From contig NZ_JAUZEE010000001.1 in NCBI RefSeq assembly GCF_030705305.1, positions 248,001-312,000 of the forward strand: a DNA stretch of 64,000 nt, given 5' to 3'. Below, one piece after another: positions 1-64,000 of the stretch. The stretch is from Leptothrix discophora. GTDB taxonomy: Bacteria > Pseudomonadota > Gammaproteobacteria > Burkholderiales > Burkholderiaceae_C. Position 1 is the stretch's first letter; each line of letters opens with the position of its first letter. The position numbers and the translations under genes were made by a program. The notes beneath the pieces are model-generated. The model did not search any database and was not told the DNA's origin. It worked only from the letters and a program-made list of their open reading frames with translations.

Positions 1-22
1 GCACCGCAGGCCCGCTTGAGAA

Positions 23-38
23 CTGTATATTCATACAG
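23..38. promoter_or_regulatory. LexA (SOS) box
   Basis: CTGTATATTCATACAG matches the enterobacterial and betaproteobacterial LexA consensus CTGT-N8-ACAG perfectly, with an AT-only core apart from one C. It ends 23 bp before the start codon of the radical SAM gene, so bound LexA would cover its promoter. It could equally control a divergent gene to the left of the window. Binding by LexA is inferred from the sequence match. Confidence 0.8.
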
Positions 39-61
39 TCATGATCTGACTGGAGCGTCCG

Positions 62-1324
62 ATGACGCGCGACGTTTGTGTGCCTGATCCCGCCCCCGAC
101 GAACAGGGGCGCGCCGATGGGCTTGATGCGATCGGCCAGCCGACACCGCTGCCGATTCCCCAGCCGCTGGTCCGTGGCCGTGGCACCGGCTGGCGCATCG
201 CCCACCGCTTCGAGACCGACCGCCGCGAGCGTACCGACGACGGCTGGCCGGGCGAGGCAGAGGCGGCGCCGGCCGACGCCGGCGACGGGCCGCAGCGCGG
301 CCCCGCGACCAGCGTGCGCTTCGAGCAGGCCGGCCGCATCCTCAGCCGCAACGACTCGCCCGACGTGCCCTTCGACCTGGCGATCAACCCCTACCGCGGC
401 TGCGAGCACGGTTGCATCTACTGCTATGCCCGGCCGACGCACAGCTACCTGAACCTGTCGCCCGGCCTGGACTTCGAGACCCGGCTGGTCGCCAAGGTCA
501 ACGCGGCCGAGCGATTGCGCGCCGAGCTGGCGCGACCGGGCTACCGGCCCAGCCCGATCAACATCGGCTCGGCCACCGACGCCTACCAGCCCATCGAACG
601 CTCGCAGCGGCTGACGCGTGCGCTGCTGGAGGTGCTCGACGAGACCCGGCATCCGGCCACCCTGGTCACCAAGTCCGGCGGCATCGTGCGCGACCTCGAC
701 CTGCTCGCGCGCATGGCGGCGCGCCAGCAGGTGCTGGTGTTCGTCAGCGTGACCTCGCTGGACGCACGCCTGTCGGCCCGGCTGGAGCCGCGCGCGGCGG
801 CCCCGGCGCGGCGGCTGGCCGCCATCCGGGCGCTGGCCGACGCGGGCGTGTGGGTCGGCGTCAACGTCGCGCCGCTGATCCCTTTCGTCAACGAGCCCGA
901 GATCGAACGCATCCTCGAAGCCGCCGCCGAGGCCGGCGCGCGCAGCGCCCACTGGACCGTGGTGCGGCTGCCCTGGGAGGTCGCGCCGCTGTTCCGCGAC
1001 TGGCTGCAGGCGCATTTCCCGGACCGTGCCGATCGCGTCATGGCCCGCATCCGCGACATGAGGGGCGGGCGCGACTACGAGGCCGATTTCGCCACCCGCA
1101 TGAAGGGCCAGGGCGCCTGGGCGGCGCTGTTGCGCCAGCGGGTCGAGAAGGGTGCCGCGCGGGTCGGCCTGGTGCGGCAGACGCCGGTGCTGGACGTCAG
1201 CGCCTTCGTGCCGCCGCCGAAACCCGTGACGAGGCCCCTGACGCAGCGCGTCGAAGCCACGGCAGGTGACGCAACGGGCCACGCTGGCGGGGGGCGGGAC
1301 GATCCGCAGCATGAACTGTTCTGA
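62..1324 (+). CDS. PA0069-family radical SAM protein
   Basis: The protein has 420 residues. The radical SAM cluster motif CEHGCIYC (Cx3Cx2C) lies near residue 115-122, followed by the ARPTHSYL segment typical of the PA0069/Rv2578c family, which is related to spore photoproduct lyase. The enzyme should bind a 4Fe-4S cluster and S-adenosylmethionine; its substrate is unknown. The ATG at 62 has a GGAG ribosome site 8 nt upstream. The first 85 or so residues, before the core, are Arg/Asp/Gly rich and poorly conserved in type. A perfect LexA box lies just upstream, so SOS induction is likely, and a DNA-repair-related role is a reasonable inference but not shown. The downstream gene is convergent, with its stop only 9 bp away. 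Confidence 0.85.
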   Translation: MTRDVCVPDPAPDEQGRADGLDAIGQPTPLPIPQPLVRGRGTGWRIAHRFETDRRERTDDGWPGEAEAAPADAGDGPQRGPATSVRFEQAGRILSRNDSPDVPFDLAINPYRGCEHGCIYCYARPTHSYLNLSPGLDFETRLVAKVNAAERLRAELARPGYRPSPINIGSATDAYQPIERSQRLTRALLEVLDETRHPATLVTKSGGIVRDLDLLARMAARQQVLVFVSVTSLDARLSARLEPRAAAPARRLAAIRALADAGVWVGVNVAPLIPFVNEPEIERILEAAAEAGARSAHWTVVRLPWEVAPLFRDWLQAHFPDRADRVMARIRDMRGGRDYEADFATRMKGQGAWAALLRQRVEKGAARVGLVRQTPVLDVSAFVPPPKPVTRPLTQRVEATAGDATGHAGGGRDDPQHELF

Positions 1325-1333
1325 GCCCGGCGA

Positions 1334-3067
1334 TCAGGCTGCGGAGGCCGTCGGCGGCGCACCCAGGCCGTCGGCGTCGCCTGCATCGTTGACCGCATCC
1401 AGCCGGGTCCGGCCGGCCGACGACTCGACCTTGACGACCCGATCCAGCCGCAAGGCCAGGCCGCCCGGGCTGCGGCCGTTGTCGTTCAGGCTGATGCGCG
1501 TGCCCTTGGCGCAGTGCTGCTCCAGCATGCCTTCGACCTCGGCGCGCAACTCGGCATGGTCCGGGATGCGGCTCTCGTAGCGCTGCAGCACCTTCGCGGC
1601 CAGCTCCAGCAGCTTGGCGTTGAGCGTCTTGCGACCCTGGCCGATGAGGGTGCGCACGGCGGCATCGGGCGCGCCCTTGATGCTGTGGTTCATGGCCTGC
1701 TCGGCAGCGGTCGTGATCGCCTGATAGGCCGCGGCGATCAGGCCCTGGGTGGTCTCGTCGCCCCGTGTGGCCGCCGTCAGCAGGTCGACCGCCGCCTTCG
1801 AGACGCAGAAGCGCAGCGCGATGTCGCGGAACCAGTCCTCGGCCTGCGGCAGCTGCACCTCGGTGCGGCCCAGCAGCGAGAGCAGCGCGATCAGGTTGGT
1901 GGCGGCCTCGAAGTCGAAGTCCTCGTCGCGGATCTCGCCCGCCAGGTCACGGATGCGCTCGACCACCACGCCGATGCGGCGCTCGCCGAGGGCGCGCAGC
2001 ACGTTGAGCATGTCGCGCATGCGGGTGAGCCGGCGGCTGTCCGGGTTCTTCTCGACCAGGTGATCGAGGTTGCCCGCGACGCGCTGGAAGGCCCTCGGGT
2101 CGGACGAGTCGAAGCGCATCAGCGCCAGCAGCAGCAGCGACTCGGCGTCGAACATCTTGCTCGACAGGCCGGTCACCATCGCGCGCTCCAGCGCCTTCAT
2201 CGCCTCGGGCCATTCGCCGACGAAGAATCCCAGCGTGCCGAGCTTCTGCAGCCGCGTGATGCTGGCCGGCGTGATCTCGCAGGCGCGCCGGTAGGTGGCC
2301 AGCGCCTGGCCCAGGTCGCCCTGTTCGACCTGCACCCGGCCCATCACGTCGTAGGCATCGGCGAAGCCGGTGTTGGCGCTGATCAGGTTCTCCAGCGTGC
2401 GGCGGGCCTGGTGCGGCGTGCCGCCTTCCATCTCGGCGCGGGCGATGCCCAGGCGCGCCCAGGGCAGGGCGCGGGTCGCGCGGATGGCCTCGAAGACCGC
2501 GCGCGCGTCGTCATGCCGGTTCAACCGCAGCAGCAGCTCCGCGCCGATGCGCGCGGCGTAGAGCCAGAACTCGCCGCGCGAGTCGAAGCGGGCCATGCAG
2601 TGCACGGTGGCGTCGTCCAGCCGGCCCTGCTCGATGGCGTCGAAGATGGGCTTGAGCACGCGCTTGCGGTGGCGCGCCTGGCGCACCCGCTCGCGCAGCG
2701 CCTCGGCGTTGTGCGGCTTGAGCAGGTAGCTGTCCAGCGCCGATTCGGCCGCCTCGGCGACCTTGGCGTAGGTGGCCTCGCCGGTGACCATGACGAACAC
2801 GGTCGAGAACGGCAGCAGCTGCGAGCGGCGCAGCTCGTCGAGCAGCTCCTGCCCGTTCATGGCCTGCTGGTCGAAGTACTGCTCGCAGATCACCACGTCG
2901 TACATGCGGTGTTCCAGCAGCCGCCGGGCGTCGACCGTGCGGGCGCACTGGTTGACCACGCCGACGCCCATCTCGCGCAGCATGCCCACCAGCGTGCTGC
3001 GAGACGTCACGTTGGCGTCGACGACGAGGGCTCGGCAGGTCTGCAGGTCGGGATCGGCTCTTGTCAT
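1334..3067 (-). CDS. Degenerate receiver domain - TPR protein
   Basis: The protein has about 577 residues from the ATG. The N-terminal 130 or so residues form a CheY-like receiver fold, and the remainder is helical TPR-type repeats, for example around the segments FADAYDVMGRVQVEQGDL and ITRLQKLGTLGFFVGEWPEA. The conserved receiver Thr (MVTGEA) and Lys (LLKPHN) are present, but the phosphoacceptor position reads ICEQYF, with Glu in place of Asp, and the second acidic residue of the DD pair is Ala. It is therefore probably a pseudo-receiver or constitutively active scaffold. An upstream TTG at 3097 with a GGGGA site is an alternative start. No kinase is adjacent; the partner is unknown. Confidence 0.8.
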   Translation of the reverse strand: MTRADPDLQTCRALVVDANVTSRSTLVGMLREMGVGVVNQCARTVDARRLLEHRMYDVVICEQYFDQQAMNGQELLDELRRSQLLPFSTVFVMVTGEATYAKVAEAAESALDSYLLKPHNAEALRERVRQARHRKRVLKPIFDAIEQGRLDDATVHCMARFDSRGEFWLYAARIGAELLLRLNRHDDARAVFEAIRATRALPWARLGIARAEMEGGTPHQARRTLENLISANTGFADAYDVMGRVQVEQGDLGQALATYRRACEITPASITRLQKLGTLGFFVGEWPEAMKALERAMVTGLSSKMFDAESLLLLALMRFDSSDPRAFQRVAGNLDHLVEKNPDSRRLTRMRDMLNVLRALGERRIGVVVERIRDLAGEIRDEDFDFEAATNLIALLSLLGRTEVQLPQAEDWFRDIALRFCVSKAAVDLLTAATRGDETTQGLIAAAYQAITTAAEQAMNHSIKGAPDAAVRTLIGQGRKTLNAKLLELAAKVLQRYESRIPDHAELRAEVEGMLEQHCAKGTRISLNDNGRSPGGLALRLDRVVKVESSAGRTRLDAVNDAGDADGLGAPPTASAA

Positions 3068-3171
3068 GTCGGGCGATGCGGCTGGTTGGGCGGACAAGGC
3101 GTCCCCGTGTCGGGACGTCGTTCAGGCCCTTGCGAGATCGGCCGCGGAATTGCCGACTTGAGCGCCGGGCA

Positions 3172-3197
3172 TGAAAAAGGCCGCACGAGGCGGCCTT
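3172..3197 (-). terminator. Rho-independent terminator of dnaKJ
   Basis: On the minus strand, GGCCGC and GCGGCC pair around a 5-nt loop, with flanking A-T pairs, and are followed by TTTTTC. It lies 39 bp beyond the dnaJ stop, so it ends the grpE-dnaK-dnaJ transcript before the receiver-TPR gene. Confidence 0.8.
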
Positions 3198-3235
3198 CTG
3201 CACGGTGGGCTGCCGGGGCGGACCCCGGCGCGGGC

Positions 3236-4381
<1,146 letters not shown>

Positions 4382-4539
4382 GGGCGTGCTGCCTGCTGGT
4401 CGCCACGGGCCGGGGGCCGGCGCCGAGCTTGTCGTCGATGGTGGATGCGGGAACGCCGCGCCGGGTCGCAGAACGGTCTGCGGCCCTGACGCGGCGGTGC
4501 TTCAGGACGGCCTTGCGGCCGTCTCGGGCCGGGCCGGAA

Positions 4540-6486
<1,947 letters not shown>

Positions 6487-6628
6487 GTGAGTTCTCCGGG
6501 AATGCGTTGCGTTGTCGTTGATCTGTGGCTGGCGCCGGGTCTTTCAAGGGGTCTGCCGCCGAACCTGTCGCGCGGCCTCCGGGGCCTTGCGCTGCATCAG
6601 CTTCGGGGCGACCGCCCGGCGGCGGGCC

Positions 6629-7168
6629 TTATTTCGGTGCCGCCACCGTCACCAGCGCCGGACGCAGCACGCGCTCGGCGATCGTGTAGCCCTTCTGCAG
6701 GACGGCCACGACGGTGTTGGCCTCCTGCTCGGCCGGCACCATGCTGATGGCCTGGTGCTGGTGCGGGTCGAACTTCGTGCCGGCCGGCGGATTGACCTCC
6801 AGCACCTTGTTGCGCTCGAGCGCCTGGCCCAGCTGGCGCAGCGTCGCGTGCACGCCTTCGAGCATCTGCTCGGGCGTGCCCTGGCCGCTCAGGTGGGTCG
6901 CGATGGCGGCCTCCAGGCTGTCCTTGACCGGCAGCAGGCTGTCGGCGAAGGACTCCAGCGCGAACTTGCGCGCCTTGGCGATCTCGTCCTCGGCGCGGCG
7001 GCGGGTGTTGTCGGCCTCGGCCTTGGCGCGCAGGTAGGCGTCGGCCAGATCGGCGTTCTTGGCTTCCAGCTCGGCGATCCGGGCAAGCGGATCGTCGATG
7101 TTCTCGTGGCTCTGGCCCTGTGACTCGACGGCCTGGGCGCTGGGATCTTCTGCGTGCGGATGGGTCAT
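6629..7168 (-). CDS. grpE: Nucleotide exchange factor GrpE
   Basis: The protein has 179 residues from the ATG at 7168; a TTG 15 codons upstream is less likely because it adds a non-conserved [11 protein letters not shown] stretch. The long N-terminal coiled-coil helix (residues about 25-85, [20 protein letters not shown]) is followed by the four-helix bundle and the beta domain with the FDPHQHQAI signature near residue 137. It releases ADP from DnaK and may act as a thermosensor. It is first in the grpE-dnaK-dnaJ operon, 142 bp ahead of dnaK. No obvious Shine-Dalgarno is seen at the chosen start. Confidence 0.96.
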
Positions 7169-7211
7169 GGTGGGGTGAAGGAAAGGTCGTCCTGGAAGGC
7201 GTTCCGTCGCC

Positions 7212-7239
7212 AACTGGCGTTGAAGCCCTTGAATTCAAG
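7212..7239 (-). promoter_or_regulatory. Sigma32-like heat-shock promoter of grpE-dnaK-dnaJ
   Basis: On the minus strand, CTTGAA (7239-7234) and CGCCAGTT (7219-7212) are separated by 14 nt, close to the sigma32 pattern CTTGAAA-N13/14-CCCCATNT, although the -10 part is imperfect. The predicted start leaves a leader of roughly 37 nt before the grpE ATG. The -35 half lies inside the perfect palindrome CTTGAATTCAAG (7228-7239). No CIRCE element (the HrcA operator) is seen here. Confidence 0.5.
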
Positions 7240-7318
7240 AGGGTCGTCATCGCTGATTCATGCAACGGTCGGCGTTACATTCGACGCGAGCGCAGATGGG
7301 AAAAATTCGCTACACTAC

Positions 7319-7333
7319 TGGGAAATTATCCCA
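7319..7333. promoter_or_regulatory. Inverted repeat before the DUF6502 gene
   Basis: TGGGA-AATTA-TCCCA is a perfect 5-bp inverted repeat in an otherwise AT-rich pocket 38 bp before the start codon, and it lies just after a TACACT that could be a -10 element. It may be an operator, but no known regulator can be assigned. Confidence 0.3.
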
Positions 7334-7371
7334 TTGCAGGCGTTTCCAACCGTCGAGCCGAACAGCAGTCT

Positions 7372-8262
7372 ATGAGCGAACTTCCCGGAAGTGACACCGG
7401 CGACCTGGTCGGCCACGACCCCCGGGCCCAGCAGGCCCTGGATGGCGCCGCCGTCATGCTCCGCCCCGTGGTGCGCTGGCTGTTGCGCCACGGCGTTCAC
7501 TACGGCGCGCTGACGCAGATGCTCAAGCAGGTCTTCCTGGCGGAGGCTCGCAGCGAACTGCAGCGCAAGGGCACCAAGGTGACCGATTCGGCGCTCAGCG
7601 TGCTGTCGGGCGTGCACCGCAAGGACGTCCGTGCGCTGTCGAGCCAGACCTTGCCGACCGCGCCGCTGGTGCCGACACCCGCATCGGTTCTTTTCACCCG
7701 CTGGGTGACCGACACCCGCTACCGCGACCCGCAGACCCGCAAGGTGGTGACCTGCCTGCCCCGTCACGGCGATGTGCCGAGCTTCGAGGCGCTGGCGCGC
7801 GAGACCTCCAGTGACGTGCATCCGCGCACCTTGCTGGAGGAGTTGCAGCGCCTGGGCGTGGTGACGGTGGAGGGCGAGCAGGTCTGCCTGAGCACCGAAC
7901 GCTTCGTCAGCCGGCCCGAGGACGAGAGTGCCGCGCAGACGCTGGCGGTCAACGCGTCCGACCACATCGCCGCAGCCGTGCACAACCTGGCCGCCGGCCA
8001 GCAGGGCTTCAAGTTCCTGGAACAGAGCGTCTACGCCAACGGCCTGAGCGAGGACTCGGGCCTGAAGCTCGCGGCCGTCGCCCGTGACCTCTGGGCCCCC
8101 GCATTCGATGGGATGGTGGCCGCCGCGACCGAGTGCGTGCGGTCCGACAATGCCCGGGAAGATACGCCCTACCGCATGCGCTTCGGCGTGTATTACTACC
8201 ATGAGCCGGTGCCGCCCAAGGGCTCGCCCGGCAAGCCGGACGGCTCGTCCCGGCCGGGCTGA
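7372..8262 (+). CDS. DUF6502 family protein
   Basis: The protein has 296 residues from the ATG at 7372; the frame stays open further upstream but that part overlaps the grpE promoter region and is not protein-like. No signal peptide or membrane segment is seen. The N-terminal part (VRWLLRHGVHYGALTQMLKQVFL) resembles a helical, winged-helix-like DNA-binding module, followed by LSVLSGVHRKDVRAL, typical of DUF6502. The function is unknown; a regulatory role is a guess from the helix-turn-helix look. The DUF5666 lipoprotein gene follows by 48 bp in the same direction, suggesting a two-gene unit. Confidence 0.75.
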   Translation: MSELPGSDTGDLVGHDPRAQQALDGAAVMLRPVVRWLLRHGVHYGALTQMLKQVFLAEARSELQRKGTKVTDSALSVLSGVHRKDVRALSSQTLPTAPLVPTPASVLFTRWVTDTRYRDPQTRKVVTCLPRHGDVPSFEALARETSSDVHPRTLLEELQRLGVVTVEGEQVCLSTERFVSRPEDESAAQTLAVNASDHIAAAVHNLAAGQQGFKFLEQSVYANGLSEDSGLKLAAVARDLWAPAFDGMVAAATECVRSDNAREDTPYRMRFGVYYYHEPVPPKGSPGKPDGSSRPG

Positions 8263-8310
8263 GCGCATCGCTCGAGCCGGCTCGTCCGCCCAGGTCCCAC
8301 GGAGCTTCCC

Positions 8311-9840
8311 ATGTCAGACCGTCACGGTCCGTTGTCCATCGCTGCCGCACAGGCGCCCCTCTCGAGTCCTCGCGCGAGCGCTCTGCGTGCCTGGCAGCTG
8401 GGCCTTGCGGCGCTCGCGCTGGCGGTCGTCTCGGCCTGCGGCGGAGGTGGTGGCGGTGACGGGGTCGGCTCCAACGGAACCGGCGTGTCGAGCGGCACGG
8501 TGTACGGGTTCGGCAGCGTGATCGTGGACGGTGTCAGGTTCGATGACAGCGATGCGCTGGTCCAGGTGCTGGAAGGCCCCGATGCGTCGGAGGCACCCGT
8601 CCTGACCGAGGTGAAGCTGGGCCACCGCACCCTGATCGAGGCTTCCGGCGTGATCGACGAGAACGGTGGCAAGGCGACCCGCATCGAGGTCGAGCCGACG
8701 CTGATCGGTGTGGTCGAGGCCGGGGGGATCAACGGCCAAGGGCAGTTCACGGTGCTGGGTCAGACGGTGCAGATCGTGCCGGCATCCACTGTCCAGTCGG
8801 CGACCTTGCTGATCGATACCCCGGCAGTGGGCGACCTCGTGGAGGTTCATGCCACGCGCAGCGGCTCGGGCGCCTCGTTGCGCTACAGCGCCACCCGGAT
8901 CGAGAAGCGCGTGGCACCTGCTGCGCGGACCGACTTCATTCGGCTCACCGGCATCACGGAAAACGCGAGCACGTCGTCCTTCAACATCGGTGGCGTGAGG
9001 GTGAACTACACCGGCTCGCCGGTCGGCAGCGGCCAGCTGGTGACCGTCTTCGCCGGAAGCGACGGCTACAACGCAGCTGGCAAGGTCTTGACGGCACGGG
9101 CGGTGCGCGTCAGGGCGCTGGTCAGTGCGGTCAATCGCGACGACTACGAAGGCGGCGTGATCGGCAGCGTGTCGGGCAACGAGCTCCAGATTGACGGCTT
9201 GCGTGTCAACGTGGCCAATGCCGAGAAGAAGCCCAGCGACTATGTCGCCGCGGTCGGCGATTACGTCCGGGTCAAGGGCCGCTTCTCCGGCGGTGTCTTC
9301 GTCGCGACCGAACTGCGCAACCGACGCGGCGACGTGGACAGCCTGGCCGAGTTGACCGGGTCGATCGCCCGCCTGCAGAAGAACGGATCGATCATCACCG
9401 GCTTCTCGGTTCGAGACACGGCCGTGACGGTGACGGCTGGCACGACCACGCTCTCGGGGGACTGCGCCAATGCCACCAATGGCACCTTCGTCGAGGTGAA
9501 GGGCCGCGTGATCGCGTCGGGTCTGCAGGCCACCAGGGTCGACTGCAAGAGCCTCGAGACGGTGGGTGCGGTGGTCGAGCGCAAGGGCTACGTCAAGAAC
9601 CTCAACACGACGGCGAACACCTTCGACGTGGTCGCGACCCTGGGTGGCACCGACACGGTGGCCCGCGTGCGCTATCAGCCGGATCGAACCTACTTCCGCT
9701 CGATCGACCGGACCGATCCGAACTCATGGAAGGACGGCATCCTGGTGGAGGTGGAAGGGCCGCTGTCCTCCGACCCCGCCGCAGCGGTGGCGTCCTTCGA
9801 CAAGACCACCAAGGTCAAGTTGGAGACCGAGTCGCCTTGA
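8311..9840 (+). CDS. DUF5666-repeat lipoprotein
   Basis: The protein has 509 residues. A signal peptide with the lipobox VVSAC places the lipidated Cys near residue 43, and a Gly-rich linker (GGGGGGDG) follows. The exported part consists of repeated beta-rich units of the DUF5666 kind, with phrases such as GFGSVIVDGVRFD, FTVLGQTVQI and VGDYVRVKGRF recurring about every 70-80 residues. It is probably an outer-membrane or periplasmic OB-like repeat protein of unknown function. The ATG has GGAG 7 nt upstream. It lies directly downstream of the DUF6502 gene. Confidence 0.8.
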   Translation: MSDRHGPLSIAAAQAPLSSPRASALRAWQLGLAALALAVVSACGGGGGGDGVGSNGTGVSSGTVYGFGSVIVDGVRFDDSDALVQVLEGPDASEAPVLTEVKLGHRTLIEASGVIDENGGKATRIEVEPTLIGVVEAGGINGQGQFTVLGQTVQIVPASTVQSATLLIDTPAVGDLVEVHATRSGSGASLRYSATRIEKRVAPAARTDFIRLTGITENASTSSFNIGGVRVNYTGSPVGSGQLVTVFAGSDGYNAAGKVLTARAVRVRALVSAVNRDDYEGGVIGSVSGNELQIDGLRVNVANAEKKPSDYVAAVGDYVRVKGRFSGGVFVATELRNRRGDVDSLAELTGSIARLQKNGSIITGFSVRDTAVTVTAGTTTLSGDCANATNGTFVEVKGRVIASGLQATRVDCKSLETVGAVVERKGYVKNLNTTANTFDVVATLGGTDTVARVRYQPDRTYFRSIDRTDPNSWKDGILVEVEGPLSSDPAAAVASFDKTTKVKLETESP

Positions 9841-9905
9841 CGGTCTGGCGCGTGAGACGCGCCTCATCAGGCCGTTGAGCAAGGGGCTGGGCAACGGTGC
9901 GTTGC

Positions 9906-10382
9906 TCAGCCCTTGTCGCTTTCATCGTCCAGCGACACGCTCCACCGCTGCCACGCCACCAGCTGGCGCCGGTCCGACTTGGTCGGCCGGCCCTGCTCGA
10001 TGCTCTGCGCCGGATCGGCCTGGTAGGGGCGGGCGGCTGTCCAGGCGGCGATGGCCGCGCGGCTTTCCTCGGTTTCCTCGTAGAGCTGCTGGGCCACCGG
10101 CGCCGGGCCTCGGGTCTCGGACAGGCCCTTGACCACGATGCGGCGTGCCAGCGGGCAGTCGCCCTGGCGCACCGCCAGGGTGTCGCCCACGCGCACCGTG
10201 CGGCTGGCCTTGGCGAGCTGATCGTTGACCATCACGCGGCCCTTCTCGATCGCCTCGCCCGCCACGCTGCGGGTCTTGTAGAAGCGCGCGGCCCAGAGCC
10301 ACTTGTCGAGCCGCACGCCGGCGCTGTCCTGGGTCCGCGCGGCCTCGGCGGCGCGCTGGGCGGTGGCCTGGTGGGACTTCAT
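9906..10382 (-). CDS. hslR: Heat shock protein 15 (S4-domain RNA-binding protein)
   Basis: The protein has 158 residues. The S4 RNA-binding domain near the N terminus is clear: VRLDKWLWAARFYKTRS, then EKGRVMVNDQLAKASRTVRVGD (about residues 22-72). In E. coli, Hsp15 binds free 50S subunits carrying a nascent chain and helps recycle stalled ribosomes. The C-terminal half is basic and Ala-rich, as in the family. It follows hemH by 43 bp on the same strand, so the two probably share a transcript. A role in heat shock is inferred from the family. Confidence 0.9.
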   Translation of the reverse strand: MKSHQATAQRAAEAARTQDSAGVRLDKWLWAARFYKTRSVAGEAIEKGRVMVNDQLAKASRTVRVGDTLAVRQGDCPLARRIVVKGLSETRGPAPVAQQLYEETEESRAAIAAWTAARPYQADPAQSIEQGRPTKSDRRQLVAWQRWSVSLDDESDKG

Positions 10383-10425
10383 CGTCGCTCCTGTCGGGGC
10401 AGATGCCGGGGGCGCGGCCGTTCGG

Positions 10426-11523
10426 TCAGGCCTTCGCGCCCATCGCCAGCGCCTGCAGCCGCTGGCCTTCCAGCTCGGCCGGACGCGGCTGCTGCTCGCG
10501 TCGCGTCGGCCAGCCGGCCACGTGGCGCTGGACGATGTCGACCAGCGCTCGGATCCATGCCGGATGGTCGTTCAGGCAGGGGATGTGGTCGTAGCGCTGG
10601 CCGCCGGCCTGCAGGAAGTCGTGGCGACCCTCGATGGCGATTTCCTCCAGCGTCTCCAGGCAGTCGGCCGGGAAGCCGGGGCAGAAGACCTGCAGGTGCT
10701 TGACGCCACGCTTGGCCAGCGCCTTGAGCGTCGCCTCGGTGTACGGCTCCAGCCACTTGGCCTTGCCGAAGCGGCTCTGGAAGCTCAGGCTCATCTGGTC
10801 CTTGTTGAGGCCCAGTCGCTCGCGCAGCAGCCGGCCGGTCTTCAGGCACTGGCAGTGGTACGGGTCGCCCAGGTGCAGCGTGCGCTCGGGCACGCCGTGG
10901 AAGCTCAGCAGCAGGTGGTCGCCGCGGCCCTCGCGCTGCCAGAACTCGGTCACGCGTGCGGCCAGCGCGTCGATGTAGGCCGCGTCGTCGTGGTGCTGCT
11001 TGACGAAGCGGATCTCGGGCAGGTTGCGCTGCGTCGCGCACCAGTCGCTCAGGCCGTCCCAGACGCTGGCGGTGGTCGTGCCCGAGTACTGCGGGTACAT
11101 CGGCAGCACCAGGATGCGGTCGCAGCCCTGCTGCTTGAGCTGGTCGAGCGCGCCGGCCATGTCGGGCCGGCCGTAGCGCATGGCCCAGGACACCACGACC
11201 TGTTCGCCGCGCTCGCCGAGGTAGCCCTGCAGCAGCGTGGCCTGCTTGCGGGTCCAGACCGCCAGCGGCGAGCCTTCGGGCGTCCAGACGCTGGCGTACT
11301 TGGCGGCCGACTTGGCCGGGCGCACGCGCAGGATGATTCCGTGCAGGATGGGCAGCCAGAGCGCCCGCGGGATCTCGACCACGCGTGGGTCGGACAGGAA
11401 TTCGGCCAGGTAGCGCCGCACCGCGTCCGTCTGCGGGGCATCGGGCGTGCCGAGGTTGACGAGCAGCACGCCGACGCGCGGGGCGCTGCCGTGCTGGAAA
11501 GTGGGTTCGGTGGCATAGGACAT
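10426..11523 (-). CDS. hemH: Ferrochelatase
   Basis: The protein has 365 residues from the ATG at 11523; another start 9 codons upstream is possible. It inserts Fe2+ into protoporphyrin IX, the last step of protoheme synthesis. Seen are the N-terminal VGVLLVNLGTPDAP, the catalytic His in LLSFHGVPERTLHLGDPYHC (about residue 210) and the conserved Glu region FCPGFPADCLETLEEIAIEG (about residue 285). The protein lacks a strong transmembrane tail and is cytoplasmic or peripheral. It sits upstream of hslR, a common betaproteobacterial pairing, and is divergent from the HAD gene with a 108-bp gap. Confidence 0.97.
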   Translation of the reverse strand: MSYATEPTFQHGSAPRVGVLLVNLGTPDAPQTDAVRRYLAEFLSDPRVVEIPRALWLPILHGIILRVRPAKSAAKYASVWTPEGSPLAVWTRKQATLLQGYLGERGEQVVVSWAMRYGRPDMAGALDQLKQQGCDRILVLPMYPQYSGTTTASVWDGLSDWCATQRNLPEIRFVKQHHDDAAYIDALAARVTEFWQREGRGDHLLLSFHGVPERTLHLGDPYHCQCLKTGRLLRERLGLNKDQMSLSFQSRFGKAKWLEPYTEATLKALAKRGVKHLQVFCPGFPADCLETLEEIAIEGRHDFLQAGGQRYDHIPCLNDHPAWIRALVDIVQRHVAGWPTRREQQPRPAELEGQRLQALAMGAKA

Positions 11524-11631
11524 GGCGCGCGGATTCTCGCCGAGCGTCATGGGCTTCGTGGGCGCAGGTTCACGACGTGTGGGTCGACCCCGTCGGCATC
11601 GCCGTCATCGACTCGCCACGACAATGCACCC

Positions 11632-12342
11632 ATGAAGCTGCGTGCCCTGACGCTCGATCTCGACGACACCCTCTGGCCGATCGCGCCGACCCTGCTGCGT
11701 GCCGAACTGCGCCTGCACGACTGGCTGCTGGCCCATGCACCCGCCACCGCGCAGCGCCACGGCATCGAGGCCATGCGGGCGCTGCGTGCGGACGTCGCCC
11801 GGCGCCAGCCGCAGCTGGCTCACGACCTGAGCCAGCTGCGGCGGCTGTCGCTGGTCGAGGCGCTGGCCGCCTCGGGCGATGACACCGCGCTGGCCGAGCC
11901 GGCCTTCGAGGTCTTCTTTGCCGCGCGGCAGGAGGTCGATCTCTACGACGAGGTCGGCGATGCGCTCGATCGGCTGGCCTCGCGCTACCGTCTGCTGGCC
12001 GTGAGCAACGGCAATGCGGACGTGCGTTCGACCGGTCTGGACCGCTGGTTCAGCGGCTCGGTCAGCGCCCGCCAGGCCGGCGTCGCCAAGCCCGATCCGC
12101 GCATTTTCGCGCTCGCCTGCGAGGCACTGGGCTGCGCACCCGATGCCGTCATGCACGTCGGCGACGACCATGCCGCCGACATCGTCGGTGCCCGTGCCGC
12201 CGGCCTTCACAGCGCCTGGCTGCGGCGCGAGCCGGCACGCGCCGGCCAGTGGCAGGTCGACCCGGATGCGCCCGCAGGCACGGGGCATCACTGGGTCATC
12301 GGGGATCTGGCGGTGCTGGCGGACCGGCTGCTGGCAGGTTGA
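11632..12342 (+). CDS. HAD-superfamily hydrolase (class IA phosphatase-like)
   Basis: The protein has 236 residues from the ATG at 11632; the frame is open upstream but runs antisense through hemH and is discarded. All four HAD motifs are visible: I, LTLDLDDTLWP with nucleophile and acid Asp; II, LLAVSNGNADV; III, the Lys in VAKPDPRIF; IV, VGDDHAADIVGARAAG. The helical cap lies between motifs I and II, as in class IA members related to YigB. It is probably a small-molecule phosphatase, perhaps acting on a flavin or sugar phosphate; the substrate cannot be read from sequence. It converges with the cyclase gene, 33 bp away. Confidence 0.88.
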   Translation: MKLRALTLDLDDTLWPIAPTLLRAELRLHDWLLAHAPATAQRHGIEAMRALRADVARRQPQLAHDLSQLRRLSLVEALAASGDDTALAEPAFEVFFAARQEVDLYDEVGDALDRLASRYRLLAVSNGNADVRSTGLDRWFSGSVSARQAGVAKPDPRIFALACEALGCAPDAVMHVGDDHAADIVGARAAGLHSAWLRREPARAGQWQVDPDAPAGTGHHWVIGDLAVLADRLLAG

Positions 12343-12375
12343 CCTTGCCGGCCCTGGTGGGTCCGATGCGGCCGA

Positions 12376-13308
12376 TCAGAGCGGCTGCGGATCGGTGTCG
12401 TCGAAGCGCAGGACCTCGAAGCCGATGGTCGGCGCGTTCAGCACGTTCGGGCTCACGCCCATGCAGATCACGCCGCGGCCGTGCAGCGTGCAGGCACCGC
12501 GTCGCAGCGTGATGATTTCCGACTGGCGACCGAAGCGCACGTAGGTGCCGTTGGAGCTCAGGTCGGTCAGCTGGAAGGTGCCGCTGTGCCACTCGATGCG
12601 GGCATGCGAGCGCGACACGCGGCTGTCGTCGACGCAGTAGTTGGCCTCGTGGCTGCGGCCGATGATGACCGGCAGGTTGCGCACGCTGTGGATGCGCGAG
12701 ACACCGTCGACGGTCAGCCGGATGCCTTCGGGCGCACTGGCTGGCGCGGAGTCGCCGAACATCGTCGAGGCCGCGTCCTGCAGCCGGCGAGGCTCCAGGC
12801 GCCAGACCTCGACCGGCTCGAGCCGGCCGCGCAGGTGCAGGCGTTCGAGGCGGCGGAAGCGGTCGCGCATGTCGACCGGCAACTGCTCGATCGTTTGCGT
12901 GGTAAGCAGGGTTTCGTTGTCGCCGGCCGCATCCAGCAGCCGGGCCGAGACGTTGACCGCGTCGCCGAAGCAATCGCCGGCCACCTCGATCATCTCCCCA
13001 TGGACCATGGCGATCTGCACCCGCATGGCGGGGCGGCGCGCAGGCTTGGACGAACCGGTGATGCGCTCGATCGACTCGTGCACTTCCTCGGCCGACCGCA
13101 CGGCAGGCAGGGGGTTGGGGAAGACGGCCATCAGGCCGTCGCCGAGGGTCTTGATGACGCGGCCGCCCTGGCCTTCGATGATCCTCCCGACCACAGACAC
13201 GCTGTGGGTGACCACCGAGGCCGCTTCGGCATTGCCGAGGCTCTCATAGAGCGAGGTGCTGCCGCGCAGATCGGCGAAGAGAACGGTGCAGGAGACAGTC
13301 TGCGACAT
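12376..13308 (-). CDS. Class III nucleotide cyclase with C-terminal FHA domain
   Basis: The protein has 310 residues. The cyclase homology domain fills residues about 5-165: the two metal-binding Asp are present (D13 in LFADLRGST, D57 in KTLGDGLMAVF), as is the transition-state Asn/Arg pair in DAVNVSARLLD. Catalytic competence is therefore plausible, with the Lys before the second Asp favouring ATP. An FHA domain occupies about 205-295, with GRS, SRSHARIEW and SSNGTYV, the phosphothreonine-binding signature. No membrane segment is seen, so it is cytosolic. Output as cAMP is inferred. No Ser/Thr kinase or phosphatase gene is nearby to say what the FHA domain reads. Confidence 0.9.
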   Translation of the reverse strand: MSQTVSCTVLFADLRGSTSLYESLGNAEAASVVTHSVSVVGRIIEGQGGRVIKTLGDGLMAVFPNPLPAVRSAEEVHESIERITGSSKPARRPAMRVQIAMVHGEMIEVAGDCFGDAVNVSARLLDAAGDNETLLTTQTIEQLPVDMRDRFRRLERLHLRGRLEPVEVWRLEPRRLQDAASTMFGDSAPASAPEGIRLTVDGVSRIHSVRNLPVIIGRSHEANYCVDDSRVSRSHARIEWHSGTFQLTDLSSNGTYVRFGRQSEIITLRRGACTLHGRGVICMGVSPNVLNAPTIGFEVLRFDDTDPQPL

Positions 13309-13365
13309 GCTTCAAAGTTTAGCTTGCGACGGCGTGACGCATCGCACGACCTGTTTGCCCGAAAC

Positions 13366-13391
13366 GAAAAAGGCCCGCGACTGCGGGCCTT
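13366..13391 (-). terminator. Rho-independent terminator of rpoD
   Basis: On the minus strand, AAGGCCCGC and GCGGGCCTT form a 9-bp stem with a 4-nt loop, followed by TTTCGTTTC. It lies about 45 bp beyond the rpoD stop and separates rpoD from the cyclase gene. Confidence 0.85.
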
Positions 13392-13436
13392 GTTCAGGGG
13401 GGAGTTGCGCGGGCTCAACGCCCGGAACTGGACAAC

Positions 13437-15740
<2,304 letters not shown>

Positions 15741-16053
15741 GCGATTCCTCGGCTGGGTACTCGGCTAGGGGCGGCCGTGGCTGCGGGGCCAGGCGGTCTC
15801 GATCCGGGCGGCTGCGGCGGGCTGTCTGCGGGATGCAAAAAAATGTCGACCAGTGTCGATGGCAACCATGCAAACAGCCGACCCTCCGCGACCTGGGATC
15901 AGGGCAGGGGGCCGGGCTGCGGCGCTGGCAAGCTCGCGTGACCTTTTTTGTTGCAGCGTTGGCGGAAAGGTTGGCCTGATGGGTGCCCGTTTCGCGGGTG
16001 GCCGGGGCCGGCAGACGCTGCAGTCACTCTTGCCGAGTCGGAACAAGCTTTCG
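15741..16053 (-). other. Long rpoD leader region, no gene seen
   Basis: Between the rpoD start and its predicted promoter are about 310 bp without a convincing coding frame on either strand. The stretch is rich in GGCC-type inverted repeats and contains an A7 run at 15838-15844. It would be the 5-prime leader of the rpoD transcript. I see no recognised riboswitch or RNA family in it. Confidence 0.45.
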
Positions 16054-16083
16054 ATTATCGACGAAACGCGAACGTTCCGTCAA
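16054..16083 (-). promoter_or_regulatory. Sigma70-type promoter for rpoD
   Basis: On the minus strand TTGACG (16083-16078) and GATAAT (16059-16054) are separated by 18 nt, a near-consensus pair in an AT-rich island of a very GC-rich region. The spacer contains the palindrome GAACGTTC. It is downstream of dnaG and directs transcription into rpoD. Confidence 0.6.
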
Positions 16084-16175
16084 AAGCGATGCGGATTTCC
16101 ACCCATGTCGGGACTCCGCATGCCTCGTTCCGGTGCGGGCTGCGCGATCCACTGAGCCCCGCGAGATGCGTCGGG

Positions 16176-18272
16176 TCAGCCGCGCGACGTGGCCTTGGCC
16201 GTCGCAGGATCGGGCGGTGGCGGTGCCTTCAGCGCGGCGCGCTGGGCCATCAGGGCGTTGCGGCGCTCGGTCGCAGCCTCGGACAGGTCGCCCGACTCCA
16301 GCAGCATCGTGATTTCCTCATCGACCGCCTGAAGGTGCAGGCTCTTGAGGACCGCCACCAGTTCCTCTCGGGCGCTGGCGTCGTCGCCGACCTCGTGGAA
16401 GGCGCGAATCCGGCCGATCAACAGCGCGCGCGAGCTGTCTTCGTCCGGACCATCGACGCGGCCGAGGTCCTCCAGCAGCGTCGCCATCGGCAGCACGCCC
16501 TGGTCGTGCAGCAGGCGCTCCAGCGCCGCGAAGAATTCGCCGTAGGGCGCCGGCTGCTGCACCAGACGCTCATGTTCGTCCGGCGGCAGGTCCAGCCACA
16601 GCTGGGCCTCGCGCACCATCAGCCAGGCCGCGCGGTCCAGCAGCGTGGCGGTGCGTGGCGGCACGCGGCGGTAGTTGCCGGAGGACTCACCCGGCCGCCC
16701 GCCGCGGTCGCGCCAGTTGCCCTTGCCGCCGTAGCGGTTCGGCCCTCCCGAGTTGCCCGAGGCCTCGCCGTCGCGATCCTTCCAGCGCCGCTTGCCGCCG
16801 TCGCCGTCGCCCCAGGACCTGCGCCGTGGCGGGCCGGGTGGCTGGGAGGGGTCGTCGACCCAGTCGGGCGGGGCGGCCTGCTGGGTCCAGTCGTCCGGTG
16901 AGGCGTCCTGGCGTGCCTGGCCACGGGACGTCGGCGGGCTGCCGCCCGGTCCGGGCCGACCGCCGGGCACCGCCCGCTGCCAGTGGCCGGCCAGCACCTC
17001 CGGCGCCAGCCCGCCGCGCTGCGCGAGCTCGTTGAGCAGCTGGGCCTGCAGCAGGCCATCGGGCAGCTGCTCGAACAGCGGCCGGGCCTGCGCCAGCATG
17101 CGCGAGCGGCCCTCGGGCGTGGCCAGGTCGCAGTCGGACGCGGCGACCGCCATCAGCTGCGCCGACAGCGGGATCGCCTCGGCGATGCAGCGCTCGAAGG
17201 CCTCCCGACCCTCGGCGCGGATGTAGGAGTCCGGGTCGTGCTCGGGCGGCAAGAAAAGGAAGCGGAAGCTGCGCGTGTCGGTCGCGTGCGGCAACACGGC
17301 TTCCAGCGCACGGCTGGCGGCGCGGCGACCGGCGGCATCGCCGTCGAAGCTGAAGACCACCGCGTCGGTGAAGCGCATCAGCTTGCCGATGTGGTCGGGC
17401 GTGCAGGCCGTGCCCAGCGTCGCGACCGCGTGGGGCACGCCGAGCTGGGCCAGCGCGACCACGTCCATGTAGCCCTCGGTGACCAGCACGTGGCCACGTT
17501 CGCGGATTGCCTGGCGTGCCTCGTAGAGGCCGTACAGCTCGCGGCCCTTGACGAAGACCGGCGTTTCCGGCGAGTTCAGGTACTTCGGCTCGCCGCTGTC
17601 GAGGATGCGCCCGCCGAAGCCGATCACCTCGCCCTTGGGGTTGCGGATCGGGAACATGATCCGGTCGCGGAAGCGGTCGTAGCGGCGTTCCTCCTCGCCG
17701 GTCTCGTGCTTGTGGATGACCAGGCCGGCCTCGACCAGTTGCGGGTCGTCGTAGCGCGCATAGGCGCTGGCCAGCGCGTGGCTGCCGGGCGGCGCGTAGC
17801 CCAGGCCGAAGCGGGCGGCGATGGTGCCGGTCAGGCCGCGCTTCTTCAGGTAGGCGATGGCGCGGTCACTGCGCTTGAGCTGCTCGCGGTAGTGGCCCAT
17901 CGCCTTGGCCAGCACGTCGGTCAGGCTCAGGCGCTGCTCCCGGGCCTTGGCAGCGCGTTCGCGTTCCTCGGCGGTGGTGTCGTCGTCCGGAACCTGCAGG
18001 CCCATGTTGTCGGCCAGCTCGCGCACCGACTCGACGAAGCCCAGTCCGCCGTGTTCCATCAGGAACCCGACCGCATTGCCGTGCGCGCCGCAGCCGAAGC
18101 AGTGGTAGGTCTGGCGGCTCGGGCTGACGATGAAGCTCGGCGACTTCTCGCCGTGGAAGGGGCAGAGGCCCTTGAAGTTGATGCCCGCCTTCTTGAGCGT
18201 GACATGGCGGCCGACGACCTCCACGATGTCGGCGCGGGCGAGCAGGTCCTGGATGAAGCCTTGGGGTATCAC
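16176..18272 (-). CDS. dnaG: DNA primase DnaG
   Basis: The protein has 698 residues with a GTG start (GTGATACCCCAAGG). It synthesises RNA primers at the replication fork with DnaB. The N-terminal CHC2 zinc finger is CPFH...YHCFGCGAHGNAVGF (residues about 37-70). The catalytic TOPRIM core contains VTEGYMDVVALAQLG and FSFDGDAAGRRAA (about 265-320). A low-complexity Gly/Arg/Pro/Trp linker of about 100 residues (about 435-537) precedes the C-terminal helicase-binding domain (LDRAAWLMVREAQLWLDL onward). This linker is unusually long and RGG-like. rpoD lies downstream on the same strand, but with its own promoter. Confidence 0.97.
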   Translation of the reverse strand: MIPQGFIQDLLARADIVEVVGRHVTLKKAGINFKGLCPFHGEKSPSFIVSPSRQTYHCFGCGAHGNAVGFLMEHGGLGFVESVRELADNMGLQVPDDDTTAEERERAAKAREQRLSLTDVLAKAMGHYREQLKRSDRAIAYLKKRGLTGTIAARFGLGYAPPGSHALASAYARYDDPQLVEAGLVIHKHETGEEERRYDRFRDRIMFPIRNPKGEVIGFGGRILDSGEPKYLNSPETPVFVKGRELYGLYEARQAIRERGHVLVTEGYMDVVALAQLGVPHAVATLGTACTPDHIGKLMRFTDAVVFSFDGDAAGRRAASRALEAVLPHATDTRSFRFLFLPPEHDPDSYIRAEGREAFERCIAEAIPLSAQLMAVAASDCDLATPEGRSRMLAQARPLFEQLPDGLLQAQLLNELAQRGGLAPEVLAGHWQRAVPGGRPGPGGSPPTSRGQARQDASPDDWTQQAAPPDWVDDPSQPPGPPRRRSWGDGDGGKRRWKDRDGEASGNSGGPNRYGGKGNWRDRGGRPGESSGNYRRVPPRTATLLDRAAWLMVREAQLWLDLPPDEHERLVQQPAPYGEFFAALERLLHDQGVLPMATLLEDLGRVDGPDEDSSRALLIGRIRAFHEVGDDASAREELVAVLKSLHLQAVDEEITMLLESGDLSEAATERRNALMAQRAALKAPPPPDPATAKATSRG

Positions 18273-18314
18273 GGCGCGCAGTCTATCGAAGCGCGCCGTT
18301 CAGCCAGGCGGTGA

Positions 18315-20144
18315 TCAATCGCCCAGCACGATCCCTTCGCGGCGCGGATCGGCGCCGCCGAACCAGCCGTCCGGCGTGCGCTGGATGGCCTGCAGGCCGC
18401 TGGTCATCGGCAGCTCGCGGACCTCGTGGCCGCGCGCCTTCAGGGCCTCGACCGTCGCGGCTGGGAAGCGGCTGGCTTCCAGCAGCGTCGGGCCATTGAG
18501 GGTGCCGAAATTCGGCAGCGAGATCGCCTGTTGCGCGTTCAAGCCCCAGGCCTGGGTGGCCAGCAGCGTCTTGGCGGTGTAGTGGATGATCAGCGCACCG
18601 CCGGGCGAGCCCGCGCTCATCTGCAGCGCGCCGCTGGTGCGGTCGAACACCAGCGTCGGGCTCATGCTCGAACGCGGTCGCTTGCCCGGCTGGACCCGGT
18701 TGGCGATCGGCTTGCCCTGGGCGTCGGCGGGCGCGAAGGAGAAGTCGGTCAGCTCGTTGTTGAGCAGGAAGCCGCCGGGCAGGCCGGTGCCGCCGTCGCT
18801 GAGCTGGCGGGCGCCGAACTGGTCCTCGATGGTGGTCGTCATCGCCACCGCATGGCCTTGCGCGTCGACGATGGACAGGTGCGACGTGCCGTATTCCGGC
18901 TGGTCGGGCTGCGGCGCCCAGGCCAGCGGGCGGGCGCCGGGCGGCAGGCCGGGCTTGGCGGTCTTCATCGATTGTTCGCCGATCAGGCCGGCGCGCTCGC
19001 GCAGGTAGGCCGCATCGATCAGGCTGGTCCAGCGGCCACCCGGCGCCTCGACGAAGTCGGGATCGGCGACGTACTGGGCCCGATCGGCGAAGGCCAGCCG
19101 GGCCGACTCGGTGTAGCGGTGCAGGGTCTCGACGCCGGGCAGGCCATCGACCAGCGCCGGGCTCGGGCTGCCACCGGCGGCCTCGAGGATGCCCAGGGTC
19201 TGCAGGATCGCGAGGTGGCCGGACGAGGGCGGCGGGAAGCCGCACAGCCGCCAGGCCTGCCAGTCGCTGCACAGCGCGTCGCGCACGCGTGGCCGGTAGG
19301 TCGCCAGGTCGGCCTCGGTCATCTTGCCGGGGTTGCCCGGATGACCGGTCACCTTGGCGACGATGCTGCGGGCGACGGCGCCCTGGTAGAAGGCGTCCGG
19401 CCCTTCCTGCGCGACGCGGCGCAGCACGGCAGCCAGGGCTGGGTTGCGCAGGGTCTGGCCGGCCTTCAGCGGCTCGCCGCCGGGGTAGTAGAAGGCGGCG
19501 GCGGCCGGATCCTTGCGCAGGTGCTGTTCACCTGCCAGCAGGGTGGCCAGACGCGGGCTGACCTTGAAGCCTTGTTCGGCCAGCAGGATGGCCGGCGCGA
19601 ACAGCTGTGCCCAGGGCAGCTTGCCGTGCTCGCGGTGGGCCCGTTCCAGCAGCCGCAGCGTGCCGGGCACGCCGACCGATCGACCGCCGACCACCGCGTC
19701 GATGAAGGCCATCGGCTGGCCGTCGGGCTTGAGGAAGAGCTTCTCGTCGACGGCGGCCGGTGCCGTCTCGCGGCCGTCGTAGGCCCGCACCTGGCGGCCG
19801 TCGAAGTGCATCAGGAAGGCACCGCCGCCGATGCCGCTGGACTGCGGCTCGACCAGCGTCAGCACCATCTGAACCGCAATCGCGGCATCGACCGCGCTGC
19901 CACCGGCGCGCAGCACCTGCCGTCCGGCGTCCGTGGCCAGCGGGTTGGCGGCGGCGACGGCGGTCGTGCGGGTGGCCCAGCCGGGCTTGTCGCTGAGGCC
20001 GGACGCGGCTTCGGGCTGTTCGGGCGGCGGCTGGTAGCGCAGTTCGGGCGCCGAAGCGCAGCTGGCCAGCAGCAGCGCGCCGGTCAGGCAGGCCAGTGGC
20101 CAGGCGAGCGGGCGGAGGCGGTTGACGTCGGGACGGTGGGACAT
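18315..20144 (-). CDS. ggt: Gamma-glutamyltransferase (glutathione hydrolase), lipoprotein form
   Basis: The protein has 609 residues from the ATG at 20144, chosen because GGAG stands 8 nt upstream and the signal sequence starts there. A lipobox LLASC predicts membrane anchoring. The enzyme is an Ntn hydrolase that self-cleaves before the nucleophile Thr in YGTSHLSIVD and then removes gamma-glutamyl groups from glutathione or transfers them. Other conserved parts are GIGGGAFLMHFD, YDGRETAP, GGFLLNNELTDFS and SAGSPGGALI. It acts in the periplasm. The neighbouring SDR gene ends 93 bp upstream on the same strand; a functional link is not evident. Confidence 0.95.
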   Translation of the reverse strand: MSHRPDVNRLRPLAWPLACLTGALLLASCASAPELRYQPPPEQPEAASGLSDKPGWATRTTAVAAANPLATDAGRQVLRAGGSAVDAAIAVQMVLTLVEPQSSGIGGGAFLMHFDGRQVRAYDGRETAPAAVDEKLFLKPDGQPMAFIDAVVGGRSVGVPGTLRLLERAHREHGKLPWAQLFAPAILLAEQGFKVSPRLATLLAGEQHLRKDPAAAAFYYPGGEPLKAGQTLRNPALAAVLRRVAQEGPDAFYQGAVARSIVAKVTGHPGNPGKMTEADLATYRPRVRDALCSDWQAWRLCGFPPPSSGHLAILQTLGILEAAGGSPSPALVDGLPGVETLHRYTESARLAFADRAQYVADPDFVEAPGGRWTSLIDAAYLRERAGLIGEQSMKTAKPGLPPGARPLAWAPQPDQPEYGTSHLSIVDAQGHAVAMTTTIEDQFGARQLSDGGTGLPGGFLLNNELTDFSFAPADAQGKPIANRVQPGKRPRSSMSPTLVFDRTSGALQMSAGSPGGALIIHYTAKTLLATQAWGLNAQQAISLPNFGTLNGPTLLEASRFPAATVEALKARGHEVRELPMTSGLQAIQRTPDGWFGGADPRREGIVLGD

Positions 20145-20237
20145 GGTCGGTGCTCCAGGCAAGATTGCCTGGAGTCTTGCCGACGCAGCCCGGCGCTGCA
20201 AGGCGGGTCAGCGCGGATCGGCCCGGATCCAGGCGGA

Positions 20238-20996
<759 letters not shown>

Positions 20997-21057
20997 GTGT
21001 GCTCCTCGATGGGTGGATGTGTGCGTGGCTCGGGGCGGATTCTGGCAACAGCTGACG

Positions 21058-21073
21058 TTGACGTAAACGTCAA
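21058..21073. promoter_or_regulatory. LiuR-like operator upstream of the SDR gene
   Basis: TTGACGTAAACGTCAA is a 16-bp palindrome, with only the two central bases departing from symmetry. It resembles the sites of LiuR, the MerR-family regulator of leucine/isovalerate and fatty-acid catabolism in proteobacteria. It lies 62 bp before the SDR start and 12 bp from the adk terminator. No liuR gene is in the window. Confidence 0.6.
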
Positions 21074-21084
21074 TCCGCCGGCAT

Positions 21085-21108
21085 CAAAAAACCGCCCGGA
21101 GGCGGCTT
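21085..21108 (-). terminator. Rho-independent terminator of adk
   Basis: On the minus strand, AAGCCGCC, a CCGG-type loop and GGCGGTT are followed by TTTTGATG. It lies 31 bp after the adk stop and insulates the SDR gene from the adk transcript. Confidence 0.85.
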
Positions 21109-21138
21109 CGTGGCGATCGCGAACCGGCTGCGGGGCGA

Positions 21139-21828
<690 letters not shown>

Positions 21829-21965
21829 TCAGTGCCACAAAATCAGGCATTCTGATTTCGAGAATAGCACGCGCCCCCTGTGACGAAACTGACGCTTGGG
21901 TGCCGTCAGATGCAGGGAATTGCCCTCAAAAGGGCCCGAATGATTCAGTTCGGGAATGTCGAGAT

Positions 21966-22739
21966 TCAGGCCCCGAACAGGCGGCGCACACGCTCCAGGT
22001 CCTCGGGCGTGTCGATGCCGGGGCCAGGGCGCTCCGGGCTGACGTGTACCGCGATGCGCTCGCCGTGCCACAGCACGCGCAGCTGTTCGAGCGACTCGAC
22101 CTGTTCCAGCGGGCTCACCGGCAGGCTCGGGAAGCGGCGCAGGAAACCCGCGCTGTACCCATAGATGCCGATGTGGCGCAGCGGAGCCGGCTGTGGCAGC
22201 GCCAGGGTGCCGGCGGCGCAGCCATCGCGCCACCAGGGCAGCGGCGCGCGCGAGAAATACAGGGCCCGGCCGGCTGCGTCGGTCACGACCTTCACGACGT
22301 TGGGATTGCCGTACTCCGCGACCTCGTCGATGGCGTGCGCAGCGGTGCTCATGACGCAATCGCTGCGCGCGGCCAGCAAGGCCGCGCAGGCGTCGATCAG
22401 GCCGGTGTCGATCAGCGGCTCGTCGCCTTGCACGTTGACGACGATGTCGCGACCGTCCAGGCCCAGCTGCTCGCAGGCCTCGGCCAGCCGGTCGCTGCCG
22501 GTCGGGTGGTCGGCGCGGGTCATCAGCACGCGCACGCCGTGGGTCTCGCAGGCCTGCCGGACCTCGTCGCTGTCGGTGGCAACGACGACCTGGGTGGCGC
22601 GGCTGTGAAGGCAGCGCTGGGCGACCCGCACCACCATCGGCAGGCCGGCGATGTCGGCCAGCGGCTTGCGCGGCAGACGTGTCGAGGCCAGGCGCGCAGG
22701 CACCAGCACGGTGTAGTCCGGGATCGAGGCGGTGCTCAT
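21966..22739 (-). CDS. kdsB: 3-deoxy-manno-octulosonate cytidylyltransferase
   Basis: The protein has 257 residues from the ATG at 22739. It activates Kdo as CMP-Kdo for lipopolysaccharide inner-core synthesis. The nucleotide-binding N terminus [20 protein letters not shown], the NVQGDEPLI metal-binding segment (about residue 105) and [15 protein letters not shown] (about residue 200) are diagnostic. It starts 4 bp after the trm112 stop, so translational coupling is likely; an ATG at 22763 overlapping trm112 is possible but adds unconserved residues. It shares the lipid A/LPS theme with lpxK upstream. Confidence 0.97.
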
Positions 22740-22743
22740 CGGC

Positions 22744-22959
22744 TCAGGCAGCAGATGGATCATGGCCGGTCGCGGCCGTGGTCGCGCTTGCCGGAACATC
22801 CAGGTTGCGCGCTTCCGTCTCCAGCATCACGGCGATGCCGTCGCGGATCGGGAAGGCCAGACGGTCGGCGCCGCAGACCAGCTCGTGGGTCGCGTGGTCG
22901 TGGCTCAGGGGGCCCTTGCACAGAGGGCAGACCAGCAGGTCCATCAGTCGGGTGTCCAT
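22744..22959 (-). CDS. Trm112 family protein (UPF0434)
   Basis: The protein has 71 residues. The opening [18 protein letters not shown], the single later Cys in [18 protein letters not shown] and VML are the signature of small bacterial Trm112-like proteins found between lpxK and kdsB. Of the usual four zinc-type Cys, three are visible here. The role is unclear; eukaryotic Trm112 activates methyltransferases, but that cannot be assumed for this one. It lies 11 bp after lpxK and 4 bp before kdsB, in an evident operon. Confidence 0.9.
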
Positions 22960-22970
22960 GGGGGCGGATG

Positions 22971-24056
22971 CTAGCGTGAGGTGGGTTGGGCGGCCGCCCG
23001 CCGAAGGTCGGCGAGCACGGCATCGGTGAACTCGGTCGGCAGCTCGAAGCGCAGCGGCGCGACCCAGACCTGCAGGCCCGGACGCTCGCGGCGCAGGCGC
23101 TCCGGCGTCAGCTTGACGGCGTCCTTCTCGGTCACGATGACATCGCGGGCGTCGGCCGGCCACGGCAGCGTCGCATGGTCGTCGTGGTCGGGCAGGGCGA
23201 CCGGCTCGATGCGCAGGCCCAGTGCGCGCAGGCCGGCGAAGAAGCGCTCCGGCTGGCCGATGCCGGCGCTGGCGTGCAGCACCTGGCTACCGTGCGACTG
23301 GGCCTGCCGCAGCGCGTCGACCGCGTCGGCGCGGGCCGCTTGTCCGGACCACCAGCCGTCCAGTGCGACCAGGCCGGCGAGACTGCGTCGGGCGCAGGCT
23401 CCGGCCAGCGGCGTGCTCGGTCGCGTGGCGTTGTAGAGCACGTGCTGCGGCACGTCCGAGGCCGTCGTGATGGGCTCGCGCAGTGGACCGGCCGGCAGCA
23501 GCCAGCCATTGCCGGCGCCACGTTCGTCGAACACGACCACCTCCAGCGTGCGGCGCAGGCGCAGGTGCTGCAGGCCGTCGTCGCAGACCAGCAGGTCGAC
23601 CTCCGGGTGGGCGGCGCACAGTGCCCGTGCGACGGCCAGCCGGTCATGGCCGACCCAGACCGGCACGCCGGCGCGGCGCTGCATCAGCAGGGGTTCGTCG
23701 CCGACCTCCCGGGCGGTCGACGTGGCGAGGACCGCCCGTGGATCGCGGCGCTCGGCGCCATGGCCGCGTGACACGATGCCCGGCCGGTGACCGGCCTGTC
23801 GCAGCGCGTCGACCAGGGCGAGCGTCGTCGGTGTCTTGCCGGCCCCGCCGACCAGCCGGTTGCCGACCACGATGACCGGCACCGGCGCCGTCGCGCTCGA
23901 CAGCAGGCCGGCGCGGTAGAGCGCGCGGCGCCATGTCACCAGGCCCAGGTGCAGCAGCCCGAGTGGCCGCAGCGCCCATTGCAGCGGACCGCCTGCCTGC
24001 CAGCTGCGCTCGATGCGGGCGGTCAGGCCGGTCGTGCCGGACCTGGCGTCGCTCAA
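22971..24056 (-). CDS. lpxK: Tetraacyldisaccharide 4'-kinase
   Basis: The protein has 361 residues from a TTG start that overlaps the exbD stop (TTGA). No ATG exists in the N-terminal region, and the family N terminus ([18 protein letters not shown]) begins right after it. LpxK phosphorylates the 4' position of the lipid A precursor at the inner membrane. The Walker A sequence is [20 protein letters not shown] (about residues 50-70), with [11 protein letters not shown]-type residues ([15 protein letters not shown]) near 165 and [21 protein letters not shown] after it. It is translationally coupled to exbBD and followed by trm112 and kdsB. Confidence 0.95.
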
Positions 24057-24475
24057 GGCTTGCCGCGGCCGTTCTGGGCCGCGAAGGTCAGCTGTGTCAG
24101 CCCGACCCGCCGGGCGGCGTCCATCACCAGGATGACGCTCTGGTGCGCAGCGGCCGCGTCGGCCGAGACGATCAGCGGGCGCTTGACGTCGCCTTGCGCG
24201 GCTTGCGTCATCGCGGCGATCAGGCCCTCGAGGTTGCCGGCCTCGACCGGCTGGCGGTTGACGCTGTAACGGCCCTCGGCCGAGACCGCGACGATGATCT
24301 CGCGCGGCGGCGGCTCCAGCCGGTTCGCGTCGGCCACCGGCAATGTCACCTTCAGCTCGGTGTACTTCGCGTAGGTGGTCGACAGCATCAGGAAGATCAG
24401 CACCACCAGCAGCACGTCGATGAAGGGGATCAGGTTGATCTCCGGCTCCTCGGGGCGACGGGGGCGGAAGTTCAT
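24053..24475 (-). CDS. exbD: Biopolymer transport protein ExbD/TolR family
   Basis: The protein has 140 residues. A single N-terminal transmembrane helix (INLIPFIDVLLVVLIFLML) carries the functional Asp, followed by a periplasmic domain. With ExbB it forms the proton-driven motor that energises TonB or a Tol-like system. The ATG overlaps the exbB stop (ATGA), and its own stop overlaps the lpxK TTG. Sitting with lpxK and kdsB, the pair may serve envelope assembly rather than iron uptake; no tonB or tolA lies in the window. Confidence 0.93.
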   Translation of the reverse strand: MNFRPRRPEEPEINLIPFIDVLLVVLIFLMLSTTYAKYTELKVTLPVADANRLEPPPREIIVAVSAEGRYSVNRQPVEAGNLEGLIAAMTQAAQGDVKRPLIVSADAAAAHQSVILVMDAARRVGLTQLTFAAQNGRGKP

Positions 24476-25092
24476 GCCGCATGCCTCAGCAGGTTGGGCA
24501 GCAGGCGTTCGGCGGCCACTTCCAGCTGCAGCACGAACTCGTCGACCCGGCCGCGGAAGTAGCGGTAGAACATCAGCGAGGGGATCGCGATGATCAGGCC
24601 GAAGGCGGTGTTGTAGAGCGCCACCGAAATGCCGTGCGCGAGCTGCTCGGGGTTGGCGCCGCTGGCCGGCGACTGCGCGCCGAAGATCTCGATCATGCCG
24701 ACGACGGTGCCCAGCAGACCCAGCAGCGGCGCGGCCGAGGCGATGGTGCCCAGCGCGTTGAGGTAGCGCTCCAGCCGGTGCACGGCAGCGCGGCCGGCCG
24801 ACTCGAAGCTCTGGCGCAGCTGGGCCTCGTCACGGACATGGTCCTGAGAGGCCGCGCGGATGCCGGCGGCCAGCACCGAACCCAGCACCGAGTTGTCGGC
24901 CAGCTTGCGGATCACCTCGTCGCCCGGCAGGGACTGGCGGGTGATGGACAGCACCTCGTCCAGCAGGGTGGCCGGCGCAACCCTGGAAGGACGCAGGCTG
25001 GACAGCCGCTCGATGACGAGCGCCAGTGCAGCGATGGAACACAGGATCAGCGGCCAGATCGGCCAGCCCGCGGCTTGTATCATCGAAATCAA
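24472..25092 (-). CDS. exbB: MotA/TolQ/ExbB proton channel family protein
   Basis: The protein has 206 residues. A TTG start at 25092 is preferred over the ATG 3 codons later because MISMIQAAGWPIWPL aligns with the usual family beginning, and GGGGAA stands upstream. Three membrane helices are visible: residues about 8-26, about 110-135 (TIASAAPLLGLLGTVVGMIEIF) and about 155-175 (LYNTAFGLIIAIPSLMFY). Conserved Thr and Glu/Asp residues line the channel. It is the first gene of the exbB-exbD-lpxK-trm112-kdsB operon. Confidence 0.93.
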   Translation of the reverse strand: MISMIQAAGWPIWPLILCSIAALALVIERLSSLRPSRVAPATLLDEVLSITRQSLPGDEVIRKLADNSVLGSVLAAGIRAASQDHVRDEAQLRQSFESAGRAAVHRLERYLNALGTIASAAPLLGLLGTVVGMIEIFGAQSPASGANPEQLAHGISVALYNTAFGLIIAIPSLMFYRYFRGRVDEFVLQLEVAAERLLPNLLRHAA

Positions 25093-25298
25093 GGGGTTCC
25101 CCGGTGTGGATCGGCGTCATGCGCCACCTCCGGGCGGCGTCAAAACGGTCGCGATTATGGCGGCAGCCGCCGGCCCGGAAACCCGCCCAGGGCTCATCCG
25201 GACAGGCCGCCCGAACCCGCTTTCCCCCACGCGCAAACGGTTCCGCCAGGTCGCCGATACCCACGGGTCACGACGATCGGATCACCGTCCTTGCGGCC

Positions 25299-25524
25299 TG
25301 TGGATGACCTTCAAACGGCAGGGCGTTCATCCCCAATTTCTGTGGATAACTTTGTGGGCAAGCTGGCTGCTGAAGCGCTAAAACGCTGTCGCGACGCGGG
25401 CTTGGCTGGATTGCCTCTCGATGAGGCATAAGAAAATCGTTATGAATCAAGGACTTGCACGGATGTTAAAGGGCTGTGACAAGGTTTTGCGTGGCGCGAC
25501 GTGGTGCGTCCGCGCTGTGGATGA
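25299..25524 (-). promoter_or_regulatory. Three DnaA-box-like sites between exbB and xseA
   Basis: The 470-bp gap between exbB and xseA has no gene. It holds TGTGGATAA at 25341-25349, which is a perfect DnaA box TTATCCACA on the minus strand, and two one-mismatch copies, TGTGGATGA, at 25299-25307 and 25516-25524. All three have the same orientation. The central part (25330-25450) is AT-rich for this genome. Promoters for the divergent genes must also lie here. Confidence 0.45.
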
Positions 25525-25562
25525 CCCGCTTCGGGTGCACCGCGACGGGGCCCGTTGAAGCG

Positions 25563-26891
25563 ATGTCCAGTCGACCTTTTCCCCCCGAATCCGGGGGCCG
25601 GACCCTGGTGTGGGATGTGGCTGCCCTGGTTCAGGCCGTCGGCGACACCTTGCAGGCGCGGTTTGGCGCCGTCGCGGTGCGTGGCGAACTCGCCGGATTC
25701 AGCCGTGCGGCCAGCGGCCACTGCTACTTCAACCTCAAGTCGACCGACGGCCAGGCTGGCCTGCGCTGCGCGATGTTTCGCCGTGCCGCGTCGATGCTGG
25801 ACTTCGCCCCGCGCGACGGCCTGCAGGTCGAGTTGCGCGGCAAGCTGGCGGTCTACGAGGCGCGCGGCGAGCTGCAGCTGATCGTCGAGGCCATGCGTCC
25901 GGCCGGTGCCGGCGCGCTGATGGAGCAGTTCCTGCGTCTGAAGGCCAAGCTCGAAGCCGAAGGGCTGTTCGACGCCGGGCGCAAGCGCGAGATCGCGGCC
26001 TACCCGCAGGCGCTGGGCGTCGTGACCTCGCTGGGCGCTGCCGCGCTGCGCGACGTCGTGACGGCGCTGCGACGCCGCTCGCCGCAGGTCGCGCTGAGCA
26101 TCTACCCGGCCAGCGTGCAGGGCGCCGACGCGCCGGCCCAGCTGGTGCAGGCGATCCAGGTGGCCGGTCTGCGCGCCGAGGTCGACACCCTGTTGGTGGT
26201 GCGCGGTGGCGGCTCGCTGGAAGACCTGTGGGCCTTCAACGACGAGCAGGTGGTGCGGGCCATCGCCGCCTCGCCGATCCCGGTCATCAGCGGCGTCGGC
26301 CACGAGAGCGACTTCACGCTCGCCGACTTCGTCGCCGACCTGCGCGCGCCCACACCCACGGCCGCCGCCGAGCTGGCGGCGCCGCTGCGCGACGACGCGC
26401 TCGCCGAGCTGGCCGGCCTGGCTCGCTGGATGAGCCAGCGCATCGGCCACCGGCTGGACCGCGACGCCCAGCGGCTCGATCACCTCGCGCTGCGGCTGGC
26501 CCGTCCGGCCGACTTCGTGCACCGCCACCGTCAGCGACTGGCCTTGCTGGCGCAGCGCCATGAGCGGTCGCTGCAACGCGCGGCGACGCTGCACGGGCAC
26601 CGGCTCGAACGGCTGCAACACCGCCTGCGCGAGGCCGGCCAGCTGGCCCTGCGCCGTCGACAGGAGCGCCTGGCGCTGCTGGCGGCCCGCCATGCCGCGC
26701 TGGACCCGACGCGCGTGCTGCAGCGCGGCTATGCATGGCTGAGCGACGACGCGGGCCGGGCCCTCACCAGCGTCGGCCAGCTCGCGACCGGCCAGCGCAT
26801 CGACGCCGTGCTCGCCGACGGCCGCATCCAGGCCCTGGTCGACCGCATCGACCGGACCGACTGCATCGATCTGACCGATACGCAGCCCTGA
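25563..26891 (+). CDS. xseA: Exodeoxyribonuclease VII large subunit
   Basis: The protein has 442 residues from the ATG at 25563, which has GAAG 6 nt upstream; an earlier in-frame start adds 29 non-conserved residues. With XseB it degrades single-stranded DNA to oligonucleotides. The N-terminal OB fold includes [20 protein letters not shown] (about residues 40-60). The catalytic domain shows [35 protein letters not shown] and [20 protein letters not shown], and a long Arg/Leu/His-rich coiled coil fills residues about 285-390. xseB is not adjacent. sodB follows on the same strand. Confidence 0.97.
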
Positions 26892-27033
26892 GTTCCGCAC
26901 CGTGCCGGGCCCTGGCACGACAGGGCTGGAAGGCCTTGCCTACAATGATTTTTGTTGCGGTGCGGCGGCCCTTGCTGGGCCCGCGACCTGCACCGGCGAC
27001 CCGGTTTCCCCCACACCTCCAGAGGACTCGACC

Positions 27034-27615
27034 ATGCAACACACGCTGCCCGCCCTGCCGTTCGCGATCGACGCGCTCGCGCCCCACCTGTCGAAGGAAA
27101 CCTTCGAATACCACCACGGCAAGCACCATCAGGCCTACGTCACCAACCTGAACAACCTGATCCCGGGCACCGAGTTCGAGAACCTGTCGCTCGAGGAGAT
27201 CGTGCGCAAGTCCAGCGGCGGCATCTACAACAACTCGGCCCAGATCTGGAACCACACCTTCTTCTGGAACTGCCTCAAGCCCAACGGCGGCGGCGAGCCG
27301 AGCGGCGCGCTGGCGGCGGCGATCAACGCCAAGTGGGGCAGCTACGCGGCCTTCAAGGAAGCCTTCACCAAGAGCGCGGTGGGCAACTTCGGTTCGGGCT
27401 GGACCTGGCTGGTCAAGAAGGCCGACGGCAGCGTCGACATCGTCAACATGGGCGCCGCCGGCACCCCGCTGACGACCGGTGACACGGCCCTGCTGACCAT
27501 TGACGTGTGGGAACACGCCTACTACATCGACTACCGCAACGCGCGCCCGAAGTTCGTCGAGAGCTTCCTGAACAACCTCGTCAACTGGTCCTTCGCCGAA
27601 GCCAACTTCGCCTGA
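27034..27615 (+). CDS. sodB: Superoxide dismutase (Fe type)
   Basis: The protein has 193 residues from the ATG at 27034, which has AGAGGA upstream. It dismutates superoxide in the cytoplasm. The metal ligands are seen as His in FEYHHGKHH, His in IWNHTFFWN and the [11 protein letters not shown] motif supplying Asp and His. The GSGWTWLV and [10 protein letters not shown] segments favour iron over manganese. TACAAT about 90 bp upstream could be the -10 of its own promoter. It is followed by a strong hairpin terminator. Identity is secure; the metal choice is by family resemblance. Confidence 0.97.
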
Positions 27616-27660
27616 TCGACCGTGCCGATCGGGTGCGCAGCACCCTGTCAGGTTCAGCCT

Positions 27661-27690
27661 CGAAGCCGGCCTCGTGCCGGCTTCGTCGTT
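27661..27690 (+). terminator. Hairpin terminator of sodB
   Basis: CGAAGCCGGC and GCCGGCTTCG form a perfect 10-bp stem around CTCGT, followed by a short T-containing tract (TCGTTTC). It sits between sodB and the convergent hpnE and may work in both directions. Confidence 0.75.
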
Positions 27691-27715
27691 TCCGCCAGGC
27701 CGACGATGTCGACGC

Positions 27716-29047
27716 TCAGGGCGCGGCGGCAAGCGCCTCGACCGCCGCCAAGCCCGATCGCACCGCGCCTTCCAGCGTGGCGGGGTAGGGGCCGTCGACA
27801 TGGTCCCCGGCGGCGACGAGGGCGTTGGCGATGCGGGTCGGCGGGCGTTCGAGGCCAGGAAGACACAGGAAGGTGGCGCGTTTGTCGGCCACGACCCGGA
27901 TCAGGCGGATCCGCCCGGGCGCGATGCCGCGCAGCGTCGCGCGGGCCTGGGCCAGCACGGCCTCGCCGGTTTCTTCCAGGCCGCGGGCGACCCAGGGCGC
28001 GGCGCCGCTGACGACATAGGCAAAGCGGCCGGGCGATGCGCCAAGCGCACCGTGGTCGAAGGCGAACTGCGCCGGCGCGGCGTCGCCGGACGGGCTTTCC
28101 GGCAAGGCGACCATCGGTGCGGCCAGCCGGGCGCCGTCGGCCTGGACGTAGGCGGTGACGATCGGTTCGTAGGAGAACGCAGCCGCGCGCTGCGACCAGT
28201 CCGGCGCGATCGTCGCGGTCAGCCGTGCGGCCTCGCGGGCGCTGCAGGCCAGCACGATGGCGTCGAAGGGCTCGCCGTCGAGCGCCCAGCCGGGCCGGCC
28301 GTCGGCGCGTGGGCTCAACTGATGAGCCCGTCGGCCCAGGTGGACGATCGCGCCTTGCCGGCGCAGCCAGGCGATCGCCGGTTCGGGCAGCAGGTCGGCC
28401 AGTGGCCGGCGAGGCACCAGCAGGTCACTGGCGCCTGGGCCGGCAAACAGCGCGTCGTGCAGCACGCGCAGGAAGACCGTCGCGCTGGCGGACGCGGCCG
28501 GCGTGTTCAGCGCGGCCACGCACAGCGGGTCGACGAACTCGCGCCGCACGCGTTCGGGCAGGCCTTGCGTCAGTCGCGCGACGGTCCAGCCCGGATCGCA
28601 TCGGAAGCCCTTGAGCAGCCAGGCCAGCGCCGCGTTCGACAACGCCAGGCGCTCGCGCCAGCGCCAGTGGTGCATGGCCCAGACCGCCCGGGTGAAGGCC
28701 CACAGGACCGGGCCGCGGCCGAGCCGCAGGCCGCGCCCGTCGGCATCGACCAGCGTCAGCGGCAGGCGCAGCAGCACCGCGTCCGGGTCGATGCCGACCC
28801 GGCGCATCAGCGCGAGCGTGGCGACATAGGCACCGATCAGGATGTGCTGGCCGTTGTCCAGTGGCGCCTGGCCCGGCTCGGCCGGCAGGCTGCGGGCCCG
28901 GCCGCCCGGCTGAGGGGCCAGCTCGATCAGCGTGACGGCGTGGCCGCGCCCGGTCGCCTCGACGGCGGCGGCCAGGCCGGCCCAGCCCGCGCCGACGACG
29001 GCGATGCGGCCCGGCGCAGGCGCGACCTCAGCGGCCTCAGCGGCCAC
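27716..29047 (-). CDS. hpnE: Hydroxysqualene dehydroxylase HpnE
   Basis: The protein has 443 residues with a GTG start overlapping the end of hpnD. The dinucleotide-binding motif VVGAGWAGLAAAVEA near residue 17 and the GGRARSL segment mark an FAD-dependent amine-oxidase/desaturase fold. HpnE reduces hydroxysqualene to squalene, the third step of the HpnCDE route from farnesyl diphosphate. The C-terminal FAD segment reads LVAAGDHVDGPYPATLEGAV. The overlap with hpnD and proximity to hpnC show an operon. Squalene-hopene cyclase is not in the window. Confidence 0.93.
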   Translation of the reverse strand: MAAEAAEVAPAPGRIAVVGAGWAGLAAAVEATGRGHAVTLIELAPQPGGRARSLPAEPGQAPLDNGQHILIGAYVATLALMRRVGIDPDAVLLRLPLTLVDADGRGLRLGRGPVLWAFTRAVWAMHHWRWRERLALSNAALAWLLKGFRCDPGWTVARLTQGLPERVRREFVDPLCVAALNTPAASASATVFLRVLHDALFAGPGASDLLVPRRPLADLLPEPAIAWLRRQGAIVHLGRRAHQLSPRADGRPGWALDGEPFDAIVLACSAREAARLTATIAPDWSQRAAAFSYEPIVTAYVQADGARLAAPMVALPESPSGDAAPAQFAFDHGALGASPGRFAYVVSGAAPWVARGLEETGEAVLAQARATLRGIAPGRIRLIRVVADKRATFLCLPGLERPPTRIANALVAAGDHVDGPYPATLEGAVRSGLAAVEALAAAP

Positions 29048-29873
29048 GCCAGTTGGTCCGCATCGCGATCCAGAGCTTGCGCACCGGCGTCAGCGAGATG
29101 CGCTGGTGCAACACCTGGTAGCCGCCGGCCTCGATCTCGGTGAGCAGCGTGCGGTAGATGTTGGCCATCATCAGGCCGGCCTTCTGGCTGCGCCGGTCGA
29201 CCTCGGGCAGCAGCGCCAGGGCCTCGTCGTAGCAGCGTTGCGCGCGCTCGGCCTGGAAGCGCATCAGCGCGGTGAAGCGGTCGCTGTAGACCCGGTTGAG
29301 CACCTCGTGGGCCTTGACGTCGAACTGCTGGAGTTCGGACACCGGCAGGTAGATGCGGCCGCGCCGGGCATCGTCGCCGACGTCGCGGATGATGTTGGTG
29401 AGCTGGAAGGCCCGCCCGAGCTGGTGGGCATAGGCGATGGTCTCCGGACGGGTCCGGCCGAAGATGCCCGAGGCGACCTCGCCGACCACGCCAGCCACCA
29501 GGTGGCAGTAGCGCTGCAGGCCGGCGTAGTCCAGGTAGCGCGACTGCTGCAGGTCCATCTCGCAGCCCTCGATCACGGCCAGCAGGTGCTCGGCGCGGAT
29601 GTCGTGCGCAGCCACGTGCGGCATCAGCGCCTTCATCGCCGGGTGGTGCGGCTGGCCGGCGAAGGACTGCGCGACCTCCTGGCGCCACCAGGCCAGCTTC
29701 TGGGCCGCGACGCCCAGGTCGTGGACCTCGTCGACGACGTCGTCGACCTCACGGCAGAAGGCGTAGAAGGCGGTGATGGCCGCACGGCGCGGCGGCGGCA
29801 GGAAGAGGAAGGCGTAGTAGAAGCTCGAGCCGCTCGCGGCGGCCTTCTCCTGCACGTACTGTTCGGGCGTCAT
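29037..29873 (-). CDS. hpnD: Presqualene diphosphate synthase HpnD
   Basis: The protein has 278 residues from the ATG at 29873. The squalene/phytoene synthase fold is shown by SSFYYAFLFLPPPRRAAITA, the first Asp-rich motif CREVDDVVDEV (about residue 45) and the second, IIRDVGDDARRGRIYLP (about residue 170). It condenses two farnesyl diphosphates to presqualene diphosphate. It lies between hpnC (58 bp upstream) and hpnE (overlapping), the standard hopanoid order. A role in carotenoid synthesis is less likely given the three-gene context. Confidence 0.94.
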   Translation of the reverse strand: MTPEQYVQEKAAASGSSFYYAFLFLPPPRRAAITAFYAFCREVDDVVDEVHDLGVAAQKLAWWRQEVAQSFAGQPHHPAMKALMPHVAAHDIRAEHLLAVIEGCEMDLQQSRYLDYAGLQRYCHLVAGVVGEVASGIFGRTRPETIAYAHQLGRAFQLTNIIRDVGDDARRGRIYLPVSELQQFDVKAHEVLNRVYSDRFTALMRFQAERAQRCYDEALALLPEVDRRSQKAGLMMANIYRTLLTEIEAGGYQVLHQRISLTPVRKLWIAMRTNWRGR

Positions 29874-29931
29874 GGGGCGGGATTGTCGTCGTGGCGGTGC
29901 GGGTTTCCGGCTGGCCGGGTGCGGTCGGCGC

Positions 29932-30792
29932 TCACATGCGGGCAGCGCGCCACAGCAGGCCCGGCCCATGCCAGGGCCGCAGGCGCGGCCGGGTCCACAG
30001 CACGCGTGGCCCGAGGGCCTCGACCTGGTCCAGCACGCACAGGCCACCCTGGACCACCAGCCGCAGCTCCCAGCCGACCCGGCCGGGCAGGTGGTGCACC
30101 AGCGGCGCGCCGTCGCGCATCAGGGCGCGGGTCCAGCGGGTCAGTTCCGACAGCAGGGCGGCAAAGCGCGCCTGCGTCCCGGCGTCGCGCCAGCGTGCTG
30201 GGTCGGCGTCCGGGTCGAAGCCGTGGGCGCGGCATTCGTCCAGCGGCAGGTAGCGCCGGCCACGCGGCAGGTCGGTGCGCAGGTCCTGCCAGAAGTTGAT
30301 CAGTTGCAGCGCACTGCAGACCGCGTCGGACTGGCGCAGCGCGGCCTCGTCCTGCACGCCGTGCAGGTGCAGCAGCAGCCGGCCGATCGGGTTGGCGGAG
30401 TTCGCGCAATAGGCCAGCAACGAGGCGCGGTTGGCGTGGCGCGGCTCGCGCACGTCGTGCTCGAAGGCATCGAGCAGGGCTTCCAGCAAGGGCTGCGGCA
30501 GCGCATGGCGGCGGATCTGCACGGCCAGCGCGGTCCAGAGGCCGGCCCAGCGACTGCCGTCAGGTGCTCGGCCGCTGGTGTAGGTGGCGCGCAGTTCGGC
30601 GCGGAAGGCGGCCAGGTCGGCCAGGCGCTGTGCGGCGGGCGCGTCGCCCTCGTCGGCCAGGTCATCGGCGGTGCGGGCGACGTGGTAGATCGCCACGATC
30701 GGCGGACGCAGCGCCGGCGGGCAGAGCACCGAGGCGACGGGGAAGTTCTCGTAGTGCTCGACGCGGGTCGGCACGGGGGTGGGCTGGCTCAT
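29932..30792 (-). CDS. hpnC: Squalene synthase-like HpnC (hydroxysqualene synthase)
   Basis: The protein has 286 residues from the ATG at 30792. It converts presqualene diphosphate to hydroxysqualene. The N-terminal HYENFPVASVLCPPALRPP is characteristic of HpnC. The Asp-rich motif is RTADDLADEGDA (about residue 45), and the second prenyl-binding region is INFWQDLRTDLPRGRRYLP (about residue 165). It is first in the hpnCDE operon and divergent from the RND efflux genes, whose operator region is shared in the 165-bp gap. Confidence 0.94.
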   Translation of the reverse strand: MSQPTPVPTRVEHYENFPVASVLCPPALRPPIVAIYHVARTADDLADEGDAPAAQRLADLAAFRAELRATYTSGRAPDGSRWAGLWTALAVQIRRHALPQPLLEALLDAFEHDVREPRHANRASLLAYCANSANPIGRLLLHLHGVQDEAALRQSDAVCSALQLINFWQDLRTDLPRGRRYLPLDECRAHGFDPDADPARWRDAGTQARFAALLSELTRWTRALMRDGAPLVHHLPGRVGWELRLVVQGGLCVLDQVEALGPRVLWTRPRLRPWHGPGLLWRAARM

Positions 30793-30891
30793 GGCGGCGC
30801 GGATTATCCCGATGCGGCCTCGCTGCCCCGTCGCGTCTTGCGGCCGGCTGTTGCGCCATCCGCGACTCGGTTCCCGACACGGTCGTGTGGT

Positions 30892-30921
30892 TTGACACAA
30901 ACCGAAGCGGACTCGTACATT
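30892..30921 (+). promoter_or_regulatory. Promoter of the RND efflux operon
   Basis: TTGACA (30892-30897) and TACATT (30916-30921) are 18 bp apart: a perfect -35 and a good -10. The predicted start falls inside the TetR-type palindrome that directly follows, the classic arrangement for repression by occlusion. Confidence 0.7.
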
Positions 30922-30941
30922 ACTGACCGGTCAGTCAGTAA
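30920..30941. promoter_or_regulatory. TetR-type operator of the RND efflux operon
   Basis: Two nested dyads are present: ACTGACCGGTCAGT (30922-30935) is a perfect 14-bp palindrome, and TTACTGAC with GTCAGTAA form an outer inverted repeat with a 6-bp spacer (30920-30941). Such TGAC/GTCA palindromes are typical of TetR-family repressors of efflux pumps. No TetR gene lies next to it. Confidence 0.65.
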
Positions 30942-30957
30942 CGAGTTCGAGGTTCCG

Positions 30958-32136
30958 ATGCGCGCACGTCCCGTCCAGTCTTCTCCCCGATTCCTGCCCC
31001 TGCTGGCGGCCCTAGGCGGCGCGCTCTGGCTGGCCGCCTGTTCAAAGCCGGAGCCGGCGCCGGAGCCCTTGCGGGCGGTGCGCACGATGGTGGTCGGGCG
31101 GGACGCGGCGGCGGGCGAGGCGCTCTACGCCGCCGAGGTGCGGGCGCGCACCGAGTCGCGGCTGGGCTTCCGGGTCGCCGGCAAGCTGACCAGCCGGCCG
31201 GTCGAGCTGGGGCAGGCGGTCCGCAAGGGCCAGCTGCTGGCCGAGCTGGACGTGGCCGACCTGGGCCTCGGTGCCGAGGCCGCGCAGGCGGCGCTGCGTG
31301 CCGCCCAGGTCAATGCCGAGCAGGCCGCGTCGGACTTCAAGCGCTTCGAGGACCTGCATGCGCAGGGCTTCATCAGCGCGGCCGACCTGGAGCGGCGCCA
31401 GAACGCGCAGCGGGCCGCCCAGGCGACGCTGGAACAGGCCCGCGCGCAGGCCTCGGTGCAGGGCAACCAGGCCCGCTACAGCAAGCTGCTGGCCGATGTG
31501 TCCGGCGTGGTGACCGCCGTCGAGGCCGAGCCGGGCGCGGTGCTGGGCGCCGGCACGCCGGTGGTGCGGGTGGCGCAGGACGGGCCGCGCGACATCGTCT
31601 TCCAGGTGCCCGAGGACCAGGTCGGCGGCTTGCGCAGCCTGCTCGGCAAGGCCAGCGCGCTGCGCGTCACGCTCTGGGGCGCGCAGGGTCAGCCGCTGGC
31701 GGCGACGCTGCGCGAGGTCGCGGCGGCGGCCGATCCGGTCGGCCGGACCTTCCTGGTCAAGGCCAGCCTGGGCCTGGACGCGGGCGAGGTCCGGCTTGGC
31801 CAGACCGCCACGGTCAGCCTGGCCCGGCCGGTGCGGCAGGACGTGCGTCGCCTGCCGCTCAGCGCGGTCGCCGAGTCCGGCGGGCGCAGCGTGGTCTGGG
31901 TGCTGGACGCGGCGGCGATGTCGGTGCAGCCGGTGCCGGTCGTCACCGGTGCGCCGGACGGCAACCAGGTCGTCGTGACCGAGGGCCTGCAGCCTGGCCA
32001 GGAGATCGTCACCGCTGGCCTGCATGTGCTGACACCGGGCCAGAAGGTGGTGCGCTACGTCGACCCGAAACGGCCCGGTGCACCGACCGCCGGCGGGGTG
32101 ATGCCCGTGTCCCAGGCCAGCTCCGCCGCCCGCTGA
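30958..32136 (+). CDS. RND efflux periplasmic adaptor (membrane fusion protein)
   Basis: The protein has 392 residues from the ATG at 30958. The lipobox LAACSKPEPAPEP predicts a lipid-anchored adaptor of the AcrA kind. A lipoyl/barrel-sandwich half (LGFRVAGKLTSRPVELGQAV, about residues 60-85) is followed by an alpha hairpin of about 90 residues rich in Ala/Gln/Arg, then the second lipoyl half (VSGVVTAVEAEPGAVLGAGTPV) and beta-barrel and membrane-proximal domains. It links the inner-membrane pump to an outer-membrane channel. The pump gene follows 31 bp downstream; no channel gene is present. Confidence 0.93.
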   Translation: MRARPVQSSPRFLPLLAALGGALWLAACSKPEPAPEPLRAVRTMVVGRDAAAGEALYAAEVRARTESRLGFRVAGKLTSRPVELGQAVRKGQLLAELDVADLGLGAEAAQAALRAAQVNAEQAASDFKRFEDLHAQGFISAADLERRQNAQRAAQATLEQARAQASVQGNQARYSKLLADVSGVVTAVEAEPGAVLGAGTPVVRVAQDGPRDIVFQVPEDQVGGLRSLLGKASALRVTLWGAQGQPLAATLREVAAAADPVGRTFLVKASLGLDAGEVRLGQTATVSLARPVRQDVRRLPLSAVAESGGRSVVWVLDAAAMSVQPVPVVTGAPDGNQVVVTEGLQPGQEIVTAGLHVLTPGQKVVRYVDPKRPGAPTAGGVMPVSQASSAAR

Positions 32137-32167
32137 GCCCGACCCACCGATCCGGAGCGACGACCCC

Positions 32168-35100
32168 ATGCACACGCCCCATCCCGGCCACCGAGCCGAC
32201 CTCGCCCCGCCGACCGCCGATGCCGGCGAGGGCCGCGGCGGCTTCAACATCTCGCGCTGGGCGCTGGAACACCCGGCGCTGACGCGCTACCTGCTGATCG
32301 TGCTGACGGTGCTGGGCTTCAATGCCTACTTCCTGCTCGGCCAGGACGAGGACCCGCCGTTCACCTTCCGCGCCATGGTCGTGCAGGCCTTCTGGCCCGG
32401 CGCGACCGCCCAGCAGATGGCCGAGCAGGTCACCGACAAGATCGAGAAGTCGCTGCAGGAAGCGCCTTACCCCGACATCATCCGCAGCTACACCAAGCCG
32501 GGCGAGTCGCTGACGATCGTGCAGATCAAGGACAACTCCGCGCCGTCGGAGGTGCCGCAGGTCTGGTACCAGGTCCGCAAGCGCATCGGCGACATGCGCG
32601 CCTCGCTGCCGGCGGGCGTGATCGGGCCGGTCTTCAACGACGACTTCGGCGATGTCTACGGCACGATCTTCGCGCTGTCGGCCGATGGCTTCTCGCCGGA
32701 GGAAATGCGCGAGTTCGCCGACCGCGTCCGCGAGGACCTGCTGCGGGTGCCGTCGGTGGCCAAGGTCGAGCTGTTCGGCGTTCAGCCGGAGAAGCTCTAC
32801 GTCGAGCTGTCGGGGCGCCGGCTGGCCCAGCTCGGCCTGGACCTGAACCAGGTCATCGCCCAGATCGGCGCGCAGAACGCGGTCGAGGGCGCCGGCGTGC
32901 TCGATGCCGGCAGCCAGAACGTGCAGCTGCGCGTGGGCGGCCAGTTCAACTCGGTCGAGGAGCTGTCGCGGCTGGCGATCCGGGCGGTCAACCCGGCCAC
33001 CGGCGTGGCCAGCACGCTCAAGCTCGGCGACGTCGCGGCCATCCGCCGCGCCACCAGCGACCCGCCGGCGGTGAAGGTGCGCCACCAGGGCCGTGAGGTC
33101 ATCGCGGTTGGCGTGTCGATGGGCAAGGGCGGCGACATCATCGCGCTGGGCAAGGCGCTCCAGGCCAAGGCGGCCGAGATCCGGCAGGCCCTGCCGGCCG
33201 GCATCGAGCTGTCGCAGATCCAGAACCAGCCGGACGCGGTGCAGCGTTCGGTCGGCGAGTTCGTGAAGGTGCTGATCGAGGCGGTCGTGGTGGTGCTGGC
33301 GGTGAGCTTCATCAGCCTGGGCCTGCACACGCGGCCGCTGCGCATCGACATCTGGCCGGGCATGGTCGTGGGCATCACGATTCCGGTGGTGCTGGCCATC
33401 ACCTTCGTCACCATGTACTACTGGGGCGTGGGGCTGCACAAGATCTCGCTGGGCTCGCTGATCATCGCCTTGGGCCTGCTGGTCGACGACGCGATCATTG
33501 CGGTCGAGATGATGGTGCGCAAGCTGGAGGAGGGCTACGACCGCGTCTATGCCGCGACCTACGCCTACGACGCGACCGCCAAGCCGATGCTCACGGGCAC
33601 GCTGATCACGGCCGCCGGCTTCCTGCCGATCGGGCTGGCCCAGTCGACGGTGGGCGAATACACCTTCGCGATCTTCGCGGTCACCTCGGCGGCGCTGCTG
33701 ATCTCGTGGGTGGTGTCGGTCTACTTCGTGCCCTACCTGGGCGCGCGGCTGCTCAAGGTCAAGCCGCATGCGAACCCGGACCAGCCGCACGAGCTGTTCG
33801 ACACGCCGTTCTACGCGCGCTTCCGTGCCACGGTGAACTGGTGCGTGCAGCACCGCTGGATCACGATCGGCCTGACGATCGCGGTCTTCGTCGCCGGCCT
33901 GGCCGGCATGGGACGGGTGCAGCAGCAGTTCTTCCCCGATTCGAGCCGGCCGGAGATCCTGGTCGACCTGTGGCTGCCCGAGGGCTCGACCCTCCAGGAG
34001 AGCGACGCGCTGGCGCGCCGCTTCGAGGCCCGCATGGTGCAGGAGGCCGGCGTCACCAGCGTGTCGACCTGGATCGGCAGCGGCGTGCCGCGCTTCTACC
34101 TGCCACTGGACCAGGTCTTTCCGCAGACCAACGTGAGCCAGGCCATCGTGCTGCCCAAGGACCTGGCCGAACGCGAGGCCCTGCGCCAGCGCCTGCCGGC
34201 CATCCTGGCCACCGAGTTCCCCGAGGCGCGCGGGCGCGTCAAGCTGCTGCCCAACGGGCCGCCGGTGCCTTATCCGGTGCAGTTCCGGGTCACCGGTCCG
34301 GACATCGCCCAGCTCCGCCACTGGGCCGACCAGGCCAAGGCCGTGCTGCGCGCCGATCCGGACATGCGCGGCGTGAACGACAACTGGAACGAGTCGATCA
34401 AGACCGTGCGGCTGGAGATCGACCAGGACAAGGCCCGCGCGCTGGGCGTTTCCAGCCAGTCGATCGCCCAGGCCACCCGCATGCTGCTGAGCGGCATGAC
34501 GGTGGGCCAGTACCGCGAAGGCGACAAGCTGATCGACGTGGTGATGCGCCAGCCGCAGGCCGAGCGCGACGCGCTGTCCGACCTCGACGCCGCGTATGTC
34601 CCGACCGCCAGCGGGCGGGCCGTGCCGCTGACCCAGGTCGCGCGGCTGCAGCCGGCCTGGGAACCGGGCGTGATCTGGCGCGAAGGCCGCCAGTACGCCA
34701 TCACCGTGCAGGGCGACGTCAGCGAGGGCGTGCAGGGGCCCACCGTGTCGGGCCGGCTCTGGCCGGAGCTGATGAAGCTCAAGGCGCAGATGCCCAACGG
34801 CTATGGCATCCAGCTGGCCGGCGCGGCCGAGGAGAGCAGCAAGGGCCAGGGCTCGATCGCCACCGGCGTGCCGATCATGCTGTTCATCATCTTCACGCTG
34901 CTGATGCTGCAGTTGCAGAGCTTCTCCCGGTCGCTGCTGGTCTTCCTGACCGGCCCGATGGGCATTGCCGGCGTGGCCGGTGCGTTGCTGCTGCTGGGTC
35001 GGCCGTTCGGCTTCGTCGCGCTGCTGGGCGTGATCGCGCTGATGGGCATGATCATGCGCAACTCGGTCATCCTGATCGACCAGATCGAGTCCGACCGGGC

Positions 35101-35359
35101 CCGCGGCGTGCCGGCCTGGGACGCGGTGGTCGAGTCGGCGGTGCGGCGCTTCCGCCCGATCGTGCTGACCGCGGCGGCCGCCGTGCTGGCGATGATCCCG
35201 CTGTCGCGCAGCGTGTTCTGGGGTCCGATGGCGGTGGCCATCATGGGCGGCCTGATCGTCGCGACGGCGTTGACGCTGCTGGCCCTGCCGGCGATGTACG
35301 CGGCATGGTTCCGCGTCCGGCGCGAGCCGGGCCAAGGCGGCGCATCCGCCGCCGGCTAG
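32168..35359 (+). CDS. RND efflux transporter permease (AcrB-like)
   Basis: The protein has 1063 residues, normal for an RND pump. A hydrophobic first helix at about residues 38-58 is followed by the first periplasmic loop, helices 2-6 (about 360-545), the second large loop and helices 8-12 (about 905-1050). The proton-relay Asp pair is seen in helix 4 as LGLLVDDAIIAVEMMV. The VQAFWPGATAQQMAEQV and QQQFFPDSSRPEI phrases resemble the hydrophobe/amphiphile export branch, and several residues resemble the Czc-less YegN/MdtB types. The substrate cannot be deduced. It forms an operon with the adaptor gene. Confidence 0.95.
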   Translation: MHTPHPGHRADLAPPTADAGEGRGGFNISRWALEHPALTRYLLIVLTVLGFNAYFLLGQDEDPPFTFRAMVVQAFWPGATAQQMAEQVTDKIEKSLQEAPYPDIIRSYTKPGESLTIVQIKDNSAPSEVPQVWYQVRKRIGDMRASLPAGVIGPVFNDDFGDVYGTIFALSADGFSPEEMREFADRVREDLLRVPSVAKVELFGVQPEKLYVELSGRRLAQLGLDLNQVIAQIGAQNAVEGAGVLDAGSQNVQLRVGGQFNSVEELSRLAIRAVNPATGVASTLKLGDVAAIRRATSDPPAVKVRHQGREVIAVGVSMGKGGDIIALGKALQAKAAEIRQALPAGIELSQIQNQPDAVQRSVGEFVKVLIEAVVVVLAVSFISLGLHTRPLRIDIWPGMVVGITIPVVLAITFVTMYYWGVGLHKISLGSLIIALGLLVDDAIIAVEMMVRKLEEGYDRVYAATYAYDATAKPMLTGTLITAAGFLPIGLAQSTVGEYTFAIFAVTSAALLISWVVSVYFVPYLGARLLKVKPHANPDQPHELFDTPFYARFRATVNWCVQHRWITIGLTIAVFVAGLAGMGRVQQQFFPDSSRPEILVDLWLPEGSTLQESDALARRFEARMVQEAGVTSVSTWIGSGVPRFYLPLDQVFPQTNVSQAIVLPKDLAEREALRQRLPAILATEFPEARGRVKLLPNGPPVPYPVQFRVTGPDIAQLRHWADQAKAVLRADPDMRGVNDNWNESIKTVRLEIDQDKARALGVSSQSIAQATRMLLSGMTVGQYREGDKLIDVVMRQPQAERDALSDLDAAYVPTASGRAVPLTQVARLQPAWEPGVIWREGRQYAITVQGDVSEGVQGPTVSGRLWPELMKLKAQMPNGYGIQLAGAAEESSKGQGSIATGVPIMLFIIFTLLMLQLQSFSRSLLVFLTGPMGIAGVAGALLLLGRPFGFVALLGVIALMGMIMRNSVILIDQIESDRARGVPAWDAVVESAVRRFRPIVLTAAAAVLAMIPLSRSVFWGPMAVAIMGGLIVATALTLLALPAMYAAWFRVRREPGQGGASAAG

Positions 35360-35503
35360 AATCGCGGGTTCACGGTTCGCCGTGGGGCGCACCTCGCGGC
35401 GCCCGGATCGCCCCGCCCGCGACAGCGCCCCGTGCGCCGGTCGAAGCCCCGGTGGCACCGGGATCGGCAGCGGGCCGGGCGTTCCCCGGCAACCTCAGGA
35501 CAC

Positions 35504-35590
35504 GCGCGGGTGGCGAAATGGGTAGACGCACCAGGTTTAGGTCCTGACGCCTTCACGGGCGTGCCGGTTCGAGTCCGGCTCCGCGCACCA
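35504..35590 (+). tRNA. tRNA-Leu (anticodon TAG)
   Basis: This is an 87-nt class II tRNA with encoded CCA. The acceptor stem GCGCGGG pairs with TCCGCGC, the T loop is GGTTCGAGTCC, and a long variable arm is present. The anticodon TAG is at 35538-35540, in the loop TTTAGGT; it reads CUN codons. Confidence 0.95.
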
Positions 35591-35628
35591 GTTTTCCGAC
35601 GAACAAGCAACCGAAAGAGCAGCAAGAC

Positions 35629-36942
35629 ATGGCCGTTACCGTGGAGACCCTCGACAAGCTCGAGCGCCGCATCACCCTGACCCTGTCCGCCGAGGACCTC
35701 GGCAAGGAAGTCGATGCCCGCCTCAAGAAGCTGGCCCGCACCGTCAAGGCCGACGGCTTCCGTCCCGGCAAGGTGCCGATGAACGTCGTGGCCCAGCGCT
35801 ACGGCTACTCGGTCCAGTACGAAGTGATGAACGACAAGGTCGGCCAGGCATTCGCCGCCGCCGCCAGCGAAGCGCAGCTGCGCGTTGCCGGCACGCCGCG
35901 CATCACCGAGAAGGATGGCGCCGCCGATGGCCAGGTGTCCTTCGACGCGACCTTCGAGGTCTATCCGGAGGTCGTCCTGAGCGACCTGTCGGCCCTCGAG
36001 ATCGAGCGTGTCTCGACCGAGGTCACCGACGTCGCGATCGACCGCACCCTGGAGATCCTGCGCAAGCAGCGCCGTACCTTCGCCCAGCGCGCCCTCGGTG
36101 AAGCCGCCGCCGACGACGACCGCGTGACCATCGACTTCGCCGGCAAGATCGACGGCGAGCCCTTCGAGGGCGGCAAGGCCGAAGGCTTCCAGTTCATCCT
36201 CGGCGAAGGCCGCATGCTCGAAGCCTTCGAGAAGGCCGTGCGCGGCATGAAGGCCGGCGAGTCCAAGACCTTCCCGCTCGCCTTCCCCGAGGACTACCAC
36301 GGCAAGGACGTGGCCGGCAAGGAAGCCGACTTCCTGGTCACGCTGACCCAGATCGAGGCGCAGAAGCTGCCCGAGGTCGATGCCGCCTTCGCCGAATCGC
36401 TGGGCATCGCCGACGCCACCATCGACGGCCTGCGTGCCGACATCAAGAAGAACCTCGAGCGCGAGGTGAAGTTCCGCGTCGCCGCCCGCAACAAGCAGGC
36501 CGTGATGGCCGCGCTGGAGAAGGCCGGCACGTTCGAGCTGCCCAAGGCGCTGGTCGACAACGAACTGGCTCGCCTGGTCGAAGGCGCCCGCAACGACCTG
36601 AAGCAGCGTGGCATCAAGGACGCCGACAAGGCCCCGATCCCGACCGAGATGTTCCAGCCGCAGGCCGAGCGCCGCGTCCGCCTGGGCCTGACGATCGCCG
36701 AGGTCGTGCGCGCCAACAACCTGTCGGCGACGATGGAGCAGATCAAGGCCCACGTCGACGAGATGGCCCAGAGCTATGAGCGTCCCGAGGAAGTCGTGCG
36801 CTGGTACTTCGGTGACCAGCAGCGCCTGGGCGAGGTCGAGGCCGTCGTGATCGAGGCCAACGTGACCGAGTTCGTGCTCGGCAAGGCCAAGGTCAGCGAC
36901 ATCACCCTGCCGTTCGACGAGCTGATGGGCGCGGCCGGCTGA
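35629..36942 (+). CDS. tig: Trigger factor
   Basis: The protein has 437 residues. It is the ribosome-bound chaperone that meets nascent chains. The N-terminal ribosome-binding domain includes [19 protein letters not shown] (about residues 40-60, the GFRxGxxP signature). A FKBP-type prolyl isomerase domain follows ([20 protein letters not shown], about 160-245), then the helical C-terminal chaperone domain. It heads the tig-clpP-clpX-lon run of proteostasis genes. A tRNA-Leu gene ends 38 bp before its ATG. Confidence 0.98.
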
Positions 36943-37001
36943 CACGCCGTCGCACCGGACCGGAGGCGCCCGCCGGGGCAGTCGCCGGTCCTCCGGCAAG
37001 C

Positions 37002-37028
37002 ACAAGGGGCGCTGACAGCGCCCCTTGT
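37002..37028 (+). terminator. Long hairpin between tig and clpP
   Basis: ACAAGGGGCGCT and AGCGCCCCTTGT make a perfect 12-bp stem with loop GAC, 60 bp after the tig stop. No T tract follows, so it could be a partial terminator or an mRNA end-stabilising structure rather than a full Rho-independent terminator. Confidence 0.6.
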
Positions 37029-37195
37029 CACATCCGGGCCGCTTGGGTAGCCCGAAGGGCCACCGCCGGCAATCGCATAATGCCCCTCCACCCGGGATCA
37101 GGGACCCCGGGCGACAGGTCCGCGCCGTTCACGCGGGCGTGCCGCGCCTCCCCATCTATCAAACCGGCGGCAACGGCCGCCTCAGGGTCAGCAAC

Positions 37196-37804
37196 ATGAG
37201 CGCACTCGATACGAACAATCTGGGCCTGGTCCCCATCGTCGTTGAACAGTCGGGCCGCGGCGAGCGGTCGTACGACATCTATTCGCGCCTGTTGCGCGAG
37301 CGCGTGATCTTCCTGGTCGGCCCGGTCAATGACCAGACCGCCAACCTGGTCGTCGCCCAGCTCCTGTTCCTGGAGAGCGAGAACCCGGACAAGGACATCT
37401 CGCTGTACATCAACTCGCCCGGCGGCAGCGTCAGCGCCGGCATGTCGATCTACGACACGATGCAGTTCATCAAGCCGCAGGTCTCGACGCTTTGCATGGG
37501 CCTGGCCGCGAGCATGGGCGCCTTCCTGCTGACGGCGGGCGCCAAGGGCAAGCGCTTCGCGCTGCCGAACTCCAAGATCATGATCCACCAGCCGCTGGGC
37601 GGCGCCCAGGGCCAGGCCACGGACATCGAGATCCACGCCCGCGAGATCCTCAAGACCCGCGAGCAGCTCAACAAGATCCTGGCCGAGCGCAGCGGTCAAT
37701 CGCTGGAAAAGATCCAGAACGACACCGAGCGTGACTACTTCATGTCGGCCGACGAGGCGCAGACTTACGGCCTGATCGACCAGGTCATCAGCAAGCGCGC
37801 CTGA
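37196..37804 (+). CDS. clpP: ATP-dependent Clp protease proteolytic subunit
   Basis: The protein has 202 residues from the ATG at 37196. It forms a tetradecameric serine peptidase barrel that degrades proteins unfolded by ClpX or ClpA. The catalytic triad is visible: Ser in [11 protein letters not shown], His in IMIHQPLGG, and Asp in the [11 protein letters not shown] region. The N-terminal [18 protein letters not shown] is typical. A CATAAT at 37076-37081 could be its -10. clpX follows 98 bp downstream. The gene is separated from tig by 253 bp containing a long hairpin. Confidence 0.98.
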
Positions 37805-37902
37805 GTGCGGGGCGCCGGTGCCGGGCGGGTCCCGGCGCCGGGCCGTCCAGGCCGTCACGGCCTTGTCTTATCATCAATTCGCACTTCTTTAGGCAGTCCT
37901 CC

Positions 37903-39171
<1,269 letters not shown>

Positions 39172-39240
39172 ACGGAACGACCAGCCCCTGGGGCTGTGAA
39201 CGGCGTGAGACGGGCGGCTTCCCCGCCGCCTGGCCCCGCC

Positions 39241-39268
39241 CTTGCAAACGATGTCTGCGTGCCCACAT
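39241..39268 (+). promoter_or_regulatory. Sigma32-like promoter of lon
   Basis: CTTGCAA (39241-39247) and CCCACAT (39262-39268) are 14 bp apart, each one substitution or so from the heat-shock consensus CTTGAAA / CCCCAT. The predicted start leaves a leader of about 18 nt before the lon ATG. Confidence 0.5.
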
Positions 39269-39292
39269 GGAAATGCAGAAAGAGAGGTTCTG

Positions 39293-41716
39293 ATGTCAGG
39301 TCACCCCATCCTCCCCGCCGACCCCATCAAGCTGCCGCTGCTCCCGCTGCGTGACGTGGTCGTCTTCCCGCACATGGTCATCCCGCTGTTCGTCGGGCGG
39401 CCCAAGTCCATCAAGGCCCTCGAAGCCGCGATGGAAGCGGGTCGCCAGATCATGCTGGTGGCGCAGAAGGCCGCCGGCAAGGACGAGCCCAAGCCCGAGG
39501 ACATGTTCGAGACCGGCTGCGTCTCCAACATCCTGCAGATGCTCAAGCTGCCCGACGGCACCGTGAAGGTGCTGGTCGAAGGCCTGCAGCGCGCCAACAC
39601 CACCGCGATCGACGATGCCGGCGAGTTCTTCACCGCCGACCTCGTGCCGGTGCCGCCGCCCGACCAGGGCACGCCCGAGATCGAGGCCCTGCGCCGCGCG
39701 GTCACTCAGCAGTTCGATCAGTACGTCAAGCTCAACAAGAAGATCCCGCCGGAGATCCTGACGTCCATCGCGGGCATCGACGATGCCGGCCGGCTGGCCG
39801 ACACCATCGCCGCGCACCTGCCGCTCAAGCTCGAGAGCAAGCAGGCCATCCTCGACCTGGTCGAGGTGTCCAAGCGTCTCGAGAAGCTGCTGGAGCTGCT
39901 GGAGCACGAGGTCGACATCCTGCAGGTCGAGAAGCGGATCCGTGGTCGCGTCAAGCGCCAGATGGAGAAGAGCCAGCGCGAGTACTACCTCAACGAGCAG
40001 GTCAAGGCGATCCAGAAGGAACTGGGCGAAGGCGAAGAAGGGGCCGATCTCGACGAGCTCGAGAAGAAGGTCATCTCCGCTCGCATGCCCAAGGAAGCAC
40101 GCAAGAAGGCCGATGCCGAGCTGAAGAAGCTCAAGCTGATGTCGCCGATGTCGGCCGAGGCGACGGTCGTGCGCAACTACATCGACACGCTGGTCAACCT
40201 GCCCTGGGCCAAGAAGAGCAAGGTCAAGCACGACCTGCCGCTGGCCGAGGAGGTGCTCAACGAGGATCACTTCGGCCTCGAGAAGGTCAAGGAACGCATC
40301 CTCGAGTACCTCGCGGTGCAGCAGCGTGTCGACAAGGTCAAGGCGCCGATCCTGTGCCTGGTCGGCCCTCCGGGCGTCGGCAAGACCTCGCTCGGCCAGA
40401 GCGTGGCCCGCGCCACGGGCCGCAAGTTCGTCCGCATGGCGCTGGGCGGCGTGCGCGACGAGGCCGAAATCCGCGGCCACCGCCGCACCTACATTGGCTC
40501 GATGCCAGGCAAGGTGCTGCAGAGCCTGGGCAAGGTCGGGGTGCGCAACCCGCTGTTCCTGCTCGACGAGATCGACAAGCTCGGCATGGACTTCCGTGGC
40601 GACCCGTCGTCGGCGCTGCTGGAGGTGCTGGACCCGGAGCAGAACCACACCTTCGCGGACCACTACGTCGAGGTCGACTTCGACCTGTCGGACGTGATGT
40701 TCGTGGCGACGTCGAACTCGCTGAACATCCCGCCGGCGCTGCTGGACCGGATGGAGGTGATCCGCCTCTCGGGCTACACCGAGGACGAGAAGGTCTCGAT
40801 CGCCCAGCGCTACCTGCTGCCCAAGCAACGCAAGAACAACGGCGTCGCCGACAGCGAGCTGGACGTCAGCGAGGACGCAGTGCGGGCCATCATCCGCTAC
40901 TACACGCGTGAAGCCGGCGTGCGTTCGCTGGAGCGCGAGATCTCCAAGATCTGCCGCAAGGTCGTGAAGGGTCTGTCGCTGAAGAAGTACGAAGGCACCG
41001 TGCAGGTGACCGGCGAGAACATTGGCGACTTCCTGGGCGTGCGCCGATACAGCTTCGGCCAGGCCGAGAAGCAGGACCAGGTCGGCCAGGTCAATGGCCT
41101 GGCGTGGACCGAGGTGGGCGGCGACCTGCTGACCATCGAGGCCACGGTCATGCCAGGCAAGGGCGGGATCATCCGCACCGGCTCGCTGGGCGACGTGATG
41201 AAGGAATCGGTCGAGGCCGCCCGCACGGTGGTGCGCAGCCGGGCGCATCGCCTGGGCATCAAGGATGAGTTGTTCGAGAAGCGTGACATCCACATCCACG
41301 TGCCCGACGGCGCGACGCCCAAGGATGGTCCGAGCGCGGGTGCCGCCATGACGACGGCCTTCGTGTCGGCGCTGACCGGCATCCCGGTGCGGGCCGACGT
41401 CGCGATGACTGGCGAGATCACGCTGCGTGGCGAAGTCACCGAGATCGGCGGCCTGAAGGAAAAGCTGCTCGCGGCCCACCGTGGCGGCATCAAGACGGTA
41501 CTGATCCCGGAAGAGAACGCCAAGGACCTCGCGGAGATTCCGGACAACGTCAAGAGCCAGCTCGAGATCGTGCCGGTCAAATGGATCGACAAGGTCCTCG
41601 AGATCGCCCTGACGCGAGCACCGGTGGCGCTCCCCGATGAGGAGGTCAAGGTCGAGGAAGCCAAGCCTGCGGCGGACAGCGCCACGCCGGTCGTCGCCGA
41701 CGCGACCAAGCACTGA
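39293..41716 (+). CDS. lon: ATP-dependent protease Lon (LonA)
   Basis: The protein has 807 residues from the ATG at 39293, which has AGAGAGG upstream; an ATG-like start 17 codons earlier would overlap the heat-shock-like promoter. The LON N domain begins [21 protein letters not shown] coiled-coil linker is followed by the AAA+ module with Walker [12 protein letters not shown] (about residue 360) and Walker [12 protein letters not shown]. The peptidase domain ends with the catalytic Ser in DGPSAGAAM (about residue 680) and the Lys about 43 residues later. It degrades misfolded and regulatory proteins. Confidence 0.98.
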
Positions 41717-41726
41717 GGCAAAAAAG

Positions 41727-41758
41727 TCGGCGAAGGGGCTTGCAGCCTTCGCCGATTT
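41727..41758 (+). terminator. Terminator of lon
   Basis: TCGGCGAAGG and CCTTCGCCGA form a perfect 10-bp stem with a 9-nt loop, followed by TTTCC. It lies 11 bp after the lon stop and overlaps the promoter of the tRNA cluster. Confidence 0.8.
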
Positions 41759-41769
41759 CCTCCTATACT
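41740..41769 (+). promoter_or_regulatory. Promoter of the Gly-Cys-Gly-Leu tRNA cluster
   Basis: TTGCAG (41740-41745) and TATACT (41764-41769) are 18 bp apart. The -35 lies in the loop and the spacer in the 3-prime arm of the lon terminator hairpin. The first tRNA starts about 60 bp downstream. Confidence 0.55.
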
Positions 41770-41829
41770 TTCAGTCTCGATGCAAAGCAGCAAACGCCCA
41801 CAGCGTCAATGCAAAAAGCAAAGAGCAAT

Positions 41830-41905
<76 letters not shown>

Positions 41906-41980
41906 GTTTCCGGCCGGATTTGGCATCAGGGAGGCTCACAAGGCTTACTTTTTGTTGAGGAACGGCACAGTCGAGCCCGC

Positions 41981-42054
41981 GGCGCGGTAGCAAAGCGGTT
42001 ATGCAGCGGATTGCAAATCCGTCCAGGGTGGTTCGACTCCACTCCGCGCCTCCA
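41981..42054 (+). tRNA. tRNA-Cys (anticodon GCA)
   Basis: This 74-nt tRNA has encoded CCA; the acceptor GGCGCGG pairs with CCGCGCC. The anticodon loop reads ATTGCAAAT with anticodon GCA. It lies between the two tRNA-Gly copies. Confidence 0.97.
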
Positions 42055-42099
42055 GAATGCTGGTGGTGGGGGCTCGGCAAAGCAGTTTTGTCAGTTCAT

Positions 42100-42175
<76 letters not shown>

Positions 42176-42252
42176 CATGCAGACCCTCAAAGCCGTCCCT
42201 GTGACGGCTTTGTGCGTTGTGGGGCAGATATTCACGTTGCAGTCTTGCGCCC

Positions 42253-42341
42253 GCCCGGGTGGTGAAATCGGTAGACACAGCGGACTTAAAATCCGCGGCC
42301 TTTCGCAGGGCGTACGGGTTCGAGTCCCGTCCTGGGCACCA
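42253..42341 (+). tRNA. tRNA-Leu (anticodon TAA)
   Basis: This 89-nt class II tRNA has a long variable arm; the acceptor GCCCGGG pairs with CCTGGGC, and CCA is encoded. The anticodon loop CTTAAAA gives TAA, reading UUR codons. It is last of the cluster. Confidence 0.96.
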
Positions 42342-42461
42342 AACTCCAGCCTCTGAGCGCGCTTCGCCGGATTGGCGCTCCGCCCCTTGTTTCTCGCCGC
42401 TCGGCACCGTTGTGAATACAGCGGCGACCGTGTTTCTGGCGAAGCCTTGCTGGACGGTGAA

Positions 42462-43319
42462 TCAGGCCCCGTCGACGCGGTTCCAGGGACCAGGCAAGGG
42501 CTGGGCGAGACAAGACGTGCCGAGCCATCGCTGGCTGGCCGCCGTCAGCAGGGCCGGATCGCCGCTGCTCCACAGTTGCAGGCGGGTGTCGACGCCGGTG
42601 CCGAGGGCCTGCCCGAGCGGACGCAGGTCCAGCGTGCGACGGGCGATGGCTTCCGACGTGTCGACCAGCGCGACGTCCTCCCCGAACTGGCTGGCGATCA
42701 GATCGGCGACCAGCGGGTAGTGCGTGCAGCCGAGCACGACCGTGTCGACGCCGGCCAATCGCAGCGGGGCGCAGCAGCGTTCGACGCAGCCCCGGACCGT
42801 CGCGCTGTCCAGCGCGTGGTTCTCGATCGCGGCCGCCAGGCCGACGCCCGGTTGCAGCGTCAGGTCGATGCGGTCGGCGTGGGCTTGCGCCAGGAGCTGG
42901 AAGCGCTCGCTGCGCAGCGTGGCCTCGGTGGCCAACACGCCGATGCGGCCGTTGCGCGTGCGCTGGGTCGCCGGCTTGATGCCGGGTTCGACGCCGACGA
43001 TGGGCAATTCGGGATGGGCCGCGCGCAGCGCCTTCACCGCGGCCGCCGTCGCGGTGTTGCAGGCGACCACCAGCATGTCCACGCCCTGATCGACAAGAAA
43101 GTCGGCGACGCGCAGCGAGCGCGCCACGATGAAGTCGACCGGCTTGTCGCCATAGGGCGCGTGTCCGGAATCGGCGACGTAGACAAAGCGCGCATCGTCG
43201 CGAAGCCGGCACAGGCTGCGCAGCACCGACAGACCGCCCAGGCCGGAATCGAACACGCCGATGCGTGGCGCGGTGGCAGTCTGCGGGTTCATGCGGGTGT
43301 CGGCGCGGTCGTTGTTCAT
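42462..43319 (-). CDS. murI: Glutamate racemase
   Basis: The protein has 285 residues from the ATG at 43319; an ATG 9 codons later (43292) also fits the family N terminus, and neither has a clear ribosome site. It makes D-glutamate for peptidoglycan. The opening RIGVFDSGLGGLSVL, the first catalytic Cys in VVACNTATA (about residue 85) and the second in VVLGCTHYPLVADL (about residue 197) are all present. A nearby EPGIKPA loop binds substrate. It is convergent with the tRNA cluster and divergent from etfB. Confidence 0.95.
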   Translation of the reverse strand: MNNDRADTRMNPQTATAPRIGVFDSGLGGLSVLRSLCRLRDDARFVYVADSGHAPYGDKPVDFIVARSLRVADFLVDQGVDMLVVACNTATAAAVKALRAAHPELPIVGVEPGIKPATQRTRNGRIGVLATEATLRSERFQLLAQAHADRIDLTLQPGVGLAAAIENHALDSATVRGCVERCCAPLRLAGVDTVVLGCTHYPLVADLIASQFGEDVALVDTSEAIARRTLDLRPLGQALGTGVDTRLQLWSSGDPALLTAASQRWLGTSCLAQPLPGPWNRVDGA

Positions 43320-43363
43320 GCGGTGGGCGCGGCAGTCTAGCAACGGGGCCGAGAGGCCTGTTC

Positions 43364-43393
43364 TTGCTCGCCGCTTGGGTTCCATCCTAAAAT
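43364..43393 (+). promoter_or_regulatory. Candidate promoter of etfBA
   Basis: TTGCTC (43364-43369) and TAAAAT (43388-43393) are 18 bp apart. The palindromic operator-like element begins immediately after the -10 and would cover the transcription start. Confidence 0.5.
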
Positions 43394-43410
43394 AGAACGA
43401 TCGTTCGATT
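43391..43410. promoter_or_regulatory. TetR-type operator upstream of etfB
   Basis: AATAGAACGATCGTTCGATT contains the perfect 12-bp palindrome GAACGATCGTTC (43395-43406), with outer AAT/ATT symmetry broken by one position on each side. Such elements control fatty-acid catabolism genes through TetR-family repressors such as PsrA or FadP in related bacteria. Which regulator acts here is unknown. Confidence 0.55.
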
Positions 43411-43493
43411 TTGTTTCACGGGTGCGACAACACGTTGACGTGGCCCCATAGAATGCCGGCCGTGATTCACCACAGGCCATTGGAGAGAGACCG

Positions 43494-44243
43494 ATGAAAG
43501 CACTCGTCCCCGTCAAGCGGGTGGTCGACTACAACGTCAAGGTGCGCGTCAAGAGCGACGGCACGGGCGTGGACATCGCCAACGTCAAGATGAGCATGAA
43601 CCCCTTCGACGAGATCGCGATCGAGGAGGCCGTGCGGCTCAAGGAGAAGGGCGTCGTGACCGAGGTCATCGCCGTGTCCTGCGGTGTCACCCAGTGCCAG
43701 GAGACGCTGCGCACCGCCATGGCCATCGGTGCGGACCGCGCGATCCATGTCGAGACCGATGCCGAGCTGCAGCCGCTGGCCGTGGCCAAGCTGCTCAAGG
43801 CGCTGGTCGACAAGGAACAGCCCGGCCTCGTGATCCTCGGCAAGCAGGCCATCGACGACGACTGCAACCAGACCGGCCAGATGCTGGCGGCGCTGGCCAA
43901 CCTGCCGCAAGCCACCTTCGCCTCGAAGGTCGAGATCGCCGACGGCAAGGCCGTCGTGACGCGCGAGATCGACGGCGGCCTGGAGACGCTGAGCCTGTCG
44001 CTGCCGGCGGTCATCACGACCGACCTGCGCCTGAACGAGCCGCGCTACGTGACGCTGCCCAACATCATGAAGGCCAAGAAGAAGCCGCTGGACAAGGTGA
44101 CGCCGGCCGATCTGGGCGTGGACGTCACGCCGCGCCTGAAGACCTTGAAGGTCGCCGAGCCCGCTGGCCGCAAGGCGGGCATCAAGGTCGCTGATGTCGC
44201 CGCACTCGTCGACAAGCTCAAGAACGAAGCAAAGGTGATCTGA
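43494..44243 (+). CDS. etfB: Electron transfer flavoprotein subunit beta
   Basis: The protein has 249 residues. It pairs with EtfA to carry electrons from acyl-CoA dehydrogenases to ETF-quinone oxidoreductase. The N terminus [19 protein letters not shown] and the AMP/FAD-binding region [19 protein letters not shown] (about residues 115-135) are diagnostic, and [20 protein letters not shown] is also conserved. GGAGAGAG precedes the ATG. The stop is 1 bp from the etfA ATG (TGAGATG), so the two are co-translated. An acyl-CoA dehydrogenase gene follows the pair. Confidence 0.97.
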
Positions 44244-44244
44244 G

Positions 44245-45174
44245 ATGGCTGTCCTCGTCATTGCCGAACACGACAACAACACCCTCAAGCCCGCGACGCT
44301 GAACGTCGTCTGCGCGGCTGCCAAGCTGGGTGAAGTCCACATCCTCGTGGCTGGCCAGAACGCCGCCGGGGTGGCTCAACAGGCGAGCCAGGTCGTCGGC
44401 GTCAGCAAGGTCATCCACGCCGATGGCGCGAGCCTGGCGCATGGCCTGGCCGAGTCGCTGGCCTCGCAGGTGGTGGGTCTCGCCGGTGGCTACAGCCACA
44501 TCCTGTTCCCCGCCACGGCCGGCGGCAAGAACACCGCGCCGCGCGTGGCCGCGCTGCTGGATGTCGCGCAGATCAGCGACATCACGGCGGTGGTCAGCGC
44601 CGACACCTTCGAGCGCCCGATCTACGCCGGCAACGCGATCGCGACGGTGCAGAGCGCCGATGCGGTGAAGGTGATCACCGTGCGTGGCACCGCCTTCGAC
44701 GCGGCTGCATCGACCGGTGGCAGCGCCGCCATCGAGACCGTCGCCGCAGCGGCCGACTCGTCCACCAGCCGCTACGTCGGCAGCGAGATCGCGAAGAACG
44801 ACCGCCCCGAGCTCACCGCCGCGAAGATCATCGTCAGCGGCGGCCGCGCACTCGGCAGCAGCGACCAGTTCAACGAGGTGCTGACGCCGCTGGCCGACAA
44901 GCTCGGCGCCGCGCTGGGTGCCAGCCGTGCCGCCGTCGATGCGGGCTATGCGCCCAACGACTGGCAGGTCGGCCAGACCGGCAAGATCGTCGCGCCGCAG
45001 CTCTACATCGCGGCCGGCATCTCGGGCGCGATCCAGCACCTGGCGGGCATGAAGGATTCCAAGGTGATCGTCGCGATCAACAAGGATCCGGAGGCGCCGA
45101 TCTTCTCGGTGGCCGACTACGGGCTGGAAGCGGACCTGTTCGCGGCGGTGCCGGAACTGGTCAAGTCGCTCTGA
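44245..45174 (+). CDS. etfA: Electron transfer flavoprotein subunit alpha
   Basis: The protein has 309 residues. The N-terminal domain starts [20 protein letters not shown]. The C-terminal FAD-binding domain contains [54 protein letters not shown] and [18 protein letters not shown], the strongest family signature. It forms the heterodimer with EtfB. A hairpin terminator lies 38 bp downstream, ending the etfBA transcript before the acyl-CoA dehydrogenase gene. Confidence 0.97.
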
Positions 45175-45212
45175 ACGCGCGGCATTGAAGGACCTGTCCT
45201 GAGCCGTCTGCA

Positions 45213-45245
45213 AGGGGCGCCCAACGGCAGCGTTGCGGCGCCCCT
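45213..45245 (+). terminator. Hairpin terminator of etfBA
   Basis: AGGGGCGCC with GGCGCCCCT make a 9-bp stem, extended inside by CAACG/CGTTG around GCAG with one bulged C. GTCTTGTCC follows; the T tract is weak. Confidence 0.7.
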
Positions 45246-45353
45246 GTCTTGTCCGGGTCACGTCAGGCGACTGCACGAGCCTCGCCGCTTCCCGACACCC
45301 CTGTCCCGATGTCCCCTTTCCGTTTCAACACCACACGCACCGGAGACCGTGCC

Positions 45354-47144
45354 ATGACCTACCGCGCCCCCGTCAAGGATTTCCTGTTCGGACTGAAGGA
45401 GCTCGCCGGCCTCGAGCAGCTGACGCAGATCCCCGCGTTCGAGGAGGCCGGCCTGGAGACGGCGGCGGCCGTGCTGGAGGAATGTGCGCGGCTCAACGAG
45501 AACGTCGTCGCGCCCCTGAACTGGGAAGGGGACAAGAACCCCTCGTCCTGGAAGGATGGCCAGGTCACGACCACGCCCGGTTTCAAGGACGCCTTTCGCC
45601 AGTTCGCCGAGGGTGGCTGGCAAGGCCTGCAGCATCCGCCCGAGTTCGGTGGCCAGGGCCTGCCCAAGGCGATCGGTGCGGCCTGCATCGAGATGCTCAA
45701 CAGCGCCAACCTCAGCTTCGCGCTGTGCCCGCTGCTGACCGATGGCGCGATCGAGGCGCTGCTGACCGCGGGCACCGACGAGCAGAAGTCGACCTACATC
45801 CCGCCGATGATCGAGGGCCGCTGGACCGGCACGATGAACCTCACCGAGCCGCAGGCCGGCTCCGACCTCGCGGCGGTGCGCAGCCGCGCCGAACCACAGG
45901 CGGACGGGTCCTACAAGATCTTCGGCACCAAGATCTTCATCACCTACGGCGAGCACGACATGGCCGAGAACATCGTCCACCTCGTGCTGGCGCGGGTGGT
46001 CGGCGCGCCCGAGGGCGTCAAGGGCATCAGCCTGTTCATCGTGCCGAAGTTCCTGGTCCATGCCGATGGCAGCCTGGGCGCGCGCAACGACGTGCACTGC
46101 GTGTCCATCGAGCACAAGATGGGCATCAAGGCCAGCCCAACCGCGGTGCTTCAGTACGGCGACCACGGCGGCGCGGTCGGCTACCTGGTCGGCCAGGAGA
46201 ACCGCGGCCTGGAGTACATGTTCATCATGATGAACGCGGCCCGCTACGCGGTCGGCATCCAGGGTATCGCGGTGGCCGACCGGGCCTACCAGAAGGCCGT
46301 GCAGTACGCCCGTGACCGCGTGCAGTCGCGCCCGGTGGACGGCTCGCTGCCGACGGCCGGCGCGATCATCCACCACCCCGACGTGCGCCGCATGCTGATG
46401 ACGATGCGCTCGCTCAGCGAGGGCTGCCGCGCGCTCGCGTTGGTCGCCGGCGCCGCCTACGACGCCGCGCACCACCACCCGGACGCCGACACCCGCCGCG
46501 TCAACCAGGCCTTCTATGAATTCATGGTGCCGCTGATCAAGGGCTACAGCACCGAGATGAGCCTGGAGGTCACCAGCCTGGGCGTGCAGGTTCACGGTGG
46601 CATGGGCTTCATCGAGGAGACCGGCGCGGCGCAGTTCTACCGCGACGCCAAGATCCTGACGATCTACGAAGGCACGACCGCCATCCAGGCCAATGACCTG
46701 ATCGGCCGCAAGACGGCCCGCGATGGCGGTCAGACCGCCAAGGCCATCGCCGGCCAGATCGAGCTGACCGAGGCCGCGCTCGCCGCCCATTCGAGCGTCG
46801 CCGCGCAGACCTACGCACGTCGCCTGAAGGCCGCCCGCGAGGCCTTCATCGAGGTGGTCGACTTCGTCGCCGGCCGCACCAAGGCCCATCCGAACGAGGT
46901 CTTCGCCGGTTCGGTGACCTACCTGATGCTGGCCGGCAACCTGATGGCCGGTTGGCAGATGGGCCGTGCGCTGCTGGCCGCCGAGGACGCCATCAACGAG
47001 GGCGACGACGTGCCCTTCATGCAGGCCAAGATCGCGACCGCGCGCTTCTATTGCGACCACATCCTGACGCGTGTGCCGGGCCAGCGCGACAGCGTGCTCG
47101 AAGGCGGCGAGTCGGTCTGCGCGCTGGCGCTGGAGGCCTTCTGA
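45354..47144 (+). CDS. Acyl-CoA dehydrogenase (DmdC/AidB-like, with C-terminal extension)
   Basis: The protein has 596 residues from the ATG at 45354, which has GGAG 8 nt upstream. It is longer than the classic 380-residue enzymes, carrying the extra C-terminal domain found in the large family that includes methylmercaptopropionyl-CoA dehydrogenase. Conserved parts are GTMNLTEPQAGSDLAAVRS (FAD/substrate loop), FGTKIFITYGEHD, NAARYAVGIQGIA and the catalytic-base region GMGFIEETGAAQFYRDAKI with YEGTTAIQANDLIGRK. It should pass electrons to the ETF encoded upstream. The substrate is unknown; a fatty or branched acyl-CoA is likely. It overlaps the next gene by 1 bp. Confidence 0.93.
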   Translation: MTYRAPVKDFLFGLKELAGLEQLTQIPAFEEAGLETAAAVLEECARLNENVVAPLNWEGDKNPSSWKDGQVTTTPGFKDAFRQFAEGGWQGLQHPPEFGGQGLPKAIGAACIEMLNSANLSFALCPLLTDGAIEALLTAGTDEQKSTYIPPMIEGRWTGTMNLTEPQAGSDLAAVRSRAEPQADGSYKIFGTKIFITYGEHDMAENIVHLVLARVVGAPEGVKGISLFIVPKFLVHADGSLGARNDVHCVSIEHKMGIKASPTAVLQYGDHGGAVGYLVGQENRGLEYMFIMMNAARYAVGIQGIAVADRAYQKAVQYARDRVQSRPVDGSLPTAGAIIHHPDVRRMLMTMRSLSEGCRALALVAGAAYDAAHHHPDADTRRVNQAFYEFMVPLIKGYSTEMSLEVTSLGVQVHGGMGFIEETGAAQFYRDAKILTIYEGTTAIQANDLIGRKTARDGGQTAKAIAGQIELTEAALAAHSSVAAQTYARRLKAAREAFIEVVDFVAGRTKAHPNEVFAGSVTYLMLAGNLMAGWQMGRALLAAEDAINEGDDVPFMQAKIATARFYCDHILTRVPGQRDSVLEGGESVCALALEAF

Positions 47145-48115
47145 TGTCGCTGCCTCCGATCTTCGACACGCTGAGGCTGCCGGTCATCGGCTCGCCGCTG
47201 TTCATCATCAGCAACCCCAAGCTGGTGATCGCGCAATGCCAGGCCGGCATCGTCGGCTCCATGCCGGCGCTGAACGCCCGGCCGGCCTCGCAGCTCGACG
47301 AGTGGCTGGCCGAGATCACCGAAACGCTGGCAGCCTGGGATGCGGCGCATCCGGATCAGCCGTCCGCGCCCTACGCGATCAACCAGATCGTTCACAAGAG
47401 CAACGACCGGCTGGAACACGACCTTGAGGTCTGCGCCCGCTACAAGGTGCCGCTGGTCATCACCAGCCTGGGCGCGCGCGAGGACGTCAACCATGCGGTG
47501 CATGCCTGGGGCGGGCTGGTGATGCACGACATCATCAACAACGCGTTCGCCCACAAGGCGATCGACAAGGGCGCCGACGGCCTGATCGCGGTGGCCGCCG
47601 GTGCCGGTGGCCACGCCGGCACCAAGAGCCCGTTCGCGCTGATCCAGGAGATCCGCCAGTGGTTCGACGGCCCGCTGGCGCTGTCAGGCTCGATCGCCAG
47701 TGGCGGCGCGGTGCTCGCCGCGCAGGCCATGGGCGCGGACCTCGCCTACATCGGCTCGGCCTTCATCGCCACCGACGAGGCCCGCGCCAGCGACGCCTAC
47801 AAGCAGTGCATCGTCGAGTCGAACAGCGACGACATCGTCTACAGCAACCTGTTCACCGGCGTACACGGCAACTACCTGAAGCCGTCGATCCGGGCCGCCG
47901 GCATGGATCCGGACGCGCTGCCCGAGGCCGACCCGAGCAAGATGAACTTCGGCGCTGCCGGGGCCGATGCCAAGAAGGCCTGGAAGGACATCTGGGGTTG
48001 CGGCCAGGGCATCGGCGCGGTCGACCGCATCGCGCCCGCCGGCGAACTGGTGCGGCGCCTGTCCGATGAATACGAGCTGGCGCGACGTCGCCTCTGCCTC
48101 GGTCCGGCGGCCTGA
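47144..48115 (+). CDS. Nitronate monooxygenase family protein (2-nitropropane dioxygenase-like)
   Basis: The protein has 323 residues from the ATG overlapping the preceding stop (TGATG). The FMN-binding TIM-barrel family is recognised by LRLPVIGSPLFIISNPKLV at the start, DGLIAVAAGAGGHAGTKSP (phosphate-binding GGHAG, about residue 155) and LSGSIASGGAVLAAQAMGADLAYIG (about residues 185-205). Members oxidise nitronates or act as enoyl reductases; the actual substrate is unclear. Translational coupling to the acyl-CoA dehydrogenase suggests a linked step in lipid or branched-acid catabolism. Confidence 0.9.
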   Translation: MSLPPIFDTLRLPVIGSPLFIISNPKLVIAQCQAGIVGSMPALNARPASQLDEWLAEITETLAAWDAAHPDQPSAPYAINQIVHKSNDRLEHDLEVCARYKVPLVITSLGAREDVNHAVHAWGGLVMHDIINNAFAHKAIDKGADGLIAVAAGAGGHAGTKSPFALIQEIRQWFDGPLALSGSIASGGAVLAAQAMGADLAYIGSAFIATDEARASDAYKQCIVESNSDDIVYSNLFTGVHGNYLKPSIRAAGMDPDALPEADPSKMNFGAAGADAKKAWKDIWGCGQGIGAVDRIAPAGELVRRLSDEYELARRRLCLGPAA

Positions 48116-48147
48116 TGTTTGGGTGGAAGGCCGGGCCGGCGACGGGC

Positions 48148-48402
48148 TCAGCGCCGGTCGCCGCCAGCCTTCTGCTTGTCCAGGTCCTCGTCCAGCCCTT
48201 CACCCGCGTCACGGTAGGCGCGCCAGTGGTCCATGGCGCTGCGCGTGAGCCGCGTCTGCCGGGTGAACACCGGGCAGGCCTTGCAGATCCACAGGTGCAC
48301 CCGCACGCCCACCCGTTCGCCAAGCGACAGGGTGCGTTCCTCGCCTTCGAGGACAAGGCGGGTGACATCTCGGCAGCTGAGCATCGGTCGCATGGGGGTC
48401 AT
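48148..48402 (-). CDS. Anti-sigma factor with ZAS-type zinc-finger (zf-HC2)
   Basis: The protein has 84 residues. The ATG at 48402 overlaps the stop of the sigma factor gene (ATGA), which supports this start. LSCRDVTRLVLEGEERTLS followed by HLWICKACPVF gives the HxxxCxxC zinc-binding core of anti-sigma factors, with the upstream Cys as a likely fourth ligand. There is no membrane segment, so it would be a soluble, redox- or zinc-responsive partner like ChrR/RsrA. Its partner is the sigma factor just upstream. It is convergent with the nitronate monooxygenase gene. Confidence 0.85.
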   Translation of the reverse strand: MTPMRPMLSCRDVTRLVLEGEERTLSLGERVGVRVHLWICKACPVFTRQTRLTRSAMDHWRAYRDAGEGLDEDLDKQKAGGDRR

Positions 48403-48959
48403 CGTCCAGGACTGGGGGGAGAGAACCAGTGGGTCTGCAGGCATGCGCGCAGCCTCAGCTTGGCGCGGTGCAGCAGCACGAACAGGTTGGTCGAGCTGAT
48501 GCCCAGTTGCTGACAGACCTCGTCGGTTTCCAGGCCCAGCCACTCCCGCATCATGAAGACCTGCCCTTGCTGGCCGGGCAGGTGGTCGACACAGGCGTCC
48601 AGCACGGTGATGAACTGGCGCTGGCCGAGCGTCGCCTCCGGGTTGCCCCATTCGGCCGGGGCCTCGCGCCAGTGGCCGTCCGGCTTGAAGAGCAGGTCGT
48701 CGAGGTCCTCGTCGTCCTCGCGCGTGCTGGAGATCTCGCGGCCGTGGCGGCGGATCTGGTCGATCAGCTTGTGCTTGAGGATGCCGATCAGCCAGGTCTT
48801 GAGCTGACTCTGGCCGCCGAAGGACTGGGGCTTCTCCAGCGCCACGATCAGCGTCTCGGACACCGCATCTTCGGCCCAGGCCTCGTTGCGCAGCTGCTTG
48901 CGGGCATAGCGCATCAGCGGTTCACGCAGGGCTTGCAGCTGGTTCGCGAGATCGGTCAT
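48399..48959 (-). CDS. ECF-type RNA polymerase sigma factor
   Basis: The protein has 186 residues. Region 2 spans about residues 12-70 (MRYARKQLRNEAWAEDAVSE to LIGILKHKLIDQIRR), an acidic linker EDDEDLDDLLF follows, and region 4 covers about 120-175 (CVDHLPGQQGQVFMMREWLG, then VCQQLGISSTNLFVLLHRAK). It would direct a stress regulon, released when the coupled ZAS anti-sigma factor loses its grip, for example on oxidation. The target promoters cannot be read here. It is divergent from the ABC operon, with 139 bp between starts. Confidence 0.92.
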   Translation of the reverse strand: MTDLANQLQALREPLMRYARKQLRNEAWAEDAVSETLIVALEKPQSFGGQSQLKTWLIGILKHKLIDQIRRHGREISSTREDDEDLDDLLFKPDGHWREAPAEWGNPEATLGQRQFITVLDACVDHLPGQQGQVFMMREWLGLETDEVCQQLGISSTNLFVLLHRAKLRLRACLQTHWFSPPSPGR

Positions 48960-49098
48960 GGGGGCGTCTGGAGCGGAGGGCGGGCGCAGTGTAAGGACAG
49001 GGCATGACGTGCGACGAAGCGGTTCGCGGCATCGGCCCGGGCCCCGGCTCAGTCGTGTCCGCTGGCATCATTCTTACTGCCCTTCCGGAGATCCGCGC

Positions 49099-51420
49099 AT
49101 GACCTGTCCCGACCCTGCTGCCACCACGCGACGCACCCACCTGCGATGGCTGGGCCTCGGCGCCGCCGCGACGCTGGGCCTGGACGTCCGCGCACAGGAC
49201 GCGGCCTGGGCGCGCACCGAGGCCCAGGCCCGCGGCCAGACCGTCTACTTCAATGCCTGGGCCGGCAGCGAGCCGATCAACGCCTACATCCAGTGGGCCG
49301 CCGGCGAGCTGCAGCGTCGCCACGGCATCAAGCTCGAGCACGTGCGCATCACCGACGCGGCGGAGGTGGTCCAGCGCGTGCGTGCCGAACAGCGTGCCGG
49401 CCGCAGCGACGGCTCGGTCGACCTGCTGTGGATCAACGGCGAGAACTTCCATGCGATGAAGCGCGACCGCCTGCTGCTCGCGCCCTGGGCCGAGCGCCTG
49501 CCGTCCTATGCCGGCGTCGACACCCAGGGCAAGCCGACCACGCGCAGCGACTTCGGCGAGCCGGTCGACGGCCTGGAAGCGCCCTGGGGCATGGCCCAGC
49601 TGACGTTCTACGGCGATGCGCCACGGCTGGGCGGTGCGCCGCCGCGCAGCCTGGCCGCGCTGCTCGATTGGGCCCGTCGCCATCCGGGCCGCTTCAGCTA
49701 CCCACGCCCGCCGCAGTTCCACGGCACGACCTTCCTGAAGCAGGTGCTGCTGGAGGCGCTGCTGCTGCTCGCGCTGGTGCCGTGGCCGCTGGCGCAGGCG
49801 CTGGCGGAGGCTGTCCGGCAGGGTGTCGACCCGGCCGGCTGGCAGGCCTTGGCGGCCGATCCGCAGACCTTGCCGGCCTGGCGCCTGTCGGTCCAGACTG
49901 CCCTGCTCAGCAGCACGCTGGCCCTGCTGGCAACGCTGTGGATCGGCAGCGCCTGGCAGGCCGACGCGCTGGCCGGCACGCCGCGTTGGCAGCGGCGGGT
50001 GCGGGGCTGGGGCGCCATGCTGGCGATGCCGCATGCCGCCGCCGCGATCGGCCTGCTGTGGCTGCTGATGCCCTCGGGCTGGCTGGTCCGGCTGGCGGCA
50101 CTGGCGGTGCCTGGCCCGGGTTGGGACGCGCCGCCCGAGCTGGTGCTGGCCAACGATCCACAGGGCCATGCGCTGGTGCTGGCGCTGGTCGTCAAGGAAC
50201 TGCCCTTCCTGCTGTGGATGCTGGCGGCCGACTGGGCCCGGCCGGAGCTGGCCCAGCGCCTGTCGCAGCAGCTGGTGGTGGGCCGCAGCCTGGGCTGGCC
50301 GGCCCGCAGCCTGGCCTGGCGACTGCTGTGGCCGCAGATGCTGGCACGGCTGCGCTGGCCCTTGCTGGCCGTGCTGGCCTATGGCCTGACCGTCGTCGAC
50401 ATGGCCTTGTTGCTCGGCCCCGGCAATCCGCCGACGCTGGCGGTGCTGGCCTGGGACGGGCTGCGCGATGCCGACCCGTCGCGCCAGTCGCAGGCCGTCG
50501 CCGCCGCCTGGCTGCTGACCGTCACGCTGCTGCTGCTGGCGGTGGCGGGTCGTGCGGCGATGGGGTGGGTGTCGAACCGGCTGGCCGAGTCGCTGCGGGA
50601 CGGCCCGCCCCTTTCCTCGACCTTGCGCCGCCCCGATGGGCCGGGACGGCTCGCACGCGGCGCACTGACGAGCTTGGGCGGGCTCTATGCCGTCCTGTGG
50701 CTGGTGCTGGCGATCGGCTCGGTCAGCGCAAGCTGGCGCTACCCGGCGCTGTGGCCACAGGCGCTGACCGGGCAAGCCTGGCAACAGGCCGTGCTGGACG
50801 GCGGCGTGCTGCGCGACAGCGTGCTGCTGGCGGCCGCCACGGCGCTGCTGTCGCTGGCGACGGTGATCGCCTGGCTGCAACTCGCGCCGCCGACCTGGGA
50901 CCGCTGGGCCATCGGCCTGAGCAGCACGACGCTGGTGCTGCCCACGTTGCTGCTGCTGGCCGGCCTCTACCCCTGGTTCCTGGTCTGGCGGCTCGACGGC
51001 GGCTGGCCCGGCCTGGTCTGGGTCCATGGCCTGATGGCCTTGCCCTATGTCGCGGTCGCGCTGCAGCCGTCCTGGCGCGCGCTCGATCCGCGCTACCTGG
51101 CGACCGCACGAACGCTCGGGCTCACGCCGTGGCGCCAGCTCTGGTCGGTGCGGCGGCCCATGCTGGCCGCGCCGATCGCATCGGCGCTGGCGGTCGGCTG
51201 GGCGGTCAGCCTGGGCCAGTTCCTGCCGACGCTGTTCATCGGCGCGGGCCGGCACCGCACGCTGACGACCGAGGCCGTCACGTTGGCCGCCGGCGGCCAG
51301 CGCCATGCGGCGGCGGCCTTCGCGCTGCTGCAGGCGCTGCTGCCGCTGGCCGGTTTCCTGCTGGCCAGCAGGGTCGGCCGATCGGGCCGCGCCGCGTCCT
51401 CCGGGAGGCTCGCCCGATGA
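49099..51420 (+). CDS. Fused YnjB-like binding protein (N-terminal half) and YnjC-like ABC permease
   Basis: The protein has 773 residues from the ATG at 49099, with GGAG upstream. Residues 1-30 are a Tat-like signal (RRTHLRWLGLGAAATL). Residues about 35-220 match the first lobe of a YnjB-type substrate-binding protein (VYFNAWAGSEPINAYIQWAA, VDLLWINGENFHAM, FSYPRPPQFHGTTFLKQVL). At about residue 221 it runs without a stop into a hydrophobic double permease of about 550 residues, whose two halves each end in a coupling helix (SLGWPARSLAWRLLWPQML; TLGLTPWRQLWSVRRPML). YnjB is about 390 and YnjC about 510 residues in E. coli, so the C-terminal lobe of the binding protein is absent. The ATPase gene follows with ATGA overlap. 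Whether the fused product imports anything is doubtful; the transported compound is unknown. Confidence 0.85.
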   Translation: MTCPDPAATTRRTHLRWLGLGAAATLGLDVRAQDAAWARTEAQARGQTVYFNAWAGSEPINAYIQWAAGELQRRHGIKLEHVRITDAAEVVQRVRAEQRAGRSDGSVDLLWINGENFHAMKRDRLLLAPWAERLPSYAGVDTQGKPTTRSDFGEPVDGLEAPWGMAQLTFYGDAPRLGGAPPRSLAALLDWARRHPGRFSYPRPPQFHGTTFLKQVLLEALLLLALVPWPLAQALAEAVRQGVDPAGWQALAADPQTLPAWRLSVQTALLSSTLALLATLWIGSAWQADALAGTPRWQRRVRGWGAMLAMPHAAAAIGLLWLLMPSGWLVRLAALAVPGPGWDAPPELVLANDPQGHALVLALVVKELPFLLWMLAADWARPELAQRLSQQLVVGRSLGWPARSLAWRLLWPQMLARLRWPLLAVLAYGLTVVDMALLLGPGNPPTLAVLAWDGLRDADPSRQSQAVAAAWLLTVTLLLLAVAGRAAMGWVSNRLAESLRDGPPLSSTLRRPDGPGRLARGALTSLGGLYAVLWLVLAIGSVSASWRYPALWPQALTGQAWQQAVLDGGVLRDSVLLAAATALLSLATVIAWLQLAPPTWDRWAIGLSSTTLVLPTLLLLAGLYPWFLVWRLDGGWPGLVWVHGLMALPYVAVALQPSWRALDPRYLATARTLGLTPWRQLWSVRRPMLAAPIASALAVGWAVSLGQFLPTLFIGAGRHRTLTTEAVTLAAGGQRHAAAAFALLQALLPLAGFLLASRVGRSGRAASSGRLAR

Positions 51421-52103
51421 GCCACCCCGACCGCGCGCCGCAACCTCGTGGCCTGGTCCTGCGCGACCTGCGCCTGACCCTGTCCGGCCGGCCGCTGCTC
51501 GCCCCGATCGATGCCGACGTCGGCCCCGGCGAGGTGCTGGCGCTGACCGGTCCGAGCGGCTGCGGCAAGAGCTCGTTGCTGCTGGGCCTGGCTGGCGTGC
51601 TGTCGCTGCCGCTGCGCCTGACCGGCCTGGCCACGCTGGGCGGCGTCGACCTGGCCGGCCTGCCGGCCGAGTCGCGCCGGCTCGGCCTGATGTTCCAGGA
51701 CGACCTGCTGCTGCCGCACCTTGATGTCGCCGGCAACCTGCTGTTCGGGATGCCCGCCGGCGGGACGCGGCGCGAGCGGCTGGGCCGGGTCGACGCGGCG
51801 CTGGAGCGGGCGGGCCTGGGCGGCTGCGCCTCGCGCCGGCCGGAGCAGCTGTCGGGCGGCCAGCGCCAACGGGTCGCATTGCTGCGGGCCTTGTTGTCCG
51901 AGCCGCGTGCGCTGTTGCTGGACGAGCCGTTCTCGCGCCTGGACGCGACGCTGCGCGCCAGCTTCCGCGCCTGGGTCTGGGCAACGCTGGCCGAGCGCGG
52001 CCTGCCGGCGCTGCTGGTCACGCACGACCTCGACGACCTGCCGCCGGGCGCTCGCCGGATCGACTTGCAGAGCGCGCCGGAGGAGGGCGCCGACCATGCT
52101 TGA
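51417..52103 (+). CDS. ABC transporter ATP-binding protein (YnjD-like)
   Basis: The protein has 228 residues from the ATG overlapping the preceding stop, with GGGAGG upstream. Walker A LTGPSGCGKSSLLLGL is near residue 45, the Q loop is LMFQDDLLLPHL, the signature LSGGQRQRVALLRAL near 145, Walker B ALLLDEPFSRLDATL, and the switch His in LLVTHDLDDL. All are intact, so the ATPase should work. It belongs with the fused permease upstream and overlaps the phosphatidyltransferase gene by 8 bp. Confidence 0.95.
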   Translation: MSHPDRAPQPRGLVLRDLRLTLSGRPLLAPIDADVGPGEVLALTGPSGCGKSSLLLGLAGVLSLPLRLTGLATLGGVDLAGLPAESRRLGLMFQDDLLLPHLDVAGNLLFGMPAGGTRRERLGRVDAALERAGLGGCASRRPEQLSGGQRQRVALLRALLSEPRALLLDEPFSRLDATLRASFRAWVWATLAERGLPALLVTHDLDDLPPGARRIDLQSAPEEGADHA

Positions 52104-52746
52104 CGCCGCCTTCGTCGCCCGCTTCGGGCCGCCGCTGGAACGCCTGGCCGCGCGGCTGGCGCGCACCGGCCTGAGCCCGGACGGGCTGAGCTGGACCGGT
52201 TTCGGTCTGGGCCTGGCGGCGGCCGCCGCGATCGTCGAGCAGGTCCACGTGCTGGCGCTGGCGCTGATCCTGGCGAGCCGGCTGGCCGACGGGCTGGACG
52301 GCGCGCTGGCCCGCCACCTGGGCCGCGCCAGCGCGCGTGGCGCCTACCTGGACATCACGCTCGATTTCCTGTTCTACGCGCTGGTGCCGCTGGCCTTCGC
52401 GTGGTCCGACCCCGCAGCCAACAGCCTTGCCGGCGCGACCTTGCTGGCCGCCTTCATGGGCACCGGCAGCAGCTTCCTGGCCTATGCCGTGCTGGCCGAA
52501 CGCCATGGCCTGCGCAGCGTCGCCTTCCCGCGCAAGGGCTTCTATTACCTCGGCGGCCTGACGGAGGCCGGTGAGACGCTGGCCTGCTTCGCCGCGATGT
52601 GCCTGTGGCCGCAGCACTTCGCGCTGCTGGCCTACGGCTTCGCGGCGCTGTGCGGGCTGACCGTGGCGATGCGCGTGCAGGCCGGCTGGCGCTGCTTCGG
52701 CGCGCTGGACCGGGCCGGTCCGGACACGCGACCGCCGCCGCGCTGA
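52096..52746 (+). CDS. CDP-alcohol phosphatidyltransferase family protein
   Basis: The protein has 216 residues. The catalytic signature D-x2-D-G-x2-A-R-x8-G-x3-D-x3-D is visible as RLADGLDGALARHLGR followed by GAYLDITLD (about residues 55-85). About five or six hydrophobic helices follow, so it is an integral membrane enzyme transferring a phosphatidyl-type group from a CDP-linked donor to an alcohol acceptor. Its start lies inside the ATPase gene, so it is translated with the ABC operon. Whether its acceptor or product is what the transporter handles is unknown. Confidence 0.88.
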   Translation: MLDAAFVARFGPPLERLAARLARTGLSPDGLSWTGFGLGLAAAAAIVEQVHVLALALILASRLADGLDGALARHLGRASARGAYLDITLDFLFYALVPLAFAWSDPAANSLAGATLLAAFMGTGSSFLAYAVLAERHGLRSVAFPRKGFYYLGGLTEAGETLACFAAMCLWPQHFALLAYGFAALCGLTVAMRVQAGWRCFGALDRAGPDTRPPPR

Positions 52747-52893
52747 AAAGAAACGAAACACGCCGATACCGCGCTGCAAGGACACCGCGCCGGCCGGCCG
52801 GCAACATCCTTTCCATCGATCCACCGCAGCCGCTGACACGCAGCGCCGGGCGGATCGCAACGGATCTCAACCCGTCCCGAAAGGATGATTCCC

Positions 52894-53529
52894 ATGAAGA
52901 CCTGGAAACAACGCAGCCTGACCGTCCTGGCCACCACCGCACTCTCGTTCGGCCTGCTCGGCGGTGTCGGTGCGGTGCTCGCCGCACCGATGGGGGGCGA
53001 GCACATGATGGGCATGATGGGCGGCCATGGCGGCATGGGCCATCACGGCCCGATGTCCGACGCCGACCACCAGAAGATGCGCGAGCGCATGCTCGAGCGC
53101 GCCACCAACAGGCTCAAGCTCGACGAGGCACAGAAGCAGCGCCTGGGCAAGCTGATGGACGCGCTGCATGCCCAGCATCAGGCCCTGCAGCCGGAAGGCG
53201 CTGCGGCCCCGAAGGCGGGCGATGCCAAACCGGCCGGCCCGCGTGACGAGTGGCAGGCGCTGATCGCCGGCAACCGCTTCGACAAGGCCCGGGCCCAGCA
53301 ACTGGCCGATGCCAAGGCGCAGGCGATCCAGAAGTCCAGCCCGGCGGTGATCGCTGCGGCGGCCGACTTCTTCGACAACCTCAAGCCCGAGCAGCAGACC
53401 CAGGTGCGCGAGTACCTGGCCCGCGGCGCGGGACGTGGTGGCCACGATGGCCACCGCGGCATGCACGGCGGCCGGGGCGACGATCGCGGTGACCGTGGCA
53501 CGCCGCCGGCCGGTGCCAAGGGTGGCTGA
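52894..53529 (+). CDS. Spy/CpxP-like periplasmic protein, Met/His-rich
   Basis: The protein has 211 residues from the ATG at 52894; AAGGA is 8 nt upstream, so this is preferred to the ATG at 52885. A signal peptide ends near VGAVLAAPM. The mature N terminus is dominated by Met, His and Gly (GGEHMMGMMGGHGGMGHHGPM begins there), followed by a helical core with two Spy-like motifs, KLDEAQKQRLGKLM and LKPEQQTQVREYL, and a His/Gly/Asp-rich tail. Spy family members are chaperones or stress sensors in the periplasm; the Met/His clusters suggest metal, perhaps copper, binding. A two-component system follows by 185 bp. Confidence 0.82.
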   Translation: MKTWKQRSLTVLATTALSFGLLGGVGAVLAAPMGGEHMMGMMGGHGGMGHHGPMSDADHQKMRERMLERATNRLKLDEAQKQRLGKLMDALHAQHQALQPEGAAAPKAGDAKPAGPRDEWQALIAGNRFDKARAQQLADAKAQAIQKSSPAVIAAAADFFDNLKPEQQTQVREYLARGAGRGGHDGHRGMHGGRGDDRGDRGTPPAGAKGG

Positions 53530-53713
53530 TCGGGGCGTCTGATCCAGGCGACTGAGCCGGTCCGGGGTGCGGGCACCACACCGCCTCCCTGACCTTTGGG
53601 CATCCACATCCGCACCTCGACCCGGCCGCGTGCCTGCACGCTGCCGGGTCGTTCCGCTTTCCGGCCCGCCAGCCCGCCCGTCCTTCCGGCAACCCTTCTG
53701 GGATCATCCCGCC

Positions 53714-54403
53714 ATGCACCGACTGCTCCTGATCGACGACGACCAGCACCTGGCCGCGCCGCTGACCGCCTACCTGCAGCGTTTCGACCTGGCGCTGGAC
53801 CATGCCGACCGGCCCAGCGCCGGCCTGGCGCGGCTGGCGGCCACCGCCTACGACGCGGTGATCCTTGACGTCATGCTGCCGGAAATGGACGGCTTCGCGG
53901 TCTGCCGCGAGATCCGCAAGACCAGCGACATCCCCATCCTGATGCTGACCGCGCGCGGCGACGTGATGGACCGCGTCATCGGCCTGGAACTGGGTGCCGA
54001 CGACTACCTGCCCAAGCCCTTCGAGCCGCGTGAACTGGCCGCGCGCCTGCAGACCATCCTGCGCCGCCAGCGCGCCGACCGGCAGGAGGCCGCCAGCACC
54101 GCGCCGCTCGTGTTCGAGGGCCTGCGGGTGGACTTCGAGCGCCGCCAGGTCGAGGTCCAGGGCCGCGAGGTCGAACTGACGGGCACCGAGTTCGAGCTGC
54201 TGGGCCTGCTCGCGCGCGAGCCGCAGAAGGTCTTCAGCCGCGATGACATCCTGACCCGGCTGCGCGGCCAGGAGGCCGAGCTCTACACCCGCGCGGTCGA
54301 CATCCTGGTGAGCCGGCTGCGCAGGAAGCTCGAACCGCTGGACTGCATCAAGACCGTGCGCAATGCGGGCTACGCCTTCGCGGCGGCGCGGGTCACGGAC
54401 TGA
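53714..54403 (+). CDS. OmpR-family response regulator (CpxR/RstA-like)
   Basis: The protein has 229 residues from the ATG at 53714. The receiver has the acidic pair in LLIDDDQHL, the phosphoacceptor Asp in VILDVMLPEMDGF (about residue 52), Thr in MLTARGD and Lys in LPKPFEP. The winged-helix output domain (about 130-225) contains LTGTEFELLGLLAREPQKVFS and VDILVSRLRRKL. It should control envelope-stress genes, plausibly the Spy-like gene just upstream. The kinase gene begins 3 bp after its stop. Confidence 0.95.
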   Translation: MHRLLLIDDDQHLAAPLTAYLQRFDLALDHADRPSAGLARLAATAYDAVILDVMLPEMDGFAVCREIRKTSDIPILMLTARGDVMDRVIGLELGADDYLPKPFEPRELAARLQTILRRQRADRQEAASTAPLVFEGLRVDFERRQVEVQGREVELTGTEFELLGLLAREPQKVFSRDDILTRLRGQEAELYTRAVDILVSRLRRKLEPLDCIKTVRNAGYAFAAARVTD

Positions 54404-54406
54404 GCC

Positions 54407-55972
54407 ATGACCCCGCGCAGCGACGATCACGCCTGGCTGACCCGTCCGGTCGAACGCCACCGCCGGCTGGGCGTGCGGCTGGTGCTGCTCTTCATCGTGC
54501 TGGCGCTGGTCATGGGCCTGACCTTCCTGACCGGCATGCAGCACGCGCTGGGTGGCGGCTGGCGGGCGCTGGTGCGACCCTTGGTGGCCGACTACGTCGA
54601 CCGCCTGGCGGCCGACATCGGCAGCCCGCCCGACATCGCGCGGGCCCGCGCCATGACCGAACGCCTGCCGCTGGCGATCCGGATCGAGGGACCGGACGTC
54701 AACTGGACCTCGCACCCGGACGGCCTGCCGCGCCACCCGATGCCGCTGCCGATGCGGCCGTGGCGCGATCGGGAGATGGGTCGGGAGATGGGTGGAGAGA
54801 TGGGCCGCGACATGGCTCGCGACATGGTTCGCGATGGCCCACCGCCACCTTGGCGCCGCGACGCCTCCACATCCGGCGACGGCCCGCCGCCGCACCGCGG
54901 TCCGCCGCGCTGGCGCCACGACGACACCGACGATGCCCGCGACGACCCACCCGGCGCGCGCGGCGTGGTCGCCCTGAGCCGCCTGACGTCGGACGGCCAC
55001 CGCATCACCTTCGCGCTGGGCGAGGTGCCACTGAGGCACCAGCCGCGCGTGATCGGCTGGATCACGCTGGCCGCGCTGCTGCTGGTCACCGCCGCCGCCT
55101 ACCTCGCGATGCGCCGGCTGCTGCGGCCGCTGGACGACATCGGCGCGGGGGCCGGCCGCTACGGGCAGGGCGACTTCAGCGCCGCCATCCCGATCCGTCG
55201 GCCGGACGAACTCGGCCGGCTGGCCGGCCAGATCAACGCGATGGCCGACGGCCTGCGCGAGCGGCTGGATGCGAAGCGCGCCTTGCTGCTGGCGATCAGC
55301 CACGAACTGCGCTCGCCGCTGACCCGCGCACGCCTGAACGCCGAACTGGTCGACGAGGGCCCGCCGCGTGATGCGCTGCTGCGTGACCTGGAAGAGATGC
55401 GCGGCCTGATCAATGACCTGCTCGAAGGCGAACGCCTGGCCGCCGGCCATGCGTCGCTGCAGACCGAGCCGACCGACCTGGTCGCGCTGGCCCGCCAGGT
55501 CGTCGACGACCGCTTGCGCAGCTGGCGGGAGGCCACCTCGACGGACGGCCCGGTGCCGACGGTGCGCTGGGACGTCACGCCGGAGGTGGCTCAGTCGCTG
55601 AGCCAGGCGGCGGTCGATCCGGCGCGCTGGCGGCTGCTGCTGCGCAACCTCGTCGACAACGCCTTGCGCCACGGCCGACCCGGCGAGGGATCGGGTGCGG
55701 CGGGTGAGGACATCGAGCTGTCGATCCGCCGCGACGACGCGGGCGGCGGCTGGCTGATGACGGTGCGCGACCACGGCCCCGGTGTCGCGCCGGAGCATCT
55801 GGCGCGGCTGGCCGAGGCCTTCTATCGCACCGACGCTGCCCGGACCCGCCACAGTGGCGGCGTCGGGCTGGGGCTCTACCTGTGTCGCCTGGTGGCCCAG
55901 GCCCACGGCGGCCAGCTGGCCTTCGAGGCCGCCATGCCCGGCCTGCGCGTGCAGGTGCGCTGGCCGGGCTGA
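54407..55972 (+). CDS. Sensor histidine kinase with Met/Arg/Asp-rich periplasmic loop
   Basis: The protein has 521 residues. Helix 1 spans about residues 23-46 (LVLLFIVLALVMGLTFL) and helix 2 about 208-227 (ITLAALLLVTAAAYLAM), leaving a periplasmic loop of about 160 residues. The loop contains tetrapeptide repeats REMG/RDMA and a Pro/His/Arg/Asp-rich stretch to about residue 185. HAMP, the H box AISHELRSPLTRARLN, the N box LRNLVDNALRHG and G box GGVGLGLYLCRLV follow and are intact. It pairs with the regulator encoded 3 bp upstream. The loop composition hints at metal or unfolded-protein sensing, an inference. Confidence 0.93.
   Translation: MTPRSDDHAWLTRPVERHRRLGVRLVLLFIVLALVMGLTFLTGMQHALGGGWRALVRPLVADYVDRLAADIGSPPDIARARAMTERLPLAIRIEGPDVNWTSHPDGLPRHPMPLPMRPWRDREMGREMGGEMGRDMARDMVRDGPPPPWRRDASTSGDGPPPHRGPPRWRHDDTDDARDDPPGARGVVALSRLTSDGHRITFALGEVPLRHQPRVIGWITLAALLLVTAAAYLAMRRLLRPLDDIGAGAGRYGQGDFSAAIPIRRPDELGRLAGQINAMADGLRERLDAKRALLLAISHELRSPLTRARLNAELVDEGPPRDALLRDLEEMRGLINDLLEGERLAAGHASLQTEPTDLVALARQVVDDRLRSWREATSTDGPVPTVRWDVTPEVAQSLSQAAVDPARWRLLLRNLVDNALRHGRPGEGSGAAGEDIELSIRRDDAGGGWLMTVRDHGPGVAPEHLARLAEAFYRTDAARTRHSGGVGLGLYLCRLVAQAHGGQLAFEAAMPGLRVQVRWPG
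54770..54829. repeat. Tandem 12-bp repeat inside the kinase sensor loop
   Basis: Five 12-bp units run without gaps: CGGGAGATGGGT twice (identical), GGAGAGATGGGC, CGCGACATGGCT and CGCGACATGGTT, followed by a partial CGCGATGGC. Each unit encodes four residues (REMG, REMG, GEMG, RDMA, RDMV), so copy changes keep the reading frame. Confidence 0.85.
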
Positions 55973-55976
55973 AAGC

Positions 55977-56004
55977 ACAACGGCCACCCGAAGGTGGCCG
56001 TTGT
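55977..56004. terminator. Bidirectional terminator between the kinase gene and rhlE
   Basis: ACAACGGCCACC and GGTGGCCGTTGT form a perfect 12-bp stem with a CGAA tetraloop, 4 bp after the kinase stop. It is convergent with rhlE and can serve both strands; T tracts are short. Confidence 0.75.
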
Positions 56005-56052
56005 CGTGTCAGCGCGAGCGATCCGGCCGGGCGGCCGGATCAGGCGGCTGGA

Positions 56053-57564
56053 TCAGCGATCGCCGCGACGGCCTTGCGGGGCCGGACGGAAACCACGGTT
56101 CGGGCCGCCGGGACCACGGGCCGGGGCGGCACCGCGCCATTCGCCACCGGCCGGACGCGGTGCGTGGGCATGCGGCGGACGATCGCCATGCGGGCGGTCG
56201 AACACGCGGGCTTCCGGCGCATGGCCGAACGCCGGGGCGTGATGCGGACGCTCGCCGGCATGGGCCGGACGACCGCTGCGGTCGTTGTTCCAGCCACCGG
56301 CGCGCGGGCCGCCGCGCTCGTCATGGCGGCGCGGTGCGCCACCCGGACGGCGGTCGAAGGCCGGACGGGCCGGACGCGAGCTCAGGTCCGGACCCGGACG
56401 GGTCGGCTCCAGGCCGACGATGGTCTCGACCGGGATCGTCTGGGTCGTGAACTGCATGATGCGGCGGATCATGCCGGCATCGCGGCGCTCGGCCAGCGTG
56501 ATCGCCAGGCCCGAGCGACCAGCACGGCCGGTGCGTCCGATGCGGTGCACGTAGTCCTCGGCCTTCATCGGCAAGCCGAAGTTGATGACGTGGCTGATGG
56601 TGGGCACGTCGATGCCGCGGGCGGCAACGTCGGTGGCGACCAGCACCTTCAGCTCGCCGCTGCGCAGCGCCATCAGCGTGCGGGTGCGGCGACCTTGCGG
56701 CATGCCACCGTGCAGCGGCGCGACCGCGTGGCCGATGTCGTACAGGTGGGCGGCCAGCTCGTCGGCGTCACGCTGCGTGCTCGTGAAGACGACGGCCTGC
56801 TGGACTTCACGGTCGGTCAGCAGGTGCTCCAGCAGCGCGGCCTTGTGCTCGACGCTGTCGGCCCACAGCAGCTTCTGGGTGATGTTCTCGTGGCTGTCGG
56901 TGTGGTTGGCGATCTCGATGCGCTGGGCGTCCGGCTTCAGGATCTGGTCGGCGAGGCGACCGACCTGGCCGGCGAAGGTGGCGCTGACCATGACGGTCTG
57001 GCGCGACGCCGGCAGGGATTCGGCGATGCGTTCGATGTCCTCGATGAAGCCCATGTCCAGCATGCGGTCGGCTTCGTCGAGCACCAGCAGCTCGACCGAC
57101 GCCAGGATGGCCTTGCCGCTGTCGAGGTGGTCGATCAGGCGGCCGGGGGTCGCGATCAGCAGGTCCAGCGGCTTGCGCAGCGCGGCCAGCTGGGCGCCGT
57201 AGGGCACGCCGCCGACGACGGTGGCGACCTTCAGGCCAGGGATGTGGCGGCCGTAGTTCGAGGCCGCCTTGGCGACCTGCAGGGCCAGTTCACGGGTCGG
57301 TGCCAGCACCAGCACGCGCGGGCCGCTCACTTCGCCACGCGGGCGACGCTGTGCCGGGTCCAGGCGGGCGGCCAGGACGCGTTCCAGCGCGGGGATCACG
57401 AAGGCGGCGGTCTTGCCGCTGCCGGTGTTGGAGCACACGCGCAGGTCGGAACCGGTCAGCGCGGCGGGGATGGTCTGTGCCTGGACATCGGTCGGCTCGG
57501 TGTAGCCGGAATCGGTCAGGGCGGCCAGGATGGCCGGGTTCAGGGCGAGGTCTGCAAAACTCAT
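56053..57564 (-). CDS. rhlE: DEAD-box ATP-dependent RNA helicase RhlE
   Basis: The protein has 503 residues from the ATG at 57564. Q motif GYTEPTDVQAQTIPAAL is followed by motif I SNTGSGKT (about residue 50), Ia APTRELALQ, II VLDEADRMLDMGF, III VSATF and VI HRIGRTGRAGRSG (about residue 340). The C-terminal 130 or so residues are a disordered Arg/Gly/Pro/His-rich tail, usual for the RhlE group and probably RNA-binding. It remodels RNA duplexes in ribosome assembly or decay. The gene stands alone, with a terminator hairpin downstream and a 415-bp gap upstream. Confidence 0.95.
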   Translation of the reverse strand: MSFADLALNPAILAALTDSGYTEPTDVQAQTIPAALTGSDLRVCSNTGSGKTAAFVIPALERVLAARLDPAQRRPRGEVSGPRVLVLAPTRELALQVAKAASNYGRHIPGLKVATVVGGVPYGAQLAALRKPLDLLIATPGRLIDHLDSGKAILASVELLVLDEADRMLDMGFIEDIERIAESLPASRQTVMVSATFAGQVGRLADQILKPDAQRIEIANHTDSHENITQKLLWADSVEHKAALLEHLLTDREVQQAVVFTSTQRDADELAAHLYDIGHAVAPLHGGMPQGRRTRTLMALRSGELKVLVATDVAARGIDVPTISHVINFGLPMKAEDYVHRIGRTGRAGRSGLAITLAERRDAGMIRRIMQFTTQTIPVETIVGLEPTRPGPDLSSRPARPAFDRRPGGAPRRHDERGGPRAGGWNNDRSGRPAHAGERPHHAPAFGHAPEARVFDRPHGDRPPHAHAPRPAGGEWRGAAPARGPGGPNRGFRPAPQGRRGDR

Positions 57565-57571
57565 GATGACT

Positions 57572-57742
57572 TCAGTCTTTCTGACGCACGGAGGGATCGC
57601 CGCCGGACGTCTCGGTCGCCGCATCACCGGTTGGTGATCGGTCTTGGGCAGGCAAAAGCACAGCCCGCGCGGCATCCATCAACGCGCGGTAGCGGTACAA
57701 GAGCTCAAGGAGGGGAAGGTGCCCGCCCGGGTCGAACAGCAT
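57572..57742 (-). CDS. Possible small protein upstream of rhlE
   Basis: A 56-codon frame ends 7 bp before the rhlE start. The predicted peptide has an amphipathic stretch (LPLLELLYRYRALMDAARA) that looks protein-like, but there is no ribosome-binding site at its ATG and I recognise no family. The frame also stays open further upstream. The rest of the 415-bp gap between rhlE and the Tim44-domain gene holds only that gene's terminator. Treat as doubtful. Confidence 0.25.
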   Translation of the reverse strand: MLFDPGGHLPLLELLYRYRALMDAARAVLLPAQDRSPTGDAATETSGGDPSVRQKD

Positions 57743-57910
57743 CGCCGCCGACCGCGCCTGCAGCCCCGCGGCCCGGACCGTGAAGGTCGACCGCTGGAGG
57801 ATGAGGGGAAAGAGGAAGGTCAGAGGGGATGAACGAAACAGCATCGCCCCAACGGGTGGGGCGAGCGGCGCGAAGTGTAGCGCAATGCTCGGGTTCTTGT
57901 TGCATTGCAC

Positions 57911-57940
57911 CAAGAAAGAAGCCGCCCAGGTGGGCGGCTT
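57911..57940 (-). terminator. Rho-independent terminator of the Tim44-domain gene
   Basis: On the minus strand AAGCCGCCC and GGGCGGCTT form a 9-bp stem with a 4-nt loop and are followed by CTTTCTTGG. It is 40 bp beyond the stop. Confidence 0.8.
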
Positions 57941-57979
57941 CGGTTGGACGTCACGGCGGCATCACCGCCCGAGTGTCCT

Positions 57980-58960
57980 TCAGTGGCTCTGCTGGATGCC
58001 GGCAATGCGCCAGACCTGCGGCGCCGAGTCCTCGCGGACCAGGTGCCAGATCTCGTCGAAGCCGGCTGCCGCAGCACCGGCTTCCTCGCGGATCAGGCCG
58101 TGGAAGCGCACGCTGACGACGTCGCGGGCGGGCTCGCGGTCGAAGTCGATAACCTGAGCGGCGACCTGCTCGACGTCGGTCTGTTGGGTCTTGCCGCCAC
58201 GGTCCTGCAGGTCCAGGCGGATGTTGGCGAACAGTTCGGGGGTGGTGAACTGGCGCAGGTCGTCCAGGTCGCCGCGGTCGTTGGCGGTCTGCATGCGGAT
58301 GAAGATCATCCGGGCGATGCGCTCGAAGGCGGACGCATCAAAGTCGGCCGGCAGGGTGGGCGCGGCGAAACCGGCCGCCTGCGGCGCGACGGCCGGGGCA
58401 CCACCGTCGATGCGGAAGCTGTCGGCCGCGCTGCCGGGCAGGGCGTTGCGCTGCAGGACCGGGGCCGAGGCGACGGTGCTGGCGGGTTCGGCTGACGTCG
58501 ACGGCGACCCCGTGCCGGCGTAGGCATAAGCCGGCTGGTTGGCGGCTCCGTTCTTGCCCTTGCCGGCACCGAACCGCCGCATCAGCCAGGTCACCAGGAA
58601 GACGACTGCAACGGCGAGCAACGCCATCATCAGGAAGTTCGACACCGCTTCGCCCATGCCGAGGTGGCTGAGCAGCGCGGCGATGCCCAGGCCTGCGGCC
58701 AGACCGGCGATCGGACCCAGCCAGTTGCGCTTGGGCGGCGTCGCGGCCGCGCCAGCCGCAGCAGGCGCGCCAGCCTGGGCCTGCTGGGCCGGCGTGGCCG
58801 GCTGTGCCGGGGTGGCCTGCTGGTTCTGCATCGGCTTGGCCGGCATGCTGCGCTGCATGCCCGCCGAACCGCCACTGCCCAGACGCTTGGCGTCCGCGTC
58901 CACGGTCCAGGTGACCATTGCCACAGCCACCGCAAGGGCAGCCATCCAGCCTTGTTTCAT
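57980..58960 (-). CDS. Tim44-domain membrane protein
   Basis: The protein has 326 residues from the ATG at 58960, which has AGAGGA 8 nt upstream. A signal peptide (about residues 1-25, ending near VDADAKRLG) is followed by a Gln/Ala/Pro-rich spacer, then two hydrophobic helices (IAGLAAGLGIAALLSHLG and NFLMMALLAVAVVFLVTWLM, about 80-130). The C-terminal 140 residues form a Tim44-like fold: FERIARMIFIRMQTANDRGD, then LRQFTTPELFANIRLDL and DEIWHLVR. In mitochondria Tim44 tethers Hsp70; the bacterial proteins are uncharacterised and often lie in betaproteobacterial core regions. Function unknown. Confidence 0.85.
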   Translation of the reverse strand: MKQGWMAALAVAVAMVTWTVDADAKRLGSGGSAGMQRSMPAKPMQNQQATPAQPATPAQQAQAGAPAAAGAAATPPKRNWLGPIAGLAAGLGIAALLSHLGMGEAVSNFLMMALLAVAVVFLVTWLMRRFGAGKGKNGAANQPAYAYAGTGSPSTSAEPASTVASAPVLQRNALPGSAADSFRIDGGAPAVAPQAAGFAAPTLPADFDASAFERIARMIFIRMQTANDRGDLDDLRQFTTPELFANIRLDLQDRGGKTQQTDVEQVAAQVIDFDREPARDVVSVRFHGLIREEAGAAAAGFDEIWHLVREDSAPQVWRIAGIQQSH

Positions 58961-59114
58961 CGTGTCGTCCTCTGTTCGTGATCGAAGTCTTGTGCAGATG
59001 AGGCCAGAGGCCTCGCCCACAAGGGGCTGAACCTGTCAGCTGCCTTGTGTGGCGTGTGACGCACGCACGCAGCGGAAGTTCCCGCCGCGCCCCCTTTCCA
59101 GGGGGCTGCGCGGG

Positions 59115-59354
59115 TCAGCCCGGCGTGGCGGCGTCGCCCCCGGCGACGATGCGGATGCACTCGCTGGCGTAGCGGACCTCGGCGCCGGGGCGAAGCTTGC
59201 GGGTCTTGCGGGTCTCGACCGAGCCGTCGACCTCGACCTCGCCGGCGGCGATGGCTACCTTGGCCGCGCCGCCACTGGGCACCAGGCCGCAGACCTTGAG
59301 CAGCGCGTCGAGCGTGATGTGGTCGCCGCGCACGGCGAATGTGGTGGTCGTCAT
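59115..59354 (-). CDS. Small S4-domain RNA-binding protein (YbcJ-like)
   Basis: The protein has 79 residues, almost entirely an S4-like domain: ITLDALLKVCGLVPSGGAAK, then GEVEVDGSVETRKTRKLRPG. It is related to E. coli YbcJ, a ribosome- or RNA-associated protein of poorly defined role. The ATG overlaps the prmB stop (ATGA), so it is translated with prmB, which modifies ribosomal protein L3. A ribosome-linked task is therefore a reasonable inference. Confidence 0.88.
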   Translation of the reverse strand: MTTTTFAVRGDHITLDALLKVCGLVPSGGAAKVAIAAGEVEVDGSVETRKTRKLRPGAEVRYASECIRIVAGGDAATPG

Positions 59355-60259
59355 GCGGGTCCGATCAGCGCGTCGCGCGTCAGCAGCAGCACCTGGTCGG
59401 CGCCGGCGCTGGTCTCCAGCCAGACCGCCGGCAGGCGCGGGAAGGCGGCCTCGAAGTGCGGTCGCTCATGGCCGATCTCGATGACCAGCACGCCGATGTC
59501 GCTCAGCCGGGCCGGCGCGTCGCGCAGCAGCTGGCGGATGAAGTCCATGCCGTCCTCGCCGCCGGCCAGCGCCATCTCGGGCTCGGCGCGGAATTCGGGC
59601 GGCAGCGCGGCCATCGAGCGCGCGTTGACGTAGGGCGGGTTGCACAGGATCAGGTCGTAGGGGCCGCGCACGTCGGCCAGGCCGTCGCTCTCCAGCACCG
59701 TGATGCGGTCGGCCAGGTGGTGGCGGTTGACGTTGATGCGCGCCACGTCCAGCGCGGCGGCCGACAGGTCCGAGGCATCGACCATCACGTCCGGAAAGGC
59801 CATGGCCGCCAGCACCGCCAGACTGCCGTTGCCGGTGCACAGGTCCAGCACCTGGCGGGTGCGGTCGCTCAGCCAGGCGTCCAGTGCATGGCCATAGTCG
59901 GGGTCGCCCAGCAGCTCGGCGATGAAGGAGCGCGGCACGATGCAGCGCTCGTCGACGAAGAAGGGCACGCCCTGCAGCCAGGCCTCGCGCGTCAAGTAGG
60001 CCGCCGGCTTGCGGCTGGCGATGCGCTCATCGACCACGGCGGCGACGTCGGCCAGTTGCTCCTCCGAGACCGGCCCGGAGGCCAGCTCGTCGTAGCCGTC
60101 CAGCGGCAGGCCGAGGCGCCACATCGTCAGCCAGATCGCCTCGTCGCGGGCGTTGTGCGTGCCATGGCCGAAGACGATGCCGGCGGCGGTCATGCGGGTG
60201 GCCATCTGCTCGACCACCTGGGCCAGGGTCGGACGGTCGCTGGGGGCAGGGCTGGGCAT
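59351..60259 (-). CDS. prmB: Ribosomal protein L3 glutamine N5-methyltransferase PrmB
   Basis: The protein has 302 residues from the ATG at 60259. The N-terminal helical part (ERCIVPRSFIAELL, about 115-128) is followed by the SAM-binding motif VLDLCTGNGSLAVLAAMAFP (about residue 140) and the catalytic NPPYVNARSM (about residue 208), the signature of Gln methyltransferases; the RSFIAELL element is specific to PrmB rather than PrmC. It methylates Gln150 of L3 during 50S assembly. It follows dapE by 61 bp and overlaps the ybcJ-like gene. Confidence 0.94.
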   Translation of the reverse strand: MPSPAPSDRPTLAQVVEQMATRMTAAGIVFGHGTHNARDEAIWLTMWRLGLPLDGYDELASGPVSEEQLADVAAVVDERIASRKPAAYLTREAWLQGVPFFVDERCIVPRSFIAELLGDPDYGHALDAWLSDRTRQVLDLCTGNGSLAVLAAMAFPDVMVDASDLSAAALDVARINVNRHHLADRITVLESDGLADVRGPYDLILCNPPYVNARSMAALPPEFRAEPEMALAGGEDGMDFIRQLLRDAPARLSDIGVLVIEIGHERPHFEAAFPRLPAVWLETSAGADQVLLLTRDALIGPA

Positions 60260-60320
60260 CGGTCGGGCTCGGGTCGGGTGCGGATGGGGCAGGGATGGCG
60301 CAGGGTTGGTGCAGCGCGGC

Positions 60321-61475
60321 TCAGGCAGCCGGCAGCATGGCGGCCAGCGTGCGGCGGTAGATCTCGGCCAGCGGCTCCAGATCGGCCACCGCGCCGTGTT
60401 CGTCGACCTGGTGGATGGTCGCGTTGATCGGGCCGAACTCGACCACCTGCGGGCAGATGCGGGCGATGAAACGGCCATCGGACGTGCCGCCGGTGGTCGA
60501 CAGCTCGGTCTGCACGCCGGTGACCTCGGTGATCGCGGCGGACAGGGCGCCGATCAATGTGCCCGGTCGCGTCAGGAAGGGCCGGCCGCCGAGCGTCCAG
60601 TCGATCCGGTGCGGCACGCCGTGGCGTTCGAGCACGTCGTGCACGCGCTGCTTCAGCGCCTCGGGCGTCGACTCGGTCGAATAGCGGAAGTTGAAGTCCA
60701 CCACCAGCTCGCCCGGGATGACGTTGGTCGCGCCGGTGCCGGCGTGGATGTTGGACATCTGCCAGCTGGTCGGCGGGAAGTGGTCGTTGCCGGCGTCCCA
60801 GGCGGTCGCGGCCAGCTCGGCCAGTGCCGGCACGGCCAGGTGGATGGGGTTGCGCGCCAGATGCGGGTAGGCGATGTGGCCTTGCAGGCCCTGCACGAAC
60901 AGCCGGCCCGACAGCGAGCCGCGGCGGCCGTTCTTGATCATGTCGCCGAGCGACTTCACCGAGGTCGGCTCGCCGACGATGCAGGCGTCCAGCCGCTCGC
61001 CGCGCGCTTCCAGCCACTCGCAGACCTTGACGGTGCCGTCGACCGACGGGCCTTCCTCGTCGCTCGTCAGCAAGAAGGCGATGCGCCCCGCATGCTGCGG
61101 CCGTTCGGCCAAGAAGGCCTCGGTGGCAACGACCATCGCGGCCAGCGAGGCCTTCATGTCGGCCGCGCCCCGGCCGTAGACCCTGCCGTCGCGGTGGGTC
61201 GGCACGAAGGGGTCGCTGTGCCACTGCGACAGCGGGCCGGTCGGCACCACGTCGGTGTGGCCGGCAAAGACCAGGGTCGGGCCGGGCAGGCCGCCGTCGC
61301 GCACCGCCCAGAGGTTGTCGACGCGGCCATCGGCCGGGCCGAAGGGCAGGTCGTGCAGCGTGAAGCCGAGCGCGTGCAGTCGCGCGCCAATCAGGGCCTG
61401 GCAGCCGGCGTCATCGGGCGTGATCGAGCGGCGCGCGATCAGCGCCTCCAGCAGCGTGAGGGTGTTCAGGGACAT
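60321..61475 (-). CDS. dapE: Succinyl-diaminopimelate desuccinylase
   Basis: The protein has 384 residues. It removes succinate from N-succinyl-LL-diaminopimelate in lysine and peptidoglycan precursor synthesis. M20 metallopeptidase features are the metal His in [13 protein letters not shown] (about residue 72), the bridging Asp in [15 protein letters not shown], the base Glu in [14 protein letters not shown], and the C-terminal [15 protein letters not shown]. It acts with dapD and dapC encoded just upstream, interrupted only by pilU. Identity is secure. Confidence 0.97.
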
Positions 61476-61545
61476 GGCGGGATCGGGGCAGGGGCGGGGC
61501 AGGGACCGGCCGTGGCGCGACGCGGCGCCGCCGGTCGGCGTGGCG

Positions 61546-62793
61546 TCACTTCGAGCTCAGGCCGCCGGTCTGCGTCTGGACCGGGCGCAGCGCCGGGTTG
61601 CGGCGGCCCTTGTTGGCCTGCTGCGCATGCACGTCCAGCGTGATCTCGGTGAAGGACGGACCGGGTTCGGCCTCGGGCTCGGCCTCGGCCTGCTTCTTGC
61701 CGCCGGACTGCTCGTTCTGCAGCCGCCACAGCAGGTTGGTCGGCGAATCGGCGTTGGTCAGGGCCTCCTCGCGCGTCACCAGGCCTTCGGACAGCAGCCG
61801 GGCGAGGTCTTCCTCGAAGGTCTGCGAGCCCTCGGCGATCGAGCGCTCCATCGCATCCTTGATGCCGGCGAAGTTGCCCTGGTCGATCAGCTCGGCGATC
61901 AGCTGCGTGTTCAGCAGGATCTCGCAGGCCGGCACGCGGGCGCCGGCGACCGCCTTGAGCAGCCGCTGCGACACGATCGCCTTGAGGCCCGAGGCCAGGT
62001 CCGACAGCAGCGCTGGGCGGGACTCCGGCGTGTAGAAGCTCATGATGCGGTTGAGCGCATGCTGGCTGTTGTTCGCATGCAGCGTGGACAGCACCAGGTG
62101 GCCTGACAGCGCGTAGGACAGCGCCGCGCTCATGGTCTCGCGGTCGCGGATCTCGCCGATCAGGATGCAGTCGGGCGCCTGCCGCATGCCGTTCTTCAGG
62201 CCGATCTGCAGCGACTGCACGTCGCGGCCGACCTCGCGCTGGTTGACCAGCGACTTCTGGTTGGTGAACAGGAACTCGATCGGGTCCTCGACCGTCAGGA
62301 TGTGCCCGGTCATCGTGCGGTTGCGCTGCTGCAGCATCGACGCCAGGGTCGTGCTCTTGCCGCTGCCGGTGGCACCGACCACCAGCACCAGCCCGCGCTT
62401 GGCGAGCGCCAGCGACGGCAGGATGGTCGGCAGGCTCAGCGTGTCCAGCTCGGGGATGTCGGTCGGGATGCAGCGGAACACCGCCGCGATCGTGCCGCGC
62501 TGGCGGAAGGCCGAAAGCCGGTAGCTCGCCACGCCGGGCACCGCGACGGCGCAGTTCAGCTCGCCGGTCTCGTCGAGCTCCTCCAGCTGCGTGGCCGTCA
62601 GCACCTCGGACAGCAGCTGGCGCGGCTGGACCGGGGTGAGCTGCTCCTGGGTGAGCTGCAGCATCTGCCCATGGATCTTGATCAGCACCGGCATGTTGGC
62701 CGAGAGAAACACGTCCGATGCGCGCTTCTCGGCCATCAGCCGGAGGATGCGTTCCATGTTGCGGGTCATGCCGCTGCTCGGGGAGGTGGCCAT
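61546..62793 (-). CDS. pilU: Type IV pilus retraction ATPase, PilU-like
   Basis: The protein has 415 residues from the ATG at 62793; an ATG at 62769 is possible, and neither has a good ribosome site. Walker [14 protein letters not shown] (about residue 148), the Asp box VEDPIEFLF, Walker [12 protein letters not shown] and the His box [12 protein letters not shown] identify a secretion ATPase of the PilT/PilU branch. The extended, acidic C terminus after about residue 360 favours PilU. It drives pilus retraction with PilT at the inner membrane. It sits unexpectedly between dapD and dapE; pilT is not in the window. Confidence 0.85.
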
Positions 62794-62834
62794 GCGTGTG
62801 GGGGTGCTCGTCGGACCGGCTGGGCGGGGCGGGA

Positions 62835-63659
62835 TCAGCCGCGCAGCAGGTCGTTGATGCTGGTCTTGGCGCGGGTCTGGGCGTCCACGCGCTTGACGAT
62901 CACCGCGCAGTAGAGGCTGTACTTGCCGTCCGACGACGGCAGGTTGCCGCTGACCACGACCGAGCCGGCGGGGATGCGGCCATAGCTGACCTCGCCGGTG
63001 GCGCGGTCGTAGATCTTGGTGCTCTGGCCGATGTAGACGCCCATCGAGATGACCGAGTTCTCCTCGACGATGACGCCTTCGACGACCTCCGAACGCGCGC
63101 CGATGAAGCAGTTGTCCTCGATGATGGTCGGGTTGGCCTGCAGCGGCTCCAGCACGCCGCCGATGCCCACGCCACCCGACAGGTGGACGTTCTTGCCGAT
63201 CTGCGCGCAGGAACCGACGGTGGCCCAGGTGTCGACCATCGTGCCGGAGTCGACGTAGGCGCCGATGTTCACGTAGGACGGCATCAGGATCGCGCCGGGG
63301 GCGACGAAGCTGCCGCGGCGCGCGACGGCCGGCGGCACCACGCGCACGCCGGTGGCGCGCAGCTCGGCGTCGGACAGGCCGGCGTACTTGGTCGGGACCT
63401 TGTCGAAGAAGGTCAGGTCGCCACTGCCCATGGGCACGTTGTCGTTCAGGCGGAAGCTCAGCAGCACGGCCTTCTTGAGCCACTGGTTGACCTGCCATTG
63501 GCCCACGCCCTGGCGCTCGGCCACGCGCAGGCGGCCGGCGTCCAGTTCGGCGATGGCGTGGTTGACGGCGTCGCGGACCTCGGCCGGCGCAGCCGCCACG
63601 GACAGGTTGGCGCGGTCTTCCCACGCGGCTTCGATGACGGCTTGGAGCTGGCTGGACAT
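62835..63659 (-). CDS. dapD: Tetrahydrodipicolinate N-succinyltransferase
   Basis: The protein has 274 residues. It succinylates tetrahydrodipicolinate with succinyl-CoA, the committed step of the succinylase branch of lysine synthesis. The left-handed beta-helix hexapeptide repeats run from about residue 105 to 230 ([57 protein letters not shown]). The N-terminal helical domain and FNDNVPM-type segment ([13 protein letters not shown]) are typical. It lies between dapC and pilU on the same strand. Confidence 0.97.
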
Positions 63660-63746
63660 GTTGGTGTGGCTCTTGGAGTGAGGGAAGTGAAACGGTCGTG
63701 CCCGGACGCTGCGGGACCGGGCCGAGGGAGTCGATGCGGGGGCGGT

Positions 63747-64000
63747 TCAGCCCTGCTGTTCGCGGATGAAGCGCACGATGCGGTGGGCGGCTTCGAGGCA
63801 CTCGTCGACCTCGGCGACCAGCGCCATCCGGATCCGCCCGGCACCGGGGTTGAGGCCGTGCGCCTGGCGCGCCAGGTAGCTGCCGGGCAGCACCGCCACA
63901 TTGTATTGACGCAGCAGTTCGCGGGCGAACGCGGTGTCCGAGCCACCGCAGACCTGTTCGGGCACACGCGCCCACAGGTAGAAGCCGGCGTCGGGCAGCG
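63747..64000 (-). CDS. dapC: Succinyldiaminopimelate transaminase, C-terminal part
   Basis: Only the last 84 codons are in the window; the gene continues past its right end. The visible part, PDAGFYLWARVPEQ, then DTAFARELLRQYNVAVLPGS, and LNPGAGRIRMALVAEVDE, matches the end of class I PLP aminotransferases, including the Arg that binds the substrate carboxylate (GRIRMAL). The position directly before dapD, 87 bp away, points to the transaminase of the succinylase lysine pathway. Confidence 0.85.
   Translation of the reverse strand, partial: LPDAGFYLWARVPEQVCGGSDTAFARELLRQYNVAVLPGSYLARQAHGLNPGAGRIRMALVAEVDECLEAAHRIVRFIREQQG

Follow-up and report, generated by a model that had tools for sequence, protein, structure and literature searches.

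The window analysed here, a stretch of 64,000 nucleotides of Leptothrix discophora DNA, contains on its forward strand one open reading frame (49099–51420; ATG start, 773 codons and a stop) that encodes a twin-arginine signal, the front half of a YnjB-type binding protein and a nearly complete YnjC-type double permease. Probably a YnjBCD-type importer operon recently underwent an in-frame deletion of approximately 600 bp, which took out the second half of ynjB together with the beginning of ynjC and left this chimeric frame. A preliminary description of this DNA had already proposed a fusion with deletion as its cause, and that proposal is supported both by the frame itself and by the extra sequence that relatives carry at the equivalent place. 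The account draws on one assembly of one strain. The features of the locus are as follows.

49087–49090, forward strand: GGAG, a ribosome-binding-like run 8 bases 5′ of the ynjB start (direct reading of the sequence)
49099–49755, forward strand: 5′ half of ynjB, with the twin-arginine signal and binding-protein residues up to E219 (NF008633 at residues 29–221)
49756–49776, forward strand: the join, where YnjB similarity ends and permease similarity begins (codons 219–226; alignments)
49777–51420, forward strand: ynjC-type double permease gene without its native start and N-terminal tail (PF00528 at residues 595–748; permease similarity)
51417–52103, forward strand: ynjD-type ATPase gene, 228 amino acids, intact (PF00005, E 5e-27; its start overlaps the permease stop)
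52096–52746, forward strand: CDP-alcohol phosphatidyltransferase gene, 216 amino acids, intact (PF01066; YnjF-like operon position)

The two parts of the fused protein are recognized independently. The NCBIfam profile NF008633 (PRK11622, YnjB-type binding protein) matches residues 29–221 with 275.9 bits against a cut-off of 203 (E 5e-82), and the match covers only positions 19–209 of the 397 in the model, so the chain does not include a complete YnjB-type binding protein. From there the permease similarity starts immediately and extends from about residue 222 to 766, with 48–53% identity to the best full permease matches; on this similarity and a plain hydropathy scan the second part is a YnjC-type double permease with 12 membrane segments. 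Its native start codon and N-terminal tail are gone and the permease side begins inside the first membrane segment, ahead of whose aligned part the relatives have approximately 15–25 extra residues. The ATPase follows directly downstream and is intact. The gene order, the NF008633 match, the permease identity and the intact ATPase and last gene are all those of a YnjBCD-type operon, from which the window differs in that only half of ynjB is left and continues in frame into ynjC. As to the preliminary description, its Tat-type signal, its two protein parts and their fusion stand, as does its claim that the ATPase and last gene are intact (PF00005, PF01066, and a change at only one of 48 near-invariant ATPase positions); its wording that a first lobe of YnjB is kept does not, the retained part being something other than a whole lobe.

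The join had been placed at about 49740–49765, and alignment with the separate YnjB and YnjC homologues of relatives, which the preliminary description had called for, moves it slightly. Compared with the permease N-termini of ten relatives, residues 221–262 score 64–99 against shuffled maxima of 44–54, whereas comparison with the YnjB half that the window lacks, taken from these ten relatives, gives scores of 23–36, at or below shuffled maxima of 36–54. The chain is thus YnjB-like before the join and permease-like after it, and since residues 221–262 resemble the permease and not the missing YnjB half, the join lies within codons 219–226, at about 49756–49776. Two alignments had run further: Pfam SBP_bac_8 continued past the join to residue 278 (27.6 against a cut-off of 27), and a same-genus YnjB aligned to about residue 288. 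The shuffle comparison supports neither of these extensions.

The search for the same join in other genomes, also proposed earlier, was carried out over 160 loci, of which 140 matched at E ≤ 1e-10 and 94 contained both parts. The two fused loci (L001 and L137) are the window's own, and the parts are fused in none of the 92 others, some of these being one genome fetched twice; in the other loci with a long open frame for each part, the two genes are separated by a stop. Matches, with the window's own genome counted each time, were found in 50 of 80 relatives at E ≤ 0.001 (often weakly and to the permease), in 62 of 399 genomes of the family at E ≤ 1e-30, in three of 399 of the order at E ≤ 1e-40 (the other two belonging to the same family) and in 13 of 369 of the class at E ≤ 1e-40. 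Fusion was checked on DNA for part of these genome matches and for the remainder on the match table, in which no single match spans both parts. One match across residues 139–761, in G134, was considered as a second fusion and rejected, its two genes lying in different frames. Within the genus, YnjB and the permease are found at separate places in four of the 12 other genomes searched (G004, G007, G008 and G009). The titles and abstract openings of publications on YnjB(CD) transporters, GlnPQ fusions and in-frame deletion fusions name no half-YnjB/YnjC fusion. In one further genome (G029; locus L005) there is a permease match and no YnjB match at E ≤ 0.001, and the locus is close to a contig end; its operon is possibly without a binding protein.

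Both genes were mapped in 44 loci, and in the 36 where they are close together (three relatives being counted twice) there is 575–765 bp more than in the window at the join, with a median of 613.5; eight loci with at least 1378 bp are excluded from this range. The two same-genus relatives (L004 and L035) have 611 bp more each. The earlier estimate of about 500 bp was therefore too low, the figure being about 611 bp relative to the two congeners. The space between ynjB and ynjC was examined in seven of the eight loci with the wider spacing (in L046 only in part), and six of them have further long frames there (L039, L040, L043, L065, L078 and L079), of which two were identified: an Abhydrolase_2 (phospholipase/carboxylesterase) protein at 3103–3951 of L078 and an Hsp70-type protein at 5273–6514 of L065. 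Elsewhere one stop codon is all that separates ynjB from ynjC, which share a reading frame (L006, L009, L045, L123, L136, L141 and L148; also L154 and L156, from the same genomes as L141 and L148), so that losing it would join the two genes at full length; no fusion of this kind was found.

The preliminary description had offered deletion between short repeats as a simple explanation; the deletion is supported, and the part played by repeats is neither supported nor refuted. In 41 relatives the longest word common to the two corresponding sites measures 6 bases at the median and 9 at most, the median in control pairs also being 6, and words of 8 bases or more occur in 12% against 6% of control pairs. 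No repeat that would explain the event is present at these sites, which are the sequence of relatives and not the ancestral one. The CTG-rich run at the join may have helped the deletion.

The main rival to a deletion is an error of assembly or sequencing, in which ynjB and ynjC are in reality two whole genes and the assembly has omitted approximately 600 bp. We consider it unlikely, and several observations nevertheless fit it: the join is present in one genome only, the assembly is in 31 contigs, and the conserved residues are kept in both halves, as they would be in two intact genes. On the other side, the frame is preserved across the join, which is 14 kb or more away from either end of the contig (the window is positions 248001–312000). 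Assembly collapses normally require longer repeats, and the short words shared by the two sites in relatives are thus mild evidence against one. The missing half is also absent from the other contigs searched: neither a second ynjB nor a loose second half was found in the window's genome, where there is no other YnjB match at E ≤ 1 and where, apart from the fused gene, a single weak match to part of the permease occurs (27% over residues 635–767).

If the deletion is real, its age may be read from the residues that the relatives hold in common. Near-invariant positions, defined as common to at least 95% of the other sequences, were taken from 38 relatives (37 for the ATPase) chosen from loci with good matches to both parts. 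In the window one of 56 has changed in the YnjB half, two of 57 in the permease and one of 48 in the ATPase, and the relatives range from 0 to 9, 0 to 5 and 0 to 2, respectively, so that the window is in this respect like a typical relative. Under free drift at 0.08 changes per site, the chance of at most one change in 56 sites is about 6%, so that if the gene is dead its death was recent. Conserved positions with no further decay point to a recent event, unless the sequence itself is in error. The suggestion of a decaying transporter accordingly holds for one broken gene and fails for any wider decay, of which the conserved positions show none. In depth on the trees the YnjB half ranks 33 of 39 (not fast), the permease 7 of 39 (on the fast side) and the ATPase 1 of 38; these mixed depths leave room for a faster operon overall, beyond what the deletion alone explains. 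The ATPase at 51417–52103 has the longest root-to-tip distance of the 38 sequences, yet keeps 47 of its 48 near-invariant positions.

What the retained half of YnjB could still do was considered on a predicted structure. An attempt to align the whole chimera with fragments of YnjB halves and of permeases, each entered as its own row, was abandoned because every permease row had about 130 residues misplaced over the YnjB half; a second alignment of this kind seemed no better, and neither was folded. Instead we folded the intact YnjB of the same-genus relative L035 and, separately, the permease part of the fusion. The YnjB model (mean pLDDT 89.3) matches solved binding proteins of ABC importers with TM-scores of 0.50–0.67 by query length in the best 50 rows, including binders of ferric ion, polyamines and sugar phosphates, and as modelled the intact YnjB is a two-lobed binding protein. 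Searched by sequence, the YnjB half had no match among solved structures, and the permease part had four weak ones (PotC and molybdate permeases). In the two-lobed fold each lobe is assembled from separated stretches of the chain. The fused protein represents 187 of the 374 residues of mature L035 YnjB, namely the equivalent of residues 1–187 with the modelled strands up to 137–141 and the helix at 174–187, and has no equivalents of the strands at 246–249, 268–271 and 277–285. With the later strands absent, what is left is half a fold, its front part, rather than a lobe, and on the model it is unlikely to trap a ligand.

The preliminary description had also raised a new arrangement, in which the tethered front half of YnjB acts on the permease other than by the usual capture of ligand. 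The open frame through the join and the 55 of 56 near-invariant residues kept in the YnjB half are what a working chimera would display, and such conservation, being expected if the chimera worked, counts against the deletion account. The idea finds no positive support, given that none of the 92 other loci shares the fusion, that the piece is half a fold and not a domain and lacks the return strands, and that the membrane topology seems to clash with it. We therefore rate it as scarcely probable. Its fuller form, in which the chimera is made, inserted and selected, the half-YnjB serves as a fixed cap or half-site, the importer runs without a free binding protein and the first helix is re-oriented or buried, is the least probable reading of all.

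The topology puzzle noted earlier is real. The signal has its twin arginine in the window and in all 13 relatives printed, and a plain hydropathy scan finds 12 hydrophobic segments in the chimera, as in L004, L075 and L033 (11 in L035), the first of them (216–234) spanning the join. Twelve segments behind a twin-arginine signal set an exported front part against the usual topology of the permease, and the pattern suggests a clash with an exported N-terminal domain. The permease model has a mean pLDDT of 88.1 and, as such a model, carries no information on orientation; confidence falls to block averages of 50–62 over the first 30 residues, where the join lies, and the modelled shape of the join is thus uncertain.

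In a further reading, translation of the permease by itself would begin at a start codon close to the join, the importer being independent of a binding protein and the ynjB remnant a leader. In-frame GTG codons at 49744 and 49777, a GGAGG run at 49752–49756, the retained first membrane segment and the conserved positions kept in permease and ATPase are compatible with it. The GGAGG, however, comes after the first GTG and 20 bases ahead of the second, no in-frame ATG occurs from the join to codon 307, and importers of the YnjBCD type normally require their binding protein. This reading is very unlikely.

The preferred explanation remains that one deletion event removed about 600 bp in frame between the neighbouring ynjB and ynjC. 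It would have destroyed the binding protein by removing the back half of ynjB, and with the ynjC start removed, translation of the permease would be possible only within the chimera or at a weak start codon inside the frame. Half a binding protein would presumably be unable to form a ligand trap and binding-protein-dependent uptake by the operon would be lost, and the ATPase and the last gene are still translatable. From the sequence comparisons we infer that the deletion is real and recent; it is most likely confined to this strain or species. The whole has the look of a gene pair broken in one genome, or possibly of a mistake in assembly, and not of a novel type of transporter.

A chain that carries both binding-protein and permease sequence is also found in GlnPQ, OpuA and the PotC–PotD fusion MMSYN1_0195, which have complete binding domains and matching membrane topology. 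The window's chain differs from the GlnPQ/OpuA kind in having no complete binding domain, and the MMSYN1_0195 model matches it only at residues 626–716 (22.3 bits against a cut-off of 1250). If real, the event has cleanly and recently deprived a little-characterised importer of its binding protein and left the ATPase and last gene intact, and it offers a natural test of whether a YnjCD-type permease is active in the absence of YnjB. If it is an artefact, it warns against inferring fusions of genes from one draft assembly. In either case the general understanding of ABC importers would stay as it is.

Two other frames adjoin or overlap the fused gene. A divergent gene just upstream, at 48399–48959 on the reverse strand, encodes an ECF-type sigma-70 family protein (Sigma70_r2 and Sigma70_r4_2), and an open frame of 1020 codons at 48922–51984, also on the reverse strand, is antisense to the entire fused gene and is taken as a by-product of high G+C content.
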